A DNA stretch of 51,564 bases, taken from contig JAJRXF010000063.1 of NCBI GenBank assembly GCA_024276425.1, forward strand, positions 1 through 51,564, given 5' to 3'. The stretch is from Actinomycetes bacterium (GTDB lineage: Bacteria; Actinomycetota; Acidimicrobiia; Acidimicrobiales; SZUA-35). Below the pieces are notes generated by a model that was not told the DNA's origin, did not search any database, and saw only the letters and a program-made list of their open reading frames with translations. Positions within the stretch are counted from its first letter, which is position 1. The number at the start of each line of letters is the position of its first letter. Positions 1-51,564 of this stretch are shown here, one piece after another. The position numbers were made by a program, and so were the translations under genes.

Positions 1-1
1 G

Positions 2-112
2 ATGTCGGTTGAGTTGATTAATCCGATTGCGATGGATGAGGGTTTGCGGTTTGCTATTCGTGAGGGTGGGCGTACGGTTGGTGCTGGTCGTGTGACCAAG
101 ATCATCAAATAG
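2..112 (+). CDS. tuf: Elongation factor Tu, C-terminal fragment (5' end outside window)
   Basis: The last 36 residues of EF-Tu, the GTPase that carries aminoacyl-tRNA to the ribosome. The reading frame opening the window gives the family's usual C-terminus, including [16 protein letters not shown] and [10 protein letters not shown], then TAG. It lies 13 bases before rpsJ, the normal order. Codon choice is odd: about 17 of 36 codons end in T and only 3 in C (all among the last few), whereas rpsJ strongly favours C-ending codons. Confidence 0.95.
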
Positions 113-125
113 GAATCTGGAACTC

Positions 126-446
126 ATGGCAGCCAAGCAGAAGATCCGCATCCGTCTCAAGGCCTACGATCACGAGATCATCGATCAATCAACCAAGAAG
201 ATCGTTGAGACCGTTGCTCGTACCAAGGCTGAGTTTCGTGGCCCAATCCCTCTCCCGACCGAGAAGCATCGGTTCTGCGTGATCCGCTCTCCCCACAAGG
301 ACAAGGACAGTCGCGAGCACTTCGAGATGCGGGTGCACAAGCGCCTGATCGATATCCTCGAACCCAATCCCAAGACAGTCGACTCGCTCCAACGTCTCGA
401 GCTTCCCGCAGGCGTCGATATCGAGATCAAGATACAGCAGCTGTAG
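126..446 (+). CDS. rpsJ: 30S ribosomal protein S10
   Basis: S10 is a small-subunit head protein that also serves as NusE in transcription antitermination. The 106-residue product is near the usual 102-105 and carries the typical [14 protein letters not shown] start, the [19 protein letters not shown] segment and the [12 protein letters not shown] end. An AGGAA sequence precedes the ATG. It follows tuf closely but is separated from rplC by 374 bases, where an S10 operon normally continues with a short gap. Confidence 0.98.
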
Positions 447-474
447 CGATGGCCTAGCCCGTTCACTGGCTGGC

Positions 475-502
475 TTGACCCCGCTTCGTTCGTCCGTAGG
501 TT
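475..502 (+). promoter_or_regulatory. Candidate sigma-70-type promoter for the rplC operon
   Basis: TTGACC (475-480) and TAGGTT (497-502) are 16 bases apart, a good -35/-10 pair of the actinobacterial TAnnnT type. The predicted transcript would begin about 509, inside the left arm of the following hairpin. This is inference from motif and position only. Confidence 0.5.
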
Positions 503-504
503 TT

Positions 505-556
505 GTTCTGTGCGCGCTGAGCGACCCCTTTGATGGTCGCTGGGCGCGCACAGAAC
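505..556 (+). promoter_or_regulatory. Large inverted repeat between rpsJ and rplC
   Basis: Arms 505-526 and 535-556 pair over 22 positions with two mismatches around an 8-base loop. No T-run follows on either strand, so it is not a canonical intrinsic terminator. It overlaps the predicted transcription start, so it could be a 5' mRNA hairpin, a ribosomal-protein autoregulatory site or a DNA operator. The rest of the gap (557-706) shows only a possible isolated -10 (TAGTAT, 631-636). Confidence 0.7.
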
Positions 557-716
557 GTGTTGGTGGCTCGTGATAGTTGGTTGATGTGCCGCGATTTGTG
601 CGTCCCGGTGGGATAGCCCGCCAGCACCGCTAGTATCGAACCTTCCGGTTGGCCATCGTCAATCGAACTGAAGTCCGTACAGGCCTCATGTAGCCCCGCT
701 GCAAATGAGGAACCAG

Positions 717-824
717 ATGGCACAACCTAATTCTCGCTCCGTCGGCCCACACACCAGTGTTTCGCCAGCGGAGCGTTCACGTGAACGGCCTTCTGGGCCC
801 GCTGACGGGAAGTGTATTCGATGA
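717..824 (+). CDS. Possible 35-residue leader peptide coupled to rplC
   Basis: An ATG at 717 has a good Shine-Dalgarno (GAGGAA, 707-712) and opens 35 codons. The TGA stop overlaps the ATG of rplC (ATGA, 821-824), the layout of translational coupling. The peptide is rich in Ser, Arg and Pro and has no hydrophobic segment; I recognise no family. It could be a regulatory leader ORF for the S10-type operon or a chance ORF in the long 5' leader. Confidence 0.4.
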   Translation: MAQPNSRSVGPHTSVSPAERSRERPSGPADGKCIR

Positions 825-1471
825 CAGAAAAAGCCATTGTCGGCGAAAAAGTCGGCATGACACAAGTCTGGGACAAGGATAGCAACATTGTTCCCGTCAC
901 CGTGGTCAAGGTCACCCCTTGCCGGGTCGTCCAGATCAAAACCGTTTCCAACGACGGCTACAGCGCCATCCAGGTCACCATTGGAGACAAGGATGCCAAG
1001 AAACTGAATCGGCCCGAAGCAGGACACTACGCCAAGCATGGAGTTGCCCCTGGCCGAGTGTTGGTTGAGCTTCGAATGGCCGATGTGAGCAGCTATGAAG
1101 TTGGCCAGGAGTTGCGTGTTGATGCATTCGAAGCGGGCAACATGATTGATGTCATCGGCACCAGCAAGGGTAAGGGCTTCACCGGTGTGATGAAGCGCCA
1201 CAACTTCGCAGGCCAACGGGCCACTCACGGAGCCCACCTCGTTCACCGCATGCCTGGATCCATTGGTCAGTGCGCCACCCCCGCCCGCGTCTTTAAGGGA
1301 ACCAAGATGGCCGGGCACCATGGCAACCAACGAGTGACTACTCAGAACCTTATGGTGGTGAGGGCCGACGCCGAAGAGAATCTCATGCTGGTCAAGGGTG
1401 CTGTGCCCGGGCCTAAGGGAGGAACGGTTATCATTCGTGATGCGGTGAAGTACAAGAAGGCGAGCTCCTGA
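821..1471 (+). CDS. rplC: 50S ribosomal protein L3
   Basis: An early 23S rRNA-binding assembly protein near the peptidyl-transferase centre. The 216-residue product shows the L3 start [12 protein letters not shown], the central [13 protein letters not shown] region, and the [11 protein letters not shown]-type and PGSIGQ segments. I place the start at ATG 821 with GGGA at 807-810; an in-frame GTG at 812 would add three residues. Its stop overlaps the rplD start. Confidence 0.97.
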
Positions 1472-2070
1472 TGGCCGTCAAGAAGATCATCGCCGAACTT
1501 GATGCTGATACCTTTGGCATCGAACCCAATGTGGCGGTAATGCACCAGGTCGTCAATGCCCAATTGGCAGGAAAGCGTCAGGGAACCCACAGCACCAAAA
1601 CTCGTGCAGAGGTTCGTGGTGGTGGAGCCAAACCCTGGAAACAAAAAGGCACTGGCCGAGCTCGCGCTGGCTCTAGTCGGTCTCCGATCTGGATTGGTGG
1701 CGGCATTGCTCACGGACCAAAGCCTCGCGACTACAGCGAGCGCACCAACAAGAAAATGAAGAGCTTGGCTTTACGTTCGGCCTTGTCTGACCGGGCCGCA
1801 GACTCCAAGGTTGTTGTCGTTGGTGATTGGGGCTTTGAGCGCCCAAGTACCAAGGCCGCGATCGCTGCTCTCCATGATCTCGATGTGCAGGGCAAGACCC
1901 TCGTCGTTCTTGGGCGTGACGAAGACGTGGCGTGGAAGTCCTTCCGCAATCTTCCTGAGGTCCACCTGCTTCACTCAGACCAGCTCAACACCTACGATGT
2001 TCTCGTTAGCGATTATGTCGTATTCAGCGCTTCATGCCTTCCAGGCTCTAGCGAGGGAGGCGAGTCGTGA
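1471..2070 (+). CDS. rplD: 50S ribosomal protein L4
   Basis: L4 binds 23S rRNA and lines the exit tunnel with its long loop; in E. coli it also represses the S10 operon. The 199-residue protein has the diagnostic loop [19 protein letters not shown] and the GPKPRDYS segment. ATG overlaps the rplC TGA. Its end overlaps the rplW GTG by four bases. Confidence 0.97.
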
Positions 2071-2360
2071 AAGACCCGCACGACATCATCATCAAGCCTG
2101 TGATCTCGGAGAAGACCTACCTCCAGGTCGAACAGTCCAACACCTACACTTTTGTGGTGGCCCCATCGGCCATCAAACCCCAAATCAAAGAAGCGATTGA
2201 ACTGATCTTTGATGGGGTCAAGGTTTCCAAGGTCAACACACTCAACCGCAAGGGAAAGCGTGTTCGTAACCGTCGAAACAACACTTTTAGCAAGCGATCC
2301 GATTCCAAGCGAGCCATCGTCACCCTCTCAGAGGGCGAGATTGAGCTCTTCACGAGTTGA
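2067..2360 (+). CDS. rplW: 50S ribosomal protein L23
   Basis: L23 sits at the tunnel exit and docks trigger factor and SRP. The 97-residue product has the PVISEKTY start, the [18 protein letters not shown] segment and the [12 protein letters not shown] loop. It starts with GTG inside the end of rplD (GTGA overlap). Confidence 0.96.
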
Positions 2361-2370
2361 GGACTGACTG

Positions 2371-3207
2371 ATGGCTATTCGCAAACGCAAACCAACCAGC
2401 CCAGGTCGTCGTTTCCAGACCTCTTCGGATTTCAGTGAGGTCACTCGCACCTCACCCGAGAAGTCGTTGCTGACGAAGAAGACCTCAACCGGTGGGCGCA
2501 ACAATTATGGTCGCAAGACTGCTCGCCACCGTGGTGGTGGTCATAAGCAGCGCTATCGAGTCATCGATTTTCGGCGCAACAAGGACGGGGTTCCCGCCAC
2601 GGTTGCCTCCATCGAATACGACCCGAACCGCAACTGTCGGATTGCACTTCTGCACTACCATGATGGCGAAAAGCGCTACATCCTTGCCCCCAAAAACCTG
2701 CACGTCGGCGATCGCGTTTCCTCCGGCAGTGGTTCAGACATCAAGCCCGGCAACGCCTTGCCAATGCGCTACATCCCCGTCGGTACCGTCATCCACGCCG
2801 TCGAGCTCAAGGTGGGCGGTGGTGCTCAAATGGCGCGCTCGGCAGGAACAAGCGTGCAGCTAGTGGCCAAGGAAGGCAAGACGGCGACTCTTCGTCTGCC
2901 CAGCACCGAAATGCGACGTGTCTCAATCGATTGTGTGGCCACCGTTGGTGAGGTCGGCAACGCCGAATTCGAATTGATCAAGATCGGAAAAGCAGGTCGC
3001 TCCCGGTGGAAGGGCAAACGCCCTCAGACTCGCGGTGTCGCCATGAACCCAGTCGATCACCCCCACGGCGGCGGTGAGGGCAAAACTTCCGGCGGGCGAC
3101 ATCCCGTGTCCCCATGGGGTCAGGCCGAAGGCCGCACCCGTAAGAGGGGTAAGAAATCTGATGACCAGATCATCCGCCGCAGGCGGACTCGTGGCGGACG
3201 GAGGTAA
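2371..3207 (+). CDS. rplB: 50S ribosomal protein L2
   Basis: A core 23S rRNA-binding protein needed for subunit association and peptidyl-transferase activity. The 278-residue protein has the family length and the conserved [20 protein letters not shown] segment near the C-terminus, which holds the histidine implicated in activity. A 10-base gap separates it from rplW and a 3-base gap from rpsS. Confidence 0.98.
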
Positions 3208-3210
3208 GGC

Positions 3211-3489
3211 ATGCCACGCAGCCTGAAGAAGGGTCCCTTCGTCGATGAGCATCTGCTTAAGAAAGTCGATGCCCTCAACGAAAACAACGAAAAGCGCGTA
3301 ATCAAGACGTGGTCGCGACGCTCCACCATTATTCCTGACATGGTCGGCCACACCATCGCCGTCCACGACGGGCGTAAGCATGTCCCGGTGTATATCACCG
3401 AGTCGATGGTGGGTCACAAGCTGGGCGAGTTCTCACCAACCCGCACTTTCCGGTATCACGCTGGCCAAGAAAAGACTGGTCGCCGATGA
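3211..3489 (+). CDS. rpsS: 30S ribosomal protein S19
   Basis: A small-subunit head protein that contacts S13 and the A-site tRNA region. The 92-residue product starts [15 protein letters not shown] and contains the [21 protein letters not shown] and [11 protein letters not shown] segments typical of S19. Its TGA overlaps the proposed rplV ATG. Confidence 0.98.
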
Positions 3490-4418
3490 CTGGGATGAAG
3501 ACGAACGAACGGCCTGGCACTCGGGCTCAGGTCCGCTATCTACGGATGTCGGCCTCCAAGGCACGCGTTGTGCTCAACCTCATCCGCGACAAGCACATTG
3601 GTGATGCCTTGCAGATCCTCCAACTCAGTGAGCGGCTCGCGGCCAAGGAGATCACCAAGGTCCTTAACTCGGCTGTAGCCAACGCCGAACACAATGATGA
3701 CATTCCGGCCGAGGAACTCTACATTTCGGCCTGCTACGCAGACGAAGGACCAACCCTCAAGCGCTTTCGTCCCCGGGCGCGGGGCCGCGCCGGCCGGATC
3801 CACAAGCAAACGTGCCATATCACCTTGATTGTCAGTCGACTAGGCGAAAACGAACTTGACCGGATGCGTCAGAAGGCCGCCGCAAGCGGATCTGCTGACG
3901 CCTCGGCCAGTCGCCGAGCTCGTGTGGCCAAGTCAAAGCAGAAAAGCGATGATGCCCAGGAGACCCCGTTGGTCGAGGACACCACCGATGAGTCAAGCAA
4001 TGACGTGGTCGATACCGAGGTCGCTGAGTCTTCTGCCCCCGATGCTGGGGCAGAAGAGACCACTGAGACTGAATTGGCGAGCGCCCAGGGCGAGGAGAGC
4101 GAGGAGAGAGAGGTTGCGGATCTTGATAGCACCACGCAAGATTCCGACTCCGACGGCGAGGCCAACGCCACGGACGAAAGCCCCTATGGTCCTGGAAGTC
4201 ACGCCCTAATTGATGGCGATCCCGACCTGATGCCTGAGGGTTTTCCTATCAAGGGAAATGACGATTCCAAGCTGTACCACAACGAGGACAGCTCCTTTTA
4301 CCGCCGGACGAAGGCCGAGGTCTGGTTCGCCAGCGACGAAGCTGCCGAGGCAGCGGGTTTTTCCAAACCCCCTTCCCAGCTCAAAAAAGAATCCGACGAC
4401 TCAGGAGACGAAGCCTGA
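3486..4418 (+). CDS. rplV: 50S ribosomal protein L22 with acidic linker and extra C-terminal domain
   Basis: L22 lines the exit tunnel and contacts all 23S rRNA domains. At 310 residues this is about 2.5 times the usual 110-130. Residues 10-130 are a normal L22 core, with [18 protein letters not shown] and the [15 protein letters not shown] beta hairpin. Residues about 150-230 are a Glu/Asp/Ser/Thr-rich, probably disordered linker. Residues 232-292 form a compact domain with [22 protein letters not shown] and AAEAAGF, resembling a short domain I remember from actinobacterial proteins (called sunset in NCBI naming). Start chosen at ATG 3486, overlapping the rpsS stop; ATG 3495 is an alternative. 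rpsC follows with a one-base overlap. Confidence 0.95.
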
Positions 4419-5311
4419 TGGGCCAGAAAATTCATCCCTACGGCTTCCGCCTTGGTATCACCACCGACTGGAAGTCGCGTTGGATCGCCGACCGCCAGGA
4501 ATACCGGGACTACCTGCACGAGGACTCTCGGATCCGGACCTATCTCATGGAGCAGCTACCAAACGCTGCGATTAGTAGGATTGAGGTCGAGCGTACGCGA
4601 GACAAGCTTCAAATCGATGTCCATACCGCTCGCCCCGGCATTGTCATCGGACGCAAAGGGTCAGAGGCTGACCGGCTACGGCAGGGCCTCACCAAGATCA
4701 CCGGGAATCCTCGAGTTAAGCTGAACATTGTTGAGATCAAGCAGCCCGAACTCGATGCGGCGTTGATTGCCCAGGGTGTTGCCGATCAACTCGCTGGCCG
4801 AATGGCCTTTCGTCGGGCCATGAAACGTGCCGTTCAAAATGCCATGAAAGCTGGTGCCAAGGGCATCAAAATTCAGAGTTCGGGTCGCCTTGGAGGGGCC
4901 GAAATGGGCCGGATCGAGTGGTATCGCGAAGGCCGAGTTCCGCTCCACACCCTGCGCGCCGACATCGACTATGGCCTGCGGGAAGCCCACACCACTGCCG
5001 GACGTATTGGCGTGAAAGTGTGGCTGTACAAGGGGGACATTCTTCCCTACAAGGCATCCAGTGATAAGGCCGCCAAAGAGGCGGCGATGGCCGTCGGCGA
5101 TGCTGCCGGCGCCCAACCGCCGATGCCGGTCGTGTCCTCCGCCCGCCGTCCAAAGCCGGCTGCACCCACCCACGACGAGCAGGAGCCAGCACCACTGGTA
5201 AAGGAAGGGGATCCGGAATTCGAGCGCCTTCTTGCCGAAGAAGAGGCTATCGAAGCCAGCCTCAAGGAAAAGTCGAGTACCGACAAGTTCCGCGAAGGAG
5301 ATGCCGACTAA
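4418..5311 (+). CDS. rpsC: 30S ribosomal protein S3, C-terminally extended
   Basis: S3 is a small-subunit head protein at the mRNA entry channel. The product has the [14 protein letters not shown] start, the KH-domain [14 protein letters not shown], and the C-terminal [28 protein letters not shown]. At 297 residues it exceeds the usual 210-230; the extra roughly 70 residues are an Ala/Pro/Glu-rich tail of the sort seen in other actinobacterial S3 proteins. ATG overlaps the rplV TGA and its TAA overlaps the rplP ATG. Confidence 0.97.
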
Positions 5312-5733
5312 TGCTGATGCCGAAGAAGGTCAAGCACCGCAAACAGCACCGGGCAAAGCGTGCCGGGAAGGCCAAGGGCGCCACCTCGGTGTCTTTTGGA
5401 GAGTATGGCATCCAGGTGCTGGAACCAGCCTGGATCACGGCTCGCCAGATTGAAGCTGCTCGTATTGCTATGACTCGCCACATCAAGCGTGGGGGAAAGG
5501 TCTGGATCAACGTATTTCCCGACCGGCCCGTCACCGAGAAACCAGCAGAAACCCGGATGGGTTCAGGTAAGGGCAATGTTGAACGTTGGGTGGCTGTGGT
5601 AAAGCCCGGTCGGGTCATCTTCGAGATGTCCTACCCCGATCCGGTAATCGCCCATCAGGCTCTCAACCGCGCCATTCAGAAATTGCCGGTGAAAGCCCGG
5701 ATCGTTACTCGAGAGGTTGGTTTCGATGGCTAA
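5311..5733 (+). CDS. rplP: 50S ribosomal protein L16
   Basis: L16 helps shape the A-site of the large subunit. The 140-residue product has the [18 protein letters not shown] start, [25 protein letters not shown], and the [21 protein letters not shown] segment. It begins at ATG 5311 (MLMPKK), overlapping rpsC, and runs past the rpmC ATG. Confidence 0.98.
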
Positions 5734-5929
5734 GTCTACGGTTACTGAACAATCCGACGCCGAACTTATCGAAGCTCGCGCCGAGGCCAAGCGTGAACTG
5801 TTCAATCTTCGCTTCCAACTCGCAACTGGTCAGCTCGAGAACAGTGCCCGCATCCCTCAGGTCAAGCGCCATGTCGCTCGTATCAATACCGAAATACGGG
5901 CCCGTGAGCTCGCCAAGCAGGAGTCGTAA
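5726..5929 (+). CDS. rpmC: 50S ribosomal protein L29
   Basis: A small helical protein at the tunnel exit beside L23. The 67-residue product has the [26 protein letters not shown] core and the [12 protein letters not shown] helix of L29. ATG 5726 (MAKST) lies within the end of rplP; an in-frame TTG at 5717 is less likely. Its stop overlaps the rpsQ ATG. Confidence 0.97.
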
Positions 5930-6225
5930 TGGCTGCCGATACCGAAAAACCCGAACCAGTGAAATCCGAATCGACCCGTCCCCGTCGCAAGGTTCGTGAG
6001 GGCGTTGTCCTCTCATCCAAGATGGACAAGACCGTGGTGGTAGAAGTCACCCGCCGTACCAGTCATCCGCAGTACTCCAAGACGGTGCAATCCCACACCC
6101 GGTACTACGCCCACGACGAGGAGAACACCCTCAAAGAGGGTGACAAGGTACGGATTGTGGAAACCAAGCCCTTGTCGAAGCTGAAGCGGTGGCGACTGCT
6201 CGAGATCGTGGAGCGTGCCAGATGA
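5929..6225 (+). CDS. rpsQ: 30S ribosomal protein S17
   Basis: An early 16S rRNA-binding protein. The 98-residue protein carries a charged roughly 20-residue N-terminal extension, then the S17 core with [18 protein letters not shown], the [16 protein letters not shown] region and [18 protein letters not shown]. It overlaps rpmC by one base and rplN by four. Confidence 0.97.
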
Positions 6226-6590
6226 TTCAACAGGAATCCCGACTCCGAGTGGCCGACAACAGTGGTGCTCGAGAGGTTCTCTGTATCAAGGTACTTGGTG
6301 GTTCCAAGCGTCGTTACGCCTCAATTGGTGACGTATTTGTTGCCACTGTAAAAGACGCCGTACCCGGTGCCCAGGTCAAGAAGGGCGAGATTGTCCGCTG
6401 CGTGGTTGTTCGAACGAAAAAGGAGAGGCGCCGCCCAGATGGTAGCTATATCCGCTTCGACGAGAATGCCGCAGTCCTGATCAACGACAGCCGCCAGCCG
6501 CGCGGTACCCGCATCTTTGGCCCGGTGGGCCGTGAACTGCGAGACAAGAAGTTCATGCGAATCGTTTCGCTCGCCCCGGAGGTGATCTGA
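6222..6590 (+). CDS. rplN: 50S ribosomal protein L14
   Basis: L14 forms part of the subunit interface. The 122-residue product starts [20 protein letters not shown], the classic L14 start, and ends with [19 protein letters not shown]. The ATG at 6222 overlaps the rpsQ TGA; the longer upstream frame is rejected because MIQQES is the family N-terminus. Confidence 0.98.
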
Positions 6591-6913
6591 TGAAGGTTCG
6601 TAAGGGTGATCGTGTCCAGATTCTTGCGGGCAAAGATCGCGGAAAACAAAGCGTGATTAGCCAGGCGTTCCCAGCAACCGGCAAGGTCATTGTCGAGGGC
6701 TACAACATTGCCAAGCGCCACACCAAGCCTGTTTCGGCTGAGGAGCCCGGTGGCATTGTTGACAAGGAAATGCCAATGGATGTCTCCAATGTCGCCATAT
6801 TGAGTCCCGACGATGACAAGCCGACCCGCGTTGGCTACAAGATCAATAGTGATGGCACCAAGATCCGGATCTGTAAGCGGACTGGTGCGGAAATTCCGGA
6901 GGCTGAGCTATGA
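6590..6913 (+). CDS. rplX: 50S ribosomal protein L24
   Basis: An assembly-initiator protein with a KOW fold. The 107-residue product shows [19 protein letters not shown] (KOW motif), then [11 protein letters not shown] and [23 protein letters not shown] overlaps the rplN TGA and its TGA overlaps the rplE ATG. Confidence 0.97.
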
Positions 6914-7473
6914 GCACCGTTCCCCGGTTCAAAGCCAAATACAACGATGAAGTTCGCGAAGCGTTAAAGGAGCAGCTTGAACTTCCCAACATCATGATGG
7001 TGCCCAAATTCACCAAGATCGTGGTCAATATGGGGGTTGGTGACGCCCTGCAAAATTCCAAACTTCTGCAGGGAGCCACTGACGATCTGGCCACGATCAC
7101 CGGTCAGAAGGCCGTGGTCACCAAGGCGAAGAAGTCCATTGCGAGTTTCAAGCTTCGTGACGGCAATGCCATTGGAGCCAAGGTCACGCTTCGGAGTGAC
7201 CGCATGTGGGAATTCTTCGATCGCTTGGTGACGATCGCCATTCCTCGAATCCGAGACTTTCGTGGTCTCAACCCCCGTTCCTTTGACGGCCATGGCAACT
7301 ACACCTTTGGCCTCACCGAACAACTCATGTTTCCAGAGATCGACTACGACCGTGTCGATGTCACCCGCGGTATGGACATCACGATTGTGACCACCGCAAA
7401 GACCAACGCCGAAGGCTACGCATTGCTCGATGCTTTCGGCTTCCCGTTTCGACGTGATGGGCAGGCCCAGTAA
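6910..7473 (+). CDS. rplE: 50S ribosomal protein L5
   Basis: L5 binds 5S rRNA in the central protuberance. The 187-residue product has [16 protein letters not shown], the [21 protein letters not shown] region, and [20 protein letters not shown]. Its TAA overlaps the rpsN ATG by one base. Confidence 0.98.
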
Positions 7474-7658
7474 TGGCAAAAAAGGCACTGATCGAAAAGC
7501 AGAAGAAGACACCCAAGTTCAAGGTTCGCGGCTACACCCGCTGCCAGAAATGCGGGCGACCCAAGGCGGTCTATCGTCGGTTTGGGCTTTGTCGGGTTTG
7601 TTTTCGAGACATGGCGCATGCGGGAGAAATTCCGGGCGTGACCAAGGCAAGCTGGTAG
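7473..7658 (+). CDS. rpsN: 30S ribosomal protein S14, zinc-binding (type Z)
   Basis: A small-subunit head protein. At 61 residues with two CxxC motifs (CQKCGRP and CRVCFRD) this is the short zinc-type S14 rather than the long zinc-free paralogue. The end [13 protein letters not shown] is the standard C-terminus. Only this copy is visible in the window. Confidence 0.98.
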
Positions 7659-7670
7659 GAGGATTACGTA

Positions 7671-8075
7671 ATGTCCATGACCGATCCTATTGCCGACATG
7701 CTGACGCGGGTGCGTAACGCCAACATCGCCATGCACGACGAGGTCTCGATGCCCTCGTCGAAACTCAAGGAGGCTCTCGCCGAGGTCCTCCACAGCGAAG
7801 GCTACATCCACTCCTTTTCGGCCACCGACTCGGGGAACACACCAGGGCGCAAGCTAACGATCACGATGAAGTACTCACCGGAGCGTGAGCGAGTGATTAG
7901 CGGCATCAAGCGCATTTCCAAGCCGGGCCTGCGCGTCTACAAGAAGTCCAGTGAGATTCCACGAGTGCTTGGTGGCCTCGGCATCGCCGTGGTCTCAACC
8001 AACAAGGGCCTTATCACCGACCGCGAAGCCCGCAGGGGCAAAGTCGGTGGCGAAGTGCTCTGCTACGTCTGGTAG
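7671..8075 (+). CDS. rpsH: 30S ribosomal protein S8
   Basis: S8 binds the central 16S rRNA domain and in E. coli represses the spc operon. The 134-residue product has [14 protein letters not shown] at the start, [31 protein letters not shown] split across its C-terminal half, and the [17 protein letters not shown] end. GGAGG at 7659-7663 precedes its ATG by seven bases. Confidence 0.98.
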
Positions 8076-8082
8076 GTCAGCA

Positions 8083-8622
8083 ATGTCACGAATTGGAAAC
8101 TCCACAATCGAGGTACCTGGCAGCGTCGAGGTGAAAATCTCCGGCAGTGAGGTTGCCGTAAAGGGGCCAAAGGGTGAGCTAGCAATAACGTTGCCCGAAC
8201 CCATCACCGCTGTATTTGAGGACAGCGTGGTTACGGTCAGCAGGGAGAACGACGAACGTTCTTCCAAAGCCCTTCATGGTTTGAACCGTTCACTAATCAA
8301 CAACATGATCATTGGCGTTGACAAGGGATTCCGTAAGGATCTCGAAATCGTCGGTGTCGGCTATCGCTGTGCCGCTAAGGGACCGTCCAAGATTGAACTA
8401 GCTCTTGGATTTAGCCATTCCATTACTGTTGAAGCGCCCGATGGAATCACTTTCGATGTCCCAGAGCCAACCAAGATCGGGGTGCTCGGAATTGACAAGC
8501 AGGCCGTTGGTCAGGTCGCAGCAAAGATTCGTGCCTACCGTAAGCCAGAGCCCTATAAGGGCAAGGGTGTCCGTTATGTTGGCGAGCATGTTGTGCGCAA
8601 GGCCGGAAAGGCTGGCAAGTAG
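8083..8622 (+). CDS. rplF: 50S ribosomal protein L6
   Basis: L6 lies near the sarcin-ricin loop and the GTPase centre. The 179-residue product has [17 protein letters not shown] at the start and [20 protein letters not shown] plus [18 protein letters not shown] at the end. I chose ATG 8083, seven bases after rpsH, rather than the longer open frame that would overlap rpsH. Confidence 0.98.
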
Positions 8623-8624
8623 TC

Positions 8625-8987
8625 ATGACGAAGAAGACAAACCCAAAACATGCGGCACGCGCTCGCCGTCAGTTCCGGGTTCGCAAAAAGGTCAAAGGAA
8701 CACCTGAGCGTCCACGACTGGCCGTATTCCGGTCGAACAAGCACATCAGTGTGCAGGTCATTGACGACGTAAATGGGGTGACCCTGGCCGCGGCATCGAC
8801 CTATGAGAAGGATCTCCGGGCCAATAGTGGTTCGATTATTGGGGCCAAGGCAGTTGGTTCCCTGATTGGTGAACGAGCCCAAGCAGCTGGCGTGTCGCTG
8901 GCTGTCTTTGATCGTGGTGGAAACAAGTACCACGGAAGAATCGCCGCCCTCGCCGACGCCGCCCGCGAAGCCGGCCTGAAATTCTAG
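8625..8987 (+). CDS. rplR: 50S ribosomal protein L18
   Basis: L18 binds 5S rRNA together with L5. The 120-residue product has [35 protein letters not shown] and the [20 protein letters not shown] segment. It starts two bases after rplF. Confidence 0.97.
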
Positions 8988-8996
8988 GAGCACGTT

Positions 8997-9575
8997 ATGG
9001 CCAATGATCGAAACGATAGAAACGACCGGGGTGACGGACGTGAGTCCAGAGTCATCACCATCAACCGAGTAGCCAAGGTAGTCAAAGGTGGGCGTCGCTT
9101 CTCCTTCACGGCGTTGGTAGTGCTTGGCGATGGCAATGGCCGCGTTGGTCTGGGCTATGGCAAGGCCAAGGAGGTTCCCCTCGCAATTCAGAAGGGCACC
9201 GAAGAGGCCCGCAAGCTCATGTTTGACGTTCCAATGGCTGGCGGCACCATCACCCACCAGATTATTGGGATCAACGGTGCTGGTCGGGTTCTTCTCAAGC
9301 CCGCCGCCCGTGGTACCGGGGTCATCGCCGGGGGTGCGGCTCGCGCCATTCTCGAAGAGGCCGGTGTACACGACGTGATTTGCAAGTCTCTGGGTTCAGC
9401 CAATCAGATCAACGTTGCTAGGGCGACCATTGATGCTTTATCAAGTCTCAAGCGCCCCGATGAGGTCGCTCGGCTTCGTGGCCTCGATGCTTCGGAGTTC
9501 ACTCCGAAGGGCCTGCTTGATGCCTACAACGAGACGAAGAGGGGCCCAGCCCCCGATCCGGTAGAGGTTAAATGA
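8997..9575 (+). CDS. rpsE: 30S ribosomal protein S5
   Basis: S5 sits at the mRNA entry and affects decoding fidelity. The 192-residue product opens with an Asn/Asp/Arg-rich repetitive tail, then shows [40 protein letters not shown] and [20 protein letters not shown] at 8987-8990 serves as its Shine-Dalgarno. Its TGA overlaps the start of rpmD. Confidence 0.98.
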
Positions 9576-9757
9576 TGGCTCAGCTCAAGGTCACCCAGGT
9601 CCGATCAGCCATCGGAACAAAACCGAAGCAGCGGGGAACCCTACGCGCCCTTGGACTCCGGGGTATTGGCAAGTCCAACACCCTCACCGATGGGCCAGAA
9701 CTGCAAGGCATGATTGCCCGCGTTCCCCACCTCATCAAAGTCGAGGAAGTCCAATGA
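9572..9757 (+). CDS. rpmD: 50S ribosomal protein L30
   Basis: A small 23S rRNA-binding protein. The 61-residue product has [30 protein letters not shown] and the [13 protein letters not shown] end. Two adjacent ATG codons (9572 and 9575) are possible starts. The stop overlaps the rplO ATG. Confidence 0.97.
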
Positions 9758-10239
9758 AGGTTCACGATCTCCAGCCACCAGCAGGATCCCGCAAGCGGGG
9801 GAAGCGGAAGGGTCGGGGTATTGCAGGCAAGGGTGGCAAGACCGCAGGCCGCGGTACCAAGGGTCAGCGTGCTCGCAATACGGTTCGGCTTGGGTCTGAG
9901 GGTGGCCAGGCGCCACCCCAGCAGAGGCTTCCGAAATTACGTGGCTTTACCAACCCCTTTCGAGTCGAGTACCAGGCCATCAACCTGGACACCATTGCCG
10001 AAAGTGGCCTGTCCGAGGTCACTCCCGAGGCGTTGTTCGAACTCAGCTTGGTTGGCAAAGGAAACCTCATCAAGGTACTTGGACGAGGCACACTTTCCGG
10101 AGCAGTCAGCGTAAAGGCGCACGCCTTTTCAAAGTCGGCCGAGGAAGCAATTACGGCTGCGGGTGGCAGCGTCGAAAGGCTCCCCCTGCCGTTCTCGGTC
10201 CGGCCGCCAGCCTCTGGCAACCAGCATATGAACCGCTAG
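9754..10239 (+). CDS. rplO: 50S ribosomal protein L15
   Basis: A late assembly protein of the large subunit. The 161-residue product has the [20 protein letters not shown] start, the Gly-rich GKGGKTAGRGTKGQ stretch and the VKAHAFSKSAEEAI C-terminal segment. secY follows after 58 bases with no strong terminator between. Confidence 0.97.
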   Translation: MKVHDLQPPAGSRKRGKRKGRGIAGKGGKTAGRGTKGQRARNTVRLGSEGGQAPPQQRLPKLRGFTNPFRVEYQAINLDTIAESGLSEVTPEALFELSLVGKGNLIKVLGRGTLSGAVSVKAHAFSKSAEEAITAAGGSVERLPLPFSVRPPASGNQHMNR

Positions 10240-10297
10240 TTCTCCCTTTGAAACCTTCTGGGACCTAGCCAACTACAAACCCTCAAGAGGTCAATTC

Positions 10298-11611
10298 GTG
10301 TCAACTCTACGAAACGTCTTCCGGACACCAGAGCTGCGGAACAAGATCATGTTCACGCTGGCGATGTTGACCCTGTACCGTCTCGGTGCTCAGATTCCGT
10401 CTCCGGGCGTGAATCTGGACGCGGTGCAGTCCTTGCGCGATAGCACCGAGGAATCGGGCGGCATCTTTAGTTACCTGAATGTGTTCGGGGGTGGACTCGG
10501 GACGCTGAGCTTTTTTGCGCTTGGCATCCTTCCCTACATCACGAGCTCGATTGTTATCCAGATACTCACGGTCGCGATACCAAAGCTGGAGGAATGGCAA
10601 TCCCAGGGATCGGTTGGGCAACGCAAGATCACCCAGTGGACTCGCTACATCGCCATGGTGTTCGCCCTGGTGCAGAGCACGGGAACGGTTTTCCTCATCA
10701 ATCGTAATCCAACCCAGTTCTATGGCCAGCCTATTGACATGTTCCCAGAGGGTGGGGTTTTTCGCATCATGCTGGCAGTAATGTCGATGGTGACTGGTGC
10801 GGCCGTGCTGATGTGGATGGGAGAAATGATAACCCAAAAAGGCTTGGGTAACGGAATGTCTGTTCTGATCTTTGCTTCGGTGGTGTCCTCCCTTCCTGGT
10901 CTCGCCATCCAGATCGAAAGACTCAAGGGTCCGGTCGGCTTGGCTGTGGCCATGTTGTTGTTCTTGATTCTTTGCGCCGGAATTGTTTTTGTCGAACAGG
11001 GTCAGCGGCGAATCCCAGTTAAGTTCGCAAAGCGAGTCGTCGGGCGTCGCCAATACGGTGGAAACAACACCTACATCCCACTCAAAGTTAACCAGGCTGG
11101 CGTGATCCCGGTAATCTTTGCCTCGTCCTTGCTTCAGTTGCCGAGTCTGATATCCAACGTCTTGCCCACCAATGCCCAAGGGACTAGTTGGGGTGACACA
11201 GTTCGTCGTTTCATCAACGATAACCTTTTCGCCGCCGACCGGTTGGGCTACATCCTGGTCTTCGGATTCCTCATCGTCGGATTCGCCTATTTCTACAACA
11301 CGATCGCTTTCGATCCGGTAAAGCGAGCCGATGAGCTTCGCAAGTCCGGTGGTTTCATTCCCGGTATTCGTCCCGGACCTCAGACCGAACGTCATCTTGC
11401 CAAGATCCTCAACCGCATCACCTTTCCTGGTGCCCTTTTCTTGGCCGGGGTCTCCCTCTTGCCGTCGGCTGCTCTGGCCCGGTCGCTAGGGAGTCGCAAT
11501 ATCGGCTTTTCGGGCGTATCAATTCTGATTGCAGTAGGGGTTGCCCTGGAGATGATGAAGCAGATCGACAGCCAATTGATGAGCCGAAACTACGAAGGTT
11601 TCCTGAAGTAG
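10298..11611 (+). CDS. secY: Preprotein translocase subunit SecY
   Basis: The channel subunit of the SecYEG translocon in the cytoplasmic membrane. The 437-residue protein has the family length and about ten hydrophobic helices. Hallmarks are LYRLGAQIPSPGVN near the start, FALGILPYITSSIVIQ, GMSVLIFASVVSSLP, the cytoplasmic RRIPVKFAKRVVGRR loop, and DPVKRADELRKSGGFIPGIRPG. Translation starts at GTG 10298 behind AAGAGG (10284-10289). Confidence 0.98.
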   Translation: MSTLRNVFRTPELRNKIMFTLAMLTLYRLGAQIPSPGVNLDAVQSLRDSTEESGGIFSYLNVFGGGLGTLSFFALGILPYITSSIVIQILTVAIPKLEEWQSQGSVGQRKITQWTRYIAMVFALVQSTGTVFLINRNPTQFYGQPIDMFPEGGVFRIMLAVMSMVTGAAVLMWMGEMITQKGLGNGMSVLIFASVVSSLPGLAIQIERLKGPVGLAVAMLLFLILCAGIVFVEQGQRRIPVKFAKRVVGRRQYGGNNTYIPLKVNQAGVIPVIFASSLLQLPSLISNVLPTNAQGTSWGDTVRRFINDNLFAADRLGYILVFGFLIVGFAYFYNTIAFDPVKRADELRKSGGFIPGIRPGPQTERHLAKILNRITFPGALFLAGVSLLPSAALARSLGSRNIGFSGVSILIAVGVALEMMKQIDSQLMSRNYEGFLK

Positions 11612-11806
11612 GAACTAACAAGACCCGAAGGGTTACCTCACCCATTCAGCGGGGGTTGATGGCCCAGAGTCCAATGCTCCGCCCTGGGTCATTCACCACA
11701 AGGCCTGGCCAGGGGTTGGACTTCGGTCTGGAGATCTGTCACCGTGATTTACCGCAAGTTAGGCGGTCGTGTTTGTCACCACTGCCAAAGTCCAAGGAGT
11801 TGTTCA

Positions 11807-12388
11807 ATGTCGAACCCCATCCGTCTTGTCATCTTTGGCCGCCAGGGGGCCGGGAAGGGCACACAGTGTGCTCACCTGGTCGAGCGCTATGGAGTGGCGC
11901 ACATTTCCACCGGTGACATGCTGCGTGGTGCGGTCGCTTCGGGGACTGAGATGGGCTTGTTGGCAAAGAAGGTCATGGATGCAGGCGATTTGGTGAGTGA
12001 TGAGATTATTAACGGCATCGTGCGTGAACGGCTGGCTCAAGACGACGCGACGACGGTCGGGTTTGTACTTGATGGTTATCCCCGCACCATTGGGCAAGCG
12101 GAGGTCCTGACCGAGATATTGGGTGACCGCCCCCTCCACGCCGTCGTAGACCTTGATGTTCCGCTGGAGGAAGTGACAGCCAGAATGAAGGCCCGAGGGC
12201 GCGCGGATGACACCGAAGACGGGATTGCTCGACGATTAGAGTTGTACGAGCAGGAGACTCGGCCGGTTCTGAACTGGTTTGCCGAACGAGGCCTCTTGGT
12301 TACCGTTGATGGCTTCGAGGATGAGGATGTGGTCACGTCTCGACTTGAAGAGGCCGTCAACGCGGCCATCGAAGCGCCCTGCTGCTGA
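11807..12388 (+). CDS. adk: Adenylate kinase, short-LID form
   Basis: Interconverts ATP plus AMP with two ADP. The 193-residue product has the P-loop GRQGAGKGTQ, the AMP-binding HISTGDMLRGAV, the FVLDGYPRTIGQAE segment and the KARGRADDTEDGIARRLELY arginine motif. There is no zinc-finger LID insert, matching the short actinobacterial form. ATG 11807 is chosen because AAGGAG (11793-11798) precedes it; the frame is open further upstream. A 195-base gap separates it from secY, where I see no gene and no clear promoter. map, the usual next gene, is absent. Confidence 0.96.
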   Translation: MSNPIRLVIFGRQGAGKGTQCAHLVERYGVAHISTGDMLRGAVASGTEMGLLAKKVMDAGDLVSDEIINGIVRERLAQDDATTVGFVLDGYPRTIGQAEVLTEILGDRPLHAVVDLDVPLEEVTARMKARGRADDTEDGIARRLELYEQETRPVLNWFAERGLLVTVDGFEDEDVVTSRLEEAVNAAIEAPCC

Positions 12389-12401
12389 GGGGAACCGGTA
12401 C

Positions 12402-12770
12402 CTAGAAAGATTTGGACAGGACTATCACCTTGGCGTCGGTCGAGCTTTTCACCGATACTCGGATCTGCCCGTCAATCTGGCTAGCGAGAATCGTGATGTC
12501 GGCGACGCTGTGCGATCGGATCCAGGTGTCGGCCAAGAAGTTTGCCAGAACGACCGCAAGGCGTTGACGAACCAAAACTTCGTCTTCGCGAGCCCGCAGG
12601 CCAAGTGGAGACTTGACGTGGATTGGTGTGCCGCGGTGCTGGCTCCAGAATCCGGCGACGGAATGAAGCATGTCACCGACATCGAATCCGCTGGATCGAA
12701 CTGGAACACCAGAGTGCCAGGCCAAAGTTGTGGGGAATTTTGGAAGTGTCACCTGTTTGGTTGCAGTCAC
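12402..12770 (-). CDS. Hypothetical 122-residue protein, convergent with adk
   Basis: An open frame in the space between adk and infA, where map often lies. The translation looks protein-like: AREDEVLVRQRLAVVLANFLADTWIR suggests a helix, followed by an alternating DGQIRVSVKSSTDAKVIVLSKS strand-like tail ending one residue later. I recognise no family, signal or membrane segment. It starts with GTG, has no Shine-Dalgarno, and TACCTT (12778-12783) lies seven bases before the start as in leaderless genes. It could still be a chance ORF; the overlapping plus-strand frame looks less natural. Confidence 0.5.
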   Translation of the reverse strand: MTATKQVTLPKFPTTLAWHSGVPVRSSGFDVGDMLHSVAGFWSQHRGTPIHVKSPLGLRAREDEVLVRQRLAVVLANFLADTWIRSHSVADITILASQIDGQIRVSVKSSTDAKVIVLSKSF

Positions 12771-12777
12771 GACTACA

Positions 12778-12783
12778 AAGGTA
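12778..12783 (-). promoter_or_regulatory. -10 element placed for a leaderless transcript of the 12770 gene
   Basis: TACCTT on the minus strand ends seven bases before the GTG start, matching the TAnnnT spacing of leaderless actinobacterial genes. No convincing -35 is seen. Confidence 0.35.
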
Positions 12784-12911
12784 GAAAACTCATGCGAACG
12801 TGTGGTTTGGGATTCGTGAAGATCTTGTGCAGCCCTAGGTGGCCGACTTGGTTAAACGCAGTCTGCTAGCGACGCCACCCAAATGAATCAGCTCACTCTT
12901 TCGCGCGTGGG

Positions 12912-12940
12912 TTGGTCCTGGTCTGCGTTGCCTCTAGCAT
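12912..12940 (+). promoter_or_regulatory. Candidate promoter for infA-rpmJ-rpsM operon
   Basis: TTGGTC (12912-12917), a 17-base spacer and TAGCAT (12935-12940) form a good sigma-70-type pair; the same TAGCAT -10 occurs before groES. The predicted start near 12947 gives a leader of about 120 bases, containing a small CACAC/GTGTG hairpin (12958-12971). Confidence 0.55.
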
Positions 12941-13069
12941 GGTGAGTCGGCTTGATGCACACCTCGGTGTGATGCCGGTCGTAGGTCCTGCTCCCCGCTT
13001 GTTGAGGTTTCTCGATCTAGTGGCACAGCACAAGGCCGCATTCGTACCATCTCGTTAAGGGAGACTGTT

Positions 13070-13294
13070 CTGCCAAAGTCCAAGGAAGATGCAATTGTCC
13101 TTGAGGGCACCATTACCGAATCACTCCCGAACGCCATGTTCCGAGTCGAACTCGAAAATGGTCATAAGGTGCTCGGGCACATCTCTGGAAAGATGCGCCG
13201 ACACTACATCCGAATTCTTCCGGGCGATCGTGTCCAGGTGGAACTCACTCCCTATGACCTCACTCGCGGCCGCATCACCTACCGGTACAAGTAG
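13070..13294 (+). CDS. infA: Translation initiation factor IF-1, apparent CTG start
   Basis: IF-1 binds the 30S A-site during initiation. The frame encodes a complete IF-1 of 74 residues with [57 protein letters not shown] and [12 protein letters not shown]. No ATG, GTG or TTG is available at the N-terminus. The codon aligned with the usual initiator before PKSKEDA is CTG at 13070, with AAGGGAG at 13057-13063, six bases upstream, an ideal Shine-Dalgarno distance. The preceding in-frame codons are GTT and ACT. The gene lies in the normal place before rpmJ and rpsM. A single-base sequence error (ATG to CTG) is the main alternative. Confidence 0.95.
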
Positions 13295-13433
13295 CGAGGC
13301 AGTCTTGCCGGAACTCCGGTACCCCGCAGCCTGGCTGCATCTTCGTTTCTCGGGCTTGCTCGATGACGAAACAACCTGCCCCGAATCCCCGGGGTTTGAT
13401 CTCACTCTTTAGAAGGCTCAAGTAGGAACTGTT

Positions 13434-13547
13434 ATGAAGGTTCGACCGAGCGTCAAGAAAATCTGTGACAAATGCCGTGTGATCCGCCGCAACAAGCGGG
13501 TCATGGTCATTTGCGAGAATCCCCGTCACAAGCAGAGGCAAGGCTGA
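13434..13547 (+). CDS. rpmJ: 50S ribosomal protein L36
   Basis: The smallest large-subunit protein. The 37-residue product begins [19 protein letters not shown] and keeps the zinc ligands Cys11, Cys14, Cys27 and His32, ending [11 protein letters not shown] 139-base stretch separates it from infA and holds only small inverted repeats. rpsM starts three bases downstream. Confidence 0.97.
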
Positions 13548-13550
13548 TCT

Positions 13551-13928
13551 ATGGCTCGTATCGCCGGTGTCGACATCCCCCGCGAGAAGCGGCTTGAGGT
13601 GTCCCTCACCTACATTTTCGGAGTTGGTCGTTCAACGGCCAAGCAAATCGTGGAGTCGGTACAGGTCGACGGCACCACCCGGGTTAAGGATCTCACTGAG
13701 GCAGAGGTCATGCGCCTTCGCGCTTGGATCGATGACAACGTGAAAACCGAGGGTGACCTCCGACGGGAAGTCTCCCAGGACATCAAGCGCAAGATGGAAA
13801 TCGGCTGCCATCAGGGCATCCGCCACCGCAAAGGTCTCCCCGTGCGTGGCCAACGGACCCAGACGAATGCCCGGACCCGCAAAGGCCCCAAACGCACCGT
13901 TGCAGGCAAGAAAAAGGTGACGAAGTAA
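13551..13928 (+). CDS. rpsM: 30S ribosomal protein S13
   Basis: A head protein contacting P-site tRNA and the large subunit. The 125-residue product has [20 protein letters not shown], the [13 protein letters not shown] motif and the basic [20 protein letters not shown] segment. Its TAA overlaps the rpsK ATG. Confidence 0.98.
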
Positions 13929-14326
13929 TGGCGAACCCGAGTGCGGCTGGCCGTCGGCCCCGCAAGAAGTCCAACAAGAATGTCACCCATGGTGTTGCTC
14001 ATATCAAGTCGAGCTTCAACAACACCATCATCTCTATTACCGACCAGGAAGGCCATGTGCTCGCCTGGTCCTCATCAGGCAATGTTGGCTACAAGGGCTC
14101 ACGCAAGTCCACCCCCTTCGCCGCTCAGCTGGCGGCCGAAGCTGCGGCCAGACGAGCCATGGAGCACGGCGTCCGCAAGGTAGACGTCCAGGTGAAGGGC
14201 CCGGGTTCGGGTCGCGAAACCGCAATTCGTAGTATCCAGAACGCGGGCATTGAGGTCACCGGCATCAAGGACGTGACCCCGATTCCGCACAACGGCTGTC
14301 GCCCTCCCAAGCGGCGTCGGGTCTGA
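13928..14326 (+). CDS. rpsK: 30S ribosomal protein S11
   Basis: A platform protein near the mRNA exit. The 132-residue product has [38 protein letters not shown] and the end [16 protein letters not shown]. It overlaps rpsM by one base; rpsD follows after 16 bases. Confidence 0.98.
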
Positions 14327-14342
14327 AAGGGAGCGTCTGACG

Positions 14343-14963
14343 ATGTCTCGTTACACCGGCCCAAGGGCCCGCATTTCTCGCCGGCTCGGCACCAACATAT
14401 TCGGCACTCGTGGCGAAGCGGCGGCGTTGGAGAAGCGCCCATACCCTCCCGGCATGCATGGTCGCACCCGGCGCCGTGGAAACAACAATACTGAGTATCT
14501 TTTTCAGCTTCAGGAGAAGCAGAAGGCTCGTTTCTCCTACGGTCTCACCGAACGCCAGTTCCGCAAGGTCTATACCGAAGCCTCCCGGCGTCCAGGCGTC
14601 ACCGGTGAAAACATGCTTCGTCTTCTTGAGCTTCGCCTGGACAATGTCGTATATCGCGCTGGGCTCGGTGCCACCCGGCCCCAGGCGCGTCAGTTCGTGA
14701 ACCACGGCCATATCAAGGTCAACGGCAAGCGGGTCAACATCCCGTCTTATCGGGTTCGCAAGGGCGATGTTATCGAGTTCAAGGAAAAGACTCGGGACAA
14801 CGCTCTGGTTCAGTGGAACAAGGACGTACTTGATCGTACGCCCCCTGCTTGGCTCGATCGGGCTGACGATGGATACTCCATCACGGTCTACAGCGAGCCT
14901 CTTCGTGAACAAATCGACGTACCGCTGCGTGAGCAGCTTATCGTCGAGCTTTACAGCAAGTAA
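14343..14963 (+). CDS. rpsD: 30S ribosomal protein S4
   Basis: A primary 16S rRNA binder; in E. coli it represses the alpha operon. The 206-residue product has [16 protein letters not shown], the [13 protein letters not shown] segment, the S4 RNA-binding domain with [19 protein letters not shown], and the [12 protein letters not shown] segment. Confidence 0.98.
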
Positions 14964-14990
14964 TCACCTCGGAAGCCAACTCATACGGGT

Positions 14991-15007
14991 CCCTGATCTC
15001 ATCAGGG
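14991..15007 (+). promoter_or_regulatory. Small perfect hairpin just before the rpoA ribosome-binding site
   Basis: CCCTGAT (14991-14997) and ATCAGGG (15001-15007) form a perfect 7-bp stem with a 3-base loop, ending three bases before the rpoA Shine-Dalgarno. There is no T-run, so a role in translation or mRNA processing of the alpha operon is more likely than termination. Function is inferred from position only. Confidence 0.5.
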
Positions 15008-15022
15008 TTGGAAGGAAAGTCT

Positions 15023-15970
15023 ATGCTGGTTATGCAGCGCCCTACGGTGGAACAAATCGACGATGGCGAGTCAAGCCATGGTCAGTTTGCAATCGGTCCA
15101 CTTGAGCCTGGCTTCGGCCACACGCTCGGAAACTCAATCCGTCGCACCTTGCTTTCGTCGATCCCCGGCGCAGCAATCACGGCGGTCCGATTTGATGACG
15201 CACTCCATGAGTTCGACACCATTCCTGGTGCCGTCGAAGATGTCGTTGACATTATTTTGAATCTCAAGGACATCGTCGTCACCTCCGAGTCTGACGAGCC
15301 GGTCACGCTTCGCTTGGATGTCCGCGGACCTGGAGATGTCACCGCTGGAGACATCTCCTGCCCAGCCGAAGTAGAAATTCTTAACGGTGAAGCCCCCTTA
15401 GCTTCTCTGGATGCCAAGGGCCGTCTCGCAATCGACCTTACTGTCGAGCGTGGCCGGGGCTGGACCACTTCGGCCCAGCAAACTCAGTCCGGTACTGCCC
15501 CCATCGGCATTGTTCCTATCGATGCACTCTTTAGTCCGATCCGTCGCGTCTCTATTGCGGTCGAACCAGTCAGAGTCGAGATGAGCACCGATTTCGATCG
15601 GGTTATTTTGGACATTGAGACCGATGGTTCCATTACTCCCCGTGATGCCCTGGCTTCGGCCGGAGCAACCCTACGGGGCCTGGTCCAACTGGTCGAAGAA
15701 ATGAGTGACGAGCCGGAAGGCTTGACCCTTGGCGAAGCTCCAGCTGCGGCCTCTGGCTCGCCCGACCTTGATCTTCCGATCGAGGATCTCGATTTGTCTG
15801 AGCGTCCCAGGAACTGTCTCAAGCGGGCCCAGGTCAACAGCATTGGCGAGCTCCTGACCAAGACTGAGGATGATCTATTGGCCATCACCAACTTTGGCCA
15901 GAAATCTCTGGACGAAGTCATTGTCAAGCTCGACGAGCGTGGCCTTTCGCTACGCGGTTCTAGGAACTAA
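15023..15970 (+). CDS. rpoA: DNA-directed RNA polymerase subunit alpha
   Basis: Scaffold of RNA polymerase assembly and contact point for UP elements and activators. The 315-residue protein has the N-terminal domain with GFGHTLGNSIRRTLLSSIPG, and the C-terminal domain with LDLSERPRNCLKRAQVNSIG and FGQKSLDEVIVKL. Start chosen at ATG 15023 because AAGGA at 15012-15016 sits six bases upstream; the in-frame TTG at 15008 lacks this. Confidence 0.98.
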   Translation: MLVMQRPTVEQIDDGESSHGQFAIGPLEPGFGHTLGNSIRRTLLSSIPGAAITAVRFDDALHEFDTIPGAVEDVVDIILNLKDIVVTSESDEPVTLRLDVRGPGDVTAGDISCPAEVEILNGEAPLASLDAKGRLAIDLTVERGRGWTTSAQQTQSGTAPIGIVPIDALFSPIRRVSIAVEPVRVEMSTDFDRVILDIETDGSITPRDALASAGATLRGLVQLVEEMSDEPEGLTLGEAPAAASGSPDLDLPIEDLDLSERPRNCLKRAQVNSIGELLTKTEDDLLAITNFGQKSLDEVIVKLDERGLSLRGSRN

Positions 15971-15973
15971 GCC

Positions 15974-16327
15974 ATGCCTGCACGTCCCCGGAAGACAACC
16001 CGTTTTGGTGGCTCGGCCTCGCACCAAAAGCTGATGATGGCCAATCTGGTCGCATCGCTTGTTGCGGCCGAAGGCATTGTGACCACCGAGGCCAAGGCCA
16101 AGGCTGTCCGCCCTATTGCAGAAAAGATGATCACCAAAGCTCGTAAGGGCGGGTTGCACAACTTTCGCCAGGTGCTGTCCTATTTGGGCGATGTCGAGAT
16201 GACGACGAAGCTTTTCGAAGATGTTGGGCCCCGCTACGTCGACCGACCGGGTGGCTATACCCGAATCCTTAAGCTGGGCCCGCGGCCGGGTGACAACGCG
16301 CCGATGGCTCGTATCGAACTGGTCTAG
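15974..16327 (+). CDS. rplQ: 50S ribosomal protein L17
   Basis: A large-subunit protein by the exit tunnel. The 117-residue product shows SASHQKLMMANLVASLVAAE, GIVTTEAKAKAVRPIAEKMI and YTRILKLGPRPGDNAPMARIEL. It starts three bases after rpoA; truA follows after 12 bases. Confidence 0.97.
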   Translation: MPARPRKTTRFGGSASHQKLMMANLVASLVAAEGIVTTEAKAKAVRPIAEKMITKARKGGLHNFRQVLSYLGDVEMTTKLFEDVGPRYVDRPGGYTRILKLGPRPGDNAPMARIELV

Positions 16328-16339
16328 TCGGACCAGTCG

Positions 16340-17236
16340 ATGACGGAGGAAACCCCTTCGCTGTTCGACGAAAGTCCTATGGAACCGATTGGTGCTGACC
16401 AAACAAGCGGACCGTTGGGTCCGCTTGTTCGCGTCCGCATGATCGTTGCCTACGACGGAACGGACTTTCGTGGGCTTGCTCCTAACCCAGGGGTGAGAAC
16501 CGTGGTCGGTGAACTGGTGAAGGTCCTCACCGCCTATCTGCATCACAGTCCCGACATCGTGATGTCTGGGCGAACCGACGCAGGAGTTCATGCCACCGGT
16601 CAGGTCTTGTCCTTTGACGCCCCGCTGGCGTGGTTCGGTTCCGACGAGGACGGGGCGGCTCGTCTTCAGAAGATGATCAACTCTCGCCTGGCCCCCGAAA
16701 TCGTGGCGTCGGAAGTTGCGGTGGTGGCCCCCGACTTTAATGCTCGTTTTGATGCTCTTGGCCGTCGCTACCGGTATCGAATTCTCAATCGTGCCTTTCC
16801 TGACCCGCTGCTTGCTCGATCGGTCTGGCACATTGCGTCCCCGCTGGACCTTTCGGTCATGCGGTTGGCCTGCGACCCGATTCTCGGGGAGCATGATTTC
16901 TCCTCATTCTGTCGCCGGCCAAAGCGCAAAAGGGGTCTGGAGGAGAGTGGTGCAGAAGGGAGTGCCTCAGCCAGTTCGTCGGTATCACTGGTCCGACGGG
17001 TGGATCGGGCACGCTGGCACGACGCCGGAGATGGACTGCTTGAGTTTCATATCGAGGGCTCGGCGTTTTGTCACCAAATGGTGCGCAGCATCGTTGGCTT
17101 TCACGTGGCCGTTGGTCGAGGTAAACGGTCAGCGGGCGAACTGCGTAGCGTGTTGGGCGCACGCAATCGTGATGCGGCCGAGCAGCCTGCCCCGCCCCAC
17201 GGTCTCAATCTCTTGGGGGTGATGTACCGGGACTAG
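16340..17236 (+). CDS. truA: tRNA pseudouridine(38-40) synthase
   Basis: Converts uridines 38-40 of the tRNA anticodon arm to pseudouridine. The catalytic Asp80 sits in SGRTDAGVH; other motifs are VAYDGTDFRG, RYRYRI, HDFSSFCR and FHIEGSAFCHQMVRSIVG. The 298-residue frame has about 30 low-conservation residues before the first strand. The start is uncertain: ATG 16340 has no upstream Shine-Dalgarno, and a strong GGAGGA lies just inside the frame at 16345-16350, ten bases before an in-frame CTG (16361). ATG 16379 is another choice. A 12-bp hairpin lies in this variable N-terminal part. Confidence 0.93.
   Translation: MTEETPSLFDESPMEPIGADQTSGPLGPLVRVRMIVAYDGTDFRGLAPNPGVRTVVGELVKVLTAYLHHSPDIVMSGRTDAGVHATGQVLSFDAPLAWFGSDEDGAARLQKMINSRLAPEIVASEVAVVAPDFNARFDALGRRYRYRILNRAFPDPLLARSVWHIASPLDLSVMRLACDPILGEHDFSSFCRRPKRKRGLEESGAEGSASASSSVSLVRRVDRARWHDAGDGLLEFHIEGSAFCHQMVRSIVGFHVAVGRGKRSAGELRSVLGARNRDAAEQPAPPHGLNLLGVMYRD
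16402..16429 (+). promoter_or_regulatory. Perfect 12-bp hairpin inside the 5' part of truA
   Basis: AACAAGCGGACC (16402-16413), loop GTTG, then the exact reverse complement (16418-16429). It lies in the poorly conserved N-terminal region of truA, about 75 bases after the rplQ stop. No T-run follows. It could end or attenuate the alpha-operon transcript or merely be coding sequence. Confidence 0.6.
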
Positions 17237-17318
17237 CGGTACGGAAGGTCAGGAGTGGAAGGCAACCCCACTGGGAGTCGATCTCGGAAACGAAGGAATT
17301 TGCCTAGAGATGATGTGG

Positions 17319-17347
17319 TTGGGTCCACAAGATACGCGCCGTATGAT
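17319..17347 (+). promoter_or_regulatory. Candidate promoter for rplM-rpsI
   Basis: TTGGGT (17319-17324), a 17-base spacer and TATGAT (17342-17347). The predicted start near 17354 gives a leader of about 78 bases before rplM, with a short CGGTT/AACCG hairpin at 17401-17414. Inference from motif and location. Confidence 0.5.
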
Positions 17348-17431
17348 TGCATGTCGGCCCCGAGGTGCTTCGCTTTGGTGTGTCAATCGCCCGTCAATAG
17401 CGGTTCGAAAACCGATGTGAGCAGGATTGCT

Positions 17432-17887
17432 GTGAAGACTTACTCCCCAAAGAAGGCCGAGATCACGCGTGAGTGGTTTGTTGTCGATGCCGAGGGTTTG
17501 ACTCTTGGGCGCATGGCAACCGAAGTAGCCCGAATACTGCGGGGTAAGCACAAGCCAACGTTTGCTCCCCACATGGACATGGGTGACCACGTCATCATTG
17601 TCAACGCGGCCAAGGTTGTGCTTTCGGGCGACAAAGCCAACAAGAAGATGGTTCATCACCACTCCGGGTTTCCGGGTGGGCTCACGAGCCGTAGCTACGG
17701 TGCTTCAATGGAACGCAAGCCGGCCGATACGGTCCGCAAGTCAGTTATTGGCATGCTGCCAAGAAATCGTTTGGGTAGCCAGATGGCTACCAAATTGAAG
17801 GTCTACTCGGGGAGTACGCATCCCCACCAGGCCCAGATGCCAAAACCCATGGAAATTGCCGGCGCCCGCCGAGAGGTCAAGTCATGA
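17432..17887 (+). CDS. rplM: 50S ribosomal protein L13
   Basis: An early-assembling large-subunit protein. The 151-residue product starts at GTG 17432 ([20 protein letters not shown]), the family N-terminus, and contains [40 protein letters not shown] and the GMLPRNRLG motif. The frame stays open upstream, but that part does not resemble L13; GTG 17417 is an alternative. It overlaps rpsI by four bases. Confidence 0.96.
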
Positions 17888-18270
17888 GTACCATTCAAAC
17901 TACCGGACGACGCAAACAGGCTGTGGCCCGAGTCCGGATGAGCGATGGCGAAGGAAAGATCACGGCCAATGGCCGTGCATTCGACGACTACTTTCCATCT
18001 GCGGTTCACCGCAAGGCAATTACTGAGCCTCTCCGCGTTGTCGAGGCCACCGAGTCTTACGACATCGATGTGAGCCTCCACGGCGGCGGCCTCTCCGGCC
18101 AGGCCGGAGCATTCCGACTAGGAATTGCTCGTGCCCTTGTCGAACTGGATCTTGACCGTCGTCCGGCCATTAAAGCCGAGGGTCTACTCACCCGGGATCC
18201 CCGAAAGAAGGAATCGAAGAAGTACGGTCTCAAGAAGGCCCGCAAGGCACCTCAGTACTCCAAGCGCTGA
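17884..18270 (+). CDS. rpsI: 30S ribosomal protein S9
   Basis: Its basic tail reaches the P-site tRNA anticodon. The 128-residue product has [14 protein letters not shown], the [20 protein letters not shown] region and the end [17 protein letters not shown] overlaps the rplM stop. glmM follows after 31 bases and may share the transcript. Confidence 0.98.
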
Positions 18271-18301
18271 TCTGTCAAGCACCGAAGAGGAGGGCTGCGG
18301 C

Positions 18302-19648
18302 ATGCCTCATAGGTTCCCCCGATTCGGGACGGACGGCATTCGTGGTGTAGCCAACAAGGAACTGACTCCCGACGTTGCCCAGGCCGTAGGCCGGGCGGCG
18401 GCGGAGTTGTTGGGTGGTAATCGCGTCGTTATTGGACGAGACACGAGAAGATCAGGCCCGATGTTGGAGGCAGGTCTGGTAGCTGGCTACACCGCGGCAG
18501 GGGTTGATGTCGAACTACTCGGTGTTGTTCCGACGCCCACCGTTTCTTGGGTGGCGAGTAACTCGGAAATTCCCGGGGCCATGATCTCGGCCTCTCACAA
18601 TCCCTTTGCCGACAATGGCATCAAACTCTTTGGCGCCGGTGGGCTCAAACTCAGCGATGAGGTTGAAGCTTCGATTCAGGCTCGATTTCATGAAATTCTT
18701 CAGGTTCCCCACCAGTCGGGGCCAACCGGAGATGGTATTGGCGTTGTTGTTCCTTCGTCAGGGTCCGTCGGTTGGGTTCGGTCCGTTGTTGAGTCGGTAG
18801 CCCCCGGCGCTCTACGGAAAATGCACGTGGTCTTGGACTGCGCCAATGGTTCTGCGACCAGTCTTGGCCCACATGTCTTTGATTCCCTGGGTGCAGATCT
18901 GACCATCATCGGGGCTGATCCCAATGGTGTGAATATCAACGCTGGTTGTGGATCGACCAGGCCCGAATATCTGCAGCAAGCTGTCTTAGATTCGGGGGCT
19001 GACCTTGGCTTGGCTTTTGATGGTGATGCGGACCGATTGGTGGCTGTGGCTTCGGACGGAAAGATCGTCGACGGAGATCACATCCTGGCAATTCTGGCCG
19101 AGGACTGGAGCGCGAATGGGCGGCTACGCCACAACACCATTGTGGTGACCGTCATGTCGAACCTCGGGTTTCATCTCGCGATGAAGCGGCGAGGCATTGC
19201 GGTTGTTCAAACTGGCGTAGGAGACCGCTACGTGCTCGAAGCCCTGAACGAGGGATCCTATTCACTAGGAGGGGAACAATCGGGCCACGTGATTTGTCGA
19301 GACCTTGCCTCGACTGGGGATGGAATCTTGGCCGGAGTTCAGTTGGCAGACGCCATTGTTCGATCCGGGCTGAGTTCGGCCGAGTGTGCTGCCGATGCCA
19401 TGACCTCGGTACCTCAACTTCTCCACAACATCAGGCTTTCTCGCCGAGACCCAAGCTTGGTGGGAAAACTGAGTCAGTCGATCGCTGCGGCTGAGGCTTC
19501 CATGGGTTCGGATGGCAGAGTACTGATCCGAGCGAGTGGCACGGAGCCCTTGCTTCGGGTCATGGTCGAGCACGTTGATGATGTACAGGCGAGGAGTATC
19601 TGTGCTCAACTTGTCGCCGACGCCGAAAAACTCATCGCCGCAGGGTAA
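18302..19648 (+). CDS. glmM: Phosphoglucosamine mutase
   Basis: Converts glucosamine-6-phosphate to glucosamine-1-phosphate for UDP-GlcNAc and peptidoglycan. The 448-residue protein has the GTDGIRGVAN start, the phospho-serine loop ISASHNPF (Ser98), the metal loop DGDADR and the C-terminal phosphate-binding RASGTEPLLRVMVE. Start at ATG 18302 behind an AGGAGG-like site; the open frame further upstream overlaps rpsI. The next gene is a GlmS-like synthase, the preceding pathway step. Confidence 0.97.
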   Translation: MPHRFPRFGTDGIRGVANKELTPDVAQAVGRAAAELLGGNRVVIGRDTRRSGPMLEAGLVAGYTAAGVDVELLGVVPTPTVSWVASNSEIPGAMISASHNPFADNGIKLFGAGGLKLSDEVEASIQARFHEILQVPHQSGPTGDGIGVVVPSSGSVGWVRSVVESVAPGALRKMHVVLDCANGSATSLGPHVFDSLGADLTIIGADPNGVNINAGCGSTRPEYLQQAVLDSGADLGLAFDGDADRLVAVASDGKIVDGDHILAILAEDWSANGRLRHNTIVVTVMSNLGFHLAMKRRGIAVVQTGVGDRYVLEALNEGSYSLGGEQSGHVICRDLASTGDGILAGVQLADAIVRSGLSSAECAADAMTSVPQLLHNIRLSRRDPSLVGKLSQSIAAAEASMGSDGRVLIRASGTEPLLRVMVEHVDDVQARSICAQLVADAEKLIAAG

Positions 19649-19694
19649 CCAGCCGATCTAGATAGAGCCACCACGACAGAGGAGCCCGCCACCG

Positions 19695-22600
19695 ATGTGC
19701 GGAATTATTGCCATTGTGCGCCGCCGAACCGGCCGCACCACCCCGAAAAGCTCGGATTTGCTGGCCGAACTCGACGCTGCCATTGGTCATCTACCTTCGG
19801 TTGGGTCCGCCCTTATTGCCGATGACATCAACCAGGCAGCCGATTCGTTGACCTCGGTGGATCTCCGGCTTCGAGGTGAGGCCGGTCTTCAAGCGATGCT
19901 TGGCGATTCCAGCCTGATTCACGAAATCCTGGTTCGAGTGGCCCGGGTAGCCGAGCTGGTCGAGGCCATTGAATCTGAGTTGGAGCTTCGTGGTGAGCAG
20001 ATGGTTGACCTTGAGGACATCAATGCTGCGCTGGTTCGGGTTAAGGATGGTGCTTGGGCCATTGAACGCGATCGAATTCGCACCGCCAAATCCGTGGCCG
20101 ACTTGGCCGGGCCGGATGCTTCGGCGGCAGCGGTCGCAGCTTGTTTTTCTATCCAACAAGCCCTAAGTGCTCTGGATCGACTAGAAGTCCGCGGTCGCGA
20201 CAGTGCTGGTCTTCATGTTTTGGTCCGAAATCACGGTTTGGATTTAGCTTCGGCTGCGGTGCTCAAGCTTCTGGCCGAGCGGAACCGGGGCGGACTCTTC
20301 ACCGATGGCGCTGTCCGGACGCCTCAGGGCTTTCTCAGTTTTGTTTACAAGGCAGCGGCGGAGATTGGCGAGCTTGGTGACAATACCGCGGCGATGCGCG
20401 CGGCCATCGTTGATGACCAGTTGCTCCACCTTGCTTTGCAGAACGATCGGGCCGAGGCCACTATTCTCGGCCATACCCGCTGGGCATCGGTGGGGATCAT
20501 TAGCGAGCCCAACGCTCACCCGGTCAATAGTGACGAACTGGAACGGTCGAACTATTTGGATGACGTCTCCAACGCCGGCTATGTCACCGCAACCCTCAAT
20601 GGTGACGTTGACAACTATCCAGATTTGATCGCTGCGGACAGTCTCCGGATCGCCAGCGAGATAACCACCGATGCCAAAGTCATTCCTACTCTGGTTGCCC
20701 GCGGTCTTGACGATGGGTATGACATTGATGAGTCGGTACGTCGGGCCGTTTCCCAGTTTGAGGGCTCCGTTGCTATCGGGATTAGTTCGACGGCCGAACC
20801 TCAAGACATTCACGTTTGCCTTCGTGGAAGTGGCCAGGGGGTGTTTGTTGGTCGGGCCGAGGATGCTTTCGTTGTTGCCTCCGAGCCATATGGCGTCGTC
20901 GAGGACTCCACCCTGTACTTGCGCATGGACGGGGAAACACCGGCCGATCCCGATAACCCGATCGCCAGCCAGGGGCAAATCATCCGACTCCGGGGTGCTC
21001 AGGCTGGGGAGCCAGGCGGAGTTACCCGCTATGCCTATGACGGTACCCGGCTTCCGGTGGAGAGTTCGGAATGGAAGAAGCCGGAGGTGACGACGCGAGA
21101 CATCGATCGTGGCGAGGCTCCGCACTTCTTACTCAAGGAGATCTCCGAATCCCCAGTTTCCTTCGCCAAGACCTTGCGCGGTCGGCTCGTCCCAAGCGAT
21201 GACGGTTTGACCGTGCGCCTACCGCCTGAGACTCTCCCCATTTCGGTTCAGGACTATCTCTCCTCTGGGCGAGTCCGCAAGGTGCTCGTCATTGGCCAGG
21301 GCACCGCAGCGGTAGCAGGTCAAGCCGTTTCGTCCGCACTCGACTCGGCCCTCGACGGTTCGGGAATATCTGTCGGGTACACAACGGCCACCGAGTTGTC
21401 CGGGTTCAATCTTCGAGACGAAATGGACGACACACTCATTGTGGCCATCTCCCAGTCGGGAACGACCACCGACACGAATCGGACTGTTGACCTGGTCCGT
21501 GGGCGCGGTGCCACGGTCTTGGCCATCGTGAATCGGAGGGGCAGCGACCTGGTCGACAAAGCCGATGGGGTCCTTTACACGAGCGATGGCCGGGACGTTG
21601 AGATGAGTGTCGCCTCCACCAAGGCTTTCTACGCTCAGATAGCTGCCGGATTCTTGCTGGCTGAGGGTGTGGCCGACCTGGTTCCCGGAACCGTTACGAA
21701 CTCTGGTGATCGCCAGGTTCTGTTACAGGCGCTTCGAGAACTGCCAGACGCAATGCGGCTCACTTTGGCTAAGCGAGACGAGATCGCCGCGGTGGCGGCT
21801 CGTCATTTCCCCAGCCGTCGTTATTGGGCCATGGTGGGCAGCGGCGCCAATCTTATTGCGGCACGCGAGTTGCGAATCAAGTTGTCCGAGCTTTGTTACA
21901 AGTCCATTGCCTGCGACGTTATTGAAGACAAGAAGCACATAGACCTTTCTTCCGAACCGCTGATTCTGGTCTGTGCCGCTGGCCTGGTTGGCTCCAACGC
22001 CGACGATGTGGCCAAGGAAGTAGCGATCTTTCGGGCTCACAAGGCCGCGCCAATCGTGATCGCAACCGAAGGAGAAAACCGCTTCACTGACGCCCTCGAC
22101 GTGATTGCCGTGCCCGATGTTGACCGGCGTCTGGCCTTCGTGCTTTCCACCGTTGTGGGTCATCTCTTTGGCTATGAGGCCGCCTTAGCAATTGATGCCT
22201 CGGCTCTTCCTCTTCGTCAAGCGCGGGCGGTGATCGAGAGTTTCCTTGGCGCAACAGGAGACTGGTTCGTTGATTTCGGAGAACAGCTTCGCCCCCTGGC
22301 TAGCCAGTACTTTGATGGGCTTCGAATCGGCTACTACAACGGTCATCTTGAGGCTGGGACCGCGGCGAGGCTCGGCTCTCTATTCCGCTTCGCAACCGGT
22401 TCGACCCGGCTGGAGTCCTTTCAGGTGGAGTACGGCAAGGTTGGTACGCCGGGCGTGGTAGCCGAAGATCTCGCCAGCGTCCTCACCTCGGCTATTGAGG
22501 AATTGACTCGCCCAGTAGATGCCATCAAGCATCAGGCCAAGACGGTGACTGTGGGCATCTCTCGGGCCGATGAGAGCCTGCTGCAGTCCGACCTCATTCG

Positions 22601-23138
22601 GTCGGTACTGGAGTCGGGTTGTCCGCGTGATCGAATGAGTTATCGGACCCTTCGAGCCATTGCTGCCCTGGCTCCCTCGGTTGCGAGTGTGATCGGGTTC
22701 ACTCGTTATGCCATCGAGGGTTCCCTGGATGGAGCGGCCAGGATCAGCGTTGTTGATCGTGGTGGCATGGCCACCGGCTTGGTCTCGAGGACCGATCGAG
22801 ATCCCACGCTGCGAGGCAACAAGCATCGGGTCGCCGTGGAACGAGACGTCCTGGTTACGGTTGGGTCGGATGGTCGGACGGTACTAATGGTTCCGGAGGT
22901 GAAGGATGGACAAACCACCGGAGTGACCCTTTGCCACCTGACGTTAAATGAGAATCTTGGGGCCAACACCGCCCGATCTGTACTGCAGGGATACCGTAAT
23001 CGTTACCGTCAATTGGTCGATGTCGTTACCGAGACCGAGCCCTCTTTCCGGGAGGACTTGCTGGCAGACGTTCCGACGGTCGAGCTTCTTACCGCACCAA
23101 TCTCCGAGGTCGCCGAACGCTGGACTCGTGGTGGTTGA
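19695..23138 (+). CDS. glmS: Giant GlmS-like glutamine-fructose-6-phosphate aminotransferase
   Basis: GlmS makes glucosamine-6-phosphate from fructose-6-phosphate and glutamine. This protein has 1147 residues against about 610 normally. Residues 2-4 (CGI) supply the N-terminal nucleophile cysteine; the motif that should follow within 30 residues (RLEVRGRDSAG) appears only at 162-172, after a mostly helical insert. HTRWAS (260-265) and the oxyanion-hole NGDVDNY (302-308) are kept. SIS domain 1 spans about 525-660 (SQSGTTTDT, ASTKAF) and SIS 2 about 705-835 (HIDLSSEP with the ring-opening His749). The usual GlmS end is matched by VDAIKHQAKTVTV (941-953). About 195 extra residues of unknown function follow. 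It sits 46 bases after glmM, which supports a GlmS role, but activity of so altered a protein is inferred. Confidence 0.88.
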   Translation: MCGIIAIVRRRTGRTTPKSSDLLAELDAAIGHLPSVGSALIADDINQAADSLTSVDLRLRGEAGLQAMLGDSSLIHEILVRVARVAELVEAIESELELRGEQMVDLEDINAALVRVKDGAWAIERDRIRTAKSVADLAGPDASAAAVAACFSIQQALSALDRLEVRGRDSAGLHVLVRNHGLDLASAAVLKLLAERNRGGLFTDGAVRTPQGFLSFVYKAAAEIGELGDNTAAMRAAIVDDQLLHLALQNDRAEATILGHTRWASVGIISEPNAHPVNSDELERSNYLDDVSNAGYVTATLNGDVDNYPDLIAADSLRIASEITTDAKVIPTLVARGLDDGYDIDESVRRAVSQFEGSVAIGISSTAEPQDIHVCLRGSGQGVFVGRAEDAFVVASEPYGVVEDSTLYLRMDGETPADPDNPIASQGQIIRLRGAQAGEPGGVTRYAYDGTRLPVESSEWKKPEVTTRDIDRGEAPHFLLKEISESPVSFAKTLRGRLVPSDDGLTVRLPPETLPISVQDYLSSGRVRKVLVIGQGTAAVAGQAVSSALDSALDGSGISVGYTTATELSGFNLRDEMDDTLIVAISQSGTTTDTNRTVDLVRGRGATVLAIVNRRGSDLVDKADGVLYTSDGRDVEMSVASTKAFYAQIAAGFLLAEGVADLVPGTVTNSGDRQVLLQALRELPDAMRLTLAKRDEIAAVAARHFPSRRYWAMVGSGANLIAARELRIKLSELCYKSIACDVIEDKKHIDLSSEPLILVCAAGLVGSNADDVAKEVAIFRAHKAAPIVIATEGENRFTDALDVIAVPDVDRRLAFVLSTVVGHLFGYEAALAIDASALPLRQARAVIESFLGATGDWFVDFGEQLRPLASQYFDGLRIGYYNGHLEAGTAARLGSLFRFATGSTRLESFQVEYGKVGTPGVVAEDLASVLTSAIEELTRPVDAIKHQAKTVTVGISRADESLLQSDLIRSVLESGCPRDRMSYRTLRAIAALAPSVASVIGFTRYAIEGSLDGAARISVVDRGGMATGLVSRTDRDPTLRGNKHRVAVERDVLVTVGSDGRTVLMVPEVKDGQTTGVTLCHLTLNENLGANTARSVLQGYRNRYRQLVDVVTETEPSFREDLLADVPTVELLTAPISEVAERWTRGG

Positions 23139-23757
23139 GGCTGATCTACCGGATGAGGGTGGCCCAGCGCTGGTAACTCCGCTGGACCGATCAATTGACC
23201 AGCTTTGGGAAACCATGTCTGATCGCAGCGGCCTCATGGGTGAGCTTGCGGCCGATGCCGTTCTGGTCCGGGCCGATGCCGGTGAACTGGCTTTCTGTTT
23301 CCCGCGCCTGGCCGAACTCATGGTTCGCAATGAGTTGGGGCCCGAGCCCGCCTTTGGAATCGCTGATCGATTGGTGGCTGAAGGTTGGCAGTCATGGGAA
23401 CAAGCCCACCGAGAAGCCATCGAAGAGTTCTTCGACACGTGGTGGCTTTTGACGCGGGTACTGGACGATGGACCGTTGCCTGCTCACGAGGTACTAGGGG
23501 TGCTGGTGCACCTTGGGTTGCCTCTGGTTCGTTGGCTTGGCCCATGGCTTGAAGATCTGGATGGCCCACCGGCCAGGCACTTTGCTGACATGGTCATGAG
23601 CCAGCTGCATTCCCCCGCGTGGGAAGCCGCTCCAGATGAGCGAGGTCAAGTCCTGGCATGGGCTGCCTCGGAGCCATGTGTGTTTGGGATCGCCCTTGTT
23701 GGTGGTATCCATCTGAGCGAGGGGCAGCTGTCGGAGGTCTTGGACCGCTTGGTCTAG
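23128..23757 (+). CDS. Hypothetical protein between glmS and alr
   Basis: A 209-residue acidic protein of unknown family, probably started at GTG 23128 or 23131 within the last codons of glmS and thus translationally coupled. It contains amphipathic helices (AIEEFFDTWWLLTRVLDDG) and a hydrophobic, Trp-rich stretch (VLVHLGLPLVRWLGPWLEDL) that may be buried rather than membrane-spanning. No catalytic motif is recognised. Its place between two peptidoglycan-precursor genes suggests a linked role, but that is only context. Confidence 0.75.
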   Translation: MVVEADLPDEGGPALVTPLDRSIDQLWETMSDRSGLMGELAADAVLVRADAGELAFCFPRLAELMVRNELGPEPAFGIADRLVAEGWQSWEQAHREAIEEFFDTWWLLTRVLDDGPLPAHEVLGVLVHLGLPLVRWLGPWLEDLDGPPARHFADMVMSQLHSPAWEAAPDERGQVLAWAASEPCVFGIALVGGIHLSEGQLSEVLDRLV

Positions 23758-23770
23758 GAGAGGGTGGGTC

Positions 23771-24886
23771 ATGGGGCGTTCCTGGTTGGAGATTGACGAG
23801 GCAGCGATCACCCGAAATACCGCGACAATGTTGCGTGCGGCTAGCGGGGCAAGGCTTTGTGCGGTCGTGAAGGCTGATGGGTACGGGCACGGTTCGGTTC
23901 CAGCCGCCCGGGCTGCGGCCGCCGGAGGTGCGACCGCCCTCGCGGTAGCCAGGGTGGAGGAGGGTCTCCAGCTTCGTCACGAACAAGTTGATCTGCCAAT
24001 CTGGGTCTTGTCGGAGCCCGAGCCAGGGGAGATGGCTGCGGCTGTCGCCTTCAACCTCGAGCCAACGGTTTACACCTCGGAGGGGATCAGCGCCGTCGCC
24101 AGAGCCGCCCGGTCGCAGGCCGCCCGGCTGCCGGTTCATTTGAGCATTGATACGGGCATGCATCGGGTGGGGGTACGGGCCACCGATGCGGTCAGCCTCG
24201 CGACCCAGATCGCCAATGAGGAGTATCTGGAGCTTCGATCTGTCTGGACTCATTGTGCATCCTCGGACGAGCCAGACAATCCCCTTACCAACCAGCAGAT
24301 GGATCGACTGGATCTCGTGCTTGGGGATCTGGCACAAGCCAACCTTGGCCCGCCGCTCGTTCACGCTGCGAACTCGGGAGGAACGCTGGCCTTCGGTCGC
24401 ACCCACCGCGACATTGTTCGCTGCGGTATCTCGCTGTATGGGCTCAGCCCCAGCCCAGCCCTGGCCGACCGGGTCCGGTTGGAGCCCGCAATGCGCTGGC
24501 TTGTTAAGGTCGGTTTTGTAAAAGGCCTACGGGCCGGGGATCGGGTGAGCTATGGGCAGAGCGGCGTTGTGGGCCAGGACACTCGGGTTGCCACCCTTCC
24601 CGTTGGCTACGCGGATGGCTATAGGCGTTCCACTTGGCAAGGACCGGGCATGGTACTGATCGGCGGCAAGCCCCGCCCGATTGTCGGTGTTGTAACCATG
24701 GATCAGATGGTGGTCGACGTTGGCGATGACCCGGTCGGGCCTGGGGACGAAGTGGTCCTGCTTGGTCGCCAGGGTGACGCGGTGATAACCGCTGAGGATC
24801 TAGCTCAGTGGCAGGGAACCATCAACTATGAGGTGGTGTGCAGCCCGACTAGTCGAGTTCCAAAAACGTACCCGACTGGCGCTTGA
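23771..24886 (+). CDS. alr: Alanine racemase
   Basis: A PLP enzyme interconverting L- and D-alanine for peptidoglycan. The 371-residue protein has the PLP lysine motif AVVKADGYGHG (Lys34), substrate-side HLSIDTGMHRVGV, and the catalytic tyrosine in RVSYG (Tyr261). GGAGAGGG at 23757-23764 precedes ATG 23771. Length and order of motifs are normal for the family. Confidence 0.96.
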   Translation: MGRSWLEIDEAAITRNTATMLRAASGARLCAVVKADGYGHGSVPAARAAAAGGATALAVARVEEGLQLRHEQVDLPIWVLSEPEPGEMAAAVAFNLEPTVYTSEGISAVARAARSQAARLPVHLSIDTGMHRVGVRATDAVSLATQIANEEYLELRSVWTHCASSDEPDNPLTNQQMDRLDLVLGDLAQANLGPPLVHAANSGGTLAFGRTHRDIVRCGISLYGLSPSPALADRVRLEPAMRWLVKVGFVKGLRAGDRVSYGQSGVVGQDTRVATLPVGYADGYRRSTWQGPGMVLIGGKPRPIVGVVTMDQMVVDVGDDPVGPGDEVVLLGRQGDAVITAEDLAQWQGTINYEVVCSPTSRVPKTYPTGA

Positions 24887-24890
24887 GGCT

Positions 24891-24909
24891 CCGGCCTAGG
24901 CCTGGCCGG
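24891..24909. terminator. Hairpin in the convergent alr/SDR gap
   Basis: CCGGCC (24891-24896) and GGCCGG (24904-24909) flank a 7-base loop in the 29-base gap between two converging genes. No T-run is present, so a bidirectional terminator is likely from position but not proven. Confidence 0.45.
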
Positions 24910-24915
24910 TGACGG

Positions 24916-25695
24916 CTAGGGCTTGCGGCTCATGGCGATCTTGCGAACGACCATCGACGGAAGAAGTTTGGAGCCACTAGCCAGAACCTTGTTGAGGTTG
25001 CCGGTGATGGCTTTCGCTTGCTTGTTTGACAGCGCTTCCAGTGCCTCACGGGCAACGTCGGAGGCGGACTGCCACGCGAAATCTGGGTAGTCCGAGGTGT
25101 CGAGATTGGCCCGCTCATGAAACTCGGTATGGGTGAGGCCGGGACAAACGGCGGTGGCAGTCACGCCAAAATCACGGAGTTCTTCGTGGAGGGCCTCGCT
25201 GAAACTGGTGACGAATGACTTGGTCGCAGCATAGGTGGCTGACTTTGGGCTAACCATGTAGCCAGCAATGGATGAAATATTGAGGATGCCACCTCGTCCG
25301 CGGGGAACCATTGTCTTGGCGGCGGCATGGCTCAGGCGGTGCAGCGCGGTGATGTTGACGTCAACCGTTGCCGATTGGCCAGCCAGGTCGAGTTCATGAA
25401 AGTAGCCGCTAAAGCCAAAGCCGGCGTTGTTGACCACGAGGTCGATTGGTCGGTCTTCGGCTTGGATGCGTTGGGCAACCCGATCGACCTGAAGCCGGTC
25501 GCCGAGGTCGGCGGGAAAAACCTCGACGTTTACCTGGTGCTCAGTGCTGAGTTCGTCCGCCAGTTCATAGAGCCGTTCCTGATTGCGGGCCACCACGACC
25601 AGGTCGCTGCCTTGGGCCGCCAGTTGACGCGCCAACTCTTGCCCAATTCCACTGGAGGCTCCGGTGATGAGTGCTCTGTTCCAGGTTCCAATCAT
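24916..25695 (-). CDS. Short-chain dehydrogenase/reductase
   Basis: A 259-residue classical SDR, a cytosolic NAD(P)-dependent oxidoreductase of unknown substrate. It has the dinucleotide motif TGASSGIG (11-18), NNAG (89-92), the catalytic serine region NISSIAG (139-145) and the Tyr155-xxx-Lys159 pair. Arg37 (VVVARNQERL) after the second strand suggests NADP preference. Its ATG lies nine bases after the upstream dehydratase gene, and TAACCT (25702-25707) ends six bases before the ATG, so it may also be transcribed as a leaderless mRNA. Confidence 0.93.
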   Translation of the reverse strand: MIGTWNRALITGASSGIGQELARQLAAQGSDLVVVARNQERLYELADELSTEHQVNVEVFPADLGDRLQVDRVAQRIQAEDRPIDLVVNNAGFGFSGYFHELDLAGQSATVDVNITALHRLSHAAAKTMVPRGRGGILNISSIAGYMVSPKSATYAATKSFVTSFSEALHEELRDFGVTATAVCPGLTHTEFHERANLDTSDYPDFAWQSASDVAREALEALSNKQAKAITGNLNKVLASGSKLLPSMVVRKIAMSRKP

Positions 25696-25701
25696 GGCGT
25701 T

Positions 25702-25707
25702 AGGTTA
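25702..25707 (-). promoter_or_regulatory. Leaderless-type -10 before the SDR gene
   Basis: Minus-strand TAACCT is followed by exactly six bases and the ATG. It lies across the end of the upstream gene; no clear -35 is seen. Confidence 0.35.
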
Positions 25708-26688
25708 GTGGCTTGGCGACCAGGGGGCAGACACATTGCCACCGCAAAGCACTATTCCGACGTGCTCATTAGTGGTTGGCTGGTAGTGGCCAGAGAGCAG
25801 AGCGGCCAGGGGAGTAGCCGCCGCTGGCTCCACCAGGAGTCGAAACCGATCCCAGAGTAGATGCTGAGCTCGAGAGAGTTCGCCATCGGTGATCACGCAA
25901 CTCGGTGCGTCATGCGCCTTTAGTGTCGCCCAGGTGTTGGATCCAAGTTTGGTTGCCCCCAGAGCGTCGGCTCCCAGGCCTGAAACTTTCACCTCCACCG
26001 GACGCCCGGCAATCCGGGCCGCGGCGTAAGTCGCCGTCCCCTCGGTTTCACAAACTACGACTCTGGTGTTGGCACCGATGGCAGCGGCAATCCCCCCGGA
26101 TAGACCCCCACCCCCACAGGCAACAAGAATGGTGTCCATTTTTTGATTGAGGGCACTGAGCTGCGACTCGAACTCGAGTCCGGTTGTGCCTGCCCCGGCC
26201 ATCACCACTGGATCGTTGTAGGCGTGAACTGCGGTGGCCCCAGACTCGGATTGAAACTTCTCGCTGGCCTTGAGTGCATCGGCGAACACGTCGCCAACCT
26301 GGTGTACTGAGGCCCCATAGGATATCAAGCGCGCCAGCTTGGCTTCCGCGGCGATGGTCGGAACAAAGATGGTTGCATCCACGCCCTGGGCCCGGGCGGC
26401 CCAGGCCACAGCTGCGCCGTGGTTGCCTCCGGACGCGGCCACGACCCCAGCTGAACCAATGGCTTGGGTCAGCATGAAGTTGGCCGCCCCCCGAGCCTTG
26501 AAGGTTCCGCTGTGTTGAAGTTGCTCCAGCTTGATAGTGACCGCGCCGGGCGAACCCGCTTTAGGCCCTAGTTCGGCCGGATCAATGGCCCAGATTGGGG
26601 TGGCGCGGACCCGGCCGACCAATCGTTTGGCTGCGGCCACAACCTCTTGGCTGGTCGGGGGACTTGCGGCGGAGGGGGTAGTGGTCAT
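25705..26688 (-). CDS. PLP-dependent serine/threonine dehydratase-like enzyme
   Basis: A fold-type II PLP protein of 327 residues, likely a serine or threonine dehydratase or serine racemase relative. The PLP lysine is Lys64 in SGTFKARGA; substrate loop SGGNHG and phosphate loop CGGGGLSGG are intact. There is no C-terminal ACT regulatory domain, so it resembles catabolic or racemase-type members rather than feedback-controlled IlvA. Substrate is undetermined. It heads a minus-strand pair with the SDR gene and is divergent from tsaE. Confidence 0.9.
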   Translation of the reverse strand: MTTTPSAASPPTSQEVVAAAKRLVGRVRATPIWAIDPAELGPKAGSPGAVTIKLEQLQHSGTFKARGAANFMLTQAIGSAGVVAASGGNHGAAVAWAARAQGVDATIFVPTIAAEAKLARLISYGASVHQVGDVFADALKASEKFQSESGATAVHAYNDPVVMAGAGTTGLEFESQLSALNQKMDTILVACGGGGLSGGIAAAIGANTRVVVCETEGTATYAAARIAGRPVEVKVSGLGADALGATKLGSNTWATLKAHDAPSCVITDGELSRAQHLLWDRFRLLVEPAAATPLAALLSGHYQPTTNEHVGIVLCGGNVSAPWSPSH

Positions 26689-26694
26689 GGCTCC

Positions 26695-26700
26695 ACGCTA
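26695..26700 (-). promoter_or_regulatory. Leaderless-type -10 before the dehydratase gene
   Basis: Minus-strand TAGCGT, six bases before the ATG, within the 51-base divergent gap to tsaE. On the plus strand TAGCCT (26726-26731) lies eight bases before the tsaE ATG and five before GTG 26737. Confidence 0.4.
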
Positions 26701-26739
26701 GCGAAGGGTTCCGTCTCCAAGCCCCTAGCCTTTGGTGTG

Positions 26740-27288
26740 ATGAACGACCCCCGATCAGCGGTCAAGCGACGTTGTACTCACACGACCGGACCAACGGAGA
26801 CTCGGGCCTTGGCCCGGGCTTTTGCTGGCTGCGTCCGCGACGGCGACCTGATCGTGCTCAGCGGGGATCTTGGGGCAGGAAAGACCTGCTTTAGTCAGGG
26901 GTTTGGTGCTGGGCTCGGGGTGAAGGAACGTATAACCAGTCCAACCTTCACCCTTCACAATCAATACCGGGGTCGGCTGATTCTGAATCACCTTGATGTC
27001 TATCGCCTGGACGATTTGGAAGAGACCCTCGACCTGGACCTGCCAGAAATGTTGGAGACCGGGGTAACCATTATCGAATGGGGGGAGCAGATCGATCCCA
27101 CCCTTCCCAGTGACCATCTCACCATCCGGATCCTGCATGGCTCTTCCACTGCGTTGGGTGAGGATGACCCTCAAGGCCCTGTCGACGACGACCTGCGTTC
27201 CATCGTGTTTGAGTTCAACGGTCCGATCTGGCTTGCCCGATTGGGTCAACTTGAGGCAGTGATACAGCCGTGGGAGGTGCCATGTTGA
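26740..27288 (+). CDS. tsaE: tRNA t6A biosynthesis ATPase TsaE
   Basis: TsaE is the ATPase that resets the TsaB-TsaD complex making threonylcarbamoyladenosine 37 in tRNA. The 182-residue product has Walker A GDLGAGKT (42-49), SPTFTLHNQY, HLDVYRLDD and the Trp-containing IIEWGEQI. ATG 26740 is chosen over in-frame GTG 26737 and the longer open frame, which would overlap the divergent gene. Its stop overlaps tsaB by seven bases. Confidence 0.95.
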   Translation: MNDPRSAVKRRCTHTTGPTETRALARAFAGCVRDGDLIVLSGDLGAGKTCFSQGFGAGLGVKERITSPTFTLHNQYRGRLILNHLDVYRLDDLEETLDLDLPEMLETGVTIIEWGEQIDPTLPSDHLTIRILHGSSTALGEDDPQGPVDDDLRSIVFEFNGPIWLARLGQLEAVIQPWEVPC

Positions 27289-27983
27289 CCCTGGCCGTCA
27301 CCTCTTCCACCGGGGTGGTCGGTGTTGCCATCACTCGTGATCGTGAGGTCTTGTCGGAGTGTCACGTTGTGACCGATCGTCGGCATGCTGAGGAACTCAC
27401 ACCGATGATCCGCGAGGCACTGGGTTTCGCTGGCGTCGGTCTTGACGAAATTGATCGCTTCGCTGTTGATGTCGGCCCTGGCCGCTTTACCGGTCTGCGG
27501 GTTGGCCTGGCCACCGTTCGCACCCTGGCCTTCGCCAAGCACAAGCCAGTGGTTGGAGTGTCAAGTTTGGAGGTACTAGCCGCGACGGTACTCGACCCAT
27601 CAGCGAAGGGCTCTTTGTTGAGCCCTGCGGCCACCAAGTCGGAGGGTTGTGTTGTTGCGGTGATCGATGCTCGCCGAAGTGAGGTGTTCCAACAGCGTTT
27701 CGGTCCAGACGGACCCTTTGGCGAGCCGAGCTTTGGTTCTCCCCAAAACATGGCCAGGTTGGTTCTGCCGGGCGACGTGATCCTCGGCGATGGGGCCGAT
27801 CGATACGCCGAAATCTATGGAGCCTGCGACGGCGCCACCCATCGAATTGGAATCGAACCCCTGGCCGCAAACGTTGCCAGGCTCAGCGTTGGTAGACCAG
27901 CCCAGGAGGGTCCTCAGGTCGTTCCCGTGTACCTCCGAGACCCCGACGTCAAGGTCAACATCAAAACCAGGCACAACACGTGA
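27282..27983 (+). CDS. tsaB: tRNA t6A biosynthesis protein TsaB
   Basis: A catalytically inactive TsaD paralogue that pairs with TsaD. The 233-residue product has LTLAVTSSTGVVGVAIT, HAEELTPMI, the GPGRFTGLRVGLATVRTLA signature and SSLEVLAATV. ATG 27282 follows GGGAGG and overlaps the end of tsaE. Its TGA overlaps the rimI start. Confidence 0.93.
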   Translation: MLTLAVTSSTGVVGVAITRDREVLSECHVVTDRRHAEELTPMIREALGFAGVGLDEIDRFAVDVGPGRFTGLRVGLATVRTLAFAKHKPVVGVSSLEVLAATVLDPSAKGSLLSPAATKSEGCVVAVIDARRSEVFQQRFGPDGPFGEPSFGSPQNMARLVLPGDVILGDGADRYAEIYGACDGATHRIGIEPLAANVARLSVGRPAQEGPQVVPVYLRDPDVKVNIKTRHNT

Positions 27984-28540
27984 TGAGGCGACACTTCGAC
28001 GTCGCCTATCGATCCCTGGCAACCAGTGACATTGAGTCGGTGGCAGCCCTGGAAGCCAAGCTGTCTCCCGAGCCTTGGTCGGCCGATCTGTTTGCCGGTG
28101 AACTTGAGGTTCATGCGGCCGCTCGAAACTGGATTGTCGCCCACGCGCTCGGGGGAAGTCGCAACACCGACAATGATGAGAATTCATCGCTGGTCGGGTT
28201 CGCTGGCATGATGTTTGTGGAATCCGCAGGTCATCTTATGAACATTGCTGTCGATCCGGACTTTCAGGGACGGGGAGTTGCAACCGAGCTACTTCGGCGG
28301 CTGACTCTGGACGCCGTTGCGCGCGGAGTAACCGACCTCACCCTTGAGGTTCGGTCGACGAACACGCCGGCCCTTGCCCTGTATCGGCGGTTTGGCTTTG
28401 GCCCTGTTGGTGTACGAAAGGGGTACTACGTTGACGGCGAGGATGCCCTCATCATGTGGGCCCACGATGTGAACCGCGATCAGTACTTGTCCCTACTTGG
28501 GTCCAGCGATGGGCTAAGAAACGACGGGGTAGTTCCGTGA
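27980..28540 (+). CDS. rimI: Ribosomal-protein-alanine N-acetyltransferase-like (GNAT)
   Basis: A 186-residue GNAT acetyltransferase with the acetyl-CoA pyrophosphate loop PDFQGRGVATELLRR, the LEVRSTNTPALALYRRFGF strand-helix pair and the YY dipeptide of RimI-type enzymes (RKGYYVDGEDALIM). Placement between tsaB and tsaD is the standard RimI context. It starts at GTG 27980 or ATG 27983. An insertion at about residues 60-72 (Asn/Asp-rich) is unusual but probably a loop. Confidence 0.9.
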   Translation: MMRRHFDVAYRSLATSDIESVAALEAKLSPEPWSADLFAGELEVHAAARNWIVAHALGGSRNTDNDENSSLVGFAGMMFVESAGHLMNIAVDPDFQGRGVATELLRRLTLDAVARGVTDLTLEVRSTNTPALALYRRFGFGPVGVRKGYYVDGEDALIMWAHDVNRDQYLSLLGSSDGLRNDGVVP

Positions 28541-29559
28541 CCGTTGTGCTAGCCATCGAGACCAGTTGTGATGAGACCGCAGTGGCTATTGTTCGAGATG
28601 GTATTGAGGTTCTGGCCAACGTCGTCTCCAGTCAGGTAGAGATCCACGCTCCTTTTGGTGGGGTCGTGCCCGAAGTGGCGAGTCGGGCCCACCTGGAGAT
28701 GCTCGAGCCGGTTCTGGCCAGGGCACTGACCGATGCGTCGATGACGGGGGCTGACGTTGACGTTGTGGCTGCCACCCATGGCCCGGGGCTAATCGGGGCG
28801 CTACTCATCGGGGTTAGCGAGGCTAAGGCCTTGGCCCTGGCCTGGAATGTGCCCTATGTCGGTGTCAACCATATGGAGGGGCATCTGTTCGCGACCTTCC
28901 TGGAGCGACCCGATCTTGAGCCTCCCCTTGTCGTGTTGCTAGTCTCGGGCGGTCATACCCTCATCATCCACCTTGAGGCCCTGGGACAGTATCGGATCTT
29001 GGGTTCAACCATCGACGATGCCGCCGGTGAGGCTTTTGACAAGGTCGCCCGCTACCTGGGCCTTGGATACCCGGGCGGTCCCAGGATCGACCAGTTGGCC
29101 AAGGAAGGAGACCGCGATGCCATTGTGTTCCCGCGGGGCATGCTGAATGAGGGGCTGGACTTCTCCTTTAGTGGTATGAAGACGTCGGTGATCAACTATG
29201 TGCGCAAGCATCGTGATGCCAACAACGCCGATCTGGCCGCCGGATTCCAAGAGGCTGTCGTAGATGTGCTGGTATCCAAGGCGATGCGGGCGGCCGAGCA
29301 GACCCAGGCCAAGGGTGTTTGCTTGGGGGGAGGGGTGGCGGCCAACTCTCGTCTGCGTGAACGCTTCGTCCAAGAAGCCGAAGTCCGAGGTCTGCAATGT
29401 CTGATTCCTGATCGTTCGTTTTGTACCGACAACGCTGCCATGATTGCGGCGGCCGCTCACTGGCGTTTGGGTGAGGATGGACCCACTGGTTTGGATAGTG
29501 GGGCATATCCGGGGCTGGGGTTGCCGGTCATGGAACGGTGGGCAAGACCCAGCGACTAG
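28537..29559 (+). CDS. tsaD: tRNA N6-adenosine threonylcarbamoyltransferase TsaD
   Basis: Transfers the threonylcarbamoyl group to A37 of ANN-decoding tRNAs. The 340-residue product has LAIETSCDETAVAIV, the metal-binding HMEGH (about 111-115), LLVSGGHT and the GGGVAANSRLR ATP loop. It starts at GTG 28537, with the rimI TGA inside (GTGA). It converges on the MFS gene with a 7-base gap and no visible terminator. Confidence 0.97.
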   Translation: MTVVLAIETSCDETAVAIVRDGIEVLANVVSSQVEIHAPFGGVVPEVASRAHLEMLEPVLARALTDASMTGADVDVVAATHGPGLIGALLIGVSEAKALALAWNVPYVGVNHMEGHLFATFLERPDLEPPLVVLLVSGGHTLIIHLEALGQYRILGSTIDDAAGEAFDKVARYLGLGYPGGPRIDQLAKEGDRDAIVFPRGMLNEGLDFSFSGMKTSVINYVRKHRDANNADLAAGFQEAVVDVLVSKAMRAAEQTQAKGVCLGGGVAANSRLRERFVQEAEVRGLQCLIPDRSFCTDNAAMIAAAAHWRLGEDGPTGLDSGAYPGLGLPVMERWARPSD

Positions 29560-29566
29560 GGCGGAC

Positions 29567-31003
29567 CTAACTTGCCGGGGCTGGTTCCGTTCGGACTGAT
29601 CTGACTGGGGGGAGGCCTCGGGTTGTGGCCACGTCGTCATCGCGTACAAACCAACTGACAACTACCGCTGGCACCATCAGCAATGCACAAGCGAAGAACC
29701 CCCATTGATAGGCGCCAAGCCGGTCCGCCGCAGGGGCAAGGTCCCCACCCACCGACGAGAGTCGGGCGGCAATCACCGTGGCCGATAAGGCAACGCCGGA
29801 GGTGAGGGCAATCTGTCGTTGAGTATTGAAAACAGAGGTTGCTCGGCCAGTATCGGCCAAGGATGTGGTGGCGTAGACGGCGGTCTGGATTGAGATAAAG
29901 ACCACCCCAATTGATGCTCCGCGAGCGAAGGACAGTGATCCGATCAGAAACAAGGGTGTGTCGAGTCCGATCAAACCGAATGCTGCGGTAACTGAGGCAG
30001 TAGCCAAGGAGCCAAGCATCATCAAGCGTCGCGGCCCGATCGACCGGTACAACCGCTTACCCGCCAGATTAGAAACCAGGAATACACCTATCGCCTGTGG
30101 TGCCTGAACCAGCCCGCTCTGGGTGGCAGAAAAGCCCCGAAGCGTCTGCATATACAAAGGGAGAACGAAGATCCATCCGAAGAACCCGGAGTAGATCAGA
30201 GGGGCAACCAGGTTGAGGATGCGGAAATGTCGATCCCGGAGCAACCGTAGTTTCAGCATTGGCTGGTTGACCTTCAACTCGACGACAACCAGGGCAATTA
30301 ACGCCACCAGGCCTAAGGCTCCGAAGCCAGTTGTGCTGGCAGCCAACCAACCCTTGTCGGGGCCGATTGACATGGCGTAGATCATTAAGCTGACCCCACT
30401 GGCCGACAAGATGAAACCGGCAAGATCAAATTGGCCGGGAGATGGCTGGGTCTCTTCGCTGATCCAACGCCACAGTAGTGTGATCGCCGCTAGTCCGATT
30501 GGGACGTTGATGAAAAAAATCCAACGCCAAGACACATTGTCCACCAGCACGCCGCCGAGAACCGGCCCGATCGCAGGCGCGATCACGGCAACACTGAGCA
30601 CACCGATGGCGGCTTTGGCGCGCTCAGACATCGGGTAGGCCCGAAACAGCATCGCACTACCGATTGGTGTGATCAGCCCGCCCCCAATGCCTTGCAGGAC
30701 GCGCAAAGCGACGAGTTGATTGAGTGATTGGGCCAGACCACACAAGATTGATGCAAGAAGAAACAGGACCAACGCACTGCCAAAGATTCGACGAGTACCG
30801 AAGCGATCACCCAGCCACCCAGCAACCGGAATGATGGAAGCGAGGCTGAGGAGGTAAGCCACAGCCACCCATTCGATACTGGTTGAGGGAACCCCAAATT
30901 CTCGAGCCAAGGTCGGCAACGCGACGTTGATCATCGTGCCGTCCATGATGGTCATGACCAGAGCGAGTATGTACACCACGAATACCCGTGTCCTGTACAG
31001 CAT
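29567..31003 (-). CDS. MFS drug transporter, DHA2 (EmrB/QacA) type
   Basis: A 478-residue inner-membrane proton antiporter with about 14 predicted helices. Family motifs are the N-terminal VMTIMDGTMINVALPTLA, GWLGDRFGTRRIF (motif A) and GIGGGLITPIGSAM, then the antiporter motif C region APAIGPVLGGVLVD. Substrate is unknown, probably hydrophobic compounds. Its ATG overlaps the stop of the HAD gene upstream (TGATG). Confidence 0.93.
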   Translation of the reverse strand: MLYRTRVFVVYILALVMTIMDGTMINVALPTLAREFGVPSTSIEWVAVAYLLSLASIIPVAGWLGDRFGTRRIFGSALVLFLLASILCGLAQSLNQLVALRVLQGIGGGLITPIGSAMLFRAYPMSERAKAAIGVLSVAVIAPAIGPVLGGVLVDNVSWRWIFFINVPIGLAAITLLWRWISEETQPSPGQFDLAGFILSASGVSLMIYAMSIGPDKGWLAASTTGFGALGLVALIALVVVELKVNQPMLKLRLLRDRHFRILNLVAPLIYSGFFGWIFVLPLYMQTLRGFSATQSGLVQAPQAIGVFLVSNLAGKRLYRSIGPRRLMMLGSLATASVTAAFGLIGLDTPLFLIGSLSFARGASIGVVFISIQTAVYATTSLADTGRATSVFNTQRQIALTSGVALSATVIAARLSSVGGDLAPAADRLGAYQWGFFACALLMVPAVVVSWFVRDDDVATTRGLPPVRSVRTEPAPAS

Positions 31004-31707
31004 CAGTTTGTTAAGACATCAACCAGCACAGATAGATCGGGAAGGCGCGCGTGATCGTAGGAGACGTGCTGGTCGAAGGGGTCGAGTTGCACGACCTGCA
31101 TACCCGCGTTGGTGGCCCCGGCTACATCGGCGTGCACGGTGTCACCCACGTAGAGGGCATTGGCCGGTTCGACCTCGAGGGCATAGAGCGCTGGGGCCAT
31201 GATCATGGGGTCGGGTTTAGCTACTCCGACCAATGAGCTGTCGATGATGGCGGCCACTTCGGGCAAGGGCCCGCCGGGGAGTACCTGGCAAACCCCGTAG
31301 TCTCGCATTTGCTCGGGGGCGGTTCCGTTGTTGTTTGAGACAATAGCCAAGGGAATACCAGCCTCCGCCAATCGGTGGAAGGCCGCGATGTTCTGCTCAT
31401 GCGCCCAACTCCAACTGGTACGGATACCCCGCTCGACGGCTTCGATAGGCACACTAAGCGACGCGGCGTAGGCCTCGTCATACACGGCCCAGAAGTCTTG
31501 GTGGTGCTCGCGGGCGCTGGAAGCGAGGGTGGACAGGGCAAAGCAACCAGCATGGTGAGCCCGCCGGAATGACAACAACTCATCAGGGGATGGATCGGAG
31601 GTTCGACCGAGTTCGGATCGAACCTGTTCATAGTGAGGGTAAAGGAACACCCCGCCAATATCGAAGATGACGGCGGCCACAGACTCGGGTTGAAAGGTCA
31701 CGGGCAT
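31003..31707 (-). CDS. HAD-superfamily hydrolase
   Basis: A 234-residue subfamily IA HAD phosphatase-like protein. Motif I is FDIGGVF (Asp16); the second aspartate of DxD is replaced by glycine, as in YihX-type and some dehalogenase-like members. Motif II is VSNNNG, motif III the lysine in VAKPDPMIM and motif IV YVGDTVHADV. Substrate unknown. Coupled to the MFS gene. The upstream gap to groES holds the groES promoter; I see no clear promoter for this gene. Confidence 0.9.
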   Translation of the reverse strand: MPVTFQPESVAAVIFDIGGVFLYPHYEQVRSELGRTSDPSPDELLSFRRAHHAGCFALSTLASSAREHHQDFWAVYDEAYAASLSVPIEAVERGIRTSWSWAHEQNIAAFHRLAEAGIPLAIVSNNNGTAPEQMRDYGVCQVLPGGPLPEVAAIIDSSLVGVAKPDPMIMAPALYALEVEPANALYVGDTVHADVAGATNAGMQVVQLDPFDQHVSYDHARLPDLSVLVDVLTN

Positions 31708-31772
31708 AGTTTGCCCGGCTTTGTGCTTGAGGACGTGGTCAATTTCAACGCGATAGAGAAATCAAAGGATGA

Positions 31773-31786
31773 CCCCAATTTTGGGG
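31773..31786. repeat. Short palindrome CCCCAA-TT-TTGGGG upstream of groES
   Basis: Six-base arms around TT, immediately before the groES -35 element and between two divergent genes. It could be an operator for either gene; its size also allows chance. Confidence 0.3.
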
Positions 31787-31815
31787 TTGGCGACGACCGG
31801 TCATCGGCCTAGCAT
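31787..31815 (+). promoter_or_regulatory. groESL promoter
   Basis: TTGGCG (31787-31792), a 17-base spacer and TAGCAT (31810-31815). The -10 directly abuts the CIRCE operator, so HrcA binding would cover the start site. Confidence 0.65.
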
Positions 31816-31841
31816 TAGCACTCGTCATATGAGAGTGCTAA
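31815..31841 (+). promoter_or_regulatory. CIRCE operator (HrcA binding site)
   Basis: TTAGCACTC, nine bases, GAGTGCTAA: an exact match to the CIRCE consensus. HrcA binds this element and represses groESL until heat stress. The hrcA gene itself is not in the window. Confidence 0.97.
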
Positions 31842-31860
31842 CGCCATGGAGGCGACCTGC

Positions 31861-32148
31861 ATGAATTTGCAACCACTTGAGGACCGGATCATCGTTCGGC
31901 CCGCCGCCGCTGAGGCCACCACGGCCAGCGGACTTGTTATTCCAGATACCGCCAAAGAGAAGCCTCAGCAGGGCGAAGTCCTTGCTGTAGGCGTCGGCCG
32001 TCGCTCTGATAGCGGAGACCTCATCCCAATGGATGTGGGCTCCGGAGATACGGTCGTTTACTCAAAGTACGGCGGAACCGAAATCACCATCGAGGGCGAA
32101 GACCTCCTGATTCTCAACGCTCGCGACGTGCTCGCGATCGTGAAGTGA
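31861..32148 (+). CDS. groES: Co-chaperonin GroES
   Basis: The 10-kDa lid of the GroEL folding chamber. The 95-residue product has [16 protein letters not shown], the mobile-loop region [11 protein letters not shown] and [22 protein letters not shown] 31861 is chosen because GGAGG (31848-31852) precedes it; an in-frame ATG at 31846 overlaps that site. Transcription is under CIRCE control. groEL starts 11 bases later. Confidence 0.97.
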
Positions 32149-32153
32149 GCTGA

Positions 32154-33791
<1,638 letters not shown>

Positions 33792-33831
33792 TTTCCCCTT
33801 CTTCCCCCTTGGGGGAACGAGGAACTTGTTG

Positions 33832-33868
33832 GAAGAGGCCAGCCCACAGGCTGGCCTCTTCTTGTTTT
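33832..33868 (+). terminator. Intrinsic terminator of groESL
   Basis: A perfect 13-bp stem (33832-33844 with 33849-33861) around a CACA loop, followed by TTGTTTT and a further T-run. A smaller TTCCCCC/GGGGGAA repeat (802-817 of the same kilobase, 33802-33817) lies just before it. Confidence 0.93.
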
Positions 33869-33977
33869 GCCTTTTCGCACGAGCGGACGTTGCCTGAGGG
33901 GCTCGGGAGCATCTTCTGTCATTATGTAACCCTAGCTGGGCCGTCCGGTCCGGTTGAAGCCCGAAGCGGGGAGCACG

Positions 33978-34463
33978 ATGCCGAACCCAGAGATCGCTGA
34001 TTTGTTGCCCGGTCTTGCTGCCCTTCGGGGCCGAAATCTTGGCGTTAGTGGGTGGAAGCGGATCGATCAAGCGGACATTGATGAGTTTTCAGCCCTAACC
34101 GGAGATGCCGGACCAATTCACAACAATCCGACCGAAGCGGCGAGAATCGCCCCTTATGGCGGCACCATTGTGCAGGGGTTCATGATGCTGTCATGCCTCA
34201 CCGGATTCGCCAAGAACCTACGATTGCCCCAAGATGGAATCGCGTTCCGACTGAACTACGGGTTTGATCGGGTGAGGATTATTGCTCCGGTTCCGGTCGG
34301 AAGTCGGATCCGCGGCTCCTTCCGACTCAAGGATCTGGTGGCCAAGGGCACCGGGGCGGCCCTGATGACCATCGAAGCGACGGTGGAAGTAGAGGGTGGC
34401 GACAAGCCTGCTCTGGTTGCTGACTGGCTGGCCTACCTGCAGCTTGAGGGAGGGACAAAGTGA
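33978..34463 (+). CDS. MaoC-like (R)-specific enoyl-CoA hydratase
   Basis: A 161-residue single hot-dog domain. The hydratase motif is FSALTGDAGPIHNNP, with the catalytic Asp43 and His48, followed by APYGGTIVQGFMMLSCLTGF. It likely hydrates or dehydrates an acyl-CoA. ATG 33978 follows GGGGAG. Its TGA overlaps the GTG of an acyl-CoA ligase gene, implying a joint pathway; the substrate is not evident. Confidence 0.9.
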   Translation: MPNPEIADLLPGLAALRGRNLGVSGWKRIDQADIDEFSALTGDAGPIHNNPTEAARIAPYGGTIVQGFMMLSCLTGFAKNLRLPQDGIAFRLNYGFDRVRIIAPVPVGSRIRGSFRLKDLVAKGTGAALMTIEATVEVEGGDKPALVADWLAYLQLEGGTK

Positions 34464-36094
34464 ACAGGAACAAGACTCAGGAGTTCGCAGCCCCTCTACC
34501 GGTCCTGGGGTTGATTACCGATCACTTGGAACGTCAGGCCAAGTCTCGGGGAGGCCAAGACTTTCTGGTTCTGGGCGACATGCGGTTGACTTACTCCCAG
34601 ACCCGAGATCTAGTTGACCGGGTAGCCCAAGCGTTGCTGGCGTCTGGGATTAGCCGGGGGGACCGGGTGGCCCTGCTTAGTGGCCCTCGACCCGAGTTCT
34701 TTGTTCACTTCCTTGCCACCACCAGCATTGGGGCCATTTGGCTGGGTCTTAACCCGAAGTACACCGATGGTGAGCTCGATCACGTGGTCGGCGATGCCGA
34801 ACCGACAATGCTTTTTGGTTTCGCCGATGTGATGGGAGAGGGTCAGACCCACAAACTCGGTGGCCTGATGGCCAGGCATCCTTCGCTCCGCCAACTGGTG
34901 GTCATGGACGAGGTGGCACCGGCGAAGGGAACGAGTTGGCAGGACTTCCTTGGGCGGGCTGATGCGGTCACCTTGGAGGATCTGAGTGCCCGCCGAGCTG
35001 AGGTTGAGCCTATGGACGGTGCCTACCTGGTCTACACCTCTGGCAGCACCGGTCGGCCCAAGGGGGCGTTGCTCACCCACCGTGGCTCGAACTTGTGCAA
35101 CGTGATCGCGGTGCACAGAAAAGGCCTCAGCGACCGCAGGCTAATTTGCAACTTCCCCATCAACCACATTGGCGCCATTGGAGACATTTGTGGCCGAACC
35201 ATGACGGGAGGTGGAACCATTTTCTTCCAGGAGAAGTTTTCGCCCCAGGACATGATGAGTCTGATCGACCAAGAGCAGCTCAACACGATGGTTGGAGTAC
35301 CAACCATGTTGCAGATGTGCGTTGGCCACCCCGATTTCGACACCTTCGATCTGACCTCGGTCGACCTGATTGGCTGGGGTGGGGCGGCCATGCCTATCGA
35401 TGTCCTCCAAACCCTCATGAGAAAGACAGGGTGTGAACGTTGCACCATGGGCTATGGCATGACCGAGACCACGGGTGGGGTGACCTACAGCGGCCTTACC
35501 GATTCGTTGGAGTTGTTATCCACCACCGTTGGTACCCCGGATGATCGGCAGCCCCTAAGGCTCTGGCATGCCAATGGCCGCGAGGCCGGGGTTAGTGAAT
35601 CCGGTGAGCCCGAAGCGGGTGAAATTCAGGTCAAGGGCGACTACCTCCTGGCTCAATACTGGCGGTTGCCCGAAGCCACCGCCGAGGCCTTCACCGATGA
35701 TGGTTGGTTTCACACGGGAGATCTGGCCATTCGCCGTCCTGATGGTCACATCCAGATCGTTGGGCGAATGAGTGAGATGTTTAAGAGTGGTGGTTACAAC
35801 GTGTATCCTCGGGAGGTTGAACTGGCGCTAGAGGATCACCCGGCGGTCGCTATGGCTGCGGTTGTCAGCCTGCCCGATCCAACCTTCCAGGAGATTGGCA
35901 TCGCCTATGTCATGCTCGGCTCCGGAGCGGAAAAAATGGAGGGAAAGGTAAGCGCTGAACGTTTGCGGGCTTACTCTCGGGAACGGTTGGCAAACTACAA
36001 GGTCCCCAAGCAGATCGTGATCCTTGACCAGCTTCCGATGCTGCCCATTGGCAAGGTGGACAAGAAGGCGCTCAAGGCCCGGGGCCGTCCCTGA
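34460..36094 (+). CDS. AMP-dependent acyl-CoA synthetase/ligase
   Basis: A 544-residue ANL-superfamily enzyme that adenylates a carboxylic acid and makes its CoA thioester. Core motif A3 is YTSGSTGRPKGALLTH (about 190-205), A5 YGMTETTG, A7 GWFHTGDL (about 415) and A8 GRMSEMFKSGGYNVYPREVE. The A10 lysine is in PIGKVDKKALK near residue 532. Coupled to the MaoC gene by a GTGA overlap. Acyl specificity cannot be read from sequence alone. The 171 bases after it contain a repeated GGCTCTTAGC but no gene. Confidence 0.93.
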   Translation: MNRNKTQEFAAPLPVLGLITDHLERQAKSRGGQDFLVLGDMRLTYSQTRDLVDRVAQALLASGISRGDRVALLSGPRPEFFVHFLATTSIGAIWLGLNPKYTDGELDHVVGDAEPTMLFGFADVMGEGQTHKLGGLMARHPSLRQLVVMDEVAPAKGTSWQDFLGRADAVTLEDLSARRAEVEPMDGAYLVYTSGSTGRPKGALLTHRGSNLCNVIAVHRKGLSDRRLICNFPINHIGAIGDICGRTMTGGGTIFFQEKFSPQDMMSLIDQEQLNTMVGVPTMLQMCVGHPDFDTFDLTSVDLIGWGGAAMPIDVLQTLMRKTGCERCTMGYGMTETTGGVTYSGLTDSLELLSTTVGTPDDRQPLRLWHANGREAGVSESGEPEAGEIQVKGDYLLAQYWRLPEATAEAFTDDGWFHTGDLAIRRPDGHIQIVGRMSEMFKSGGYNVYPREVELALEDHPAVAMAAVVSLPDPTFQEIGIAYVMLGSGAEKMEGKVSAERLRAYSRERLANYKVPKQIVILDQLPMLPIGKVDKKALKARGRP

Positions 36095-36265
36095 CGGGGT
36101 CCTTCTTCGATGATCACCCGCCGCTGGCTCTTAGCGCGGCGTACAAGGGCTCTTAGCTTGGCCTTGATCTCACCGTTCTAGAGCCGTGGGGTTTTGCCCG
36201 CCATGCCTTCCTGGTTGGTGCCACCTTTGGGCCTGGCGGCTGGCAGAATCGAAACGTCGGAGAGG

Positions 36266-36991
36266 TCAGGTGTGAGGCCTGTCGACTACCACCATGACCT
36301 GATCCAGGGGTTTGCGAGCAAGAGTCGGCACCTTGACTCCCGGCAATGGGAACCCAATCGGAAACAGGATAAAGGGGCGTTCGTTGTTTGGACGACCAAG
36401 GACCCGGGAGAGAAAGTTCATTGGACTAGGGGTATGGGTCAGCGTTGCTAGGCCCATGTTGTGTAGGGCGGTAATGAACATGCCAGCGGCGATACCAGTC
36501 GACTCCTTGACGTAGTAGTTTGTTCGCTTCTGGCCATCGGCTCGCAGCTCGAAGCGCTCCTCGAAGAGCACGACAATCCAAGGAGCGATCTCCAAGAATT
36601 CCTTGTGATGGTCGGTCCCCAGAGGAGCCAAGGCCTCCTGCCACTCCTCATTCATTCGATTGTCCAGATAGTTAGTGCGCTCCTCCTCCTCGGCTGCTTG
36701 GCGGATGGCCCGCTTTACCTCCGGGTTCTGAGTGGCGACAAATTTCCAAGGCTGCTTGTGTGCCCCTGATGGTGCGGTGGAAGCGGTGGCGATAGCCAAC
36801 TCGATCAACCCAATCGGCACCGGGTCGGAGGCAAACATTCGTGGGCTACGCCGAGCATCCATCTGGGCGTAAAACGAGGTAGCCCGCTCCAACATTTCTT
36901 GGGGGTCGAGCCGGTCGAATTCCAGCGGATGGAACGGGTACTCGGCTTCGAGTTCGGGTGGTGGATAGGGGTGCTGATAGTGGTCACTCAA
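36266..36991 (-). CDS. Nitroreductase-family flavoprotein, iodotyrosine deiodinase-like
   Basis: A 241-residue FMN enzyme. It reads like the catalytic domain of iodotyrosine deiodinase (IYD): RRSPRMF, the FMN-binding TAPSGAHKQPWKFV, EEEERTNY, GTDHHKEFLEIAPW, ESTGIAAGMFITALHNMGL and RKPLDQVMV. The three residues that grip halotyrosine in human IYD (Glu157, Tyr161, Lys182, from memory) map to Glu104, Tyr108 and Lys130, with one residue inserted. This favours reductive dehalogenation or a related phenol reduction over generic nitroreduction. Start is TTG 36991 with AGGGAG ten bases upstream. It is divergent from the crotonase gene. Confidence 0.85.
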   Translation of the reverse strand: MSDHYQHPYPPPELEAEYPFHPLEFDRLDPQEMLERATSFYAQMDARRSPRMFASDPVPIGLIELAIATASTAPSGAHKQPWKFVATQNPEVKRAIRQAAEEEERTNYLDNRMNEEWQEALAPLGTDHHKEFLEIAPWIVVLFEERFELRADGQKRTNYYVKESTGIAAGMFITALHNMGLATLTHTPSPMNFLSRVLGRPNNERPFILFPIGFPLPGVKVPTLARKPLDQVMVVVDRPHT

Positions 36992-37126
36992 CGTCTTTCA
37001 TCTCCCTCGGTTTCACCTGGGCGATCTGATCCTGGTATTTTTCGTCCTGCTGCTGGCACGATGGCCGCGGTCGAACGTGGCCCAATCCAGAGCCTAGACG
37101 CATGCCGACCGGAGAGAAGACAAATC

Positions 37127-37936
37127 ATGACCACGAGATATGACCAGTTCGAGCGGCTTGAGTTTGCATACACCGACGACGGCATCATGCGAGTCATCAT
37201 GAACAGCCCGGGGCGACTCAACGCCGCCGACGCTGATATGCACCGAGAACTGGCCGACATCTGGCCGGTTCTGGACGCCGACCCCGACGTAAGTTGCATC
37301 ATAATTATGGGTGCGGGAAACGCGTTCTCCGCCGGGGGCGACCTGGACATGGTGAAGGAAATGACCGAGAGTTTCGAGGTGAGGGCCCAGGTGTGGCGTG
37401 AGGCCAGAGACCTGGTTTACAACATCATTAACTGCACCACTCCGGTGGTTTCGGCCATGCGCGGACCAGCGGTTGGTGCCGGACTCGTTGCTGGTCTGTT
37501 GGCCGACATTTCCATTGCCTCCAAGACAGCCAAGATTATCGATGGTCACACCCGGCTTGGGGTAGCCGCTGGCGATCATGCCGCCATTATCTGGCCGCTC
37601 CTTATTGGTATCGCCAAGGCCAAATACTACCTGATGTTGTGTGAACCAATTAGTGGGGAGGAGGCCGAAAGGATTGGTCTCGTTTCCCTTTGTGTGGAAG
37701 ACGACGAGCTCGATGCCAAGGCCGAAGCTGTCGCCTCGAAGTTGTGCACCTCATCGCATACGGCCGTTCGTTGGACCAAATATTCACTCAACAACTGGCT
37801 CCGTCAGGCTGGTCCGGCTTTCGATGCGTCACTGGCCTTGGAGTTCATGGGATTTGCTGGCCCCGACGTTAAAGAGGGAATCTCCTCCATACGGGAGAAG
37901 CGAGCCCCAAAGTTCGCGCCTAAGTCCCCGTTCTAG
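37127..37936 (+). CDS. Enoyl-CoA hydratase/isomerase (crotonase family)
   Basis: A 269-residue crotonase-fold protein. The first oxyanion-hole loop is AFSAGGDLD (66-74) and the second MRGPAVGAG (111-119). Crotonase Glu144 is not evident; an acidic residue (Asp150) lies in [10 protein letters not shown] near the Glu164 position, as in related isomerases and hydratases of actinobacteria. The exact reaction is therefore open. ATG 37127 with GGAGAG (37111-37116) is chosen; the longer frame overlaps the divergent gene. Confidence 0.88.
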
Positions 37937-37950
37937 GTCTCCTGCTCGCG

Positions 37951-37956
37951 TACTGT
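37951..37956 (+). promoter_or_regulatory. Leaderless-type -10 before the DUF2339 gene
   Basis: TACTGT is followed by six bases and the ATG at 37963; there is no Shine-Dalgarno. Confidence 0.4.
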
Positions 37957-37962
37957 TGAGCA

Positions 37963-40008
37963 ATGGTGGCCGACGACGGCGAACTTGGTGAGTCAGACAA
38001 TCCAAGGCTTAGGGCAGAGATGGCCAAGCTAGAGGCCCGGGTGGTGGAGCTGGAGCGTGAAACTTGGGCACTGCGGTCCTTGCTCAGTGCTTCTATCAAT
38101 TCCTCTTCCACTGCCTCTTCCACTGCCTCTGCCTCTGCCACAGCACCTGGTCCCGTGGTCCCAGCCCCACCCCAGCGACCTAGTGCGCGTCCGGCTCCTC
38201 CTCAAACTGCCGCGAGCCCCGATCAACGGGTCTGGCCACGGTCTCCTCCAGTCGGATCCCAGCCCCCGCCACCTCGGTTCGGAGAAGTTGCCCAACCTGG
38301 TCCCCAACCCGATGGCTCATGGCCAAAACAACCAGCCCCGACGTTCGTCCTCAGCACCGAGGTCGCGATCAAGTGGGCTGGTCTTGCCTTGTTGTTCCTG
38401 GCCGGATTGTTCTTAGTGAGCACGGCAATTAGCCGAGGCTGGATTGGTCCCAAGCTTCAACTCACCGGAGCGGTTCTTGGGGGCCTCGTTCTGATTGGAG
38501 CGGGCCTTTGGTTGAGAGATCGAAAGGGCTGGACCGAACCGCTAATCGGGGTTGGCCTGGCGGTGCTCTTTGTCTCCAGTGGGGCGGCGTGGGAATGGTT
38601 AGATTTAGGGTCGGCGCTCGTTTCGGCCACATTGGCCGTTCTTGTTGGAGGCTTGGGTTTGGCTCTGGCCCGGTCTCTGAGCGCAGCGTCACTGGCCATC
38701 GTGGCTTTAGTTGGGTTGATCTTTGTGCCTCTTTGGCTGGACCTCCACGAGTCGTTGGATCTGGTCTACTCGATCTACTACCTGCTGGCACTCGTCGGCG
38801 TTTACTCCTACTTCTACCTGGCCGAGCAGTGGACGGTTCCATGGGTCTTGGCGGTCGCACTGAGCGCGCTTTTAGTATTCCGCGAAGCGATATCGGATGA
38901 CCTCAGGATTGGTCGGGCTTTTTCTGATGAGCAGGCTGCATCGGTGGGGGCGGTTTCGCTCGTTGGACTACTTGGGCTTGGTGCCCTGTATTGGTTTAGC
39001 CCCATCTTGTCTGGGCGTCACGGTGGGCCACAGGCCCAGCCAGCCTCAGGTCAGCCAGCCTCAGGTCAGCGTGAGGTGCCCCCGGGGGGCGATCTGCTGG
39101 CCACAGGTGGTGGCGGCGCTTACCGCGTGGCGTTGCTGACTCCCTTGTGGCTGTGGTTCTGCCTTGACCAGTTTCTCGAAGCTAGTTCGTCCCTGTCGAC
39201 AACGCTAGGTCTTGGCCTTGTGGCCGCGGTAGCGGCCGTATTGTACGCAACCAGGCAGATGGTGAGTCGGCCCTTCGTCGTGACCCAACTCATGGCTGGC
39301 ACTATCCTCCTGGCTGCTGTCACCCTTCGTGCCATCGATGGGCCAATGTTGCTCGTGGTCATTGGTATCCAAGCGGCGGTTCTGGTCACCCTGATTCGTC
39401 ACCTCGATGACACCTGGTTCACGGTTCAGGCCGTCGTGGGTGCAGTACTTGTTCTTGTCGTCGCAATGGGTCGAATGCTCTTAGCTCTGGTTTCTGACGC
39501 CCAATGGTCCGACGATCTTGCCAACCTCGTCATTGTTGTTTTGCTGGCAGGTGTGAGCCTGGTTGAGTTGGGTCGTTCTGGATTGTTTGACCGAACAGCG
39601 ACGGGCGTACCCGACCATAGCGAGGTGCCGGATCCACAGAATCAATCAAGCGGGAAGAGATTGGCGCTTGCTGGGCTCGGGGCCAGCTATGCGGGCCTCT
39701 TGTTGTGGGTTGGGTCATTCTTTGGTCACATGGTGCAAGGCCAAGGCCAAGTTTCAGCCCTCTGGAGCATTTTTGCGGCCGCCCTTATTGCCTTCGCCCT
39801 CACCCAACATTCGATGCCCGTACTGCGAGTGGGGCTAGCCACCCTCGGCCTCGTGGTGGTGAAGCTATTGACCGTGGACTTGGCCGCGGTTGATACATTC
39901 TGGCGGGTCGGGCTGTTCTTCGTGATCGGAGCGGGTCTATTGGGTCTTAGCTATCAGCTACCACGTCTCATGGGTTTGAGTCCGAAGGAGCGATCACAGA
40001 CGGAGTAG
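37963..40008 (+). CDS. Predicted membrane protein, DUF2339-like
   Basis: A 681-residue protein with a short N-terminal coiled coil (EMAKLEARVVELERETWALR), a Ser/Thr/Ala then Pro-rich linker (about 45-125), and from about residue 130 a long series of hydrophobic helices, probably 16 or more, with charged-aromatic turns such as the WEWLDLG and YSIYYLLALVGVYSYFYLAEQW region. This layout fits DUF2339, a family of unknown function. Two in-frame tandem duplications are present, in the linker and in a loop (QPASG twice). The 3' end overlaps the converging gene by 15 bases. Confidence 0.8.
   Translation: MVADDGELGESDNPRLRAEMAKLEARVVELERETWALRSLLSASINSSSTASSTASASATAPGPVVPAPPQRPSARPAPPQTAASPDQRVWPRSPPVGSQPPPPRFGEVAQPGPQPDGSWPKQPAPTFVLSTEVAIKWAGLALLFLAGLFLVSTAISRGWIGPKLQLTGAVLGGLVLIGAGLWLRDRKGWTEPLIGVGLAVLFVSSGAAWEWLDLGSALVSATLAVLVGGLGLALARSLSAASLAIVALVGLIFVPLWLDLHESLDLVYSIYYLLALVGVYSYFYLAEQWTVPWVLAVALSALLVFREAISDDLRIGRAFSDEQAASVGAVSLVGLLGLGALYWFSPILSGRHGGPQAQPASGQPASGQREVPPGGDLLATGGGGAYRVALLTPLWLWFCLDQFLEASSSLSTTLGLGLVAAVAAVLYATRQMVSRPFVVTQLMAGTILLAAVTLRAIDGPMLLVVIGIQAAVLVTLIRHLDDTWFTVQAVVGAVLVLVVAMGRMLLALVSDAQWSDDLANLVIVVLLAGVSLVELGRSGLFDRTATGVPDHSEVPDPQNQSSGKRLALAGLGASYAGLLLWVGSFFGHMVQGQGQVSALWSIFAAALIAFALTQHSMPVLRVGLATLGLVVVKLLTVDLAAVDTFWRVGLFFVIGAGLLGLSYQLPRLMGLSPKERSQTE
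38102..38137 (+). repeat. Low-complexity Ser/Thr/Ala-coding repeat
   Basis: CCTCTTCCACTG occurs twice in tandem, followed by two CCTCTG units. It encodes an SSTAS-type linker before the membrane domain. Confidence 0.85.
39040..39069 (+). repeat. 15-bp perfect tandem duplication in frame
   Basis: CCAGCCTCAGGTCAG twice, head to tail, encoding two five-residue QPASG-type units in a loop of the DUF2339-like protein. Probably a recent slippage event. Confidence 0.9.
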
Positions 40009-40839
40009 CGTTCCCTGACCAGTCCGACGAACCGTACCTGTGCGTTGCTCCACGACCAGGCCTCCCCCTGAGTTCTGCACGAGGTCGCTGGAACTGGTGA
40101 GGCATCCGCCATTTGCTATCGATTGATAGTTGACCTTGACCGCATCCGGCCCCACGACGAACCCGGATCGGGTAACGCCGCTGAACTCGCTCCACTGCAC
40201 GCCAACACTCGGATCGTCGCAGTGGGCGAAGGCCTCGGTCCACACCATGGGCCGTCCCAGTTCGCTGCCGGGGCACCACAAGTCCCGGATGATGGTCTCG
40301 GTTCCGGTCTCTTTTTCGGTGATGCTCCCTCGCCAACCCCGTTCGGGGGAGGGGTAGATGCGGTACCGGTACAATTTGCCCGCTTGCCACGGGTAGTCCC
40401 CGGTATTGACATTGTGCAGGGTCGAGGGCATCGTTAGGGTTGAGCCTGGCAACTCCCCCGATCCAGTTGAGTCACTTCCATGGTAGCCACCCCAGTTGGC
40501 CGCTCCGCCCGCGGGATAGCTGGGGTGATATTGCAAGCCAAGGTGCCCAGCGCCAATCACCCTGCGCTCCTCAATGAAGTCGGCTTGAAGCGCCCAAAAG
40601 AAGAGTCGTTCGATCTCGGGTCGGTGGGTGATCAGGATGGTGGCACCGACCTCAACGATCGGATCATCGCGGGGGATTTGGGGCATCTGCCAGAACAGAT
40701 GCATAGAGGATGCCCCATTGGATGATTGGGGTGGGCCATTTCGGCCGGGCCCTCCTTGTCTCGTTGCCGCATTGAGGGATTCGGTGGATAGAGGGTCTGA
40801 TCTCAGACCTATTCGGTTGAACAAGTCTCCTAGTCTCAC
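39994..40839 (-). CDS. Uncharacterised 281-residue protein
   Basis: A soluble-looking protein with no membrane segment. It resembles actinobacterial hypothetical proteins with a lectin-like or jelly-roll-like feel: HLGLQYHPSYPAGGAANWGGYHG, WQAGKLYRYRIYPSPERGWRG, IRDLWCPGSELGRPMVWTE and FAHCDDPSVGVQWS. Strand-rich, Trp- and Gly-rich sequence suggests ligand binding, perhaps DUF3472-like, but I cannot assign it. GTG start with TAGGGT six bases upstream and no Shine-Dalgarno. Divergent from the 49-residue gene, with only 29 bases between. Confidence 0.8.
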   Translation of the reverse strand: MRLGDLFNRIGLRSDPLSTESLNAATRQGGPGRNGPPQSSNGASSMHLFWQMPQIPRDDPIVEVGATILITHRPEIERLFFWALQADFIEERRVIGAGHLGLQYHPSYPAGGAANWGGYHGSDSTGSGELPGSTLTMPSTLHNVNTGDYPWQAGKLYRYRIYPSPERGWRGSITEKETGTETIIRDLWCPGSELGRPMVWTEAFAHCDDPSVGVQWSEFSGVTRSGFVVGPDAVKVNYQSIANGGCLTSSSDLVQNSGGGLVVEQRTGTVRRTGQGTLLRL

Positions 40840-40845
40840 AGCCGA

Positions 40846-40861
40846 ACCCTACTAGTACCCT
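40846..40861. promoter_or_regulatory. Back-to-back leaderless -10 elements in a 29-base gap
   Basis: On the minus strand TAGGGT (40851-40846) lies six bases before the GTG at 40839. On the plus strand TACCCT (40856-40861) lies seven bases before the ATG at 40869. The two -10 boxes are four bases apart, so the -35 regions would fall inside the opposite coding sequences. Confidence 0.5.
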
Positions 40862-40868
40862 TGTGCAA

Positions 40869-41018
40869 ATGGATCGTCCTGCCCCTGACCCCAAAAAACT
40901 GCTGGCATTCTGGATGGAATGGGAGGCGGGAGACGCCACTCCCGGCCTTCTCATGAAGAATCTGAAGAATGGCGGCATGCGAGAGATTCTTGAGGACTTG
41001 GCCTCGGTCGACAACTAG
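40869..41018 (+). CDS. 49-residue protein upstream of NUDIX gene
   Basis: A small gene starting MDRPAPDPKKLLAFWMEWEA and continuing GDATPGLLMKNLKNGGMREI to a TAG at 41016-41018. I recall similar short proteins before NUDIX genes in other Acidimicrobiia, but could not check. It is acidic and helical with a Trp-rich face; function unknown. Leaderless-type start. The NUDIX gene begins two bases after its stop, implying coupling. Confidence 0.75.
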   Translation: MDRPAPDPKKLLAFWMEWEAGDATPGLLMKNLKNGGMREILEDLASVDN

Positions 41019-41020
41019 GC

Positions 41021-41722
41021 GTGGCTTTGGTCGCACCAGAGTTCCGGGCTCCTCCGGGTCGGGGTGGACCACAGTTCATACCGCGCCCCAAAGGTGCTCG
41101 TCTGGGCGAGCCAGCCCCATGGGCCAAAGCAGCGTCACCGCCGAGCATCGAGGCGATTACGGCTGCTGTCACCAATTTCGAGCCGTTCCGTCCGCGTGAT
41201 GATTCGGTCGATGGCAAACCTCCCTCCGCCGTGCTTGTCCCGATCTTGTCCACCGAAGCCGGGCCAGAGTTGCTGTTTACTCGACGAGCCTGGTCAATGC
41301 GAAGCCACGCCGGACAAATTAGTTTTCCGGGCGGTCGTATGGACCTTGAAGATCGAACCTTGTTGGATACCGCGCTTCGCGAAACCGAAGAAGAGATTGG
41401 GGTTGCTCGCTCATTGGTCACTGTTGTTGGAGAACTCGATCGACTAACGACCGTCTCGAGTCCGGCCTATATTGCCCCCTATGTCGGCCTCCTCGATGGC
41501 CGTCCTCAGGTGAACCTGTCGTTTGAAGAGGTCGACGCTGTAATCCACGTTCCCGTGGCGGAACTCCTTGATCCATCCATCTACCGCCAGGAACTTTGGC
41601 CAATCGGCAATGAGGTGGCCCAAATCACATTCTTTGAACTAGAGGGCGACACTCTTTGGGGAGCGACGGCCCGCATGGTCCGTAATCTGTTGGAAACCAT
41701 CACGCTCGCTGGCCGTTCCTAA
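41021..41722 (+). CDS. NUDIX hydrolase, CoA pyrophosphatase (NudL) type
   Basis: Probably hydrolyses CoA or acyl-CoA to 3',5'-ADP and phosphopantetheine. The 233-residue protein has the UPF0035-type signature LFTRRAWSMRSHAGQISFPGG (86-105) running straight into the Nudix box GGRMDLED followed by RETEEEIG (about 104-127). The first 60 residues are Pro/Ala-rich and poorly conserved. Starts at GTG 41021. Confidence 0.92.
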   Translation: MALVAPEFRAPPGRGGPQFIPRPKGARLGEPAPWAKAASPPSIEAITAAVTNFEPFRPRDDSVDGKPPSAVLVPILSTEAGPELLFTRRAWSMRSHAGQISFPGGRMDLEDRTLLDTALRETEEEIGVARSLVTVVGELDRLTTVSSPAYIAPYVGLLDGRPQVNLSFEEVDAVIHVPVAELLDPSIYRQELWPIGNEVAQITFFELEGDTLWGATARMVRNLLETITLAGRS

Positions 41723-41725
41723 GAT
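41720..41725 (+). promoter_or_regulatory. Leaderless-type -10 before the YcaQ-like gene
   Basis: TAAGAT is followed by six bases and ATG 41732; it overlaps the stop codon of the NUDIX gene. Confidence 0.4.
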
Positions 41726-41731
41726 CAAGCA

Positions 41732-42913
41732 ATGCGAACGCTGTCGATCTCACAAGCCAGGCGAATGGCTCTTGGCGCTCAAGGGTTCGGCGACCCTTTC
41801 CCCAAGGGGCCGGTAACCGTTCGCGGTTTCCGCCGCGCCTTGGACCGGATGACCATCCTGCAACTCGATTCGGTTAATGTTGTGTGCCGTTCCCACTTCC
41901 TGCCGATGTTTGCTCGATTGGGCCCCTATGACCGAGACAAACTCGATGCGTGGTTGTGGCGGTCGGGGGAGAACCACGAGTATCTGAGCCATGAGGCTTC
42001 GATCACCAGGGTGGAACTCCAGCCCTTGTTGCGCGAACGAATGAAACTCCGTCGCTGGAAGATGGGGGACAAACTTGAGCGGGAACAACCGGACTATGTG
42101 GCCTCGGTGCTGGCCCAGGTCGATCGCGAAGGTCCACTGTCGGTCAGTGACCTGGACGACAGCGGAGGGCGGACTGGTCCATGGTGGGGTTTGTCGAAGG
42201 GGAAGGTTTGTTTGGAGGCGAGTTATGTTCGCGGTGCCCTGGCCATCCATCACCGGACGAAGACATTTCTTACGAAGTACGACCGGATTGAGCGAGTCGT
42301 GCCACCCGAGATCCTAAGTCTCCCCGATCTGGAGGTGTCCGATGCCAACAAGCAGATGCTTTTGTTGGGGGCCGAGAGTTTGGGGGTTGGGACCGATCGG
42401 GATATTGCTGACTACTTCCGGCTCAAGATGCCCGTGGCGCGACCCCTCATTGGCGAACTGGTAGAGGATGGTTTGCTTCTGAGGGCGAAGGTGCAGGGGT
42501 GGGACGAGCCTGCGTACCTACATCCTCGGGCGTCAGTTCCTCGCTCGATTCGTGCCCGTGCCTTGCTCAGCCCCTTTGATCCGGTGGTCTGGTTCCGCCC
42601 CCGGGCCGAACGGTTGTTTGACTTCACCTACCGTATTGAGATCTATGTGCCCGAACCCAAGCGGATCTATGGCTACTACGTACTCCCCTTCTTACTGGGC
42701 GAAGAACTTGTTGGTCGGGTTGATGTTAAGGCTGACCGCAAGGCAGGAAAGCTTCTAGCCCGGGGGCTTTTCGGTGAGGATGGAATTGATCAATCCGAGG
42801 TCGCGCCAGCCCTAGCCAAGACCTTGGGAGAGATGGCCACATGGTTGGAGTTGGATGGGGTCGAGGTCGGAGACCGGGGAGATTTGGCCGATCCGGTCCG
42901 CGCTTGTTTCTGA
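41732..42913 (+). CDS. YcaQ/AlkX-type DNA glycosylase (HTH_42)
   Basis: A 393-residue member of the winged-helix family that removes bulky or crosslinked bases. It opens with LSISQARRMALGAQGF, has the catalytic QxD motif as Gln44-Leu-Asp46 in TILQLDSVNVV (QxD rather than AlkZ-type QxQ), and HEYLSHEASI after it. The C-terminal half has RARALLSPFDPVVWFRPRAERLFDFTYR, IYVPEPKRIYGYYVLPFL and GRVDVKADRKAGKLLARG, all typical. Repair of interstrand crosslinks is the role of the E. coli relative. Confidence 0.92.
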   Translation: MRTLSISQARRMALGAQGFGDPFPKGPVTVRGFRRALDRMTILQLDSVNVVCRSHFLPMFARLGPYDRDKLDAWLWRSGENHEYLSHEASITRVELQPLLRERMKLRRWKMGDKLEREQPDYVASVLAQVDREGPLSVSDLDDSGGRTGPWWGLSKGKVCLEASYVRGALAIHHRTKTFLTKYDRIERVVPPEILSLPDLEVSDANKQMLLLGAESLGVGTDRDIADYFRLKMPVARPLIGELVEDGLLLRAKVQGWDEPAYLHPRASVPRSIRARALLSPFDPVVWFRPRAERLFDFTYRIEIYVPEPKRIYGYYVLPFLLGEELVGRVDVKADRKAGKLLARGLFGEDGIDQSEVAPALAKTLGEMATWLELDGVEVGDRGDLADPVRACF

Positions 42914-42924
42914 CGTTGCCGAAC

Positions 42925-42947
42925 GTGAAGGCCAACAGGCCCTTCAC
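42925..42947 (+). terminator. Possible terminator hairpin after the YcaQ-like gene
   Basis: GTGAAGG (42925-42931) pairs with CCTTCAC (42941-42947), with CC/GG pairing and a one-base bulge near the AACA loop. There is no T-run. Confidence 0.4.
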
Positions 42948-43013
42948 CCGTACCAATGTCTTGGCGGAGCCTGGCCATTTGGGTGACAACCAGACCTAAC
43001 CGCCCTCCAGGGG

Positions 43014-43019
43014 TAGGGT
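43014..43019 (+). promoter_or_regulatory. Leaderless-type -10 before the 43026 gene
   Basis: TAGGGT followed by six bases and ATG 43026, no Shine-Dalgarno. Confidence 0.45.
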
Positions 43020-43025
43020 TGCAAT

Positions 43026-43415
43026 ATGGCATCACTCTCATTTGACGGAGAAACCCAGGACGAAATCGTCCAGAAGGTTCGCCGTTGGCTGGCTTCAGTC
43101 GACGGCGAGGAAGCTGGCGACCTGGGAGTTGTTGATGTCGTCACCCAGTCGGCCGAATTGACGAAGGACACCCTTCGGGTTATTGCTGAGGCCGCTCCGG
43201 CTGGGGTTGGTCAAACCGATTTATTCAAGGCGCTCACCACGATGGGCTACAAAGCTACCGATGCCACCAAGGATGCCGCTCTCGCCAGTCTTGACGCCAT
43301 TGAAGCTGCCACCGGTGGGGGAGTGGTGAAGAATGTCGCCGACATGGGAACAAAAGCGTTCTACGAAATGAACTCTCAGGTAGCCAAGGGTATTTTGAAG
43401 TCTCTGATCCGATAG
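43026..43415 (+). CDS. Hypothetical 129-residue helical protein
   Basis: An acidic, helix-rich small protein with no signal peptide or membrane segment. The N-terminal FDGETQDEIVQKVRRWLASV and central LTKDTLRVIAEAAPAGVGQT segments look like packed helices; the tail ends MNSQVAKGILKSLIR. I recognise no family. Monocistronic: leaderless-type -10 before it and an inverted repeat after it. Confidence 0.75.
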   Translation: MASLSFDGETQDEIVQKVRRWLASVDGEEAGDLGVVDVVTQSAELTKDTLRVIAEAAPAGVGQTDLFKALTTMGYKATDATKDAALASLDAIEAATGGGVVKNVADMGTKAFYEMNSQVAKGILKSLIR

Positions 43416-43433
43416 GGGAGGTCCACCCCGGTC

Positions 43434-43456
43434 GGAATCCAGAACTGTCGGATTCC
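43434..43456 (+). terminator. Inverted repeat after the 43026 gene
   Basis: GGAATCC (43434-43440) and GGATTCC (43450-43456) form a perfect 7-bp stem with a 9-base loop, about 18 bases after the stop codon; only a weak T-rich patch follows. Confidence 0.45.
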
Positions 43457-43515
43457 AGATTTAGAGGCCAAAGGCCCTGCTATGGGTGTGATGGCGGACA
43501 GTAGCTTCAAAGGGC

Positions 43516-44295
43516 ATGGGAGTGACGGTCGTCATGCCTTGCTTCAACGAAGCAGGAAAGATCGGGGACGTGCTGGCAGAGATGCCGGGCTCCATCGATG
43601 GGTATCGGGTCTCACTGCTAGTTGTTGATGACGGTTCGACCGATGACAGCGTGGCTGAGGTTGGACGAGCCCTTGACCGTCGGCCAAAACCAGATCCTCT
43701 CGATGTAAGAATCCTGCCGCAATCGGTCAATCGGGGAAAGGGAGCGGCCCTGATGCGGGCTCTGGACCTTGTCCGTTTCGAGCCCTTCGACGCCCTGGTG
43801 TGGATGGACAGCGACGGGCAGCACCTTCCCAGCTACCTTCCGGACTTGGTGCGGCCGATCCTACGTCATCAGGCCGACCTTTGCGTCGGTAGCCGTTACC
43901 TTGGTGCATCCAGTTGTGGTTCTGTTCCCCTCAATCGCAGACTGGTTCGGCTCGGATCCATCCGGGCAATCGCCCGGATTACTGGGTTTGTAAGCACCGA
44001 CCCCTTCTCCGGATTCCGAGCCTTTTCTCGTGCAGGCCTCGGGTCTGTTGAGCTGAGGGGGCGGGGCTATGAGGCCGAGTTGGAGTCATGTTTTTCCATT
44101 GGCCGGGCGCAACTGAGGTTTCAGGAGGTCCCGATTCCGCGAATCTACGGGCCCGGAACGTCGAAAATGGGATACCAGCAGGGGGCCCTTCGCGGCCGGC
44201 TGAAGGTGCTCGCTGGGTATGCCCGGACCATTTCGGCTGCTCGACGCCAGCGTCCAACACTGACGGTCCTGCCCTTCCGCAGTTCTGTGCACTAG
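43516..44295 (+). CDS. Family 2 glycosyltransferase
   Basis: A 259-residue GT-A enzyme related to polyprenyl-phosphate mannosyl/glucosyl transferases. It has VTVVMPCFNEAGKIGDVL, VVDDGSTDD, the NRGKGAALMRAL helix and the metal-binding WMDSDGQH (Asp98-Ser-Asp100), then PFSGFRAFSR. There is no C-terminal membrane domain. Donor and acceptor unknown. TAGCTT lies eight bases before the ATG and AAAGGG could act as a weak Shine-Dalgarno. Confidence 0.9.
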   Translation: MGVTVVMPCFNEAGKIGDVLAEMPGSIDGYRVSLLVVDDGSTDDSVAEVGRALDRRPKPDPLDVRILPQSVNRGKGAALMRALDLVRFEPFDALVWMDSDGQHLPSYLPDLVRPILRHQADLCVGSRYLGASSCGSVPLNRRLVRLGSIRAIARITGFVSTDPFSGFRAFSRAGLGSVELRGRGYEAELESCFSIGRAQLRFQEVPIPRIYGPGTSKMGYQQGALRGRLKVLAGYARTISAARRQRPTLTVLPFRSSVH

Positions 44296-44321
44296 CTGAC
44301 GGTTCTGCGCACCAGCTAGAC
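44282..44321 (+). repeat. Imperfect 20-bp tandem duplication across the glycosyltransferase stop
   Basis: Units 44282-44301 and 44302-44321 match at all but a few positions. The first unit contains the TAG stop. CTAGCTG (44292-44298) and CAGCTAG (44313-44319) also form an inverted repeat that could act as a terminator. Confidence 0.7.
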
Positions 44322-44417
44322 ACCGTCGGTTGCTAGGAATCTCTGTCCAATCGGCTGATCCAGGCCGGACCTTTCCGCGATGCCAATAGCCTGATCTTTT
44401 CCAGCGGAAGGATCGCC

Positions 44418-45527
44418 GTGCAGGACATCGAGATTGGGATGGGAAAGTCTGGTCGCCGAGGCTTTGGGCTAGATCAGCTTTCGCTGGTGCCAGCGCGCCG
44501 CACCCGAGACGCCGACCTGGTTGACCTGTCGTGGCAAATTGACGCGTACCAGTTCGAGCTGCCTCTTTTGTCTGCGCCCATGGACTCGGTCACCAGCCCG
44601 AGCACGGCCATCGAAGTTGGTCGGCTGGGAGGCTTGGGTGTACTCAACCTTGAGGGCTTGTGGGCTCGCCATGAGAATCCGCAAGCCGAAGTTGAGGCCA
44701 TCGCCGAGATGGATGAAGTGACGGCCCGAGCTCATCTTCGTCAACTTTATGACTCTCCGGTAGACCAAGATCTGGTTGTCCAGCGAATCCAAAAACTGCA
44801 GGCCGCTGGTTGCTATGCCGCGGGTAAGGTTTCGCCCAAGCGGGTTGTCGCCATGGCTGAGCTGGTGCAGCGGGCCGGGCTTGATCTCCTGGTGATTCAG
44901 GGAACGACGATTTCGGCCGAACATGTCTCGGCCTCGCAGGAACCTCTCAACCTCAAACGATTCGTCCGCGAGCTAGAAACACCGGTCGTCCTTGGGGGGT
45001 GCGCCAGCTATCGAGGGGCCCTCCATCTGATGCAAACCGGCGCGGCCGGAGTCTTGGTTGGTATTGATGGCGGTCGTTCGGCCACCACGGGCAGTGTCAC
45101 CGGGGTCGGCACCCCAATGGCTACTGCTATCGCGGATGCTCGGGCGGCCCGCATGCGTCACCTGGATGAAACCGGGGTCTACGTTCAGGTGATCGCCGAT
45201 GGTGGGATGCGTTCGGGCGGGGATGTTGCCAAGGCCATTGCCTGTGGAGCCGACGCGGTAATGATGGGGACAGCCCTGGCCAACGCCAGTGAGGCCCCCG
45301 GCGGCGGTTGGCATTGGGGACAGTCAACCATGCACCCCTCCCTGCCTCAGGGTCAGATGTTGCCTACGGAGACCGTTGGCACACTGGAGGAGATTCTGCT
45401 TGGACCGACCAGTTGGTGTGATGGGCGAGCGAACATCTTTGGAGCCCTTCGACAATCCATGGCTTCGCTTGGCTATGAGTCGGTCAAGGAACTGCAAAGG
45501 GCAGAGCTTATGGTGGTCTCTTCGTGA
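44418..45527 (+). CDS. guaB3: GuaB3-family IMP dehydrogenase-like protein
   Basis: A 369-residue TIM-barrel protein of the actinobacterial GuaB3 type. Diagnostics are [47 protein letters not shown], the phosphate loop [17 protein letters not shown] and [10 protein letters not shown]. It lacks CBS domains and the catalytic cysteine expected in the [10 protein letters not shown] loop, so classic IMP dehydrogenase activity is doubtful; I recall that some GuaB3 proteins act as GMP reductases. GTG 44418 has GGAAGG upstream. Its TGA overlaps the guaA GTG. Confidence 0.93.
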
Positions 45528-47113
45528 GTGCTCCACAAGCGATGTTGAGCAATGTTGGCTCGGTTGCTCAGCCCGATGAGGTTGTCCTCGTCATTGATTT
45601 CGGGGCCCAGTACGCCCAGTTGATTGCGAGAAGAGTCCGCGAGCTTCGCGTCTATTCCGAGATTGTGTCCCACCAGGTCACTGTGGAGGAAATCTTGGCC
45701 AAACAGCCCAAGGCTCTGATCTTGTCTGGTGGACCAAAAAGCGTGAATGAGGAGGGGGCCCCTTCGCTTGATCCTGCAATCCTCGAGCTGGGCATCCCGA
45801 TGCTCGGGATCTGTTACGGCGCTCAACTCCTAGCCCAGCAGTTACCCGGTGGCGTCGTCAGCAGGGACGAGTCCGGAGAGTACGGGCGATCCGAAATGTC
45901 TCGCATCGCCGACAGTGCTTCCACTCTGCTCCCGGCCGATCTCCCCAATGAGCAGACGGTGTGGATGAGTCATTTTGATGCCATCACCCACGCTCCCAAC
46001 GGCTTCGTCGCCACGGCAAGCAGCGCTGGTTCGCCGGTAGCCGTTTTCGAGAACTCCAAAACCAAAGTTTTCGGGGTGCAGTACCACCCCGAGGTTGGCC
46101 ACACTCCTCATGGTCAGGCCTTGCTCAAGCAGTTCCTTTTGCACGAAGCTGGCTGTCGCGGCAACTGGACCATGGGCTCCATCATCGAGGCCAGTGTGGC
46201 AGCCATTGTTGACCAGGTCGGTGACGGCAAGGCCATCTGTGCCCTGTCTGGAGGGGTCGATTCGGCCGTGGCGGCGGCCATGGTGCACCGAGCGATTGGC
46301 GATCGTCTGACCTGCATCTATGTAGACACCGGCCTCATGCGGCTAAACGAGTCCGACCAGATTGTCGAGACCTTCGAACGAAACCACGGCATCAAACTTA
46401 TCCATGTGACTGCAGGCGAGCGCTACTTTGAGAAGTTGGCTGGTGTGACCGAGCCGGAGACGAAGCGCAAAATTATTGGCGAGCAATTCATCCGAATCTT
46501 CGAAGAGTTTGCTCGGAGTCTTGACGGCGAGGAGTACCTGGTCCAGGGGACGCTCTATCCCGACGTTATTGAATCGGGTACAAGCGATGCCGCCAAAATC
46601 AAGAGTCATCACAATGTTGGCGGGCTTCCAGACGATTTAAGTTTCGATCTGGTTGAACCACTTCGAAATCTGTTCAAGGACGAGGTGCGCAAGGTCGGTT
46701 CAGAGTTGGGCCTGCCCGATGAAATCGTCTTGCGGCAACCATTTCCTGGTCCCGGCCTTGGTGTCCGAATCATTGGTGAAGTTACGCGAGAAAAAGTGGA
46801 GGTGCTTCAGCAGGCCGACGCCATTGTCCGCCAGGAGATTGCGGCCGCAGGACTTGAACAAGAGTTGTGGCAGGCCTTCGCTGTATTGCCCGACATTCGC
46901 ACCGTCGGCGTGATGGGAGATGAACGAACCTATGCCCATCCCATCATTGTTCGTGCGGTGACCTCCGAGGATGCCATGACTGCCGACTGGGCTCGGCTTC
47001 CCTATGAGCTGTTGGAACGACTCAGCAACCGGATCATCAATGAGGTCGATGGGGTTAACCGGGTGGCTTATGACATCACCTCCAAGCCGCCAGGCACCAT
47101 TGAGTGGGAGTAG
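45524..47113 (+). CDS. guaA: GMP synthase (glutamine-hydrolysing)
   Basis: Converts XMP to GMP with glutamine and ATP. The 529-residue protein has the class I amidotransferase domain ([20 protein letters not shown], nucleophile Cys97 in [15 protein letters not shown]), the PP-loop ATPase motif [11 protein letters not shown] and the C-terminal dimer domain ending [10 protein letters not shown]. It is coupled to guaB3 by a GTGA overlap. A 63-base gap separates it from the converging TPR gene. Confidence 0.97.
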
Positions 47114-47176
47114 CGCCCTTTCCCATTGCCTCCAAAGGACCATCGGGTGGTTGAGTCTCTGATGGTTTCGACCTGG

Positions 47177-48064
47177 TCAGCCCTGACTGGTGAAGGTCAC
47201 ACTGGCGATCCACAGCAGGACCATGGACAGGGCTACCAAAGCGTGCGTGAGCCGGAGCTTGTATTCGCCACGCCAGGCTTGTTCGGCCATGGTTTTCCAT
47301 GGAGTGTCGAGCCGCATTACCCGCACTTCGCGGGCGATGAAGGGTGTGCTTGCGGCCAGAGCCAGCCCTAAGAACCCAAACAAGAAGAACCCAAGAATGG
47401 CGACGATCCAGGTTGGTGTCTTTGATAAGGCCCAGTTGTTCACCGCTCGACCGACCTGCCACTCGGCGAAGGGCATTGTTGTTTGAACGCCTTTGATGCT
47501 TTGGTCTTTCGGGTCTTGGGTGGCCGTTGTTTCTTGAGCTCCGAATTCTGCTGCGCCCCTACCTGAGGCCAGTGGCAGACACTCGGCGGCTTGTTCAAAC
47601 CAGCCGAGCCCGGCGAATGTTGCGGTCAAATGCCACCAAGCCCCCTCATGAGTTGAGTCAAAGGCGAGGGCCTTGCGGGCCTCGGAATCTGCTTCAGTCA
47701 GTCGACCTTGAGCCAAACGGACCGCAGACAAAGCAATCAGGCTGTCCGCCCGGTCTAGGTCACTACGATGCTTGTCCTTCGAGATCAGTTGGAGGCTTCG
47801 CACAGCGCTCCGGTTCAGATCGTGCTTGCGGGTATAGGCGGTGGCAACGGCCAGGATGGCGTGCAGATCAACATCGGTTGGGCGGAGTCGTTGTGCGGCC
47901 AAGGCGACCCGTATTGCGTCCTTCCATTGACGCAGATGCAGGTGATCGATCGCCTCATCTTTAAGCGCGAGTCCGGCCTCGGTGCCTGCCATTGGCACCG
48001 TCTCGAAGTCGGGACCAAAGATAGTCTTTGCCGTGGTTGGCACCTGGGTTTTCGTCGACTGCAC
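47177..48064 (-). CDS. TPR-repeat protein with C-terminal membrane helices
   Basis: A 295-residue protein. Residues about 25-160 read as TPR-like helix pairs (KDEAIDHLHLRQWKDAIRVA, SLIALSAVRLAQGRLTEADS, ARKALAFDSTHEGAWWHLTA). Two hydrophobic helices follow near 220-240 and 275-292, the second ending the protein, so the TPR part would face the cytoplasm as a scaffold at the membrane. Partner unknown. GTG start; AGAGG lies close upstream. The 160 bases above it hold no gene. Confidence 0.8.
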   Translation of the reverse strand: MQSTKTQVPTTAKTIFGPDFETVPMAGTEAGLALKDEAIDHLHLRQWKDAIRVALAAQRLRPTDVDLHAILAVATAYTRKHDLNRSAVRSLQLISKDKHRSDLDRADSLIALSAVRLAQGRLTEADSEARKALAFDSTHEGAWWHLTATFAGLGWFEQAAECLPLASGRGAAEFGAQETTATQDPKDQSIKGVQTTMPFAEWQVGRAVNNWALSKTPTWIVAILGFFLFGFLGLALAASTPFIAREVRVMRLDTPWKTMAEQAWRGEYKLRLTHALVALSMVLLWIASVTFTSQG

Positions 48065-48224
48065 CAGCCTCTATCGGCAAACATCGCGGCAGCTTGAGGC
48101 CTTCTGGTGCGCTAAGGAAATAGGTCTAGCGGACTAACCGAGGGTTCGAACCTTGGCTGTGCTTTCCGGGGTCATGGCTTTGGCCCATGCGGCTACCCTC
48201 CGAAAGAGAATGAGTCCCGATCCC

Positions 48225-49508
48225 TCATTCGGTGGGAAGACCCAGAAGCTGATATTGGGCAGCTACTGCCTCGGCTAGGACTTCGATGGTTGCGGTCTGA
48301 GGATCACCAACGAGATAGAAGAGATACCACTGGTTCTTGTTTGTGAATGTCAAACCCCAGGTGACGATCGGCCCGACCTCGTCCGATGAGGTCGTTCGGA
48401 ATCCGCGAGCGTCACCGAGGGCGGGGACATCGAAGAACTCGGCCCCGTATCCACCAAGCGTTATCAGGCCATCCTCCCGATAGAAGGCGGCTTCTGAAGC
48501 ATTGGCGAAGTCATAAACCGTGGCGACGATGACGTCCTGAGTATCGTTTCGAAAAGCCCGCGTCCAGCCGCCGTTGAAGCCGCGGGTCTCCAACAGCGGC
48601 CCCTCCTCAGTGGCATCGGGCTGGATCTGGATAGCCGCTTCTAGGTCCAGGTAGCGGTCGGCGAGAGGGTGATCGACCGGTCCGAACTGGGCCACCTCGG
48701 AGAGTAGGGATCCGGCCAGGTCCTCAGCGGTCAGAGGGGCTGGGTCATTGACAGAGGAATCAGGTATAGGAATGGCCTCGATGGCCGAACTCGGAGTATC
48801 GGGGTTGGGGACGGCGGTCACGGATGGGGTTTCCTCGGGGAGTTGGGTGACACGGGATTCGGCTTCGACCCTGCCGGTGTCAGGGCTAGGAAGCGTCACG
48901 GTGTCGGGGCTAGGAAGCGTGAGGGGGTCATTGCTGGTGCATGCTCCCAGCAGGAGAATAATCCCGGCAAACCCGGCAACCAGGTTCAAGGTTCCCCAAC
49001 TGGGGCGCCTTGCTCGACCAAGACGACCAAAGAACTGTTGGTGTCCGACCTGGTCCGCCCTGAAAGAAGCCAAGCCGATGGAAACCACGCGGGTTATGCC
49101 GAATGTGCCGCCGGCCAAGACGCTGGTCCAAACCCCTAGCAGGCCAGCAGAAACCGAAACCGCCCACCACATCCAGGTTGACAAGATGGTTGCGGGCCCG
49201 ATGCCAAGCCTTAGGCCATAGAGGAGGGCGACAACGCGGGCGTCGAACAGATCTCGCCATTGCTGGGGTACCTGTTGGCCATAGGTCAATGGTTTGGGAC
49301 GGCCGAAGACCAAACTAGTCAAATCGGCTGTGATGGCGAGGCCCATAATGCCGACCACGGTCTCGACTCCGGGGGTGGGGGCCGGTGCCAAAATCAAGCC
49401 CACCAGGAAGCCGATGAGGGCTCCGCTGACGGAGGCACCGATCAGCAGAATCACTCCGACGCTCAGACGGGAACGCCCCCGGACCGAGGGCAAGGTGGTT
49501 TCTGCCAC
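48225..49508 (-). CDS. Membrane protein fused to lipoprotein-like domain
   Basis: A 427-residue protein of two parts. Residues 1-135 contain about four hydrophobic segments and the motif YGQQVPQQWRDLFDARVVAL between them. Residues 161-190 look like a lipoprotein signal peptide inside the chain: basic GRLGRARRPS, a hydrophobic core and the lipobox LLGAC (Cys190). After it come a Ser/Thr/Pro-rich linker with a duplicated TLPSPDT unit and a C-terminal extracytoplasmic domain of about 170 residues with alternating beta/alpha character. No ATG or GTG is available to start a separate lipoprotein. GTG start. It follows the cysteine-rich gene by 77 bases, so probably belongs to the same unit. Confidence 0.75.
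   Translation of the reverse strand: MAETTLPSVRGRSRLSVGVILLIGASVSGALIGFLVGLILAPAPTPGVETVVGIMGLAITADLTSLVFGRPKPLTYGQQVPQQWRDLFDARVVALLYGLRLGIGPATILSTWMWWAVSVSAGLLGVWTSVLAGGTFGITRVVSIGLASFRADQVGHQQFFGRLGRARRPSWGTLNLVAGFAGIILLLGACTSNDPLTLPSPDTVTLPSPDTGRVEAESRVTQLPEETPSVTAVPNPDTPSSAIEAIPIPDSSVNDPAPLTAEDLAGSLLSEVAQFGPVDHPLADRYLDLEAAIQIQPDATEEGPLLETRGFNGGWTRAFRNDTQDVIVATVYDFANASEAAFYREDGLITLGGYGAEFFDVPALGDARGFRTTSSDEVGPIVTWGLTFTNKNQWYLFYLVGDPQTATIEVLAEAVAAQYQLLGLPTE
48876..48923 (-). repeat. 24-bp imperfect tandem duplication in frame
   Basis: Two head-to-tail 24-base units (48876-48899 and 48900-48923) differing at a few positions. They encode two TLPSPDT-type octapeptides in the linker just after the internal lipobox cysteine. 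Confidence 0.85.
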
Positions 49509-49585
49509 CGAGAGGCCTCAGGGTGACCACAAAGTGTGGAGCCCCGAGAGCCAGGCCACCACGACCACAAAAGCAACGAGCAGGC

Positions 49586-51031
49586 TCATCCTCGGAAGGT
49601 TTGACCAATCGAGGTCCAGTAGTCCGGGGCCCCGACCGAGCCTGGCTGTGGAGCTGAACCAATCCGGGCCAACCCAATGGGTCGTTCGGCATAGGGTTGA
49701 CGGATCACCGGCAGGCCCTGTCCAGCCACCCCCATGAGCTGGTCGGTTCGAAAACCATTGGCGGCTCCTTGTAGAGCCCAGTACTGATCAATCGTGAGCT
49801 CTCCCGGACCTTTGATATAGAAGACCTCTCGGAGTTCTCCGAACTGAAGGGTGTGGGTGTCGATCCATCCTTCGATGGGGCCAAGGCTGGCCTGGGGATG
49901 GAGCAGGACGGGTGCGCCAGTATTGACCATGCCAATGATGTCGGAACTGCCAGCGGGGACGATCGAGATTCGACCGGCATCCACGTAAGCCAAGGCCGAG
50001 GCCAAGCCAGCCAATTCGACGGCCAAGTCGGTGAGGTTGGTGGAGCCGGTGCGCTCGGAGGGAACGCCAGCATCGTCGGGTTCGGCGCCTATATAGAGGG
50101 TGGGAAGGCCGATCGTAGCGGTGGTTTGGCTGTCGAGTAGGAGGGGGAATCCGGCCACCGCGGCAAACACGGCAGCAAGAGGAGTTACCTCGGCGCTCAA
50201 GCCGGTCGAGGCAACCGTGACGGTTCGGTTAACATTGCTCACTCGAACGAGAAAGTTGGCTACATCGTTGCTGATGGCTGCCGGGTCGCTTCCACCGGCG
50301 ATATCTCGTAGGCGTAGGCCAAGGCGCTGAATCGAAGCTCGAGCCGAAGAGGATATACCACCAACAATCAGGGCTTCTCGAGGTTCAAGTTGTTGTATCG
50401 CCCGGGTCACCTTTGGGCTGGGGCCAGAAGGTCCCAGGGGAAAGATCGGGATGCCCAATGCCCCGGCGACCGGAGCAGCAAGGTAGGTGAGAACCGGATT
50501 GTCGTCATCCACCAGGACGACCTTGCCCGAGGTGGTGTTGGCGGCAACCGCGGCCGCGGGGAAGTAGCCGTCTTGAGCATCCCACTCCACCGGTACAAGA
50601 TCGACAGTTAGGACGCGGGGGTCCTTCCCGCAGCTCTCAACGATGCAGGCCACATTGGTTCCGACCGGGCAATATCCATGGACATTGGGATAGTCGAGAA
50701 TGCAACAGTCACAAATTTTCTTGAGCCCCCCGTCGCGGCAGCAACCGTCACTGGCGTACCAGCACCAACCCCAGACGCTGCCTTCGCCGGTACAGTCGAA
50801 TGTGTCGCACTTTGGGGTGATCCCGCTTTGACCACAAACCCTCGCCTGGGCCTTACGGATCAGTAGGTTGGCCATGATCGGACCGGCGGCGACCAGGACG
50901 GCGATCTGGCTGAGTCGATGGAGAAATGACCGTCTGGTTGTACGTTTGGCTGTCCATCGGCCGAGCTGTTCGACCCTGGCGTCGAGGCCATGGCCAGCGG
51001 TGGGCGTTGTGGTTGGTGGACGAGAACTCAA
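49586..51031 (-). CDS. Tat-exported 12-Cys (methylamine dehydrogenase small-subunit-like) protein with cell-wall-binding-like repeats
   Basis: A 481-residue protein. Residues 29-63 form a twin-arginine signal (TTRRSFLHRL, then a hydrophobic core). Residues 66-134 hold twelve cysteines (66, 75, 80, 90, 97, 98, 107, 109, 110, 121, 129, 134). This matches the number in the methylamine dehydrogenase small subunit, and CPVGTNVACIVESC parallels its CPPGTKLATASWVASC segment. The cofactor tryptophan is replaced by Ile130 and the second half of that subunit is missing. Residues 170-440 show alternating strand/helix repeats with ALIVGGISSSARASIQRL and RDIAGGSD, similar to the CWB2 cell-wall-binding repeat. 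TTG 51031 overlaps the stop of the MauD-like gene upstream. A wall-anchored disulfide-rich protein is inferred; no catalytic role is evident. Confidence 0.8.
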   Translation of the reverse strand: MSSRPPTTTPTAGHGLDARVEQLGRWTAKRTTRRSFLHRLSQIAVLVAAGPIMANLLIRKAQARVCGQSGITPKCDTFDCTGEGSVWGWCWYASDGCCRDGGLKKICDCCILDYPNVHGYCPVGTNVACIVESCGKDPRVLTVDLVPVEWDAQDGYFPAAAVAANTTSGKVVLVDDDNPVLTYLAAPVAGALGIPIFPLGPSGPSPKVTRAIQQLEPREALIVGGISSSARASIQRLGLRLRDIAGGSDPAAISNDVANFLVRVSNVNRTVTVASTGLSAEVTPLAAVFAAVAGFPLLLDSQTTATIGLPTLYIGAEPDDAGVPSERTGSTNLTDLAVELAGLASALAYVDAGRISIVPAGSSDIIGMVNTGAPVLLHPQASLGPIEGWIDTHTLQFGELREVFYIKGPGELTIDQYWALQGAANGFRTDQLMGVAGQGLPVIRQPYAERPIGLARIGSAPQPGSVGAPDYWTSIGQTFRG

Positions 51032-51516
51032 CGGTGGGATTCCTTAGCGACGGTGGCGTAGACCTCGGCCAGCATTTCTTCGGCCTGGTCAAGACTGTTG
51101 GCGATACCGCGACTGCGAACAAGTCCGCTGCGATCTACGGCAATGAGATAGGGGGTTGAGCGGACCTTGAAAGCCGCGAATGTCTTATGATCGGTCTCGG
51201 CATCGAGAAGCCGGAGGACGAGGCCGTCGTAGGTTTTAGCGATTTTGTCGAGCCCGGGCTTTAGCTCGGCACAGATGGTACAACTCTGAGAGGTGAAGGC
51301 GGCAAGGGTGAGGTCGTTGCTGGTGTAGTCAAAGGCGTATCCGTCGGGAGCCGGAGTGTCGAGCTCAGGCCCTTCGCCAGCAAAATGCACACCCATGGGG
51401 GCGACCCGGGTGTGAAGAAGTCCGATTTGTCGGAGCAAAGCAATGCAGGTGATCGACAGTGCGACAACGGCAATCCACAACAGCACATAGCTGGCGATCC
51501 AGACGCTTCCTTCCAT
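51028..51516 (-). CDS. MauD-like thioredoxin-fold protein
   Basis: A 162-residue membrane-anchored thioredoxin-fold protein. One N-terminal helix (about 6-28) is followed by LLRQIGLLHTRVAPMGV, the phrase typical of MauD, and a CxxC active site Cys79-Thr-Ile-Cys82 (SQSCTICAEL). VRSTPYLIAVDRSGLVRSRG is the cis-proline region. MauD helps form the disulfides of the methylamine dehydrogenase small subunit, so its pairing with the downstream 12-Cys protein is functionally sensible. ATG 51516 lies in the second copy of a 15-bp tandem duplication. Confidence 0.88.
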   Translation of the reverse strand: MEGSVWIASYVLLWIAVVALSITCIALLRQIGLLHTRVAPMGVHFAGEGPELDTPAPDGYAFDYTSNDLTLAAFTSQSCTICAELKPGLDKIAKTYDGLVLRLLDAETDHKTFAAFKVRSTPYLIAVDRSGLVRSRGIANSLDQAEEMLAEVYATVAKESHR

Positions 51517-51534
51517 CTAGCTTCCTTCCATCTA
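51505..51534 (-). repeat. 15-bp tandem duplication covering the mauD-like start
   Basis: TAGATGGAAGGAAGC, read on the minus strand, occurs twice without spacer. The upstream copy encodes ATG GAA GGA AGC TAG, a four-codon minigene whose TAG abuts the real ATG. The upstream copy also supplies the GGAAGGA Shine-Dalgarno for the real start. The remaining 30 bases to the window end show no feature. Confidence 0.9.
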
Positions 51535-51564
51535 TAGGGTCCCGTCGGACAAGCTGGATAGGCC

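Follow-up and report, generated by a model that had tools for sequence, protein, structure and literature searches.

Canonical GlmS and the layout of the giant protein

GlmS starts amino-sugar and cell-wall synthesis, committing carbon to peptidoglycan, and is a studied drug target whose mechanism is framed around a free N-terminal cysteine and a mobile, free C-terminal loop. Enzymes of the GlmS/GFAT type normally run to about 600–690 aa and end in this catalytic C-terminus. In human GFAT-1 the C-loop (residues 670–681) covers the sugar site, touches the glutaminase domain and is disordered without glutamate; it is mobile, bridging both active sites, and tags placed at the termini impair activity (PMC7000685).

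The glmS gene in the window (the whole stretch of 51,564 nucleotides that was analysed) departs from this norm, encoding 1147 aa, almost twice the usual length, in an intact ORF without internal stop, beginning MCGIIAIV from an ATG-TGC start, with the C-loop internal (Table 1). Like canonical bacterial GlmS (TIGR01135; 1jxa, 2j6h, 1moq), this giant has a glutaminase followed by two SIS domains, the catalytic residues that were checked, a glmM neighbourhood and the core fold, but it carries about 540 extra residues, mostly in three blocks, which alignment with E. coli GlmS places at residues 14–152, 837–940 and 955–1147. The first block inserts ∼139 residues without E. coli counterpart between the cysteine strand and RGRDSAG, close to the ∼130 proposed in a preliminary description of the locus; the third extends 193 aa beyond the normal GlmS end (G954), where a tail of 195 residues had been proposed. 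The enlarged amidotransferase–SIS region of that description resolves into ∼47 additional residues ahead of HTRWA and the second block, which had not been singled out before and in which ∼104 residues separate the last SIS helix from the catalytic C-loop. It is because insert 2 and the C-terminal extension flank the C-loop that this loop is internal rather than terminal. A further difference from canonical GlmS is a two-residue insertion in TSDGRDVEMSVASTKAF. Neither the glmS ribozyme nor any other Rfam element was found in the window. An ORF at 22948–23757 (+) lies between the giant glmS and alr, its longest form overlapping the glmS end.

Table 1. Features of the giant glmS locus, in window positions.
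Feature	Position	Strand	Basis
glmM, adjoining pathway gene	18302..19648	+	
Giant GlmS ORF	19695..23138	+	Met-Cys2 start; catalytic residues aligned; AF2 pLDDT 90.7
Cys2, glutaminase nucleophile (E. coli Cys1)	19698..19700	+	alignment
Insert 1, residues 14–152, helical, between Cys strand and R-loop helix	19734..20150	+	
Remaining class-II glutaminase domain, residues 153–433 (RGRDSAG, HTRWAS, NAHP, NG, D326)	20151..20993	+	
Two-SIS isomerase domain, residues 469–835 (E725/K729/E732/H748)	21099..22199	+	Foldseek 1moq/7dnr TMt 0.83–0.88
Insert 2, residues 837–940, helical, SIS2 to catalytic C-loop	22203..22514	+	
Internalised catalytic C-loop DAIKHQAKTVTVG, residues 942–954, Schiff-base lysine K949	22518..22556	+	
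C-terminal extension domain, residues 955–1147, alpha/beta	22557..23135	+	folds by itself (predicted)
alr, conserved neighbour downstream	23771..24886	+	

Catalytic residues and predicted structure

We aligned 106 giants (the window protein included) with E. coli GlmS and 12 canonical GlmS of the same class, and the GlmS landmarks fall in order from C2 through QAKTVTV with K949, as the preliminary description had held. The glutaminase residues map to C2, R166 (in RGRDSAG), R262 and W263 (in HTRWAS, 260–265), H275 (in NAHP), N302, G303 and D326, and the isomerase residues to S586, Q587, S588 and T591 (in SQSGTT, 586–591), S641 (in VASTKAF), E725, K729, E732, H748 and K949. The nucleophile cysteine is present in 100 of the 106 giants, with five gaps and one serine, and the glutaminase equivalents of E. 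coli R26, R73, W74, H86, N98, G99 and D123 are invariant save for one X at R26/R166. On the isomerase side, the equivalents of E. coli K485, E488, H504 and K603 (K729, E732, H748 and K949) are invariant, as are Q587, S588, T591 and S641 (E. coli Q348, S349, T352 and S401), while S586 (E. coli S347) is serine or threonine. The Schiff-base lysine thus lies in HQAKTVTVG at K949 in every giant; a supposed loss of the catalytic lysine, with arginine in PLRQAR near residue 845, was discarded once the alignment had placed it there. The sole tested catalytic residue that differs from canonical GlmS is the phosphate-site Ser303 of E. coli, which is alanine (Ala538) in all giants. The giants also share a signature, YTSDGRDVEMSVASTKAFYxQ (residues 628–648), with two extra residues relative to TNAGTEIGVASTKAFTTQ of E. 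coli, adjoining the sugar-binding serine (E. coli S401).

Insert 1 has a mean column identity of 28%, with D118 and W121 invariant, and the extension has G1041, K1043, D1059, P1067 and E1113 invariant. The same architecture is found in 85 aligned relatives at 35–80% identity, and AlphaFold2, given the alignment of these 85 sequences, returned a model of pLDDT 90.7 and pTM 0.82; together these observations show that the arrangement is not due to chance.

Curated family models capture the protein incompletely. Pfam recognises one SIS domain above cut-off and a sub-threshold GATase_6, and the NCBIfam glmS models cover residues 249–833 at 191–216 bits against cut-offs of 381–418. With 191 bits where TIGR01135 demands 418, the giant is not a TIGR01135 member as curated but belongs to a sister lineage. 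A PDB sequence search gave E. coli GlmS and human GFAT-1 as closest. The comparison of a predicted structure with E. coli GlmS that had been proposed earlier bears out the core fold (TMt 0.75 to 2j6h by Foldseek, and 0.83–0.88 for the isomerase domain), and the top match of the whole chain is human GFAT-1 (E 1e-27, TMt 0.71). Human GFAT-1 has the same catalytic set (Lys558/Glu561/His577/Lys676) as well as the fold, but neither the N-terminal helical insert nor the C-terminal domain.

In the AlphaFold2 model, insert 1 is helical and insert 2, also helical, closes with a long helix running into the C-loop. The single stretch with pLDDT below 50 is residues 950–956, right after K949, which would be compatible with a mobile loop. 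Predicted alone, the extension forms an alpha/beta domain with its own fold (pLDDT 92, pTM 0.86). In the PDB, Foldseek gave it no better than weak matches (E 2e-3 to 2e-2), led by the M. smegmatis large glutamate dehydrogenase (7jsr, E 2.4e-3) and continuing with many GAF, PAS and chemoreceptor sensor domains. With these the extension shares an antiparallel sheet with helices, and the Foldseek probability of the best matches is mostly 0.8–1.0, but E-values are not significant, TM-scores are low and no sequence family matches. The extension has no Pfam match, and none of the three additions has a significant sequence match among solved structures.

Distribution and origin of the giant lineage

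The preliminary description raised the possibility that the giant is the only GlmS of its organism, and the search it proposed for a second, normal-length glmS came back empty: a glmS-profile search of the organism's own genome (3.95 Mb, 96.1% complete) found no canonical glmS, the other matches being a SIS-only NagB-II-like protein, PurF and two short SIS matches. Among 296 genomes of the class, 117 have a giant, 159 have a canonical GlmS above cut-off, and none has both, the two lists having been compared by eye; the zero overlap follows from the glmS-profile matches of the giant genomes, none of which is better than ∼1e-75. Inspection by eye also indicates that the trait sorts by family code within this sample. 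No canonical GlmS above cut-off was found in any of 34 further giant-bearing genomes, mostly of other phyla, and five giant genomes of 95–98% completeness (G039, G071, G153, G202 and G217) each match the glmS profile just once at E≤1e-10. Synteny in the class agrees, in that the order rplM-rpsI-glmM-X-alr-tsaE has the giant at X, where sister families hold the canonical glmS. By mutual exclusion and by operon slot, the giant takes the genomic role of glmS and very probably is the organism's only GlmS; such a replacement of the normal enzyme is seen in roughly half of the class and, in a scattered way, in other phyla.

The SIS-only protein of the same genome (L003, 338 aa, G000:C73:29178–30170) adjoins nagA. 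It resembles the giant in its SIS domains, but, as in NagB-II and GlmD glucosamine-6-phosphate deaminases, the glutaminase domain is absent, and it is probably a deaminase of the NagB-II type, forming with nagA a GlcNAc salvage or catabolic pair. The own genome (G000) also yielded no GlmU-like gene (best glmU match 2.7e-9), and G265, G039, G075 and G169 are among the giant carriers of the order without a GlmU match at 1e-20; in such carriers other enzymes may perform the final steps to UDP-GlcNAc. A coupling between the giant and GlmU, raised by the missing gene, was set aside because GlmU matches turned up in the majority of the other giant genomes, so that the giant is not linked to GlmU.

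In a core tree, 57 giants and 21 canonical proteins form separate groups with 100% SH-aLRT support, on either side of a branch of ∼7.8 substitutions per site. This split and the very long branch rule out a simple fusion onto a canonical actinobacterial GlmS, and the giants form a deep, separate lineage. The glmM tree interleaves giant and canonical carriers (L158–L171 vs L039–L091), with six switches by parsimony, at least two of which are forced by well-supported branches; such mixing and switching suggests repeated exchange of glmS in place at one locus.

When 396 genomes of the phylum were searched with a profile of the extension, 31 gave a match, each a single one and always within an ORF of giant size or a shorter one, the shorter ones probably being truncated by contig ends; it was found nowhere outside giant GlmS in this sample. 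The suggestion that the architecture be mapped across actinobacterial orders proved too narrow, as the family extends to many phyla. Relatives outside Actinomycetota are labelled Thermodesulfobacteriota (Desulfobacterota), Myxococcota, Planctomycetota, Eremiobacterota/Vulcanimicrobiota, Armatimonadota, Riflebacteria and UBP9, while binning errors may account for the single matches with Burkholderiales and Acidobacteriota labels. We found no description of this architecture in the part of the open literature that was covered.

One branch differs at the N-terminus. About 18 relatives (L094, L095, L098–L102, L104, L106–L111, L113, L117 and L118), from Desulfobacterota, deltaproteobacteria labelled Myxococcota and one Brocadiia, have a conserved stretch of 40–50 residues ahead of the catalytic cysteine (SVILFPxxPxxLxCGIAGIL). 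The codon preceding the cysteine is never ATG, GTG or TTG in these relatives, so the putative propeptide must be cleaved to free it. Class-II relatives such as glutamate synthase free their cysteine by propeptide cleavage, whereas in canonical GlmS removal of the methionine suffices.

Proposed function and alternatives

We consider it highly probable, from residue alignment and genomic context, that the giant is the organism's sole glutamine:fructose-6-phosphate amidotransferase, a deeply diverged GlmS with extra domains. After removal of the methionine, glutamine would be hydrolysed at Cys2 and the ammonia channelled to the SIS site, where K949 would hold fructose-6-phosphate in a Schiff base and the sugar would be converted to glucosamine-6-phosphate for the adjoining GlmM. 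The K949 loop is tethered at both ends, by a long helix before it and a folded domain after it, and the additions would most likely represent a built-in allosteric and/or oligomerisation module, governing C-loop closure and the coupling of both active sites, probably upon ligand binding. That the tail alters structure or regulation, as the preliminary description proposed, is reasonable, the more so with the C-loop internal and a separately folding domain predicted next to it; the regulatory half of that proposal is conjectural. A regulatory role for the additions, taken alone, has about an even chance, and for the extension it is drawn from where the domain sits, from its conservation and from a weak resemblance to known folds.

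Alternatively, one could envision a GlmS-like amidotransferase for a different amino sugar, with glucosamine-6-phosphate supplied by, for example, a NagB-II-like SIS protein working in reverse. The deep divergence (∼7.8 substitutions per site), the replacement of Ser303 by alanine and the NagB-II-like gene next to nagA would be in keeping with this, but a one-for-one replacement of canonical GlmS in the same glmM operon would not, nor would the five near-complete giant genomes without any other GlmS or SIS match at E≤1e-10, and we regard it as very improbable. The more specific idea, offered earlier as an example of regulation, is that the giant senses UDP-GlcNAc, in this case through the isomerase site as in eukaryotic GFAT. 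Human GFAT-1 is its best PDB fold match, and R343, listed with T447, T458, G461 and H463 among the UDP-GlcNAc contacts of that enzyme (PMC7000685), aligns with R497, a match that is uninformative because the arginine equivalent to R343 is present in E. coli as well. The other four contacts are replaced by V612, A623, V626 and Y628, and G461E by itself abolishes UDP-GlcNAc binding in human GFAT-1 (PMC7000685). The eukaryotic-type site has thus not been kept, the giant lacking these contacts, and UDP-GlcNAc sensing of this kind is not supported and would be very improbable.

A stronger competitor accepts an active GlmS and takes the inserts and extension as purely structural, stabilising a particular oligomer or wrapping the active site, with no effector. 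The poor conservation of insert 1, the absence of a match to a known sensor family and the weakness of the GAF/PAS-like similarity all fit, and we give this explanation somewhat less than an even chance; against it, K1043, D1059 and E1113 of the extension are invariant across phyla, as would be expected of polar residues in a functional site. The boldest form of the regulatory reading is held just as tentatively, as possible rather than probable: the giants would be an ancient second GlmS lineage, their normally terminal C-loop turned into an internal hinge with a helical insert on one side and a ligand-binding domain of undescribed type on the other, and a metabolite would thereby directly gate entry into amino-sugar synthesis, with one branch also matured by propeptide cleavage.

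Regardless of how the additions act, the giant is a real, conserved and widespread variant of a known enzyme and very likely serves as the sole functional GlmS, any regulation by its extra domains being hypothetical. In every giant genome tested the family score stays under the cut-off used for annotation, so pathway predictions may report glmS as lacking in such organisms. For an enzyme understood through its two free termini, the giants, a lineage both natural and widespread, add a domain of 193 residues past the C-loop and, within a single branch, some 40-odd residues ahead of the cysteine; they make it possible to test how much freedom the C-loop requires and whether it is gated by the added domain.
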